In this document: positions 1-33,351 of the stretch, in pieces
How positions within the stretch are numbered: the stretch's first letter is position 1
Layout: every line of letters starts with the position of its first letter
Assembly (NCBI GenBank): GCA_022486935.1
Contig: JAKVJO010000015.1
Location: 1-33,351, forward strand
Length of the DNA stretch: 33,351 bases
Direction of reading: 5' to 3'
DNA from: Solobacterium sp.
GTDB lineage: Bacteria; Bacillota_I; Bacilli_A; Erysipelotrichales; Erysipelotrichaceae
Position numbers and translations under genes: made by a program
The notes under the pieces: model-generated
The model's database searches: none
What the model saw: the letters and a program-made list of their open reading frames with translations, nothing else
What the model was told of the DNA's origin: nothing

Positions 1-362
1 AGACAGAGAATGACTCTTGCGGCAGCCAGTGCCCAGACGGCAATGGTCAGATTCTTCTTTCCTTCGATGTGATAGCGCTCACGCAGTACGTAGTACAGCA
101 GTACATAGAAGGCAGTCATGGTAATGGAAGTGATCAGCTTGCCAATGCCAAGGGAAGCCGCATGTGCTGCCAGACCCGTGGTGCATAATGCATAGGCCCG
201 CGGGATCAGGTGGAAGGCATCGCCGCAGCCAAGGGTGACTGCCATGATGCCATAGAGTTTGAACTGTTTGATCCCATTGCAGCTGCGGATCATTTTGATA
301 CCCAGGGTAATGACGGTTGTGAGATAGACAATATCGAAGATTGTTTCAAATACAGCCTGCAT
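1..362 (-). CDS. Multi-pass membrane protein, C-terminus cut off by window edge
   Basis: The frame reads from an ATG at 362 leftwards without a stop to the window edge, giving about 120 residues (begins MQAVFETIFDIVYL). Hydrophobic stretches near residues 5-22, 36-50, 65-95 and 105-120 indicate a polytopic membrane protein. It starts 19 bp after the tetR stop behind an AAAGGAG site, so it is the second gene of a two-gene operon and the most likely target of that repressor. I recognise the family only as a conserved uncharacterised membrane protein often found beside TetR genes; substrate and function are unknown. The missing 3' part prevents a topology count. Confidence 0.75.
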   Translation of the reverse strand, partial: MQAVFETIFDIVYLTTVITLGIKMIRSCNGIKQFKLYGIMAVTLGCGDAFHLIPRAYALCTTGLAAHAASLGIGKLITSITMTAFYVLLYYVLRERYHIEGKKNLTIAVWALAAARVILC

Positions 363-381
363 AATAGATGCTCCTTTTCAG

Positions 382-945
382 TTAATAGATGGTTCTGCGG
401 ATGATTTCGATCAGTACCTGGCAGTCTTTTTTCTGCGCCAGAAGATCTGAAACCAGCGTGCTCAATACAAAATCCAGAAAGTCAGATTCAGAAAGTGATG
501 AACCAAAGGCATCTGCTCTGACTGATGGATCTCTGTCAAGGCTCTGTTTCATGCCGTTGGTCATGTGTTTCAGCGTTTCATCCATGACGCTTCTTGCCTG
601 ATTCTTCTTGGAACTGGTGAAACTGAGGGAATGGGCCGTAAAAAAGTGCGGATATTCGTTTGTTCCTTCCATCATGCGCTGATAGATGGAAGCTACATAC
701 TCAGCAAAGGGCAGGGGTGAATCAGAGCACTGCTCCATGTGGAAGATATCCTGCCAGACACTGCCGATTGTCTCTGTCAGCAGTGCTTCCTTGGAAGGGA
801 AGTAGTTGTACAGCGATCCCAGCGCAACATTGCATTCTGCAGCCACACTGCGCATGGAGATACTGCCGATACCCTGTTCTGATACCATTTTCCGCAGTAC
901 ATTCAGGATCTCTTCTTTTGAAGTAACTGACTTGTTGATAAACAT
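382..945 (-). CDS. TetR/AcrR family transcriptional repressor
   Basis: A protein of about 187 residues with an N-terminal TetR helix-turn-helix: residues roughly 10-55 carry GIGSISMRSVAAECNVALG followed by SLYNYFPSKEALL, the classic recognition-helix signature. The C-terminal half is a helical ligand domain with no identifiable inducer. A longer in-frame start exists at 963, but the promoter placed at 969-996 would start transcription around 962, so I chose the ATG at 945 (an adjacent ATG at 948 is possible). It is the first gene of an operon with the downstream membrane protein. Autoregulation is likely because two matching inverted repeats bracket its promoter. Confidence 0.85.
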   Translation of the reverse strand: MFINKSVTSKEEILNVLRKMVSEQGIGSISMRSVAAECNVALGSLYNYFPSKEALLTETIGSVWQDIFHMEQCSDSPLPFAEYVASIYQRMMEGTNEYPHFFTAHSLSFTSSKKNQARSVMDETLKHMTNGMKQSLDRDPSVRADAFGSSLSESDFLDFVLSTLVSDLLAQKKDCQVLIEIIRRTIY

Positions 946-955
946 CATCTCCAAT

Positions 956-970
956 CTGAACAATGTTCAG
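956..970. promoter_or_regulatory. TetR operator candidate 1
   Basis: CTGAACAATGTTCAG is a perfect inverted repeat with 7-bp arms about a central A. It overlaps the end of the -10 box and the expected start of the minus-strand tetR transcript, where bound repressor would block polymerase. Its half-sites TGAAC-N3-GTTCA recur at 1003-1015. Confidence 0.65.
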
Positions 971-996
971 TATAGTCACTGCAACCAGGAAGTCAA
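969..996 (-). promoter_or_regulatory. Promoter of the tetR/membrane protein operon
   Basis: On the minus strand TTGACT (991-996) is followed after 16 bp by TATACT (969-974). Both boxes are near consensus for the housekeeping sigma factor. The start point would fall near 962, inside operator candidate 1. Confidence 0.7.
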
Positions 997-1002
997 GGAA
1001 TA

Positions 1003-1015
1003 TGAACTGTGTTCA
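1003..1015. promoter_or_regulatory. TetR operator candidate 2
   Basis: TGAAC-TGT-GTTCA repeats the half-sites and 3-bp spacing of the operator at 956-970. It lies just upstream of the -35 box, with centres 46 bp apart, so two repressor dimers could frame the promoter. Confidence 0.5.
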
Positions 1016-1053
1016 GCAAGTGCCATATGAGCGGTATTTATCCTGAAGTGCAG

Positions 1054-1081
1054 TTGTCAATGATCCGTCTGTGTCTATAAT
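1054..1081 (+). promoter_or_regulatory. Promoter for the Hpt gene
   Basis: TTGTCA (1054-1059), 16-bp spacer, TATAAT (1076-1081). Transcription would begin near 1088, leaving about 70 nt before the chosen ATG. It is divergent from the tetR promoter. Confidence 0.65.
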
Positions 1082-1158
1082 AGTGTTAGCAGAAGATTTC
1101 TGTTTTTATCAGGCACTCATTGGCATCTGAATCGATCATTGAAAGCGAAGTGGGAGAA

Positions 1159-1512
1159 ATGGATAAAGAGCAGTGCAGTCAGGCAGGAATTGACTATGAT
1201 GCCGGTTTAAACCGCTTCATGGGACATCAGGACATCTATGAGAAGTATCTGCTGCTGTTTTTGAAAGATGAAAGTTACAGACAGCTCGAAGCGGCCATGA
1301 AGAAAGGCGATATCAAAGAAGCCTTTGCGGCAGGCCATTCCATGAAGGGAGTTGTCGGCAATCTTTCCATGAATGATCTGTATCAGGCAGTGATACCGTT
1401 TGTGGATGCACTGCGCGGCGAAGGAGATATGGCCAAAGCCAGAAAGCTATATCCGGCTGTCAAAAAAGAATATAAACGCGTTACGGCATTTCTGAAGACC
1501 ATTGAACAGTGA
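1159..1512 (+). CDS. Hpt-domain histidine phosphotransfer protein
   Basis: A 117-residue all-helical protein that is essentially a single Hpt domain. The signature AAGHSMKGVVGNL places the phospho-accepting histidine at residue 60, with the usual H-x-x-K-G pattern. Such proteins relay phosphate between hybrid kinases and response regulators in the cytoplasm. I chose ATG 1159 because MDKEQC resembles known N-termini of these short proteins; a TTG at 1120 in the same frame would add 13 residues and has a better-spaced AGG, so the start is uncertain. No kinase or receiver gene is adjacent, so its partners are encoded elsewhere. Confidence 0.8.
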   Translation: MDKEQCSQAGIDYDAGLNRFMGHQDIYEKYLLLFLKDESYRQLEAAMKKGDIKEAFAAGHSMKGVVGNLSMNDLYQAVIPFVDALRGEGDMAKARKLYPAVKKEYKRVTAFLKTIEQ

Positions 1513-1531
1513 ATCGTTTTGAGCATGTCTC

Positions 1532-1559
1532 TTGCACGTTAGTCATAAATAACTATGAT
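1532..1559 (+). promoter_or_regulatory. Promoter for the FMN reductase gene
   Basis: TTGCAC (1532-1537), 16-bp spacer, TATGAT (1554-1559), ahead of an AGGAGG site at 1566-1571. The gene is therefore probably transcribed independently of the Hpt gene. Confidence 0.55.
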
Positions 1560-1579
1560 GAGTGCAGGAGGCATTTTAT

Positions 1580-2137
1580 ATGAAATTGCTCGCAATTGTA
1601 GGCTCATTGAGAAAACAGTCATTCAACAGACAGCTGGCAGAAACTGCCGGTACCTGTCTTGAAGTCAGCACGCTTGAGATCGCTGATCTCAATCCGATTC
1701 CAGTCTTCAACCAGGATATTGAATATCCGGCACCGGAATCTGTACGCAGGCTGCGTCAAATGGTGAAGGATGCCGATGGCATCTGGTTCTTTGAACCGGA
1801 ATACAACCATGGTATGAGCGGCGTCATGAAGAACGCGATTGACTGGCTCAGCCGGCCGATCAGTGCAGCAGAGAAACAGGTGCTTGCCAACAAACCATGT
1901 GCCATTTCCGGTATCACCATGGGCATGGATGGAACGGCAATCGCCCAGGAACAGTTAGTCTGTCTGTTATCTTTCCTTGATATGAAGGTTATGAATCAGC
2001 CAAGGCTCACGATTCCAAATGCGCTGTCGCAGGCCGAAGGCAGTCAGCTGAAACTGAACGCATCACTGCCGTTCGTACAGTCACAGGCAAAGGCATTTGA
2101 ACAGTTTGTCCTCAATACCAAAAAAGCAGCGGAATAA
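1580..2137 (+). CDS. NADPH-dependent FMN reductase family flavoprotein
   Basis: A 185-residue flavodoxin-fold protein. The N-terminal strand and phosphate-binding loop (KLLAIVGSLRKQSFNRQLA, residues 2-20) and the motif PEYNHGMSGVMKNAIDWLSRP near residues 74-94 are typical of the NADPH-dependent FMN reductase/azoreductase-like family, which transfers electrons from NAD(P)H to FMN and then to quinones, azo compounds or metals. The physiological acceptor cannot be read from sequence. The ATG at 1580 sits 8 nt after AGGAGG. It ends in a hairpin terminator and is monocistronic. Confidence 0.85.
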   Translation: MKLLAIVGSLRKQSFNRQLAETAGTCLEVSTLEIADLNPIPVFNQDIEYPAPESVRRLRQMVKDADGIWFFEPEYNHGMSGVMKNAIDWLSRPISAAEKQVLANKPCAISGITMGMDGTAIAQEQLVCLLSFLDMKVMNQPRLTIPNALSQAEGSQLKLNASLPFVQSQAKAFEQFVLNTKKAAE

Positions 2138-2148
2138 TCCGCTGTTTT
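2127..2148. terminator. Intrinsic terminator after the FMN reductase gene
   Basis: CAGCGG (2127-2132), loop AATAAT, CCGCTG (2139-2144), then TTTT; an A-run at 2121-2125 on the other side makes it usable from both directions. The reductase stop codon lies in the loop. It separates the convergent transglycosylase gene. Confidence 0.8.
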
Positions 2149-2159
2149 CTGATCCTTCA

Positions 2160-2918
2160 TCAATTGGCAAATACCGGTATCAGAAGATCTGATGGACTGT
2201 GCAGGGACACGATCTCATTGAGCGTCTTCATGAAGGTTTCCGCAAACTGATCCACTGCAGTATTCAGGTTGGATCCAACGGTTGTCAATCCACTCTGCGG
2301 AATCGTTTCACTGCGATCTTTCGGGTTGTTGACACTGGGTGCTTTCAGTGTATACACCAGGGCATTGATCTGATCCTGGTTCAGCTGATCCGGTGTCACA
2401 TTGTAGTAATAGAGTGAAGCGGACTTCAGACCGTAGTTGCCGTTGCCGTAATAGGCAATATTGATATAGAGTTCAAGGATTTCATTCTTGGTATAGTTGG
2501 ATTCCAGATCGTGTACGACAAACAGTTCGGCTGCCTTGCGGTCCAGTGTCTTGCCAAAGTCGAAGTACAGGTTTTTGGCCAGCTGCTGATCAATCGTACT
2601 GCCGCCCTGTACATAAGAACCTGCTTTGATGTCGTTGAAGACAGCCCGTACCAGAGCGATCGGATCCACTCCGGCATGCAGATAGAAACGCCGGTCTTCA
2701 CTGTGAAGCAGTGATTTCTGATAGGCCAGCGGGACTTCATCCAGGGTGATATAGTCACTGCGGGACTGGATTTCCGCTACTTTATCACTCAGGCTGCATT
2801 GTTCAACCGCATCCTGATACATCCGGTATCCTCTCATCAACGTCGGAAATGAGGCAATGCCCAGTCCAATGATGATCACGGCCAGAATGCCGGCCATCCA
2901 TTTCAAGATTTTTTTCAT
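2160..2918 (-). CDS. Monofunctional peptidoglycan transglycosylase (GT51)
   Basis: A 252-residue membrane-anchored glycosyltransferase that polymerises lipid II into glycan strands. Residues 3-25 form the N-terminal membrane anchor. GT51 motifs appear in order: LLHSEDRRFYLHAGVDP (residues 70-86, catalytic Glu74), GGSTIDQQLAKNL (105-117), and KNEILELYINIAYYGNGNYG (about 144-163). There is no transpeptidase domain, so it resembles MtgA/Sgt-type enzymes rather than class A PBPs. The ATG at 2918 follows an AGGAGG site; an in-frame upstream start at 2984 lacks one. It is divergent from the Bce-like envelope-stress module, which suggests a shared cell-wall theme. Confidence 0.88.
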   Translation of the reverse strand: MKKILKWMAGILAVIIIGLGIASFPTLMRGYRMYQDAVEQCSLSDKVAEIQSRSDYITLDEVPLAYQKSLLHSEDRRFYLHAGVDPIALVRAVFNDIKAGSYVQGGSTIDQQLAKNLYFDFGKTLDRKAAELFVVHDLESNYTKNEILELYINIAYYGNGNYGLKSASLYYYNVTPDQLNQDQINALVYTLKAPSVNNPKDRSETIPQSGLTTVGSNLNTAVDQFAETFMKTLNEIVSLHSPSDLLIPVFAN

Positions 2919-3064
2919 ATCTGTTCCCTCCTGATGCAATACCAGTATCATTCCAAATACTGACCGGATCCATCGAACAGCCATACAGGAGACTTACATT
3001 TCTGTCACGATCCCAAAAAGAGAGGCTGGTTGCGGTATGATAATTGCAGAGAACCGGAGGGACT

Positions 3065-3736
3065 ATGACCTATAAAATACTGGTAGTGGAAGATGATGCG
3101 GTGATTTCCACCCAACTTCAGAAGCAGCTGAAGGAGTGGGGATACGAAACAGGCGGGATCACTGACTTCCAGAATGTGACAGAAGAATTTCAGGCGTTCA
3201 TGCCATCCCTGGTGCTGCTGGATATCAAACTGCCGTTTTTCAATGGCTATCACTGGTGTTCGGAAATCCGTAAGATTTCGCATGTGCCGGTCATCTTTGT
3301 GTCGAGTGCGTCCGATAATATGAATATCATCATGGCCATGAACATGGGCGGCGATGACTTTATTTCCAAGCCGTTTGACATGAATGTACTGGTTGCCAAG
3401 ATCCAGGCGATTTTGAGAAGAACCTATGACATGGCGTCGGCCAGCAGTTTTCTGGAATACAAGGGGCTGACTTTGAACACGGATGATTATTCGGTGTCCT
3501 ATCAATCCAACAAAGCCGATCTGACCAAGAATGAATACCGGATTCTGAAGATCCTGATGGAGAATCAGGGAAGGGTGATCAGCCGGGACCAGCTGATGCA
3601 GCGGCTGTGGGATACCAATGAATTTATTGATGACAATACACTGACGGTCAATATCACAAGACTTCGCAAGACACTGGAGTCACTGGGACTGACGGACTTC
3701 ATCATTACCAGAAAGGGATCCGGCTACCAGATATGA
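3065..3736 (+). CDS. OmpR-family response regulator, BceR-like
   Basis: A 223-residue two-domain regulator. The receiver domain (1-120) has the acidic pair near residues 9-11, phospho-acceptor Asp53 (LLDIKLP) and Lys102 (FISKPF). The winged helix-turn-helix (about 135-223) ends in TLTVNITRLRKTLESLG and KGSGYQI, typical of the BceR/GraR branch. ATG 3065 follows GGAGGG. It overlaps the kinase gene by ATGA, so the two are translationally coupled. By family knowledge it would activate the downstream transporter genes when a cell-wall-active peptide is present. Confidence 0.9.
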   Translation: MTYKILVVEDDAVISTQLQKQLKEWGYETGGITDFQNVTEEFQAFMPSLVLLDIKLPFFNGYHWCSEIRKISHVPVIFVSSASDNMNIIMAMNMGGDDFISKPFDMNVLVAKIQAILRRTYDMASASSFLEYKGLTLNTDDYSVSYQSNKADLTKNEYRILKILMENQGRVISRDQLMQRLWDTNEFIDDNTLTVNITRLRKTLESLGLTDFIITRKGSGYQI

Positions 3737-4701
3737 GAAAAAAGTATCTGCAGGATCATCTCAAAAGCATTCTCTTTGCCCTTTGTACAGTTGGGCTGTT
3801 TGTGCTGATCTGCTGCCTGTATGAACAGCTGATTCCGCCGGTGATCTATGCATCGGTGATCCTGATTGTGGTTGGCAGTGCAGTTCTATGGGCAGGCTAT
3901 CCGCGGTATGAGGCACGGATGAAATACATTGCCGAACTGACTGGCTGCAGCGACCCGGAAGGATGCGCAGATCATCTTCCGACGCCGGCCAGCTGTGAAA
4001 TTGAAATGTACCAGGAACTGCTGAAGTCCATGGGATCTTCCTATCGGGAATATGTTTCTCTCGAAGACGAGAAGTACCGCGACCGCAGCGATTACTTTGC
4101 CATGTGGGCACACCAGATCAAGACGCCGATTGCGGCCATGCACCTGCTGATCGATGATCAGGATATGCCGGAAGAAAAGGATCAGCTGTTTCGGATTGAG
4201 GAGTATGTCTCCATGGTCATGCATTACCTGAAGACCGATGATATCTCCAAAGACTTTGTACTGAGATCCTATTCCCTGGATCAGATCCTGGAAGAGGCGA
4301 TCCGTCATTACAGCAGTCTGTTTATCCGGAAGAAGCTGAAGCTGAATTATGAACATACCAACCTGCAGGTGGTTACAGATGAAAAGTGGCTGTTGTTTGT
4401 GGTGGAACAGATTCTGTCCAACTCCTTGAAATATACCAGTGCAGGCAGTGTCACCATCAAGGCAGAACACGGCAGTCTGATCATTTCAGATACCGGCTGC
4501 GGCATTGCCTCAGAAGATCTGCCGCGGATGTTTGACAAAGGCTATACCGGCTATAACGGACGGATGGACAAACGCTCGACCGGTCTTGGACTGTATCTCT
4601 GCAAGAAGGTGCTTGACCAGCTCGGCCACAGCATCCATATTGAATCCTCTGCCGGTAAGGGCACCAGTGTGATCATCGGTCTCAACCTTTCAGAACAGTA
4701 A
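3733..4701 (+). CDS. BceS-like intramembrane-sensing histidine kinase
   Basis: A 322-residue kinase with two closely spaced membrane helices (about 11-30 and 34-55) and almost no extracellular loop, the hallmark of intramembrane-sensing BceS kinases that receive their signal from the cognate ABC transporter. The H box is WAHQIKTPIAA with His127; the N box is around Asn230 (QILSNSLKY); DTGCGI (253-258) and TGLGLYL (283-289) form the ATP lid. It is coupled to the upstream regulator gene by a 4-bp overlap. Stimulus is probably a peptide antibiotic, but which one cannot be told. Confidence 0.9.
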   Translation: MRKKYLQDHLKSILFALCTVGLFVLICCLYEQLIPPVIYASVILIVVGSAVLWAGYPRYEARMKYIAELTGCSDPEGCADHLPTPASCEIEMYQELLKSMGSSYREYVSLEDEKYRDRSDYFAMWAHQIKTPIAAMHLLIDDQDMPEEKDQLFRIEEYVSMVMHYLKTDDISKDFVLRSYSLDQILEEAIRHYSSLFIRKKLKLNYEHTNLQVVTDEKWLLFVVEQILSNSLKYTSAGSVTIKAEHGSLIISDTGCGIASEDLPRMFDKGYTGYNGRMDKRSTGLGLYLCKKVLDQLGHSIHIESSAGKGTSVIIGLNLSEQ

Positions 4702-4721
4702 GCATCTGTAAGAATAATCGA

Positions 4722-4731
4722 TGGCATGCCA
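4722..4731. promoter_or_regulatory. Palindrome in the regulator-transporter gap
   Basis: TGGCATGCCA is a perfect 10-bp palindrome in the 72-bp gap between the kinase and ATPase genes, the place where a BceR-type regulator normally binds. No convincing -35/-10 pair was found, and the match to known BceR sites is not obvious. Confidence 0.3.
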
Positions 4732-4773
4732 GACGGATCGCTTCTATTCTGAATGAGTCAGGGAGGAACTGAT

Positions 4774-5541
4774 ATGGAACTGTTACAGGTAAATAATCTG
4801 CGCAAAGTATATGTAAGCAGATTCGGCACCAACCGGGTTCAGGCATTGAGCAATGTATCATTCTCAGTCGAGCAGGGAGAGTATCTTGCCATCATGGGCG
4901 AAAGCGGATCCGGCAAGACCACACTGCTGAATATTCTCGCATCACTGGATAAACCGACTTCCGGTACCGTGATGCTCAACGGAACGGATACGACAAAGAT
5001 CGGCGAGAAGGAGATCTCAAAATTCCGCCGGGATAACCTCGGCTTTGTATTCCAGGACTTCAATCTGCTGGATACTTTCTCGATCCGTGACAACATCTTC
5101 CTGCCGCTTGTACTGCAGGGAAAAGATGTCAAAGAGATGGAAGAACGCATGCGGCCGATCGTCAAACGGCTGGAGATTGACGGGATTCTCGACAAGTTTC
5201 CCTATGAGGTATCAGGCGGCCAGAAACAGCGTACGGCAGTTGCCCGGGCACTGATCACCAATCCGCAGCTGGTACTGGCAGATGAGCCGACCGGTGCACT
5301 GGATTCCCGTGCATCCGAGCATATCCTGAAGATCTTTGAAGAGATCAACCGTGACGGTCAGACCATCATCATGGTCACCCACAGCGCCAGAGCTGCCAGT
5401 CACGCTTCCCGTGTGCTCTTCATCAAAGACGGAGAAGTATATCATCAGCTGTACCGTGCTTCCATGAAGGAAGACGACCTGTATGAACGCATCCAGTCAA
5501 CGCTGACTGTCATCGCAAGGGGCGGCGAACTCCATGCGTAG
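4774..5541 (+). CDS. BceA-like ABC transporter ATPase
   Basis: A 255-residue nucleotide-binding subunit of the MacB/LolD/BceA class. Walker A is GESGSGKTT (42-50), Q-loop Gln94 in FVFQDFNLLD, signature VSGGQKQR (146-153), Walker B LVLADEPTGALD (166-177) and switch His203. It powers the adjacent permease. I chose ATG 4774, 8 nt after GGGAGG; an upstream ATG at 4753 is less well placed. Its last codons overlap the permease start by 8 bp, showing tight coupling. Family members protect against bacitracin or lantibiotics by freeing lipid II cycle intermediates from the drug. Confidence 0.93.
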   Translation: MELLQVNNLRKVYVSRFGTNRVQALSNVSFSVEQGEYLAIMGESGSGKTTLLNILASLDKPTSGTVMLNGTDTTKIGEKEISKFRRDNLGFVFQDFNLLDTFSIRDNIFLPLVLQGKDVKEMEERMRPIVKRLEIDGILDKFPYEVSGGQKQRTAVARALITNPQLVLADEPTGALDSRASEHILKIFEEINRDGQTIIMVTHSARAASHASRVLFIKDGEVYHQLYRASMKEDDLYERIQSTLTVIARGGELHA

Positions 5542-7504
5542 ACTGCGTCTGTACTTCCGCCTTGCCTGGACCAACATCAAGGCGAACTACCGTCTGTATG
5601 TACCGTATCTTCTGGCCAGTACCGGCATGGTCATGATGTTCTACATCATCCTCATGCTGGCGAAAGATCCATCCATCAATATGGGATATCTTTCGGCAGT
5701 GCTGTCCTTTGGTTCCATGGTGGTCGGCCTGTTTGCGGTAGCCTTCATTCTGTACATCAACAGTTTTCTGATGAAACAGAGGACCAGGGAATTCGGTCTC
5801 TATAACATCCTCGGCATGGAGAAACCGCAGATAGCCTGCATTGTCCTGGCTGAAGCACTCTTATCCTATCTGATTGCCATGGCCGGCGGTATTGTGCTTG
5901 GCACCTTGTTTTCCAAACTGGTCCAGTTATTGCTGCTGCGGCTGATCCGCTTTGGCGGCGATATCGTCATGACACTGAATGCCAGTGCGGCATTGGATAC
6001 GATGCTGTTATTCGGCATCATCTACTTCCTGGCGTTTCTTTCCACACTGAACAAAGTCAGAAAGTCCAGGCCGGTGGATATGCTGACAAGTGCTTCGGCC
6101 GGTGAGCAGGAGCCCAAAGCAAAGTGGATCATGTCCATCATCGGATTACTGACACTTCTGGCCGGGTATTTCCTGTCACAGTATGTACAGAGTCCGGTGG
6201 AAGCGTTTCTCTGGTTCTTCATTGCCGTGGCACTGGTCATGGTCGGTACGTACTGTCTGTTTACAACCGGTTCTATTGCTGTTCTGAAACTGATGCAGAA
6301 GAACAAACAGTTCTACTACAAAAAGAATCACTTCATCAATGTGTCAGGGATGATGTACCGCATGCAGCAGAATGCCAAAGGGCTTGCCCAGATCTGTATC
6401 CTGTCATGCATGGTGCTGGTTACGATCTCCATGACAGTATCACTCTATGCCGGGGTTGAAGGTATGCTGAAACAGCGCCATGGCAGGGAAATGGACATTA
6501 CTTACTATGTCAGTTCCTCTTCCCAGGCGGATTCTGTAAGAAGTGAGATCCTGAGTCAGGCTGGAAATCCCATCGAGAATGAACTTCATTATTACAGCGC
6601 CAAGGAACAGCTGCAGGGTGATAACGGTATCTATACCTGGATCAGCGATCAGTCCAATGGACTCGACAGCTGGAATACCGTGCTGTTTATCTACAGCATT
6701 GATGACTACAATACGATCGCAGATCAAAATGTAACCCTGCAGGACAATGAGATCCTGCTGTACTCCAGCCGGGATGATAATCCTGATACACTGCAGATTG
6801 GAACCCATTCCTATCAGATCAAAGAACTGCTGAAGAGCTATCCAGCAGAACTTGGCAGCCAGCTGTATTCTTCTGATTCTGTCCGTGTGCTGTATGCCTA
6901 CTGCAATGATCCATTTGCCATGGCATCACAAGTGGAAGGTACAGACAGTCCGGTGCTTGCCTATACGGAACGATTTGATACCACACTGTCTGATGAGGAT
7001 CAGTCCAGACTCTGCAATTCATTCAACACAGAATTATTCGGCGGAACCGAGCTGGATGGCCATGCGGAATGCATTGCCAATGACCGGACAGACTTCTATC
7101 AGATGGCCGGATCATATCTCTTTATCGGGATCTTCCTGGGCGGTATCTTCCTGATTGCCACCGTGCTGATCATCTACTACAAGCAGGTATCCGAAGGCTA
7201 TGAAGACCGTCACCGCTACCGGATTCTGCAGCAGGTTGGCCTCAGCCGTCAGGAAGTGCGCAAGTCCATCAATTCCCAGGTGCTAACAGTATTTTTCTTA
7301 CCGCTGGTAGTGGCACTGCTGCATATCCTGTTTGCCTTCCATATGGTCTATGAACTGATGGGCGCCTTCGGACTGAGTGATTCTGCACTGTTCTTCAAGT
7401 GCATGTTTCTGACAGCTGCAGTATTCGCACTGATCTATGCACTGGTCTACTGGATTACCTCCAGAGTCTATTACCACATCATTGAACAGCCATCCGCAAA
7501 CTGA
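5534..7504 (+). CDS. BceB-like ABC transporter permease with large extracellular domain
   Basis: A 656-residue FtsX-type permease. The N-terminus RRLRLYFRLAWTNIKANYR precedes the first of about ten predicted membrane helices. A hydrophilic extracellular region of about 200 residues (roughly 315-520) sits between two helix bundles, as in BceB/VraG permeases, where it contacts the peptide. Conserved TREFGLYNILGM (about residues 79-90) matches the coupling-helix region of this family. It overlaps the ATPase gene by 8 bp and is followed by a hairpin. Together with the kinase it should form a sensor-transporter complex in the membrane. Confidence 0.9.
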   Translation: MRRLRLYFRLAWTNIKANYRLYVPYLLASTGMVMMFYIILMLAKDPSINMGYLSAVLSFGSMVVGLFAVAFILYINSFLMKQRTREFGLYNILGMEKPQIACIVLAEALLSYLIAMAGGIVLGTLFSKLVQLLLLRLIRFGGDIVMTLNASAALDTMLLFGIIYFLAFLSTLNKVRKSRPVDMLTSASAGEQEPKAKWIMSIIGLLTLLAGYFLSQYVQSPVEAFLWFFIAVALVMVGTYCLFTTGSIAVLKLMQKNKQFYYKKNHFINVSGMMYRMQQNAKGLAQICILSCMVLVTISMTVSLYAGVEGMLKQRHGREMDITYYVSSSSQADSVRSEILSQAGNPIENELHYYSAKEQLQGDNGIYTWISDQSNGLDSWNTVLFIYSIDDYNTIADQNVTLQDNEILLYSSRDDNPDTLQIGTHSYQIKELLKSYPAELGSQLYSSDSVRVLYAYCNDPFAMASQVEGTDSPVLAYTERFDTTLSDEDQSRLCNSFNTELFGGTELDGHAECIANDRTDFYQMAGSYLFIGIFLGGIFLIATVLIIYYKQVSEGYEDRHRYRILQQVGLSRQEVRKSINSQVLTVFFLPLVVALLHILFAFHMVYELMGAFGLSDSALFFKCMFLTAAVFALIYALVYWITSRVYYHIIEQPSAN

Positions 7505-7513
7505 ATTCAATGA

Positions 7514-7539
7514 AAGAAACAGCAGAGATGCTGTTTCTT
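7514..7539 (+). terminator. Hairpin terminator after the Bce-like module
   Basis: AAGAAACAGC (7514-7523), loop AGAGAT, GCTGTTTCTT (7530-7539): a perfect 10-bp stem whose 3' arm is T-rich. The following T-run is short, so efficiency is uncertain. Confidence 0.65.
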
Positions 7540-7568
7540 CCTGTATAAACAGACTAAGATTGTCCTAT

Positions 7569-8258
7569 ATGAAAGCAGATCATGAAATCCTGAGAGTCGG
7601 TATGGAACAGGTCCTGAACAGGGGCACCGGAACGATTCTCAAAGCAGACAGCCATGGCCAGCTGGTACATGATTCCATCAGTGATGCCTGGATGATTGAT
7701 ATTGACGATACCGGACTGGGCATACAGTGGATGGATGCGTACATTCCAAAGGACTGCCACCTGATCCAGACGCTTTCAGAGCCATTGATGCAGTATGCCC
7801 ATACTGCATTTCAACTGGATGAAATCCTGATCTGCCATCAGGCAGTGCTGCAGCAGCCATTGCCGCAGCGATCAGCTTCATTGACAATCTGCCCGGCAGA
7901 TCTCAAAGACATTCCAATGATTGAATCGGTTTATGACAAAGTCAGCGATGCGGAACTGAGGCTGATCCTTCAAAGAGGCAATCTGTTCATTGGCTATGAT
8001 ACGGATGGACACCCGGTTGGCTTTGTCGGCCAGCATCTGGAAGGAAGCCTCGGATTGCTTGAGGTGCTTCCTTCCTGCCGGCGTCATGGCTATGGGGCGC
8101 AGCTGGAAGGATTCATGCTGGAATGGATGAAGGATCAGAATCTGATTCCGTTCTGCCAGGTGGAAACCGGCAACGAGAAATCACTTGCACTGCAGCAGAA
8201 ACTTGGAATGACAGTCTCAAGCGGGCTGGTGTACTGGCTGTACCGCGGAACAGATTGA
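7569..8258 (+). CDS. GNAT family N-acetyltransferase
   Basis: About 229 residues. The C-terminal part contains GNAT features: a strand VGFVGQHLEGSLGLLEVLPSC, then CRRHGYGAQLE, matching the acetyl-CoA pyrophosphate loop (R-x-x-G-x-G/A), and ETGNEKSLALQQKLGM, the last helix-strand motif. The N-terminal half is less conserved and may be a degenerate second GNAT domain. The start is uncertain: ATG 7569 has a TATAAA box at 7544-7549 but a poor ribosome site; ATG 7602 is an alternative. Substrate unknown. It is likely its own transcription unit after the upstream hairpin. Confidence 0.75.
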   Translation: MKADHEILRVGMEQVLNRGTGTILKADSHGQLVHDSISDAWMIDIDDTGLGIQWMDAYIPKDCHLIQTLSEPLMQYAHTAFQLDEILICHQAVLQQPLPQRSASLTICPADLKDIPMIESVYDKVSDAELRLILQRGNLFIGYDTDGHPVGFVGQHLEGSLGLLEVLPSCRRHGYGAQLEGFMLEWMKDQNLIPFCQVETGNEKSLALQQKLGMTVSSGLVYWLYRGTD

Positions 8259-8266
8259 CAGAATCA

Positions 8267-8296
8267 AGATCTGGTGGATCAATTGAAACCGGATCT
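8267..8296 (+). other. Intergenic hairpin
   Basis: AGATCTGGT (8267-8275) can pair with ACCGGATCT (8288-8296), 9 bp including one G-U, around a 12-nt loop. No U-tract follows, so it is not an obvious intrinsic terminator; it may stabilise the 3' end of the GNAT mRNA. Confidence 0.4.
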
Positions 8297-8362
8297 GCAG
8301 AACGAAAGACAAGACTGTTTTGAAAGAGACAAACAGCGTATATCCATGTTGGAGGTACAGAC

Positions 8363-8782
8363 ATGGAACATACGCTTTTTCAATGGATGGAATGTGCTGA
8401 ACAGGACAATGAAGTACAGCAGCTCCTGAACTGCTTTGATCAGAAACAGACAGGACTGGTACTGACAGGATCTCAATGCATGGAACTGATCGAATGCCAT
8501 CGCGAAACGCTGCGGGAATATGGAAGGATTGAATTCAATCAGGGGATTCTTCCGGACCTGATCCAGACATTCATTGATTCCCCGTATCTGGAAGAAGACA
8601 CACTTCTGGATCAGCTGGAGCAGCTGCAGGAACTGTTCTTCTTTGCCAAGAATCAGTGCCATGACCATATCGATGATCAGGTTCTTCTGGACTGGATGCG
8701 TGACTGTTTTGATCATGAAGCTGCAGGCTCAGTGGAACTGGTATATGCACAACTGATGCAGTCGCTGGAAGAAGACCGCTGA
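8363..8782 (+). CDS. DUF6323-like protein of unknown function
   Basis: A 139-residue acidic, helical, cytoplasmic protein. The C-terminal pattern of FIDSPYLEEDTLLDQLEQL followed by LFFFAKNQCHDHIDDQVLLD and a conserved FDHEAAGSVELV matches what I recall of DUF6323, a family always seen beside DUF6179. I cannot confirm the name without a profile search. The ATG is preceded by GGAGG at 8350-8354. Its TGA overlaps the next ATG by one base (TGATG), so the two products are made in step and probably act together. No catalytic residues can be named. Confidence 0.7.
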   Translation: MEHTLFQWMECAEQDNEVQQLLNCFDQKQTGLVLTGSQCMELIECHRETLREYGRIEFNQGILPDLIQTFIDSPYLEEDTLLDQLEQLQELFFFAKNQCHDHIDDQVLLDWMRDCFDHEAAGSVELVYAQLMQSLEEDR

Positions 8783-9633
8783 TGGAGATCATCAGCAGGT
8801 ATTCATCTCTGCAGATACTGCAGCTGAAGAGGCTGTTTCAGAAACTGATGGCAGCTTCTGTCAATAGTCTCAGCAGTTCTGTCTCTGTGGAACAGGCGGA
8901 AGTCCTCATGCAGTCTATGGTGGAAGTGCTGCGGCATGGTACAGATCTGCCGCTGACTCAGATTGATGCAGATCAATATGAGACGGTATATCAAGCAGGA
9001 TTCTCCAGGATTGCCATGACAGTTCAAACAGTCAGAAGCGTCTATGAACAGCTGCAGGATTCACTGCCGCCGATCCGCAGTCTGTCCATGATGGTTTCCC
9101 TGAACAGTTTTGAGCAAAGCTGGAAGTACTACATGCCGGAACGCAATGCAATGGAATATCCGTGTGTCGTAGATTATCAGTTGGCCTGCAGTGTGGATGC
9201 CAGTCTGAACGGGGCAGATTATGCATTGTGCTATCTCAAAGGGATGCGGCTGGAAAACAGGTTTCTGAGGCGCTTTGAAACTTCAAAGATGACTTCTCTA
9301 TTGAATGTCTACTGCAGGGGATGGCAGTCGCTTCCCATCAATCTCTATGAACCGGTTGCAGTCAATGCGCTCGGCAGGGCAGCTGCCGGTGTTTCTGCCT
9401 TTGATCTGAAGGTGACAAAATCAAATCTTCAGAAGATCACCCAAACCGTTTCGGATCTGACAGAACAGGAAGTTTGCAACGATCTGATTCATGCGGCAGA
9501 CGTTCTGCAGGAAGAACTGCACCTTGACCAGGATGAGCACAAATATCTGAAGCAGATCTGTATTCCGCTTGCCGCAAGGATCCATTCGGTACGTGATTTC
9601 GGCAGTTTGAATCATATCTTCCTGACGTTCTGA
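8782..9633 (+). CDS. DUF6179-like protein of unknown function
   Basis: A 283-residue mainly helical soluble protein with no signal or membrane segment. The central segment YPCVVDYQLACSVDASLNGADY, then CYLKGMRLENRFLRRF, resembles the conserved core of DUF6179 (invariant-looking P-C-x-x-D-Y and L-x-x-E-N-x-F-L). DUF6179 proteins I recall are longer (over 400 residues), so this one may be a short form lacking an N-terminal region. It has no ribosome site of its own and depends on termination-reinitiation from the upstream gene. Function is unknown. Confidence 0.7.
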   Translation: MEIISRYSSLQILQLKRLFQKLMAASVNSLSSSVSVEQAEVLMQSMVEVLRHGTDLPLTQIDADQYETVYQAGFSRIAMTVQTVRSVYEQLQDSLPPIRSLSMMVSLNSFEQSWKYYMPERNAMEYPCVVDYQLACSVDASLNGADYALCYLKGMRLENRFLRRFETSKMTSLLNVYCRGWQSLPINLYEPVAVNALGRAAAGVSAFDLKVTKSNLQKITQTVSDLTEQEVCNDLIHAADVLQEELHLDQDEHKYLKQICIPLAARIHSVRDFGSLNHIFLTF

Positions 9634-9668
9634 CGGACGGTCATAAAAATAGTACATAAACTTTATAG

Positions 9669-9685
9669 GAGTTATTCAATAACTC
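9669..9685. promoter_or_regulatory. 17-bp perfect palindrome upstream of the DegV promoter
   Basis: GAGTTATTCAATAACTC has 8-bp arms about a central C and abuts the candidate -35 box. It could be an operator for a dimeric regulator of degV or a weak terminator of the preceding DUF pair. Confidence 0.5.
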
Positions 9686-9714
9686 TTTACAAAGTAGACA
9701 GAAACATATAAACT
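9686..9714 (+). promoter_or_regulatory. Candidate degV promoter
   Basis: TTTACA (9686-9691) followed after 17 bp by TAAACT (9709-9714); an alternative -10 TATAAA at 9707-9712 gives a 15-bp spacer. Lies between the palindrome and the GGAGGA ribosome site. Confidence 0.45.
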
Positions 9715-9744
9715 TCGTGTATCAACGGAGGAATAGATACACAT

Positions 9745-10581
9745 ATGAACAGACTGGTAATCGCGGATTCATCCTGTGATCTTGGCAGCACACCCGGAAG
9801 TCTTCAGGTCGTACCGCTGACCATCTCACTTGGTACAGACAGCTTTGTCGATGACAGCAATCTGAACCTGGGTGATCTTCTGAACACCATGAAAGAATAC
9901 AAGGGTAAATCTTCAACAGCCTGCCCGAGTGTACAGGCCTGGATGAGTGCTTTCCTGCATGCGGATGAAGTGTTTGTAGTCACGATGACATCTGTGCTTT
10001 CAGGCACCTACAACTCTGCCCGGGTGGCCAGTGAAATGTGCGCCCAGGAATTTCCGGATAAAAAGATTGCCCTGTTTGATACACTTTCTACCGGACCGGA
10101 GATGGTACTTCTGATTGAACAGATCCAGAAATGGATCAGTGAGCAGGTATCCTTTGAAGAGATCAAGACAAAAGCGGAGGCATATATGAAGAGCACCCAT
10201 CTTCTGTTTACGCTGAAGTCACTACATAATCTGGCCGCAAATGGCCGGGTATCCAAGCTGATTGCGTCTGCCTTTGATGTATTGGGCATGCGGATGCTGG
10301 CAATTGCCAGTCCGGAAGGCACCATCAAACCGCTGTTTCAGTGCCGCGGTGACCGCCGTGCACTGGAAAAGATGATGGATCATCTGAAAGCCGAAGGCTA
10401 CTGCGGCGGCAAGGTGCGGATCAGCCATGTTCTGAACGCGGAGGGTGCGGAGAAACTGAAGGCACATATCATCGGCATGTGGCCGACTGCAGATGTCAAA
10501 GTGTATCCGACCACTGGACTGTGCTCCTATTATGCAGAGCAGGGCGGACTGCTGGTTGGGTTTGAAACCAATCTGCACTGA
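9745..10581 (+). CDS. DegV family fatty-acid-binding protein
   Basis: A 278-residue two-lobed DegV protein. Family marks are the N-terminal IADSSCDL (residues 6-13), the lipid-head-group motif TSVLSGTYNSAR near residues 80-92, and LLFTLKSLHNLAANGRVSK (about 153-171). DegV/FakB proteins bind an acyl chain and, in many Bacillota, present it to the fatty acid kinase FakA. No fakA lies nearby. The ATG follows GGAGGA with an unusually long gap of about 12 nt, so translation may be modest. It is followed by a GC-rich hairpin at 10622-10643. Confidence 0.88.
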   Translation: MNRLVIADSSCDLGSTPGSLQVVPLTISLGTDSFVDDSNLNLGDLLNTMKEYKGKSSTACPSVQAWMSAFLHADEVFVVTMTSVLSGTYNSARVASEMCAQEFPDKKIALFDTLSTGPEMVLLIEQIQKWISEQVSFEEIKTKAEAYMKSTHLLFTLKSLHNLAANGRVSKLIASAFDVLGMRMLAIASPEGTIKPLFQCRGDRRALEKMMDHLKAEGYCGGKVRISHVLNAEGAEKLKAHIIGMWPTADVKVYPTTGLCSYYAEQGGLLVGFETNLH

Positions 10582-10588
10582 TCGCTAT

Positions 10589-10619
10589 CTGACAGTGTTT
10601 CTGTGAATTGGGTTATACT
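10589..10619 (+). promoter_or_regulatory. Candidate cysK promoter
   Basis: TATACT (10614-10619) is a good -10 box; CTGACA (10589-10594) is the nearest -35 but the 19-bp spacer is long. Transcription would start near 10626, inside the hairpin that follows, or just at its base. Confidence 0.4.
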
Positions 10620-10621
10620 TG

Positions 10622-10650
10622 GAATGCGGGAAAACCCGCATTCATTTTAT
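10622..10650 (+). terminator. Hairpin between degV and cysK
   Basis: GAATGCGGG (10622-10630), loop AAAA, CCCGCATTC (10635-10643), followed by ATTTTATT. A perfect 9-bp stem that should terminate degV transcripts. Confidence 0.75.
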
Positions 10651-10668
10651 TGATAGAAGGAGTTATAG

Positions 10669-11592
10669 ATGATTGATCAGAATATACTTGAAGCCTGCGG
10701 CAATACACCATTGGTAAAACTGAACCGGATGACAGGTCCTGATGATGCCACAGTGCTGGTAAAATACGAAGCCATGAATGTCGGCGGTTCCATCAAAACA
10801 AGAACGGCGCTGAAGATGATTGAATCAGCAGAACAGTCCGGTGCATTGAAGAAAGATTCCATCATTGTGGAGCCGACTTCCGGCAACCAGGGAATCGGTC
10901 TGGCACTGGTCGGGGCAGTCAAGGGATATCAGGTATTGATCATTATGCCGGATTCCGTCAGTGAAGAACGCAGAAAACTGATTCAGCAGTATGGCGCTGA
11001 ACTGAAACTGATCCATGATGAAGGCAATATCGGAAACTGTATCAAAGAATGCATGGCTGCAGCCAGACAGCTGGCAGAAGATCCGCATTACTTCATGCCA
11101 AACCAGTTTGTCAATGAAGCCAATGTACAGGCACAGTATGAAACAACCGGCCAGGAAATCCTGAAGCAGGTCAATGGACCGATTGATGCGTTCTGTTCCG
11201 GTATCGGAACAGGCGGAACGATTACCGGCATCGGCCATGCGCTGAAAGAAGCCAATCCGGATATCCTGATTGTGGCAGCCGAGCCTGAACACGCAGCGAT
11301 CCTGTCCGGCGGTACCGTCGGGGATCATATCCAGATGGGGATCGGCGACGGTGTCATTCCGGATATCCTGGATCAGAAGGTATACAGCCGGATTGAAATC
11401 GTCACTGATGAAGAAGCACTCAAAACCAGTCAGCGTCTTGCAAAAGAAGAAGGGCTGCTGTGCGGTATCTCCAGCGGCACCAACGTCACCGTTGCCCTCA
11501 GGCTGGCGAAAGAACTTGGAGCGGGAAGAACCATTGTAACGATTCTGCCGGATACCGGTGAGCGCTACTTCAGTACGCCGCTGTTTGACTGA
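10669..11592 (+). CDS. cysK: Cysteine synthase (O-acetylserine sulfhydrylase)
   Basis: A 307-residue PLP enzyme that makes cysteine from O-acetylserine and sulfide. The Schiff-base lysine is Lys43 in NVGGSIKTR, the substrate loop is TSGNQG (70-75), the phosphate cup is GTGGT (180-184), and CGISSGTN lies near residue 266-272. Two motif changes from the usual enzyme are visible: the loop has Gln where Thr is typical (TSGNTG), and NVGGSIKTR replaces NPGGSVKDR. These may reflect a lineage variant or altered substrate. The next gene starts on its stop codon (TGATG), so DUF1653 is co-translated. Confidence 0.9.
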   Translation: MIDQNILEACGNTPLVKLNRMTGPDDATVLVKYEAMNVGGSIKTRTALKMIESAEQSGALKKDSIIVEPTSGNQGIGLALVGAVKGYQVLIIMPDSVSEERRKLIQQYGAELKLIHDEGNIGNCIKECMAAARQLAEDPHYFMPNQFVNEANVQAQYETTGQEILKQVNGPIDAFCSGIGTGGTITGIGHALKEANPDILIVAAEPEHAAILSGGTVGDHIQMGIGDGVIPDILDQKVYSRIEIVTDEEALKTSQRLAKEEGLLCGISSGTNVTVALRLAKELGAGRTIVTILPDTGERYFSTPLFD

Positions 11593-11894
11593 TGGAACAG
11601 CAGGAAGACAGCCGGATATTCAAGGCCGGTGAGATTGTGAAACACTTCAAACGGGAAACAGCTGATCAATCGACGCCAGCCTATCTCTATCAGATTGTCG
11701 GGATTGCAGAAGACACCGAAAGCGGAAATCAGCTGATGATCTATCGTGCACTGTACGGAGAAAAGGGGTTGTTTGCAAGACCGCTTCAAATGTTCCTGTC
11801 TGAAACGGATCATGCAAAGTATCCAGAGATTGTCCAGAAGTACCGCTTTGAACATGTGAACCCCGCAGAACTCAAAAACCGGAATATCTTTTGA
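11592..11894 (+). CDS. DUF1653 domain protein
   Basis: A 100-residue soluble protein matching the DUF1653 pattern: FKAGEIVKHFKRE near the N-terminus, YLYQIVGIAEDTESGNQLMIYRAL in the middle (an SH3-like barrel pattern), and LFARPLQMFLSE with KYPEIVQKYRFE towards the end. The function of the family is unknown. It shares one base with the cysK stop codon and lacks its own ribosome site, so it is translated by coupling to cysK. The tail after residue 90 is variable. Confidence 0.85.
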   Translation: MEQQEDSRIFKAGEIVKHFKRETADQSTPAYLYQIVGIAEDTESGNQLMIYRALYGEKGLFARPLQMFLSETDHAKYPEIVQKYRFEHVNPAELKNRNIF

Positions 11895-11922
11895 TTTGAA
11901 GCGCACTGTAGTAGAATAAAAA

Positions 11923-11940
11923 GGCTTTTTGGTGAAAGCC
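11923..11940 (+). other. Small hairpin upstream of the VTT membrane protein gene
   Basis: GGCTTT (11923-11928) pairs with AAAGCC (11935-11940). A TAGAAT box sits just upstream at 11912-11917, so the hairpin may be at the 5' end of the next mRNA or be a weak terminator of the cysK operon. Confidence 0.35.
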
Positions 11941-11962
11941 ATTTGCAGATTGGAATACACAC

Positions 11963-12745
11963 ATGAGTGAAGAAAAAACTCCGGAACAGAATTCCGGAGA
12001 GAACCAGGAAGAATCAAAACAGGGGAAGAGCCACAGCAACGTATTCCAGACAGTCATCTTTGTGATTTTGATTGTCTGTGTTTTTCTGCTGATCTTCTGG
12101 CTGATCTGGTGCATGCTGAACAAGATGTTTCCGGAACTGCTGAGTCTTCTGGCAAGCGGAAATCAGCAGGCAATCAGTGACTACATTGCCCATATGGGTG
12201 CCTGGAAAGGCATGCTGATGGTATATGCAATCAGTATCCTGCAGGTTGTATCCATCTTTATCCCGGGCATTGTCATCCAGCTGTCTGCCGGACTGGTGTT
12301 TCCCTGGTACATTGCGTTTATACTGTGCTACCTGGGATTTGTAACCGGCAATGTGCTGGTGTTCTTTGTCGCAAGAAGACTTGGCAACCGGGTGCTGAAC
12401 AAACTGCCGATCAATACCAGGATGCAGTGGCTCAAAGACAATACCGATCCGCTGAAGATGGTATTCTACTTTGGCCTTGCATGCCTTGTGCCGGGAGTGC
12501 CGAACGGCGTCATTCCCTATGCGGCTGCGACAACGTCCATTCACGGTAAGGGATTTGCCCTGGCAATTCTCTGCTCAAGCTGGGTTCAGATTCTGTCCAA
12601 CTGTGTTGCCGGTCACTTCCTGATCCGTGCGCAGTACCTGTATACCGCATGTTCCTTCATTGTCCAGATCATCATCATTGTCCTGGTTGCACTGAAGCGC
12701 AACTACTTCATTGACAAGATTACCAATTACAGCAAGAAAGCCTGA
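11963..12745 (+). CDS. TVP38/TMEM64 (VTT/DedA-like) membrane protein
   Basis: A 260-residue integral membrane protein. After a hydrophilic, Glu/Gln-rich 28-residue head, hydrophobic segments occur near 29-52, 83-100, 103-122, 124-137, 165-185, 198-215 and 228-250. The VTT core is visible as IPGIVIQLSAGLVFPWY, then GNVLVFFVARRLG, and FGLACLVPGVPNGVIPYAAA, the proline-containing re-entrant loops typical of the family. Relatives are lipid scramblases or proton-coupled transporters of the polyprenyl phosphate type; the substrate here is not known. No good ribosome site is seen before ATG 11963. Confidence 0.85.
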   Translation: MSEEKTPEQNSGENQEESKQGKSHSNVFQTVIFVILIVCVFLLIFWLIWCMLNKMFPELLSLLASGNQQAISDYIAHMGAWKGMLMVYAISILQVVSIFIPGIVIQLSAGLVFPWYIAFILCYLGFVTGNVLVFFVARRLGNRVLNKLPINTRMQWLKDNTDPLKMVFYFGLACLVPGVPNGVIPYAAATTSIHGKGFALAILCSSWVQILSNCVAGHFLIRAQYLYTACSFIVQIIIIVLVALKRNYFIDKITNYSKKA

Positions 12746-12760
12746 AATCAGGCTTTTTAT
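12738..12760 (+). terminator. Intrinsic terminator after the VTT protein gene
   Basis: AAGCCTGA (12738-12745), 2-nt centre, TCAGGCTT (12748-12755), then TTTAT. The stop codon is part of the stem. Confidence 0.8.
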
Positions 12761-12816
12761 TAGGTTTCAAAGAGGAGTCATGTTACCATAAAGCAGTAAA
12801 GGAGAATTTTCAAACA

Positions 12817-13185
12817 ATGAAATTGGCTATCACTTACGAAAACGGCGAAGTATTCCAGCACTTTGGAAAGACGGAGCAGTTCAAGGTCTATGACATCGAA
12901 GACAACGAGATCAAGAGCGCTGAAGTCGTCAATGTACCGGAAGGTGTCGGACATGGCGCACTGGCAGGATTCCTTCAGGAACTTGGCGTGACTGTTCTGA
13001 TCTGCGGCGGACTTGGACTTGGTGCACAGAACTTCCTCAATGATGCAGGCATTATGGTTTGCGGCGGTGCAGAAGGCAATGCCGATGATGCTGCCCAGGA
13101 TTATGTCAGGGGAGAACTGTCCTATGACCCGCAGGCTGCTGAACATCATGGCCCATGCGGACACTGCCACGATCATCAGGCATAA
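12817..13185 (+). CDS. NifX/NifB-type iron-molybdenum cofactor-binding domain protein
   Basis: A 122-residue protein with the dinitrogenase FeMo-cofactor-binding fold: KLAITYENGEVFQHFGKTEQF at the start, VGHGALAGFLQELGV in the middle, then CGGLGLGAQNFL. These small proteins bind iron-sulfur or metal clusters and occur widely in anaerobes that do not fix nitrogen. The last 13 residues, HHGPCGHCHDHQA, are rich in His and Cys and look like a metal-binding tail. It has a GGAG site upstream and sits alone between two terminators. Confidence 0.88.
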   Translation: MKLAITYENGEVFQHFGKTEQFKVYDIEDNEIKSAEVVNVPEGVGHGALAGFLQELGVTVLICGGLGLGAQNFLNDAGIMVCGGAEGNADDAAQDYVRGELSYDPQAAEHHGPCGHCHDHQA

Positions 13186-13192
13186 GCAGTTG

Positions 13193-13217
13193 AAAAGAAG
13201 CTCCGGCTTCTTTTTTT
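13193..13217 (+). terminator. Intrinsic terminator after the NifX-like gene
   Basis: AAAAGAAGC (13193-13201), loop TCCG, GCTTCTTTT (13206-13214), then further T residues to 13217. Confidence 0.88.
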
Positions 13218-13313
13218 GAGCTCTGACGATCAAACTGTGAGTATTCTGGTGATGTCGCGAATTGCAGGAAACCGGAGTAAAAAAGACTGCTATCTGAATT
13301 TTCCATGAACTTA

Positions 13314-13344
13314 TTCAAATAATGATTGCAAGTGCATATTTGAA
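13314..13344. promoter_or_regulatory. Operator candidate for the second TetR
   Basis: TTCAAATA (13314-13321) and TATTTGAA (13337-13344) form an 8-bp inverted repeat with a 15-bp gap that contains the -35 box. Such placement suits autorepression by the TetR encoded just downstream. Confidence 0.5.
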
Positions 13345-13355
13345 CATCTTACAAT
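13326..13355 (+). promoter_or_regulatory. Promoter of the tetR-GNAT operon
   Basis: TTGCAA (13326-13331), 18-bp spacer, TACAAT (13350-13355). Overlaps the inverted repeat at 13314-13344. Confidence 0.6.
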
Positions 13356-13401
13356 GGAAACTGTAAAGTAATGACCAGCTTTGGGAAAGCGAGGAATCAA
13401 T

Positions 13402-13968
13402 ATGGAAGATCAACGCGAATTAATTCTGGATGAAGCGACCAGACAGTTTCAGGAAAAGGGACTGAAGTTCACCATGCAGGATCTGGCAAGTGACATGCAC
13501 ATTGCCAAGAAGACGGTATATCATCTCTTTCCATCCAAGGAAGAGCTTCTGATTGCCCTGGTAGAAAATGGATTCCAGAAAATCCATGAAGAGAAAGCCA
13601 GACTGATGGCATCAGATCTGCCCATTGAGGAGAAGATCAGAAGAGTCATCATTGCATTCCCTGACCAGTACCGGATGATTGACTTCCGCAGACTGGATGA
13701 ACTGGATGAGAAGTATCCGACGGTTGCGGCCTGTGTCAGAAAGAATCTTGCCGGCAACTGGGAACCGACCATTAAACTGATCCGTCAGGGTATCGTGGAA
13801 GGAAAGATCCGCAACATCAATATCCCGATTCTGGAAATGATGCTGACATCAAGTTTCGAGGAATTCCTCTCGACGGATGATCTGATGGAAGCTGGCATCT
13901 CTTATCATGAGGCGTTGATATCCATGATGGATATCATCATGTCCGGCCTGATCAAGAACGATGGCTGA
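13402..13968 (+). CDS. TetR/AcrR family transcriptional regulator
   Basis: A 188-residue regulator. The N-terminal helix-turn-helix reads FTMQDLASDMHIAKKTVYHL followed by FPSKEELL (residues about 24-50), a standard TetR signature. The C-terminal ligand-binding helices are unassigned. ATG 13402 follows GAGGAA at 13391-13396; an upstream in-frame TTG at 13381 overlaps the ribosome site and is less likely. Its 3' end overlaps the acetyltransferase gene by 8 bp, so the pair is one operon and the regulator probably controls the enzyme's expression in response to its substrate or a related toxic amine. Confidence 0.87.
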   Translation: MEDQRELILDEATRQFQEKGLKFTMQDLASDMHIAKKTVYHLFPSKEELLIALVENGFQKIHEEKARLMASDLPIEEKIRRVIIAFPDQYRMIDFRRLDELDEKYPTVAACVRKNLAGNWEPTIKLIRQGIVEGKIRNINIPILEMMLTSSFEEFLSTDDLMEAGISYHEALISMMDIIMSGLIKNDG

Positions 13969-14410
13969 GATTTCTCTGCGGAAGATTGATCAGAGTAACG
14001 GATATGACTGCTTCAGCCTGAAACTGACGGAAGAACAGAAACTGTTTGTCTCTGATCCAGTCAGGAGTCTTGCCCAGGCATATCTCTTCAAAGATCAATG
14101 TACACCGTTTGGAATCTATGATGGCTCTAAAATGGTTGGCTACCTGCTGGTGATCTATGATCCGGATGAATCAGAATACAATCTCTGGCATGTGATGATC
14201 GACAGGGATTACCAGAATCATGGCTATGGAACTGCAGCAGTTAAGCAGGCCATTGCGTATGCAGAGACAAAGCCATTTGGCAGAGCCGACAAACTGTCAT
14301 TGACCTGTGACAGTAGGAACGTGCATGCATACAGCATGTATCTGAAACTTGGTTTTCTGCCGACCGGGCGGATGTCTGATGAAGAAACAGAACTGGCAAT
14401 TGCAATCTAG
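13961..14410 (+). CDS. GNAT acetyltransferase, polyamine (BltD/PaiA)-like
   Basis: A 149-residue single-domain GNAT. The motif LWHVMIDRDYQNHGYGTAAV (about residues 74-93) contains the acetyl-CoA loop Q-N-H-G-Y-G, and SRNVHAYSMYLKLGF (about 112-126) is the final helix-strand motif. The arrangement FGIYDGSKMVGYLLVIYDPD followed by the W-H-V-M-I-D strand is like spermine/spermidine acetyltransferases of the BltD type. The substrate is inferred from this resemblance only. It overlaps the tetR gene and is followed 19 bp later by the alpha-galactosidase gene with no terminator between. Confidence 0.8.
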   Translation: MAEISLRKIDQSNGYDCFSLKLTEEQKLFVSDPVRSLAQAYLFKDQCTPFGIYDGSKMVGYLLVIYDPDESEYNLWHVMIDRDYQNHGYGTAAVKQAIAYAETKPFGRADKLSLTCDSRNVHAYSMYLKLGFLPTGRMSDEETELAIAI

Positions 14411-14429
14411 AACAGGAGAAGATAGTTAA

Positions 14430-16022
14430 ATGAGTGAATTGACATGGCATGTAAACGGATTGTTTGGTGACGACAAGGTAGTAAAGGAAGGGACAGTGGA
14501 ATCTCTGAACGGTTCCATTCCAATTGTCTGTGACCTGCCGGAGCATACCAAACTGACAGATGTCAGGGCTGAACTGCCGATTGCCGTAACAGATCATGAG
14601 AAGATCTTCATGAACGGCTACCAGACCTGGACCTACTGCCCGGAGTATACCAGGTATGACAAGATCCGCGGCCTGCATGGTGTTCCCAAAAACATCATCA
14701 AACAGTATTCCTTTGACCGCTATGGAGATTATCATTTTGTGCCGTATCTGAATAAGGCGGGTATCCTGCATGGCGAATCCTGGTGCTATTTCCGTCTTGG
14801 CACGAAGTTCAGACTGTATGCATCACTGGATGAACGCCCGGGCTATACACTGTTTACCTATGATGCATCACTTGGCTATCTTTATCTGAAGCGTGACTGC
14901 ACTGATGTTACAGTATCCGGCAGCTTCCATGCATTTGACCTGTTCTATGCAGAGGGGACGGAAGAAGAAGTATTCAATGCCTGGTTTGAGGCAATGAAGA
15001 TCAAACCGAGAACTTCTGAAAAATTGAAGGGATACTCCAGCTGGTACAACCGCTACCAGAAGATCGACGAAGCATCCATGAAGAAGGATCTGGAAGGCTG
15101 CAAGTCCATCTTCCAGCCGGGCGATCTGTTCCAGATTGATGATGGCTTTGAACCGTTTGTCGGCGACTGGCTGAAACCGGATGAGAAGAAATTTCCGAAC
15201 GGGCTGAAGCCAATTGCAGAAGACATCCACAATGCGGGATTCAAGGCAGGACTCTGGCTGGCACCGTTTGCGGCAGAAGAAAAATCAGAACTGTTTAAGA
15301 ACCATCCGGACTGGCTGCTGAAGGTCAATGGCAAGCCATGGAAGTGCGGCTGCAACTGGACCGGTTTCTATGCCCTTGATATTGATAACAAAGAAGTGCA
15401 GGACTATCTCACAGAAGTATTTCATCAGGTCTTTGATGAATGGAAGTTTGATCTTGTCAAACTGGACTTCCTGTATGCGGCTGCTCCGTTTGGAACAGAT
15501 ACAGAAAGCCGGGCAGGCAGGATGTACCGGGCAATGGAATTCCTAAGAAAGCTGTGTGGAGACCATCCGATTCTTGGCTGTGGAGTACCGGTCATGCCGG
15601 CATTCGGTCTAGTGGAATACTGCCGGATCAGTTGCGATGTAACACTGGATTATGATGACTCCATGATCATGAGACGGATGCACCGTGAGCGCAGTTCCAC
15701 CCATCAGGCACTTGGCAACATCATCTCCAGACGTGAACTGAATCAGCGCGCCTGGATCAGTGATCCGGATGTATTCTTCCTGAGAAAGAAGAACTGCAAA
15801 CTGACTGCTGAGCAGAAACAGACACTGGCTGAAACGGATGCATTGCTGGGCGGTGTGTTCCTGACTTCCGATGATCCGGGTGCTTATACGGACAGCATGA
15901 AAGAACAGTACAAGCACTTCAGGCACCTTACCGAAGCAACAGACGTACATGTCCGCGATACGGACGGCGGCACCGTCATCCAGTATCATCTGGATGATGA
16001 AGATCATCAGCTTCTCATCTGA
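14430..16022 (+). CDS. GH36 alpha-galactosidase
   Basis: A 530-residue glycoside hydrolase, probably cytoplasmic as there is no signal peptide. The (beta/alpha)8 barrel begins near residue 200 (GYSSWYNRY), with FQIDDGFE at 234-241, GLWLAPFAAE at 274-283, the nucleophile Asp346 in LVKLDFLY, and the acid/base Asp403 in RISCDV. These match GH36 enzymes that release terminal alpha-galactose from melibiose or raffinose-type sugars. It is shorter than the 700-residue GH36 group I enzymes, with a reduced N-terminal beta-domain. It may be transcribed with tetR-GNAT or alone; AGGAG precedes the ATG. No galactoside transporter is adjacent. Confidence 0.88.
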   Translation: MSELTWHVNGLFGDDKVVKEGTVESLNGSIPIVCDLPEHTKLTDVRAELPIAVTDHEKIFMNGYQTWTYCPEYTRYDKIRGLHGVPKNIIKQYSFDRYGDYHFVPYLNKAGILHGESWCYFRLGTKFRLYASLDERPGYTLFTYDASLGYLYLKRDCTDVTVSGSFHAFDLFYAEGTEEEVFNAWFEAMKIKPRTSEKLKGYSSWYNRYQKIDEASMKKDLEGCKSIFQPGDLFQIDDGFEPFVGDWLKPDEKKFPNGLKPIAEDIHNAGFKAGLWLAPFAAEEKSELFKNHPDWLLKVNGKPWKCGCNWTGFYALDIDNKEVQDYLTEVFHQVFDEWKFDLVKLDFLYAAAPFGTDTESRAGRMYRAMEFLRKLCGDHPILGCGVPVMPAFGLVEYCRISCDVTLDYDDSMIMRRMHRERSSTHQALGNIISRRELNQRAWISDPDVFFLRKKNCKLTAEQKQTLAETDALLGGVFLTSDDPGAYTDSMKEQYKHFRHLTEATDVHVRDTDGGTVIQYHLDDEDHQLLI

Positions 16023-16044
16023 AAGATCCTTCGGGATCTTTTTT
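16022..16044 (+). terminator. Intrinsic terminator with UUCG tetraloop
   Basis: AAAGATCC (16022-16029), loop TTCG, GGATCTTT (16034-16041), then TTT. The C(UUCG)G loop is an especially stable type. Confidence 0.9.
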
Positions 16045-16087
16045 GTATTATGATGTAGTCAGAAGTTATTAAAGGAGATTTGATATC

Positions 16088-17122
16088 ATGGAACGCAAAA
16101 TAACAGAAGCAGGCGAACTGCTGGACTCGGAAGGGAAACTGATTGAAACCGGCTATGCGACTTCGCTGATCAGACGCTATGACCGTAACAGAATCAAGGC
16201 AAATCCCCTGCGGATCAAGGAATGGGATTACTATCTGATCACCAATTCAAGATATGGACTGGCACTGACAATTGATGACAATTCATACATGGGACTGATG
16301 AGTGTTTCATTCCTGGATTTTTCACGCCGACAGGAAACAACCAAAAGTGAGATCGTGCCATTTACCATGGGAAAGATCAAACTGCCGGATACCTCAGTCA
16401 AAGGCAATGCAATCTTCCGCAATGCAAAGATCCAGATTGCTTTCTATAATGACGGCAATGAACGCAGACTGTGCTGCACTTATCCTGACTTCAAGGACGG
16501 TAAAACACTGAAGGCTGATATCAAACTGTCAGGTGTACCGAAGGACTCCATGGTTATCGTGACACCATTCAAGGAAGATCCGCATGCGTTCTACTACAAC
16601 CAGAAGATCAACTGTCTGCGTGCATCCGGAAGTTTCTCCATTGGCGAAGACAGATATGAATTCAAGCCTTCTGACGCCTCTGGATGTCTGGACTGGGGCA
16701 GGGGTGTATGGACTTATAAAAACACCTGGTACTGGTCCAATGTTTCAGGTCTAGTGAACGGGCATCGATTCGGCTGGAATCTTGGATATGGGTTCGGCAA
16801 TACGGAAGCGGCCAGTGAGAATATGCTGTTCTATGACGGTGCAGCCCATAAACTCGATCGAGTCTCATTCCATATACAGACTGATGCGGCTGGACATGAG
16901 CAGTACATGAGACCGTGGCTTCTGATTTCCAATGAAGAGCGTCTGCACTTGACATTCAATCCGATCCTGGACCGCAAGGCAGATACCAATGCAGGGATCA
17001 TTGAATCGGATCAGCATCAGGTGTTTGGAACCTTCTCCGGAAGTGTGACACTGGATGATGGCAAAGTACTCTGGATCAAAGATCTGCTTGGCTTTGCAGA
17101 GAAAGTCACAAACCGCTGGTGA
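16088..17122 (+). CDS. DUF2804 domain protein
   Basis: A 344-residue soluble protein. The segment DWGRGVWTYKNTWYWSNVSG near residues 198-217 is the hallmark of DUF2804, and EWDYYLITNSRYGLALTIDD plus GHRFGWNLGYGFGN fit the same family, which is predicted to be a beta-rich lipocalin/CrtC-like fold. No enzymatic activity is established that I know of. AAAGGAG precedes ATG 16088, and a TATGAT box at 16049-16054 suggests a promoter overlapping the upstream terminator. It follows the alpha-galactosidase but need not share its job. Confidence 0.85.
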   Translation: MERKITEAGELLDSEGKLIETGYATSLIRRYDRNRIKANPLRIKEWDYYLITNSRYGLALTIDDNSYMGLMSVSFLDFSRRQETTKSEIVPFTMGKIKLPDTSVKGNAIFRNAKIQIAFYNDGNERRLCCTYPDFKDGKTLKADIKLSGVPKDSMVIVTPFKEDPHAFYYNQKINCLRASGSFSIGEDRYEFKPSDASGCLDWGRGVWTYKNTWYWSNVSGLVNGHRFGWNLGYGFGNTEAASENMLFYDGAAHKLDRVSFHIQTDAAGHEQYMRPWLLISNEERLHLTFNPILDRKADTNAGIIESDQHQVFGTFSGSVTLDDGKVLWIKDLLGFAEKVTNRW

Positions 17123-17132
17123 GCATATTCGT

Positions 17133-17141
17133 TGTTATGAT
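17133..17141 (+). promoter_or_regulatory. Extended -10 promoter for flavodoxin
   Basis: TGTTATGAT is an extended -10 (TG-N-TATGAT). No strong -35 is needed for this type. A start near 17148 leaves a leader of about 31 nt with AGGAG at 17167-17171. Confidence 0.5.
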
Positions 17142-17178
17142 CTGAAGAGCAACGTATGATCACAGCAGGAGATACGAT

Positions 17179-17601
17179 ATGAAGAAGATTGCAGTGGTAT
17201 ATTTCACCGGTACCGGCAATACGCAGGAACTGGCAGAACAGGTAGAAGCAGGCGCAAAGTCCAAAGGCGCAGAAACAGAACTTCTGTTTTCAGATGAACT
17301 GGATACGGAACGCATTGATTCCTATGACGGCATTGCCTTTGGCTGTCCGGCATCCGGTACGGAACAGCTGAATGGGATGTTCTACGGCAGTTATGATCAT
17401 TATCGCCCATATCTCAAAGGCAAGCGGGTTGTCCTGTTTGGTTCCTGGGGCTGGGGCGGCGGCAAGTATATGAACGAATGGAAAGTACAGGCAAGAGGCG
17501 ATGGAATGATCCTCGCTGCGGATCCTGTCACCTGTAAAAAGAAGCCGGATGAAGCCGCGCTGCAGGCATGTTTCAAGTTGGGTGAGATACTGGCATCCTG
17601 A
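17179..17601 (+). CDS. Flavodoxin
   Basis: A 140-residue short-chain flavodoxin. The FMN phosphate loop is FTGTGNTQELAE (about residues 9-20), the acidic 50s region is IDSYDGIAFGCPASGTEQL, and the later isoalloxazine loop is LFGSWGWGGGKYMNEW (about 90-105). It carries electrons in the cytoplasm in place of ferredoxin. Its redox partners are not in the window, though the FMN reductase at 1580-2137 is another flavin enzyme. It is monocistronic, with its own promoter and a strong terminator. Confidence 0.92.
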   Translation: MKKIAVVYFTGTGNTQELAEQVEAGAKSKGAETELLFSDELDTERIDSYDGIAFGCPASGTEQLNGMFYGSYDHYRPYLKGKRVVLFGSWGWGGGKYMNEWKVQARGDGMILAADPVTCKKKPDEAALQACFKLGEILAS

Positions 17602-17608
17602 ATCAGGC

Positions 17609-17634
17609 AGACTGCTGGAAACGGCAGTCTTTTG
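17609..17634 (+). terminator. Intrinsic terminator after flavodoxin
   Basis: AGACTGC (17609-17615) pairs with GCAGTCT (17624-17630); a T-G and a G-C pair close a GAAA tetraloop (17618-17621). TTTGATTT follows. Confidence 0.87.
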
Positions 17635-17643
17635 ATTTGCTTC

Positions 17644-17681
17644 TTTTCAGGTACAGCAATACCGGTTATAATCACAACCGG
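17644..17681 (+). promoter_or_regulatory. Promoter with inverted repeat around the -10 box
   Basis: TTTTCA (17644-17649) and TATAAT (17667-17672) are 17 bp apart. CCGGTT (17662-17667) and AACCGG (17676-17681) form a perfect inverted repeat bracketing the -10 box, and its right arm runs into the GGAGG ribosome site, so a bound protein or an RNA structure could silence the gene. Confidence 0.55.
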
Positions 17682-17689
17682 AGGAACTG

Positions 17690-18235
17690 ATGGGAAAAGT
17701 TTATAATTCTGACGTATTCTACTATGTAGCAGTGGTTGGGTTCCTGGCATATGCCGTATATTATCTCTATGGCATCAGCAAGTATTTCCTCAAGGCACAG
17801 AAGATCTGGAAGGAATATGGAACAGCCCACGCTAAACAGAATCTGAGAAAAGAAAACCAGTATCACTGGTGGCTGGCAATTCTGCTGGCATTTGTCGTTT
17901 ATTGTTTCTATTCGTGTGCAACGATTCCCAGCACTGCCAATCAGGCAGAGTGGTTCCGGCTGGCATTTGCATTCGTCGGACTGATCCTGCTTGGGCAGGC
18001 AATGACCGCAGTCGTCAAACGCCGTGTTATGTGTTCTGATGATGGATTTGTTTATGAAGACTTTGCCGGCAGATGGCAGAGCATCATCAACATGCAGCCG
18101 CAGCGGAAGGGACTTGTCATGGCAGTGGATCTGATGGTCACCAACGGAAAGCACTACACGGTTCCAAGGGGAATCGGTCTGGTGCTGCATGATGCACAGC
18201 TGGCGTTCAAAGATCGGAAGAAGAAGGAGAAATAA
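17690..18235 (+). CDS. Membrane protein with C-terminal PH-like domain, unknown function
   Basis: A 181-residue protein with three predicted membrane helices (about 9-29, 59-78 and 88-108). The last 70 residues are soluble and beta-rich (VMCSDDGFVYEDFAGRWQSI, then VDLMVTNGKHYTVPRGIGLV), resembling a small bacterial PH-like domain, and end in a Lys-rich tail. I do not recognise a named family. GGAGG stands 5 nt before the ATG. The next gene starts 4 nt after its stop, so the two form an operon and may function together at the membrane. Confidence 0.75.
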   Translation: MGKVYNSDVFYYVAVVGFLAYAVYYLYGISKYFLKAQKIWKEYGTAHAKQNLRKENQYHWWLAILLAFVVYCFYSCATIPSTANQAEWFRLAFAFVGLILLGQAMTAVVKRRVMCSDDGFVYEDFAGRWQSIINMQPQRKGLVMAVDLMVTNGKHYTVPRGIGLVLHDAQLAFKDRKKKEK

Positions 18236-18239
18236 TTTT

Positions 18240-18563
18240 ATGGCGGGAGCTCGTAACGGACAGCAGACTGCAGCCGCTGCAGTCATTCAGAAATTCAAAC
18301 GCCGCCGTGCTTATGATGAAGCTACGGCAATCGGATATGATGTGCTGAAAGACATCAAACTCACCACACCGGTTCTGGCCTATACCATCTCAAATCTGAT
18401 GGATGAAAAGGTGGTCGTCCGCACTGCAGATGAACGTTATTATTTTTCCCAGGCAGGGTATAAGAAACTGGAAAAAAAGGTTTACTCAGGATACAGTCTT
18501 TTATTCCTGATCCCGATTGTGGGAATTATCATATTTCTGCTTTTGCAGCGGATCTTCGGCTGA
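18240..18563 (+). CDS. Small tail-anchored membrane protein, unknown function
   Basis: A 107-residue protein from ATG 18240, preceded by AAGGAG at 18225-18230. Residues 15-75 look like a small winged-helix-type domain (KRRRAYDEATAIGYDVLKDI, then ISNLMDEKVVVRTADERYYF), and residues 83-105 are a single hydrophobic helix ending almost at the C-terminus, which suggests a cytoplasmic domain anchored by its tail. No named family is recognised. It sits 4 nt after the preceding membrane protein gene, and a strong terminator follows. Confidence 0.75.
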   Translation: MAGARNGQQTAAAAVIQKFKRRRAYDEATAIGYDVLKDIKLTTPVLAYTISNLMDEKVVVRTADERYYFSQAGYKKLEKKVYSGYSLLFLIPIVGIIIFLLLQRIFG

Positions 18564-18567
18564 TTCC

Positions 18568-18591
18568 ATGCGGGTTTATCCCGCATTTTTT
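18568..18591 (+). terminator. Intrinsic terminator after the small membrane gene pair
   Basis: ATGCGGG (18568-18574), loop TTTAT, CCCGCAT (18580-18586), followed by TTTTT. Confidence 0.9.
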
Positions 18592-18672
18592 AATTTGGCC
18601 AACTTAAAATAACAGCATGATTAATTTTAGGTAAAATAATGTGAAACTGGTAACAAGATTCGGGTTTCATGC

Positions 18673-18701
18673 TTGTATAACAGGTACTGCAAGTATAGAA
18701 T
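18673..18701 (+). promoter_or_regulatory. Promoter of the mannose-family PTS operon
   Basis: TTGTAT (18673-18678), exactly 17 bp, TAGAAT (18696-18701). The start would be near 18708. No sigma-54 type GG/GC promoter was seen. Confidence 0.55.
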
Positions 18702-18713
18702 TAAGTGCATGAA

Positions 18714-18730
18714 AGGAAACACTGTTTCCT
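18714..18730. promoter_or_regulatory. Inverted repeat just after the PTS transcription start
   Basis: AGGAAACACTGTTTCCT has perfect 7-bp arms around ACT. Lying a few bases after the predicted start, it may be an operator for a sugar-responsive repressor or a 5' stabilising hairpin. It does not match the cre consensus. Confidence 0.5.
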
Positions 18731-18777
18731 GTTGCTTGACCTCTGGAATACAGTGTGACTGAGAAAGGGGTATCACA

Positions 18778-19209
18778 ATGAAATATGTAGTTATGGTAAG
18801 CCATGGAACCTTCGCGCCAGGTCTTTTGTCTGCGACCCAGATGATGACTGGTCCACGTGAAGATGTCCTTGCCACCAGTCTGAAGGAAGACATGAGCGCT
18901 GATGAATTTCAGGCGAACTTCAGAACCCTGGTCGAACCGATCAAAGCCGGCGACACCATCATCCTTCTGGCAGACATTCTGAGTGGATCACCATTTACCA
19001 AATCGCTTGAAGTGCTTTCCGAAAAAGGTTTCCTGAAAGATACGATCGTCATTACCGGCATGAACATGCCAATGGCTGTCACTGCTGTACTGCAGAAGGA
19101 CAACATCGATGACCGTAAAGAACTGACTGAGACCATCGAAAACGAAGGCAAGGCCGGTGTTACCGTATTCTCCACAGAAGAAGATAAGAACGAAGAGGAA
19201 GATATTTAA
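18778..19209 (+). CDS. PTS mannose-family transporter subunit EIIA
   Basis: A 143-residue EIIA of the mannose/fructose/sorbose class. The phosphorylated histidine is His9 in VSHGTFAPGLL, which receives phosphate from HPr and passes it to EIIB. DILSGSPFTKSLEVL and ITGMNMPMAVTAV are typical family segments. The C-terminus carries a very acidic tail (STEEDKNEEEDI). It is the first gene of EIIA-EIIB-EIIC-EIID, all on separate chains. AAAGGGG precedes the ATG. Codons are more biased to those of highly expressed genes than in the neighbours. Confidence 0.93.
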   Translation: MKYVVMVSHGTFAPGLLSATQMMTGPREDVLATSLKEDMSADEFQANFRTLVEPIKAGDTIILLADILSGSPFTKSLEVLSEKGFLKDTIVITGMNMPMAVTAVLQKDNIDDRKELTETIENEGKAGVTVFSTEEDKNEEEDI

Positions 19210-19251
19210 TTCATAGTTTTCAACTCATAACTGAGAGGAGATAAAAGAAAT

Positions 19252-19743
19252 ATGATTTCATTCATTCGTGTAGACGACCGTATCATTCATGGACAGATTG
19301 TTACCCGCTGGTCCAAGGAATTCCCTTGCGACGGCATTATCGCAGTCAATGACAAAGCAGCTACCACACCGGTGCTGAAGAAGTCATTCGTTGCTTCCAC
19401 TGAAAAGAAAGTATTTATCTGGACTGCTGAAGAATTCCGCGAAAAGTGTGAGAAGGTCAAGGAGAGCCCGAAGAAGTACTTCCTGATCACCAAGAATCCG
19501 GTCGACATGGCCCGTATCCTGGTTGATGAAAAGTTCGTACCAAATGATGTCAAGCGCGTTGTCATCGGACCGTGCAATGACCGTCCGGGTGCTATCAAGC
19601 TCGGCCAGAATCAGTCCATCACACAGGAAGAAGCTGAAGCCTGCGAAAAGATGACCAATGCCGGCTATGATGTATACTTCGCACTGCTGCAGGAAACTGC
19701 AATCGGTTCCTGGCCGAAATTCCGTTCCAAGTTCGGCTACTGA
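19252..19743 (+). CDS. PTS mannose/fructose/sorbose-family subunit EIIB
   Basis: A 163-residue EIIB. FIRVDDRIIHGQIVTRW at the start contains the phospho-histidine His13, which hands phosphate to the sugar bound by EIIC/EIID. KRVVIGPCNDRPGAIKLGQNQ and the terminal WPKFRSKFGY are standard for the family. It follows EIIA by 42 bp with GAGAGGAG upstream. Directly after its stop the sequence of the last codons is partly repeated, and an inverted repeat separates it from EIIC, which may set different levels of soluble and membrane subunits. Confidence 0.94.
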   Translation: MISFIRVDDRIIHGQIVTRWSKEFPCDGIIAVNDKAATTPVLKKSFVASTEKKVFIWTAEEFREKCEKVKESPKKYFLITKNPVDMARILVDEKFVPNDVKRVVIGPCNDRPGAIKLGQNQSITQEEAEACEKMTNAGYDVYFALLQETAIGSWPKFRSKFGY

Positions 19744-19756
19744 GCTAAGGTCAAAA

Positions 19757-19786
19757 TTCGGATACTGAAGGGAGAGCAGTACCGAA
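19757..19786 (+). other. Hairpin between PTS EIIB and EIIC genes
   Basis: TTCGGATACTG (19757-19767) can pair with CAGTACCGAA (19777-19786), ten base pairs with one bulged A, around a 9-nt loop. No U-tract follows, so it suggests mRNA processing or 3'-end protection rather than termination. Confidence 0.6.
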
Positions 19787-19846
19787 CGTTGATAGAATCT
19801 GACACAAATTATTTCGCATACTAGACGAAAGGGGAAATTTCAAAGT

Positions 19847-20689
19847 ATGTCAATCACATGGTTCCAGGCATTTATGCTTGGCGTGATGTCCTGCACAGCA
19901 GCATCCACCATCGCATGTCTTGGTACAACCGTCGGCAACTATACTCTCAACCGTCCTCTGATCGCCTCACTTTTCGTGGGACTGATCCTCGGTGACGTCA
20001 AGGGATGTATCGAAATTGCCATTCCTATGCAGATCATCTACATCGCTCTGGTTACTCCAGGCGGAACTGTAGCAGCTGACCTGCGTGCAGTATCTTACAT
20101 TGGTATTCCGCTGGCTTACGTTACAGCTAAATCTCAGGGACTTGCATTCGACAGTGCAGAAGCACAGTCACTTGCAGGCGCCATGGGTGCTCTTGTCGGC
20201 ACCGTCGGTACCGTTCAGTTCTACGGCACTGCTATGATGAACCTGATCTGGCAGCATATCGGCTGGGCACAGCTCGACAAAGGCAACTTCAAGATCCTGA
20301 CTGCAGTTGAAACCTGGATGCCGATTATCTCACACATCTGCATTTCACTGATTCCGGTCATGGTTATCGATTACTTCGGATCCGGTGCTGTTACCAGCTT
20401 CAAGGAAGCACTGCCTATGGATTCCTGGTATATGAAGGGTATCTTCACCTTAGGTTCCCTGTTACCGGCAGTCGGTATTGCTATCCTGCTGAACTCCGTT
20501 GTATCCAAGCCGGTTGACCTGATTTACTTTGTCTTTGGATTTGCAATTGCCAAGTCCATGGGTCTGACTCTGCTTGCTGCTACAGCAGTAGGCGCTGTCT
20601 TTGCTCTGATCAACTATCAGATCAAGATCAACAAGCTGGAAGCTGCTGAAGAAGCTGCTGCCGGCGGTGACGACGAGGAGGACATCTAA
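19847..20689 (+). CDS. PTS mannose-family permease subunit EIIC
   Basis: A 280-residue polytopic membrane protein forming the sugar channel with EIID. Family marks are SCTAASTIACLGTTVGNYTL, NRPLIASLFVGLILGD, and IPMQIIYIALVTPGGTVAAD in the first 90 residues, then a run of hydrophobic helices to about residue 260 and an acidic tail. AGGGG lies 11 nt before the ATG and next to a short TTTCG/CGAAA repeat. EIID begins 2 bp after its stop, with its GAGGAGG ribosome site inside the last codons of EIIC. Confidence 0.94.
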   Translation: MSITWFQAFMLGVMSCTAASTIACLGTTVGNYTLNRPLIASLFVGLILGDVKGCIEIAIPMQIIYIALVTPGGTVAADLRAVSYIGIPLAYVTAKSQGLAFDSAEAQSLAGAMGALVGTVGTVQFYGTAMMNLIWQHIGWAQLDKGNFKILTAVETWMPIISHICISLIPVMVIDYFGSGAVTSFKEALPMDSWYMKGIFTLGSLLPAVGIAILLNSVVSKPVDLIYFVFGFAIAKSMGLTLLAATAVGAVFALINYQIKINKLEAAEEAAAGGDDEEDI

Positions 20690-20691
20690 CC

Positions 20692-21558
20692 ATGACAACA
20701 ATGGCTGAAGGCAAGAAGACTATTACAAAAGCCACGCTGAATAAATCATTCTGGCGTTGGTGGTATGGAAACCTGACCTGCTTCTCTCATGAGCACATGC
20801 AGACATTCGGATATATGTGGAGCATGCTCCCGATTATCCAGGAACTGTATAGCACAAAAGAAGAACAGGCTGAAAAGCTCCGTACTTATTATCCATTCTT
20901 CAATACTGAACCGCAGATCGGCTCCATCGTTGTCGGTATTACTGCCGGCCTCGAAGAAGCACGTGCAAACGGCGCAACCGATATCGATGATGAAATGATC
21001 AACGGTATCCGTGCTGGTCTGATGGGCCCGCTTGCAGGTATCGGCGATTCGCTTATCGTCGGAACCTACATTCCGGTTCTGCTCGGTATCGCCCTTGGTT
21101 TCTCCACCGGCGGATCCGTTGCAGGTATTCTGTTCTACATCGTTGTCTGGAACGCAACTTCTATCTGGTTCCAGAAGTGGATCTACGGTAAGGGATATTC
21201 CCTTGGCGGAAACGCTGTCGAAGTCATCGTCGGCGATAAAGCTACTGCTCTCCGTGAGTCCGTCATCATCCTTGGCCAGGTTATCGTTGGTGCCATGGCA
21301 GCTTGCTGGGTCAACATTACAACTTCTGTAAAGCTGACTGAGTCTTATGATGCTGCTACTGGAACAACAACTCCTGTTATGCTGCAGGATAAACTCGATG
21401 GCGCATTCCCTGGCATTCTTACAATGCTGTTTGTCCTTCTCTGCTGGTGGCTGATGGCTAAGAAGAAGGTTTCACCGATTAAGGTCATGTTGATCATGAT
21501 CATCGTCGCATTTGTCGGCGTACTGATCGGCTTCTTCGATCCAGGGCTGTCTTACTGA
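20692..21558 (+). CDS. PTS mannose-family subunit EIID
   Basis: A 288-residue EIID that completes the membrane complex. The amphipathic N-terminus is followed by SFWRWWYGNLTCFSHEHMQT and GYMWSMLPIIQELY; GIRAGLMGPLAGIGDSLIVG is the conserved glycine-rich core. C-terminal hydrophobic segments end at GFFDPGLSY. ATG 20692 is preferred over the ATG three codons later because of GAGGAGG spacing. A long terminator stem follows. Sugar specificity cannot be read, but manA downstream favours mannose. Confidence 0.94.
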   Translation: MTTMAEGKKTITKATLNKSFWRWWYGNLTCFSHEHMQTFGYMWSMLPIIQELYSTKEEQAEKLRTYYPFFNTEPQIGSIVVGITAGLEEARANGATDIDDEMINGIRAGLMGPLAGIGDSLIVGTYIPVLLGIALGFSTGGSVAGILFYIVVWNATSIWFQKWIYGKGYSLGGNAVEVIVGDKATALRESVIILGQVIVGAMAACWVNITTSVKLTESYDAATGTTTPVMLQDKLDGAFPGILTMLFVLLCWWLMAKKKVSPIKVMLIMIIVAFVGVLIGFFDPGLSY

Positions 21559-21579
21559 GTTTCGAACAATTTCAAAAAG

Positions 21580-21619
21580 ACCGGCTTTGTCTCATCTCCC
21601 GAAACAAAAGCCGGTTTTT
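21580..21619 (+). terminator. Long-stem terminator after EIID
   Basis: ACCGGCTTTGT (21580-21590) pairs with ACAAAAGCCGGT (21604-21615) with one bulged A, then TTTTA. It lies between the PTS genes and the small membrane protein/manA genes. Confidence 0.88.
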
Positions 21620-21639
21620 ATTTCAAAGGAGAATCGCTG

Positions 21640-21927
21640 ATGGCTTTCACTAAACAAGAAGTAGATGACATGAAACTGTCGATTCAGAATGAATATGTCA
21701 TGCTGAACCGGGTTAAGAATACGCTGTTAGTTGCGATTACAATCTGCTGCGCCTGTGTAATTGCAATTCTGTTCATGCATAACAGCAGCTACACCGGAAT
21801 ATGGAAAACAATTGTGACTGTGATTGCGACGATTTCAGGCATCTTCGGTGCCTTTGGAATCCTGAGCTACCGCAACGGCCGCAAACATGTACTGAAACGG
21901 ATCAATTATCTGGATCAGAACAAATAA
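21640..21927 (+). CDS. Small two-helix membrane protein, unknown function
   Basis: A 95-residue protein with a charged N-terminus (MAFTKQEVDDMKLSIQNEY), two membrane helices (about 27-47 and 54-75) and a basic C-terminus (YRNGRKHVLKRINY). No named family is recognised. AAAGGAG precedes the ATG almost immediately after the PTS terminator, leaving no room for a separate promoter, so it seems to be expressed by read-through. It is followed 13 bp later by manA. It may be an accessory factor of the mannose uptake system, but this rests on position only. Confidence 0.75.
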   Translation: MAFTKQEVDDMKLSIQNEYVMLNRVKNTLLVAITICCACVIAILFMHNSSYTGIWKTIVTVIATISGIFGAFGILSYRNGRKHVLKRINYLDQNK

Positions 21928-21940
21928 AGGAGTCACTGAG

Positions 21941-22891
21941 ATGCTGAAAAAATTAAATCGTCTTGAACCAGCCTATAAGGATTATCTCTGGGGCGGAAAT
22001 CAGCTGGAACGCTACTACAACAAAACAGATTCCGGTCTTGATATCATTGCTGAAAGCTGGGAACTTTCTACCCATCCGGACGGCCAGAGCCAGATTGAAC
22101 ATGAGAATCTTCTGGAATATGTCACCAAATATCCACAGGTACTCGGTACTTCCTGCGGCATTAAGGATATTCCGATTCTGATCAAATTCATTGATGCGCA
22201 GAAAGACCTCAGTATCCAGGTACATCCGAATGATGAATATGCCCGCAGGGTAGAACATGATAACGGCAAGACGGAGATGTGGTACATCATCAAAGCCCAG
22301 CCGGGTGCCTTCCTGTATCTTGGCGTCAAGAAAGATATGACACAGGAAGAGTTCCGCAGGCACATTGAAGACAATACTGTATGCGATGTGCTGAACAAGA
22401 TCCCGGTCAAAGAAGGGGAATGCTACCTGATCCGTTCCGGTACCATTCACGCAATTGCGGCCGGCTGCCTGATCATTGAGATCCAGGAACGTTCCAATGT
22501 CACTTACCGTGTCTATGACTTCGGAAGAAAAGACAAGAACGGAAATCTGCGTCCTCTGCATATTGAAAAAGCACTGGAAGTCGCAAATCTGAATATTGTC
22601 CAGGTTGATTCAAAGCCGGAGAAGGTCCTTAAAGAGGATGATTCCTGTACAGAAGAGTTGCTCCGCAAGACTGAGTACTTTGATGTCCATGACTTCAAGG
22701 TAAAGAAGTCTGCTTCCCATTGTGTCGATGCACATTCCTTCTGCACGGTGATGATGGTATCCGGAAGCGGAACGATCACCTGTGATGGCGAATCGCTGGA
22801 CCTGAAGCAGGGCAACAGTGTCTTTATCCCGGCAGACAGCGGTACATTCACTGTGAGCGGTGAATGTGAATTCATCACTGCTGAACTTTAA
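21941..22891 (+). CDS. manA: Mannose-6-phosphate isomerase, class I
   Basis: A 316-residue cupin-type metalloenzyme that converts mannose-6-phosphate to fructose-6-phosphate. Likely zinc ligands are Gln93 and His95 in SIQVHPND, Glu112 in GKTEMWY and His170 in SGTIHAI; LWGGNQL and QERSNVTYRVYDFGR are also typical. Its C-terminal 70 residues form a second small cupin barrel. It follows the PTS genes and matches their product if the imported sugar is mannose. AAAGGAG lies at the end of the preceding gene. Ends in a bidirectional terminator. Confidence 0.94.
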   Translation: MLKKLNRLEPAYKDYLWGGNQLERYYNKTDSGLDIIAESWELSTHPDGQSQIEHENLLEYVTKYPQVLGTSCGIKDIPILIKFIDAQKDLSIQVHPNDEYARRVEHDNGKTEMWYIIKAQPGAFLYLGVKKDMTQEEFRRHIEDNTVCDVLNKIPVKEGECYLIRSGTIHAIAAGCLIIEIQERSNVTYRVYDFGRKDKNGNLRPLHIEKALEVANLNIVQVDSKPEKVLKEDDSCTEELLRKTEYFDVHDFKVKKSASHCVDAHSFCTVMMVSGSGTITCDGESLDLKQGNSVFIPADSGTFTVSGECEFITAEL

Positions 22892-22904
22892 CCGCAAATC
22901 AAAA

Positions 22905-22935
22905 ATATCGGAGACTGATCTCCGGTATTTTTATT
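22905..22935. terminator. Bidirectional terminator between manA and the glycosyltransferase
   Basis: ATATCGGAGA (22905-22914), loop CTGA, TCTCCGGTAT (22919-22928), with T-runs after the stem in plus orientation and an A-run before it. It serves the convergent genes on both sides. Confidence 0.9.
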
Positions 22936-23884
22936 TTACTTTGATTGTCGCATTGGCCAGTGAATCAACCATGTGATTGAAGCCGCTGTTATCAATTGGT
23001 ACTTCATATGGTTTCTGGTAGGTGCTGTTATAGATCGGAAGGATCTGTTCAAACAGTTCCGGCTGTTCAGTGTCCAGGATTGCTCCGCCATACAGGGCAT
23101 CCGGGAAACGGTTCAAAACCTCTTCACTGATCGGCCTGATTCCCTGACTGTGCACCCAGCACCCGTCCGGTCCGACAACCCGCTTATCATCATTGACATG
23201 AACTGGATTGCTCAGATATTTTGTGATCATCATCGGGATGACCATTTCTTCTGCATACCAGGAGAGTTTGAAATATTCCGAACAGTAGGCAAAGTGTTCA
23301 GCCAGTACCTTGCAGGTATCACTGGACAGGATAAACCATGGGCTGCCAAGCTGTACCGGATCATCCAGCTTTCTGCGGATGTGCAGGAAATAGAGGAAGC
23401 TGGCAAGATGCTTTGACTTTTTTCTGTATTTCTGTTTGGTCGGGAAGTCCAGCATATTGGTATAGCCGTAACAGCGGATTGCTTCCTTCTTCAGGGAAGG
23501 GTCATCCTGTTCCGTTTTCTCGACTTCGTAGTAATCGCCGGGATTCTGCTCCAGAAATGCAACAATCTCATCTCTTGGCTTCAATGCCAGCATGCCGTCA
23601 TACAGGTTGATGAAATAATCGAACTCAGCATCCTTGTATTCGATCGCTTCCTTCATCTGCAGCAGGGTGCCTCTTGCCAGTGACATATCACCTTCCTGGG
23701 CAAACTCCTGCGTGTGGGACACATGAACTCTGCGATCGTGGGAATAGGCAATCATGAAGTCATCGCGTTCCTTGTTGTCATCGACCATGATAAAGACATG
23801 ATCATCCTGTTTGACAAGTTCATTGATCACTTTCATGATTGACGGCAGTTCCTGTTTCGTGTGCATCAAATAGGCAATTTTCAT
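22931..23884 (-). CDS. GT14-like (core-2/I-branching type) glycosyltransferase
   Basis: A 317-residue cytoplasmic glycosyltransferase. MKIAYLMHTKQELPSIMKVI, then VFIMVDDN, form the nucleotide-sugar-binding start. FDYFINLYDGMLALKPRDEI and GSPWFILSSDTCKVL match the conserved blocks of bacterial core-2/I-branching beta-1,6-N-acetylglucosaminyltransferase-like enzymes, and WYAEEMVIPMM holds the probable catalytic acid. Donor and acceptor are unknown; surface polysaccharides are typical targets. The ATG at 23884 is the natural start of the first beta-strand, yet it lacks a ribosome site and sits 8 nt from a -10 box, so the mRNA should be nearly leaderless. Confidence 0.85.
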   Translation of the reverse strand: MKIAYLMHTKQELPSIMKVINELVKQDDHVFIMVDDNKERDDFMIAYSHDRRVHVSHTQEFAQEGDMSLARGTLLQMKEAIEYKDAEFDYFINLYDGMLALKPRDEIVAFLEQNPGDYYEVEKTEQDDPSLKKEAIRCYGYTNMLDFPTKQKYRKKSKHLASFLYFLHIRRKLDDPVQLGSPWFILSSDTCKVLAEHFAYCSEYFKLSWYAEEMVIPMMITKYLSNPVHVNDDKRVVGPDGCWVHSQGIRPISEEVLNRFPDALYGGAILDTEQPELFEQILPIYNSTYQKPYEVPIDNSGFNHMVDSLANATIKVK

Positions 23885-23892
23885 ATGCGAGA

Positions 23893-23901
23893 ATTATATC
23901 A
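23893..23901 (-). promoter_or_regulatory. Extended -10 promoter of the glycosyltransferase gene
   Basis: TGATATAAT on the minus strand, a perfect extended -10. Only 8 nt separate TATAAT from the ATG at 23884, predicting a 5' leader of about 2 nt. Confidence 0.65.
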
Positions 23902-23943
23902 TGATGAGGTACACTGCTGAAGGCTTAAATGATGAAATCTTAG

Positions 23944-23952
23944 TGGTATAAT
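23944..23952 (+). promoter_or_regulatory. Extended -10 promoter of the Nudix gene
   Basis: TGGTATAAT on the plus strand. Transcription from about 23959 gives a 20-nt leader carrying TGGAGG. It stands back-to-back with the glycosyltransferase promoter. Confidence 0.65.
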
Positions 23953-23979
23953 GACTTCAGTTTGATGGAGGTCTGTGAG

Positions 23980-24420
23980 ATGACGGAAACAGTTGAAAAG
24001 TCATGCGGAGCAGTTGTCGTCAGGTTTGAAGATCATCGTCTCTATACCCTGGTCGTCCGGCAGAACGACGGTCACTGGGGATTTCCAAAAGGTCATGTCG
24101 AGCATTCAGAAACAGAGCAGGAAACTGCATACCGGGAAGTAAAGGAAGAAACCGGAGTTGAGATTGAATTCATTGACGGATTCAATGAACAGACGCACTA
24201 CTGCCCAAGGGAAGGCGTTTATAAAGATGTTTCCTACTTCCTGGCTAGACCCATCGGCGGTAAAGAGAAGGCACAGAAAGAAGAGATCCGTGAATTGAAG
24301 TGGATGCCGCTGGTGGAAGCTGTTGCAGCACTGACCTTCGATAATGATGCGTCATTGTTACGCCATGTCATCCGTTATATCAAAGACAACGATATTGAAA
24401 GCTATCTGGAATCCTTATGA
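23980..24420 (+). CDS. Nudix hydrolase, diadenosine tetraphosphatase-like
   Basis: A 146-residue Nudix protein. The box is complete: Gly38, Glu44, then REVKEETG at 52-59, fitting G-x5-E-x7-REUxEExGU. SCGAVVVRFEDHRLYTLVVR and GHWGFPKGHVE resemble NUDT2-like bis(5'-nucleosyl)-tetraphosphatases, so Ap4A-type dinucleotides are the most likely substrate, though other nucleoside diphosphate derivatives are possible. ATG 23980 follows TGGAGG with 8-nt spacing and is preferred over ATG 23965. Its stop overlaps the next start (ATGA), tying it to the two-domain protein that follows. Confidence 0.88.
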   Translation: MTETVEKSCGAVVVRFEDHRLYTLVVRQNDGHWGFPKGHVEHSETEQETAYREVKEETGVEIEFIDGFNEQTHYCPREGVYKDVSYFLARPIGGKEKAQKEEIRELKWMPLVEAVAALTFDNDASLLRHVIRYIKDNDIESYLESL

Positions 24421-25283
24421 TTGCATTTCATCTGATGCATGTCAGCCGGATGGGATCAGTCTGCCGCAATGCTCAGAATGCGGCGGATTTTTCTTCTCTT
24501 GAACGAAGGACCTACCGGGTGCTGAATCAGAAGGAGCAGATCGGCTTTCTAACCTGTGAACTCTGTGCAAAGAGCACCATGGCAATTGACTTCAGTATTC
24601 AGCCGCAGGCCGATGAAGTGATGAATGAACTCGTGGAAACACTGATAGAATTTCTGACCGTGAAGTTTCATCCGGCAAAATTTCTGACCTGCACTGATCA
24701 AAGAGAACTGATACAGGCGCTGAAACATCATCTGTTCTATCCAAAGGGAAAGAAACTGCAGCGGGTAGTTGAACCCTGGCGTTCTGCACTGGCAGATTAT
24801 GTATTTGACGGGCGCGGCTATATCATCAACCAGGGTGAAATGAAACAGATCAATTTCGGCATGTTCAGCACACGGGAGAAAGGCTGCGGCTGGATTTCAG
24901 CCTATAACCTCTTGAAGATGAACAATCTGGAACATACCATGAAAGATACTGCCCGGGGACTGGACCGCCATGCATTTCTCGGTGAACTGCTCGGACAGGA
25001 TATCATGTCATTATATTTCTGGCTGAAGAGTCAGGGACTGAACGTACAGGTAACGCCATACGGAAGAAATCGTGTTCTGAACGCCATGAAGCAGTCTTCT
25101 TCCGGGATTCTGCTCTATACCCATACCCATGGGGCGCATTACACGGCATATCATAAAGAACCAGATGGAAAATATCATTTTTACAATGCAGTCTACGGCA
25201 TGCGGTATCAGATCATGGATGGTGAAGCATTCATGGAGAAGTACACCGTACCGCTGTCGCTGATGGTGATCACCGTACGGTAA
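24417..25283 (+). CDS. Two-domain protein: GNAT-like N-terminus and C39-like cysteine peptidase fold
   Basis: A 288-residue protein without signal peptide. Residues about 30-110 show the strand-helix pattern of a GNAT fold (TYRVLNQKEQIGFLTCEL, then MAIDFSIQP and a long helix), but no clear acetyl-CoA loop. Residues about 147-285 resemble a papain-like C39 domain: Cys157 in KGCGWISAYNLL, His241 in HGAHYTAYH and Asn257 in FYNAVYG could form a catalytic triad. I infer a cysteine peptidase or transferase; the substrate is unknown. It is coupled to the Nudix gene by ATGA and converges on the AlkD-like gene with a 14-bp overlap. Confidence 0.65.
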   Translation: MIAFHLMHVSRMGSVCRNAQNAADFSSLERRTYRVLNQKEQIGFLTCELCAKSTMAIDFSIQPQADEVMNELVETLIEFLTVKFHPAKFLTCTDQRELIQALKHHLFYPKGKKLQRVVEPWRSALADYVFDGRGYIINQGEMKQINFGMFSTREKGCGWISAYNLLKMNNLEHTMKDTARGLDRHAFLGELLGQDIMSLYFWLKSQGLNVQVTPYGRNRVLNAMKQSSSGILLYTHTHGAHYTAYHKEPDGKYHFYNAVYGMRYQIMDGEAFMEKYTVPLSLMVITVR

Positions 25284-25947
25284 GTGCTGAGGCAAGCAGC
25301 TTGTCAGAGTCTGAAATCCGATAGGATTCTTTGATTTTCTGGATTGCTTTCTTCCGGACTATGCTGTTTTCATCATACTGTTCAATCATCTGCAGGGTGG
25401 CTACAGGGTCATGGCACATGCATTCAGCAATCAGCCAGGCCGCTGCCATTTCTGCATAATAGCCATGCAGTTTCAGCGGTTTCAGGTTCTGAAGGATGAA
25501 CTGCGGTTCTTCTTTGCAGTAAAGATCCAGCAGGGCAACCAGGGCAAAGCGCTGTTCAAACTCCTGTTCAGAAGATAAATAGGAAAGTACAAATGCATGG
25601 AATTCTGTTCTGTCTCTGATGGTTTTGCGCAGTTCAGAGCAGAACGTATCGCATACTTCCCAGTTATGGATATGGCTGATCATCGTGCGGTAAGCATCGT
25701 AGCGATCCTCAGTATCCAGGTGGGCTGTCAAAAGGGCAGCGATCAGATCTTCTTCCAGGGATGCGTAGCGGCATTCCTTCAGAAACAGGCCAGACTGATC
25801 GAAATGCATGATGTCCTTTGCAATCCTGCGAAGAGCCGGCAATCTGACGCCATAGACCGTTCCGGAATTTGGACAGGAACGCATGGCAAATATCCGGTAT
25901 GATTCATCAGCGTTCTGTCTGAATCGTTTCATAATTTCATTTCTCAT
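25270..25947 (-). CDS. DNA alkylation repair protein, AlkD-like
   Basis: A 225-residue all-helical HEAT-repeat protein. MKRFRQNADESYRIFAMRSCP and YGVRLPALRRIAKDIM at the start, HIHNWEVCDTFCSEL in the centre and AEMAAAWLIAECMCHDP later match the AlkD family, which removes bulky or N3/N7-alkylated bases by trapping DNA on a concave surface. The start at 25947 has no ribosome site; ATG 25932 is a possible alternative behind a TGATATGAG box. It faces the glucosaminidase gene across a 26-bp gap. Its 3' end overlaps the convergent cysteine-peptidase-like gene, and both proteins end in Thr-Val-Arg. Confidence 0.85.
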   Translation of the reverse strand: MRNEIMKRFRQNADESYRIFAMRSCPNSGTVYGVRLPALRRIAKDIMHFDQSGLFLKECRYASLEEDLIAALLTAHLDTEDRYDAYRTMISHIHNWEVCDTFCSELRKTIRDRTEFHAFVLSYLSSEQEFEQRFALVALLDLYCKEEPQFILQNLKPLKLHGYYAEMAAAWLIAECMCHDPVATLQMIEQYDENSIVRKKAIQKIKESYRISDSDKLLASALTVR

Positions 25948-25955
25948 ATCAATAA

Positions 25956-25964
25956 TGATAAAAT
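25956..25964 (+). promoter_or_regulatory. Extended -10 promoter of the glucosaminidase gene
   Basis: TGATAAAAT, an extended -10 with one mismatch. Its predicted start near 25971 lies 3 nt before the ATG at 25974, and no ribosome site is present. Confidence 0.55.
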
Positions 25965-25973
25965 ATTGCAGAC

Positions 25974-28940
25974 ATGAAAATAAAGATAAATTCTAAATGG
26001 ATTGCCAAAACGTCGGTTGTACTGACTGCAGTAACAGCGATGATTGCTTCTGTACTGCCGGTTCAGGCACTGGATATTACTACGGTTGCCGCTGATGGCA
26101 GCTATCATCTGGTGGACTTTGCCAGTGATACAGAGCTTTCAAGCTACAGCACTTACAAGGATGCGGCTTCTGCCTGGAGTAATTCACGGGACAGTTACGA
26201 TAACCTCGGGATTATCCTGGATAACAAAGTCATGCTGGCAGAATACGGCACCGCCATCATCCGTTCTACGGATGCCTGTGATGTCAATGTAACGTACACA
26301 GAAGCAGTCGATGGCGAACAGGGGTATACCAATGGATGCTATGGCGTTGATGCGGCATATCTTGCGACCAGTGCCGATGGGACGGAAGCGGAATTTGTAC
26401 TGTCCGGGGTGACCGGCTGGGCATCACTTGATGATATTAAGATTGTACCGACTGAAAATATTACGTTCCGAATGACTGCCTATACAGTACAGAGCGGACG
26501 TCTTTACCATGAAATCAAAACAGAGATCACGGATGACTACTATGCCAGCATCCTAGATCTTGGCAATGCGCCATCCTATCTGGAAGACGGCAATACCTAC
26601 TACAGCAGTGACGGCCATTATTTCTACCGGGATGACAGCTACAATGCGATGATTGATGATCTGAGAAACGGCACGCATACATCCAGCATGAATCCGGATG
26701 ATCCATGGTATGACTATTATCAGTTTGTATCGCACCGTACATTGACCAACGTGACGGAATCCCAGATGGAGTCCTACCTGAGTGATACCATGGGCATCAT
26801 CGGCAAGCCGGTATCCTATCAGGATGATGATAAAGACAGTGCAGATGATACCCGTACGAGATCCCAGTACTATGGAGAACTTTCAGAATTCTGGCAGTAT
26901 CAGTACGAATATGGATCCAATGCCCTGATGATGTTTGCCCTCAGTCTGAACGAATCGGCAGGCGGAACTTCGGCGCTTTCCTACAGCCGCAATAATCTAT
27001 TTGGCCACGCCGCATATGACAGTGATGTGGAAGCCAATGCGTCAAGATATCTGACGGTTGCCAACTCAGTTTATTCCCATGCCAAGTATTATATTTCCGG
27101 CAGTTATGCCAGCCCGCTGAAGTCAATGTTCAGGGGCTCATTCTTCGGTAACAAGTCTTCCGGCATGAATGTATCCTATGCCTCAGATCCATACTGGGGA
27201 GAGAAGGCAGCGGTGTATTACCGGCAGCTGGATGAAGGCTTCGGCAGTGTGGATGAGAATCAGTATACCCTTGGCATCAAGACTTCCTCGGATGCGGTAG
27301 ATGTCTACCAGTATCCGCAGGCAGATTCTGATGTGCTCTATACAACCAGGAAGAATCCTGACTTCAGTTTTGTGATTCTTTCTTCCTTCTCCAATGATGA
27401 TGGAGACTGGTATCAGGTACAGTCAGAAGCGACCATGGATGAAGATTCTAAGGTGGCGCTGAGTTACAACTATGACTATTCCAATGATCTTGCCTATATC
27501 AGACAGTCTGATGTCCAGGTGATATTGACTGGCAAAGAAACGGAACAGCAGACCTATGTGCATGTGACCTTTGATGCGGCAGGCGGGACATTCCCGGGCG
27601 ACGAAGCAACGGTGACCTATGCACTGCCGACTGGATCAGCAGCTTCTGCAGTGACACCGACCAAAGATCATGCCCTGTTTTCCGGCTGGGATCAATCGAC
27701 GGACAGTGTCAGCCAGGATACCACATTCACCGCTCAGTATCAGGATGTGACAGAGATCGAACTGACTTCCACACCGAAGCAGGACTATGAACTGAACGAC
27801 AAGATCAATCTGGAAAACGGAATCATCACGGTGCACTTCACCGATGGAACCAGCAAAGAAGTATCGCTTGATACTACCATGGTATCCGGCTTCAATCTGG
27901 CTAGTGGCGGTGATCAGACGGTTACAGTGACGTATGCCGGATGTACAGCGGAATATACTGTCAATGTCAACGGCGATTCTGATACGATCCGTTCTGAGAT
28001 CAAACAGGAAATCCAGGTCATGATTGAGCAGTATGCCGACAAAGATACACTGAGCGACTGGGATACCAATGCGATCATTGCATTGAAGCAGAAGATTGAT
28101 GAAAACATGCAGCCATACCTGACACAGGCAGAACTGCGCAGCTTTGACAAGATACTGAGGAAGGCTTACGGAAACAGGATCCGCTATGTACTGGAGAAGA
28201 ATCCGTATGATCTTCAAGTATCTGGACTATCGGTTTCCTATCCGCTGGATGACTCACTGGATAAGTTCTGGCTGGTAGAGGATACGTACCGCATCCGGGT
28301 CAGCAGCAATGTCTCAGACGAAGCCATTACGGCGATGACGAGAACTGCCAACTATCTGGAAGACAGTATCAATGAGACCTTCAATGTAGTCATCCGCAAG
28401 AATTACAGTGAACCGGATCCGGAAGGACCGCTGCTGATCACCATCAGCAAGCCGGAGGGCACTTCTGATTCCGATGTATTTACCGTCCTGCATTACATCA
28501 AGGATACCGGCGATGTAGTGGAATGCTACACCCGTCAGACAGATGGCAAGATTACCTTCATGACCCGGGGCGAGGGCTCCTACATGGTGCTCTCCAGAAG
28601 AACCTCCAATGTCTATACCGGTGATGATCCGGTTGAGTCATTGACATCCTCGAGCAGTTCCTGGGATATTGAAAAGATCGCAGCCTACGCATCACTTGTG
28701 CTTGGACTGTTCATCCTGATGATGATCCTGATCTATCGCCACCGTAAAAAGACCACAACCGTCAAAGTTAAACAAGAACGGGTCGTCAAGAATGAGCAGG
28801 AAGCGAAAAAACCGGCACCGCCGGCTGATATGACCCAGGCACTGCAGAATCTGGAGACTACCATGATTGATCTGAAAGCCGATGAGATCCGCAAAGCTGC
28901 AGATCAGGAGAACAGGAAGAACGGAGAGAAACACCAGTGA
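25974..28940 (+). CDS. Membrane-anchored surface glucosaminidase with Ig-like domains
   Basis: A 988-residue exported protein. Residues 1-32 are a signal peptide (cleavage near VQA). A mannosyl-glycoprotein endo-beta-N-acetylglucosaminidase (GH73-like) domain spans about 295-425, with the catalytic Glu327 in LSLNESAGGTS and NNLFGHAAY. An SH3-like segment (about 435-520), an InlB-type repeat (528-590) and a Big3-like domain (592-667) follow, then a helical region. A membrane helix at about 902-920 and a 68-residue Lys-rich cytoplasmic tail replace an LPXTG signal. It probably trims peptidoglycan at the cell surface. It overlaps the next gene by 4 bp. Confidence 0.85.
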   Translation: MKIKINSKWIAKTSVVLTAVTAMIASVLPVQALDITTVAADGSYHLVDFASDTELSSYSTYKDAASAWSNSRDSYDNLGIILDNKVMLAEYGTAIIRSTDACDVNVTYTEAVDGEQGYTNGCYGVDAAYLATSADGTEAEFVLSGVTGWASLDDIKIVPTENITFRMTAYTVQSGRLYHEIKTEITDDYYASILDLGNAPSYLEDGNTYYSSDGHYFYRDDSYNAMIDDLRNGTHTSSMNPDDPWYDYYQFVSHRTLTNVTESQMESYLSDTMGIIGKPVSYQDDDKDSADDTRTRSQYYGELSEFWQYQYEYGSNALMMFALSLNESAGGTSALSYSRNNLFGHAAYDSDVEANASRYLTVANSVYSHAKYYISGSYASPLKSMFRGSFFGNKSSGMNVSYASDPYWGEKAAVYYRQLDEGFGSVDENQYTLGIKTSSDAVDVYQYPQADSDVLYTTRKNPDFSFVILSSFSNDDGDWYQVQSEATMDEDSKVALSYNYDYSNDLAYIRQSDVQVILTGKETEQQTYVHVTFDAAGGTFPGDEATVTYALPTGSAASAVTPTKDHALFSGWDQSTDSVSQDTTFTAQYQDVTEIELTSTPKQDYELNDKINLENGIITVHFTDGTSKEVSLDTTMVSGFNLASGGDQTVTVTYAGCTAEYTVNVNGDSDTIRSEIKQEIQVMIEQYADKDTLSDWDTNAIIALKQKIDENMQPYLTQAELRSFDKILRKAYGNRIRYVLEKNPYDLQVSGLSVSYPLDDSLDKFWLVEDTYRIRVSSNVSDEAITAMTRTANYLEDSINETFNVVIRKNYSEPDPEGPLLITISKPEGTSDSDVFTVLHYIKDTGDVVECYTRQTDGKITFMTRGEGSYMVLSRRTSNVYTGDDPVESLTSSSSSWDIEKIAAYASLVLGLFILMMILIYRHRKKTTTVKVKQERVVKNEQEAKKPAPPADMTQALQNLETTMIDLKADEIRKAADQENRKNGEKHQ

Positions 28941-29215
28941 TCAATACGATTGTACCAATTGAATCCATTGAATATGAACCGGAACCAGTTAGCGCAGAAC
29001 TGCTTGAAAGTATCCGTACAAGGGGAATTGCAATCCCTGTCAGGGTCAATGAGACAGAACATGGCTATCGCTGTGAAGATGGCAGAAAACGGCTGTCAGC
29101 CTGTGCACTGCTGCTAAAAGAAGATCCCAGGTTCAGCCGGATACCGATTATGATTTTGAATGATTTCAGAAAGGCGGGAAGCAGCTTCTGGGGCAATACC
29201 CAGAATCATCACTGA
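28937..29215 (+). CDS. Stand-alone ParB-like nuclease-fold domain protein
   Basis: A 92-residue protein starting at GTG 28937, which overlaps the previous stop (GTGA). INTIVPIESIEYEPEPVSAELLE, IRTRGIAIPVRV and YRCEDGRKRLSAC reproduce the N-terminal ParB/Srx fold: the hydrophobic strand, the helix, then the D-G-R/K-R-L nucleotide-binding turn. It lacks the helix-turn-helix and dimer domains of ParB, so it does not segregate DNA by itself. Role unknown. The pseudouridine synthase starts 1 nt after its stop, so all three genes are probably one transcript. Confidence 0.7.
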   Translation: MINTIVPIESIEYEPEPVSAELLESIRTRGIAIPVRVNETEHGYRCEDGRKRLSACALLLKEDPRFSRIPIMILNDFRKAGSSFWGNTQNHH

Positions 29216-29216
29216 T

Positions 29217-30002
29217 ATGGAAGAAAGACTGCAGAAACTGATTGCCGCTGCCGGTATCTGTTCCCGGCGCAAGGCAGAAGAACTGATCACCTCAGGTAGG
29301 GTTCAGGTCAATGGTGTTACCGTCACAGAGCTTGGCACCCGGGCGTCAATGGATGATGAGATTACCGTAGATGGCACGCCGCTCAAGCGCGAAGAAAAAG
29401 TATATCTGTTAATGAACAAACCGATTCATACACTCTGCACACTCAGCGATGACCGCGGCAGGGATACCGTACTGGATTATCTCAAAGACGTAAAAGAGCG
29501 GGTATTCCCGGTCGGCCGTCTCGACTTTGAAACCACCGGTGTACTGATTCTCACCAATGATGGAGAGTTCGCCGATGAGATGATGCACCCGAGATACCAT
29601 CTTTCCAAAACGTATGATGTGACAGTCAACGGTATCTTCACAGAGACCATGGCGGAACAGCTGCGCAGCGGAATTGAACTGGAAGACGGAATCACGCTTC
29701 CTGCAGATGTCATCATCCTGTCAGTCAATCCGACGCCGGTCCATCCGAAGACCCATCTTCAGGTTACGATCTTTGAAGGAAGAAACCGGGAAGTCAGAAG
29801 GATGATGGAGTACTTCAATCTGGATGTCAGAAGACTGGAGCGGATCCGCTATGGGTTTCTGGACTGCGGAAAACTGCGGCAGGGGGAAACCAGACCGCTC
29901 AAGCCGCATGAGATTGCAAAATTAAAGGAACTGTCAGAGCACGGAACTCAGTCAACTGCAATTCCGGCTGCTGCCAAAAGCTCCGGATCCGGATCAATAT
30001 AA
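29217..30002 (+). CDS. rluB: RsuA/RluB-family rRNA pseudouridine synthase
   Basis: A 261-residue enzyme that isomerises a uridine in rRNA. Residues 1-60 are an S4 RNA-binding domain (LQKLIAAAGICSRRKAEELI). The catalytic Asp103 is in VGRLDFETTGVLILTNDG, and EGRNREVRRMMEY is the conserved late motif. The ATG at 29217 follows the upstream stop by 1 nt and has no ribosome site; an in-frame ATG at 29160 would add 19 unusual residues. The last 20 residues are Ser/Ala/Gly-rich and are read opposite the rqcH 3' end, with a 55-bp overlap. Confidence 0.9.
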   Translation: MEERLQKLIAAAGICSRRKAEELITSGRVQVNGVTVTELGTRASMDDEITVDGTPLKREEKVYLLMNKPIHTLCTLSDDRGRDTVLDYLKDVKERVFPVGRLDFETTGVLILTNDGEFADEMMHPRYHLSKTYDVTVNGIFTETMAEQLRSGIELEDGITLPADVIILSVNPTPVHPKTHLQVTIFEGRNREVRRMMEYFNLDVRRLERIRYGFLDCGKLRQGETRPLKPHEIAKLKELSEHGTQSTAIPAAAKSSGSGSI

Positions 30003-31597
30003 ATCGTCCGGTAGGAACCAAGTTGTACCATACCCGGTTTTGCGCCGGGTATTTTTTTGAGGCTGGATACCGCACACCAGTTGACCGGCACACTGGAAGA
30101 ACTGCGGCCATTGGAAAAGTAGGCGGCAATATTGGCAGCCAGTCTCAGGGTTGCCTCATCCGGGTTTGGATCATGAATGACAACATGGGCACCATGGTAG
30201 TCTTTGGCATGGAGCCAGGTATCTGTCTTTCTGGCATGATGGAAGGTCAGTGCTTCATTCTGAAGATTGTTTCTGCCGAAGGAAATCGATATGCCTTCAG
30301 GTGTTTCGATTGTTGTGATGTGCGGGCCGTTATCCTTGACCCGTTTGCGCTTGCGGCTGTTTTTGTGGGCATCGATATATCCGCCCTTGATCAGTTCTTC
30401 GCGGATTTCAGAGGCAGTATCAAAGTCAGCCTGGTCCAGCTGCTCAATCAGGCCTTCAAAGTAGGCGATCTCATTCTCACAGATTCTGATCTGCTCACTC
30501 AGATAGGTCTGTCCTTTTTTCAGCTTGCCGTATTTTGCATAGCAGCGCTGGGCATTCTTCTTACCATCCAGTTTTGGATCCAGCGGTACTTCAATGTCTT
30601 TGCCGGTTTCATAATCCTGCAGGGTAATGGAGCGCTGTCCCTTGGTATCTGAAACGTTCCAGGAATACAGCAGCTCACCGTACTTGTTCCAGCGGTCACA
30701 GTCTTTGGCTTCATCATATTCTTTCAAGAGCCGCGGCAGTTTCTGTTTCTCATGTTTCAGTGCACGGGTGACAACATGGTAGATATCCCCGGAGATTTCC
30801 TTGATCCGGGCTTTTTCTTCCTTGTGGTAGTAAAGCACATCAAAGCCTTCAAACAGCGGATAGCTGCGGCAGACACCGATGCAGGAAAGATCTACACAGT
30901 GGAAGACCGCTTCGTCATTCTGATTGGCAATATAAAGCTGGTTGGAATCATCGATTTCTTTCATGAAGCTGCTGAAGGACTGCCCTGAAGACATCCGCAG
31001 TTCGGCGATCTCTGAAAGAAAGGGGGAGAAGCCGGCAAACTGCTGGGTCAGTGTCTTTCCGGATTCAATGATCGGATCAGTGAACGGATTCCGTTTCTCC
31101 TGGGCAGGGGTGGCATGGAAGTCTGCACCCGGCTGGATGGTTCTGCGGGAGTTTTCAAACGGCGGAATCCGCTTCATTGCGTCTATGATCTTCTGATCTT
31201 TACTGACCAGAATCAGGTTGGCATATCTGCCCATCAGTTCCACCACAAGACTCAGATCTTCCAGATCACCGAGATTATTATGCCGGCGGATCGACAGCGT
31301 GCACCAGCGGTCCAGATCTGCCTGGACGATGTCTGTCAAGGTGGCACCTTCCAGGTACTTTCTCAGCACCATGACAAAATTGCCCGGTTCATCCGGAGTC
31401 GGGTAACTGCGTTTGGTCAGCAGGATGCGGTTGTACTGACTGTGACAGCTGATCAGCATCTGGAACTTTCCGGCGGATCCATGCAGCTGAAAGAGTACTT
31501 CCGTATCTGAGATCTGATATATTTTCTGGATTCTTGCCGGAAAGGATGCTTTGATCTCCGGAACAATCTTATGCAGCAGGATTCCATCAAGTGCCAT
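29948..31597 (-). CDS. rqcH: Rqc2 homolog RqcH (NFACT family ribosome-quality-control protein)
   Basis: A 549-residue NFACT protein, long annotated as fibronectin-binding protein. NFACT-N covers the start, with the conserved Asp96-Arg97 pair in ADLDRW that contacts alanyl-tRNA. A long coiled-coil region (about 270-420) follows, then NFACT-R near the C-terminus (GISISFGRNNLQNE, then WLHAKDYHGAHVVI, and KKIPGAKPGMVQLG). It binds stalled 50S subunits and directs alanine tailing of nascent chains. ATG 31597 has AGGAG spaced correctly; the longer frame upstream is not real. Its 3' end overlaps the pseudouridine synthase gene. Confidence 0.93.
   Translation of the reverse strand: MALDGILLHKIVPEIKASFPARIQKIYQISDTEVLFQLHGSAGKFQMLISCHSQYNRILLTKRSYPTPDEPGNFVMVLRKYLEGATLTDIVQADLDRWCTLSIRRHNNLGDLEDLSLVVELMGRYANLILVSKDQKIIDAMKRIPPFENSRRTIQPGADFHATPAQEKRNPFTDPIIESGKTLTQQFAGFSPFLSEIAELRMSSGQSFSSFMKEIDDSNQLYIANQNDEAVFHCVDLSCIGVCRSYPLFEGFDVLYYHKEEKARIKEISGDIYHVVTRALKHEKQKLPRLLKEYDEAKDCDRWNKYGELLYSWNVSDTKGQRSITLQDYETGKDIEVPLDPKLDGKKNAQRCYAKYGKLKKGQTYLSEQIRICENEIAYFEGLIEQLDQADFDTASEIREELIKGGYIDAHKNSRKRKRVKDNGPHITTIETPEGISISFGRNNLQNEALTFHHARKTDTWLHAKDYHGAHVVIHDPNPDEATLRLAANIAAYFSNGRSSSSVPVNWCAVSSLKKIPGAKPGMVQLGSYRTIYIDPDPELLAAAGIAVD
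30030..30058 (+). terminator. Plus-strand terminator embedded in rqcH
   Basis: ATACCCGG (30030-30037), 7-nt loop, CCGGGTAT (30045-30052), with the T-run continuing to 30058 (seven T in total). It follows the rluB stop by 28 bp but lies wholly within the minus-strand rqcH coding sequence. Confidence 0.88.
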
Positions 31598-31622
31598 TGT
31601 TGTTGTCTCCTTGTCGGGAGTC

Positions 31623-31631
31623 ATTATATCA
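31623..31631 (-). promoter_or_regulatory. Extended -10 promoter of rqcH
   Basis: TGATATAAT on the minus strand, identical to the box before the glycosyltransferase gene. The start would be near 31616, leaving a 19-nt leader with AGGAG at 31607-31611. Confidence 0.65.
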
Positions 31632-31634
31632 TTA

Positions 31635-31663
31635 TTGACTATCACTTCCGCGGAGTGTAATCT
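31635..31663 (+). promoter_or_regulatory. Promoter of gmk
   Basis: TTGACT (31635-31640), 17-bp spacer, TAATCT (31658-31663). It lies back-to-back with the rqcH promoter in a 94-bp divergent region. Confidence 0.5.
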
Positions 31664-31691
31664 ATCAGTTAACAACTTAAAGGAGGCGGCC

Positions 31692-32291
31692 ATGTCAAGA
31701 GGAATGCTAGTGATTATCAGCGGTCCATCAGGCGTAGGGAAAGGGACTGTTCTGAAGGAATTTATCCAGGATCCGGAATTGAAACTGGCATACTCTGTTT
31801 CCATGACTACCCGCACCAGGCGTCCTGGAGAAGTAGACGGAAAGAATTACTATTTCGTCACAAGAGAAGAATTTGAAGCGGCGAAAGAACGCGGCGAACT
31901 GCTGGAATCTGCAGAGTTTGTCGGCAATTATTACGGTACGCCGAAGAAGAGCGTGGATGCACTGAGAGATGAAGGAAAGAATGTCATCCTGGAAATTGAA
32001 GTGCAGGGCGCAAAGCAGGTCCGTGAGAAGTGCCCGGATGCACTGACGATCTTCATCATTCCGCCCAGCATGGAAGAACTTGAACGCCGGATCCGCGGCA
32101 GACATACCGAACCGGAAGAAATTGTCCAGCAGCGTCTGACCAAGGCAGCCAAGGAAATGGAACATGTCGGTGATTATAAATATGTAGTCTGCAACGATGA
32201 TCCAAAACTTGCTGCAGATATTATCCGGGTGATCATCAAGCGCCACATGGAATTCAACGAAGAACAGGAACGCAAGGCAGCACAGAAATAA
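31692..32291 (+). CDS. gmk: Guanylate kinase
   Basis: A 199-residue P-loop kinase that phosphorylates GMP to GDP with ATP. The Walker A loop is GPSGVGKG (11-18). SVSMTTRTRRPGEVDGKNYYF (about 37-57) is the GMP-binding segment, and EIEVQGAKQVREKCPDA and RIRGRHTEPEEIVQQRL are the lid and later conserved blocks. ATG 31692 follows AAAGGAGG; an upstream frame opening overlapping rqcH is spurious. The gene often precedes rpoZ, but here it stands alone and is followed by a hairpin and rpsD in opposite orientation. Confidence 0.96.
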   Translation: MSRGMLVIISGPSGVGKGTVLKEFIQDPELKLAYSVSMTTRTRRPGEVDGKNYYFVTREEFEAAKERGELLESAEFVGNYYGTPKKSVDALRDEGKNVILEIEVQGAKQVREKCPDALTIFIIPPSMEELERRIRGRHTEPEEIVQQRLTKAAKEMEHVGDYKYVVCNDDPKLAADIIRVIIKRHMEFNEEQERKAAQK

Positions 32292-32302
32292 CGGGATCAA
32301 TA

Positions 32303-32335
32303 AAAGGGTGTATCCATGATTCGGGTACATCCTTT
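32303..32335 (+). terminator. Hairpin downstream of gmk
   Basis: A 13-bp stem, including two G-U pairs, forms between 32303-32315 and 32323-32335 around a 7-nt loop. The 3' arm ends in CCTTT but no long U-tract follows. Confidence 0.65.
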
Positions 32336-32351
32336 CAATTGCAATAAAGGG

Positions 32352-32380
32352 TAAATAAAAGGACCGGAAGATTCCGGCCC
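32352..32380 (-). terminator. Intrinsic terminator of rpsD
   Basis: On the minus strand GGGCCGGA, loop ATCT, TCCGGTCC, then TTTTATTT. It lies 8 bp after the rpsD stop codon. Confidence 0.88.
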
Positions 32381-32388
32381 AGTGGATT

Positions 32389-32991
32389 TTACCGATTGTA
32401 GTATTCGACGATGAGTGCTTCGTTGATTTCCTGATTGAGCTCTGTGCGCTCCGGAATGCGGACGTAGGTGCCTTTCTTGGCATCCTTGTCAACACTGACG
32501 AATGCAGGTGCTGCAATGTTGGATTCAAGGGACTCTGCGATGCACTTCATGTTGCGTGCGTTCTCACGTACTGCAATGACGGTGCCTGCCTTGATCTGAG
32601 CGGAAGGAATATCAAGCTTCTTTCCGTTGACTTCAATGTGTCCATGAGCGACCAGCTGACGGGCAGCCTTGCGGGTACGGGCGAAACCCATACGATAGAC
32701 CAGGTTGTCGAGGCGGGATTCCAGAAGAACCAGGAAGTTTACGCCTGCCATGCCGTCCATTGCCTGTGCCTTTTCGAACAGGTTATGGAACTGACGCTCG
32801 GTAACTCCATACATGTTGCGGACTCTCTGCTTCTCACGAAGCTGTGTTCCGTAACCGCTGAGTTTGATGCGCTTGGTTGGGCCATGCTGACCCGGAGCAT
32901 AAGTTCTTTTCTTAAGCTCTTCGCCGGTTTCGAGAACGGAGAAGCTCAAGCGCCTTGACTTCTTCCATACCGGTCCTGTGTAACGTGCCAT
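32389..32991 (-). CDS. rpsD: 30S ribosomal protein S4
   Basis: A 200-residue primary binding protein of the 16S rRNA 5' domain. ARYTGPVWKKSRRLSFSVL at the start, YAPGQHG near residues 47-53, then the S4 domain (LDNLVYRMGFARTRKAARQLVAHGHIEVNGKK) are all present at normal length. The N-terminal cysteines of the zinc-binding form are absent, so this is the zinc-free type. AAGGAGG lies 9 nt before the ATG. A 166-nt structured leader precedes it and is the likely site of S4 feedback control, since S4 represses its own mRNA in Bacillus. Confidence 0.97.
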   Translation of the reverse strand: MARYTGPVWKKSRRLSFSVLETGEELKKRTYAPGQHGPTKRIKLSGYGTQLREKQRVRNMYGVTERQFHNLFEKAQAMDGMAGVNFLVLLESRLDNLVYRMGFARTRKAARQLVAHGHIEVNGKKLDIPSAQIKAGTVIAVRENARNMKCIAESLESNIAAPAFVSVDKDAKKGTYVRIPERTELNQEINEALIVEYYNR

Positions 32992-33157
32992 GTTTTGTTT
33001 CCTCCTTTATGGCTGGAAAACAATAACAGGTACAGATCTTCAATGTTGGGTGTTGCTATAATTTCGGTTCACTTTGTGCAGCAAAGTTACTTCGATTGCA
33101 GGTACTCCTGTTAGCAACGCCTTGGACATGACTCTGTAAGCTGCCATCATTTTGCGC
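32992..33157 (-). promoter_or_regulatory. Structured 5' leader of rpsD, candidate S4 autoregulatory RNA
   Basis: On the minus strand GUUGCUA (33112-33118) pairs with UAGCAAC (33052-33058), enclosing two hairpins: CAGG-AGUA-CCUG (33099-33110) and ACUUUG-CUGCA-CAAAGU (33071-33087). AACAGG (33107-33112) could alternatively pair with CCUGUU (33025-33030), breaking the first hairpin. No leader peptide or U-tract terminator was found. A match to the known rpsD leader of Bacillota is plausible but was not tested. Confidence 0.65.
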
Positions 33158-33163
33158 TTGATA

Positions 33164-33192
33164 ATCATATCAATGAGACCGCTGACTGTCAA
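33164..33192 (-). promoter_or_regulatory. Strong rpsD promoter
   Basis: On the minus strand TTGACA (33187-33192), exactly 17 bp, TATGAT (33164-33169), with an extended TG. This is the closest match to consensus in the window, as expected for a ribosomal protein gene. Confidence 0.85.
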
Positions 33193-33351
33193 TCAAAACT
33201 GCATAAATATGGGCTATTTCGAGACGATATTTAAATTTCATCGAAACTTCCTTTTTCACTACTTTTCTCACCGAAAGTCCCTTAATTCGACAGTGATCTA
33301 TGATTACCTGTGAAGTGGTGCTGCTTGTAGTGAGAGGAGGCTGTAAATATG
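33193..33351 (+). other. Divergent upstream region and possible start of a plus-strand gene
   Basis: This AT-rich stretch lies upstream of the rpsD promoter. At its end AGAGGAGG (33333-33340) stands 8 nt before ATG at 33349-33351, the last three bases of the window, so a plus-strand gene probably begins here. TATGAT at 33299-33304 is a possible -10 box for it. Nothing of the product is visible. Confidence 0.4.

Follow-up and report, generated by a model that had tools for sequence, protein, structure and literature searches.

A terminator-like hairpin with its T tract lies wholly inside the coding sequence of rqcH in the window (the whole 33,351-nt stretch of DNA analysed), antisense to the gene, and is very probably the intrinsic (Rho-independent) terminator of the transcript of the convergent parB-like/rluB unit. 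By comparison among relatives, the hairpin, the conservation of its paired codons, its strand preference and its link with gene overlap can all be documented, which supports the notion that the same bases are under dual selection, for a protein motif on one strand and for a terminator on the other. An earlier sequence-only reading of this DNA had proposed that one stretch meets both constraints, and the covariation of paired codons, the G.U pairs that form only in the antisense RNA and the loci in which the overlap was lost now lend it support.

The embedded hairpin and the motif encoded opposite it

The source genome belongs to a Solobacterium/Lactimicrobium-like genus of Erysipelotrichaceae. 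On the minus strand, rqcH (29948-31597) encodes an NFACT protein of 549 aa with NFACT domains, whose closest solved structures are those of RqcH (7aqc/7as8). Facing it on the plus strand is the gene of a rluB-like pseudouridine synthase with S4 and PseudoU_synth_2 domains (29217-30002, the ORF being also open from 29160), the stop codon of which occupies 30000-30002. Going by the gene coordinates, the two convergent coding regions overlap by 55 bp (29948-30002), which bears out the earlier statement that the pseudouridine synthase gene ends inside rqcH. Upstream of rluB on the same strand, a ParB-like ORF of 92 aa (28937-29215; weak TIGR00180 match) probably shares its transcript, and the rluB transcript is presumed to be the one that ends at the hairpin. 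This ORF, located between the gene of a glucosaminidase/Big_3 protein and rluB, is conserved across the genus. Beyond rqcH, gmk is found at 31692 on the same strand as rluB. A plasmid search with rqcH as query gave no match.

The plus-strand hairpin, ATACCCGG-TTTTGCG-CCGGGTAT, spans 30030-30052 and begins 27 nt past the rluB stop. Its 5' arm (30030-30037) corresponds on the minus strand to the Met, Gly and Pro codons of PGM, and its 3' arm (30045-30052) to the Ile, Pro and Gly codons; between them, the loop (30038-30044) can be shortened to 5 nt by a U.G pair between positions 30038 and 30044, a pair that shows no covariation among relatives. The stem has eight perfect pairs, five of them G-C, beside this optional U.G, and a computed folding energy of -13.3 kcal/mol. 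Six T follow directly (30053-30058), which are the Lys codons AAA AAA on the minus strand. The 8-bp perfect stem and the T run noticed earlier inside rqcH, past the end of rluB, are thus present in the sequence, although only six of the seven T counted then belong to the tract, the seventh (30052) being the last base of the stem. When the antisense strand of the whole rqcH was scanned for hairpins followed by T, this site came out on top (score 21.8; 14.8 for the runner-up). Several features expected of an intrinsic terminator are found in the sequence: a GC-rich hairpin with a short loop; a U tract directly after the stem, kept in relatives via AAA AAA; the right orientation downstream of a transcription unit (rluB, same strand); and a structure maintained by selection, as judged from paired codon changes that no tree-based simulation out of 400 reproduced. 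A bidirectional terminator would have a T tract on both strands, but here AAGTTGTACC precedes the stem, and no run of T follows the hairpin on the minus strand.

On the minus strand, positions 30026-30058 encode KKIPGAKPGMV, just as had been read earlier, near the end of RqcH, and this motif aligns with KKPNGAKPGFV in the RqcH of PDB 7aqc. Its reported conservation in NFACT proteins holds for KK..GAKPG.V but not for the I, P and M that build the stem, which are features of Erysipelotrichaceae. Even in this family the motif varies (KKIPGNKGSFV, KKAKGGMLGQA). By codon position, the stem pairs are Ile1-Met2, Ile2-Met1, Ile3-Gly3, Pro1-Gly2, Pro2-Gly1, Pro3-Pro3, Gly1-Pro2 and Gly2-Pro1, and the amino acids IPGxKPGM fix all but two of them, leaving Ile3-Gly3 and Pro3-Pro3 free. 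Since six pairs are given and Lys can be written only AAA or AAG, the motif is prone to carry a terminator on the antisense strand. This raises the possibility that the hairpin is a mere by-product of the protein motif without any selection on RNA, PG..PG (CCN GGN) being near self-complementary and KK A-rich. The share owed to the protein was estimated from 300 synonymous versions of these 30 codons, drawn with the gene's own codon usage. In the window, seven recodings scored as well as the real sequence, which sets the hairpin above chance, and 114 displayed some terminator-like hairpin of any strength; over 59 loci, 31% of the recodings had some terminator-like hairpin and 5% matched the real one. 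The motif itself predisposes to the hairpin, so that codon selection is required for part of the stem only, and with 31% of synonymous variants terminator-like any single genome is only modest evidence.

Against the by-product explanation, the stem is retained far beyond a single genome, its free positions covary and the codons chosen at the site are unusual (see below). In addition, the same IPGxKPG residues occur in other families with unmatched Pro codons (CCA/CCA in L172, where the gene next to rqcH is codirectional, and CCC/CCC in L174). We therefore regard a hairpin free of RNA selection as very improbable: on comparative grounds covariation refutes it as a full account, and what is left of it would be the reason why a terminator arose at this motif.

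Paired codons and the strand under selection

The sample consisted of 132 distinct rqcH 3' ends, 62 of which, from Erysipelotrichaceae, encode IPGxKPG[M/T]. In these, the codons at the two free pairs are matched: ATA goes with GGT, ATT with GGA and ATC with GGG for Ile-Gly, and CCC with CCG, CCG with CCC, CCA with CCT and CCT with CCA for Pro-Pro. Ile3-Gly3 is Watson-Crick in 48 loci, a G.U pair in the antisense RNA only in 13 and a mismatch in one; the corresponding figures for Pro3-Pro3 are 53, six and two, the remaining locus having a G.U pair in the sense RNA only. Shuffling gave on average 22.7 and 22.0 Watson-Crick pairs, respectively, with maxima of 34 and 35 in 10,000 shuffles. Because relatedness between genomes could mimic covariation, simulations were run on an RqcH tree built without the motif, with columns evolving independently. 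These yielded 22.5 (sd 5.6) Watson-Crick pairs for Ile3-Gly3 and 21.9 (sd 7.4) for Pro3-Pro3, and none of the 400 simulations reached the observed number for either pair. By parsimony, the paired state changed 20 times for Ile3-Gly3 and 19 times for Pro3-Pro3. The loop-side Gly3-Lys3, a possible ninth pair that served as internal negative control, shows no covariation (126/400 simulations) and was rejected as a selected part of the stem.

A count over 32 distinct hairpins tells the same story: 98.4% of cells are paired versus 86.6% after shuffling, there are 26 double changes versus 7.5, and the covariation score is 0.320, compared to 0.076 for shuffles and at most 0.075 for slid versions. The Pro-Pro pair displays all six standard pair types. 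The sequence-only reading had proposed to look in relatives for codons that preserve the stem; 58 of the 59 overlapping loci with the same motif were found to keep it, and the free pairs covary.

The palindrome is the same stem in the DNA of both strands, and an AAAAAAA run stands directly ahead of it in the sense strand, which would be consistent with a structure acting in the rqcH mRNA as a pause, frameshift or stability element. Non-Watson-Crick pairs argue otherwise. Nineteen are G.U in the antisense RNA only, appearing as an A.C mismatch in the rqcH mRNA, versus one the other way round, and this asymmetry implies that the selected molecule is the RNA read from the rluB side. Moreover, the stem is gone in two of the three loci that have lost the overlap, with rqcH intact, and the run lies too close to the stem for a classical frameshift site, which needs a longer spacing. 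A sense-strand structure or frameshift was discarded on the strength of the G.U asymmetry, and we give this explanation hardly any credence. The evidence suggests that it is the antisense transcript on which selection acts.

Codon usage agrees with a constraint exerted by the antisense RNA. At the stem, Ile is encoded by ATA in 41/62 loci (66%), roughly a tenfold enrichment of a codon that accounts for only 6% of the 1518 other Ile codons in the same genes, and the Lys codons at the site are AAA in 112 of 124 cases (90%) versus 50% elsewhere in rqcH.

Gene overlap and the fate of the stem

A terminator was counted as KK-anchored when a hairpin of at least -8 kcal/mol had its T tract on the Lys codons. 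Such terminators are present in 67 of the 77 loci in which convergent neighbours overlap versus 4 of the 54 without overlap (Fisher p 3e-21, a value uncorrected for kinship). In seven phylogenetically independent contrasts, 3.7 agreed with this association, 0.5 went the opposite way and 2.8 showed no difference, a number too small to reach significance (sign test, median p 0.25).

The ten overlapping loci without a KK-anchored terminator are of several kinds. In L010, L011 and L099 the stem is kept and a C starts the T tract; L113 and L119 have a different terminator inside rqcH; and in L002, L104, L151 and two Clostridia the terminator is absent or weak, L104 having an antisense mismatch in the stem. 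L002 is the nearest relative, with an RqcH 80% identical and an equally long overlap. It is the only overlapping locus in which a motif Pro has become Ser (KKISGAKPGLV), only about five pairs of its antisense stem are left and its vicinity yielded no other good terminator, indicating that the terminator is not indispensable.

In the core set, 58/59 overlapping loci retain all tested pairs. Three loci have lost the overlap, all of them with a terminator in the spacer; the stem is broken in L093 (gap 36) and L098 (gap 113) and intact in L107 (Fisher p 0.005 for the difference from overlapping loci). More generally, in loci with a spacer a hairpin is often found there, many having T on both sides, as in the palindromes of L118, L122, L147, L155 and L158. 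Overlapping genera with a differing motif have hairpins of their own that run into the same T tract of Lys codons (L111, L124, L128, L149, L153, L156, L159 and L167), each of which synonymous recoding seldom reproduces (0 to 7 of 300).

Two further candidate associations were rejected. Met at motif position 10 might have been imposed by the terminator, M or T being found in 62/75 loci with overlap versus 9/46 without, but the tree contrasts do not bear it out (0.3 the same way and 0.8 the opposite way out of seven). Likewise, contrasts give no support to a link across lineages between overlap and AAA AAA as such (0.9 versus 1.6), although AAA is still enriched at the site.

Terminator hairpins commonly end 3'-derived sRNAs, and the hairpin might be the 3' end of a separate RNA cut from the end of rluB, or else a processed mRNA end protected by its hairpin. 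An Rfam search gave a match to the SorX sRNA (RF02784) at 29981-30057 on the plus strand (E 0.0024). With 26.1 bits, this match is far under the gathering score of 46.6 and covers the terminator, which is probably what causes it; a known RNA family was rejected, this being the sole match. Furthermore, relatives retain not only the stem but also the T tract, which a hairpin of mere stability would not need, and the stem is lost or replaced where a spacer terminator exists. We find a separate or processed RNA highly implausible, and termination of the rluB transcript remains the preferred reading.

Related genomes offer observations on the partner genes. No rluB stands between the parB-like gene and rqcH in L016, L023, L025-L027, L030, L074 and L105, and the parB-like gene itself overlaps rqcH tail to tail (its stop lies at -3 to -6). 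This clade has retained the terminator in rqcH. In L016, L023, L025, L026, L030, L074 and L105, a hairpin with a T tract in the direction of rqcH was seen inside the parB-like coding sequence, about +58 to +84 past the rqcH stop, at a motif K[PAT]G-[IV]-[DE]-R (e.g. ACCCGGTCAATACCGGGT TTTTC). In these few genomes, each of the two genes seems to hold the terminator of the other. The 3' end of rluB likewise has hairpins of this direction that resemble terminators, either within the coding sequence or at its border, in L004, L008, L009, L028, L053, L073, L094-L096 and L101; in the window, there is a weak candidate alone, near 29979-29995.

Tentatively, and with somewhat more doubt than confidence, these patterns might be read as a family-wide rule. 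Overlap would force terminators into partner coding sequences, with KPG-type motifs, ready to serve as terminators, as recurrent sites and Lys codons as the T tract; in some lineages the terminators would be mutual, that of rqcH lying inside the parB-like gene or rluB and that of rluB inside rqcH. Neither codon set could then drift freely, so that the two genes would be locked into overlap.

Proposed mechanism and relation to known systems

In the proposed mechanism, the plus-strand RNA would fold AUACCCGG onto CCGGGUAU, followed by U6, and RNA polymerase would be released some 50-60 nt beyond the rluB stop. The terminator would lie inside the 3' part of rqcH because the coding regions overlap and no spacer is left. 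KK-IPGAKPGM of RqcH would provide six of the eight stem pairs and, through the reverse reading of its two Lys codons, the T tract, with selection on synonymous positions supplying Ile3-Gly3 and Pro3-Pro3 and keeping AAA for Lys. Ending transcription at the hairpin would leave most of rqcH free of antisense transcription and block read-through towards gmk. That polymerase terminates at this site, with insulation of rqcH and gmk as the benefit, is what we infer from the sequence comparisons.

A conserved protein motif and an opposite-strand terminator kept together make this a clean case. Paired synonymous changes are a record of the RNA constraint, the G.U pairs reveal its strand of action, and the choice of the rare ATA may be explained without reference to translation. 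It also follows that recoding genes beside convergent neighbours may carry a hidden cost, and that terminator finders which mask coding sequences would miss such sites. A simple scan of genomes suggests itself, namely for codons that covary across from where overlapping convergent genes end.

Intrinsic terminators located in neighbouring genes are already known; judging from the comparative evidence, what is unusual here is the case for dual selection on protein and terminator. The literature searched held no report of synonymous-codon covariation preserving a terminator in a conserved protein motif, which is weak evidence as most subscription papers were outside its scope. Intrinsic terminators are common in tail-to-tail regions of Firmicutes (TransTermHP study, PMC1852404) and, like the one described here, consist of a GC-rich hairpin and T tract just past a gene that faces a convergent gene. 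However, that survey handles spacers and the post-stop region in bulk, whereas here the coding sequence of the opposing gene contains the entire signal, which coincides with a conserved protein motif and shows codon covariation. Convergent gene pairs are also served by the well-described bidirectional terminators (Ju, Li and Liu 2019, cited in PMC7566282), and the palindromes with T on both sides noted above in relatives with a spacer are of that kind. The rqcH hairpin, by contrast, has no A tract ahead of it and would work in one direction only. Protruding terminators came to light in the rewriting of the Caulobacter ethensis genome, where redesign removed terminators that formed part of the following gene's sequence (PMC8144410). 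There too, one gene's terminator is in its neighbour's sequence, but that case comes without long-term comparative evidence of dual selection and involves no specific protein motif. Finally, the excludon concept covers convergent genes whose transcripts overlap at their 3' ends, read-through making antisense RNA (PMC7154746). The rluB/rqcH pair is likewise convergent, with an overlap visible in its coding regions, but the terminator embedded in rqcH would limit the overlap of the two transcripts to about 110 nt.
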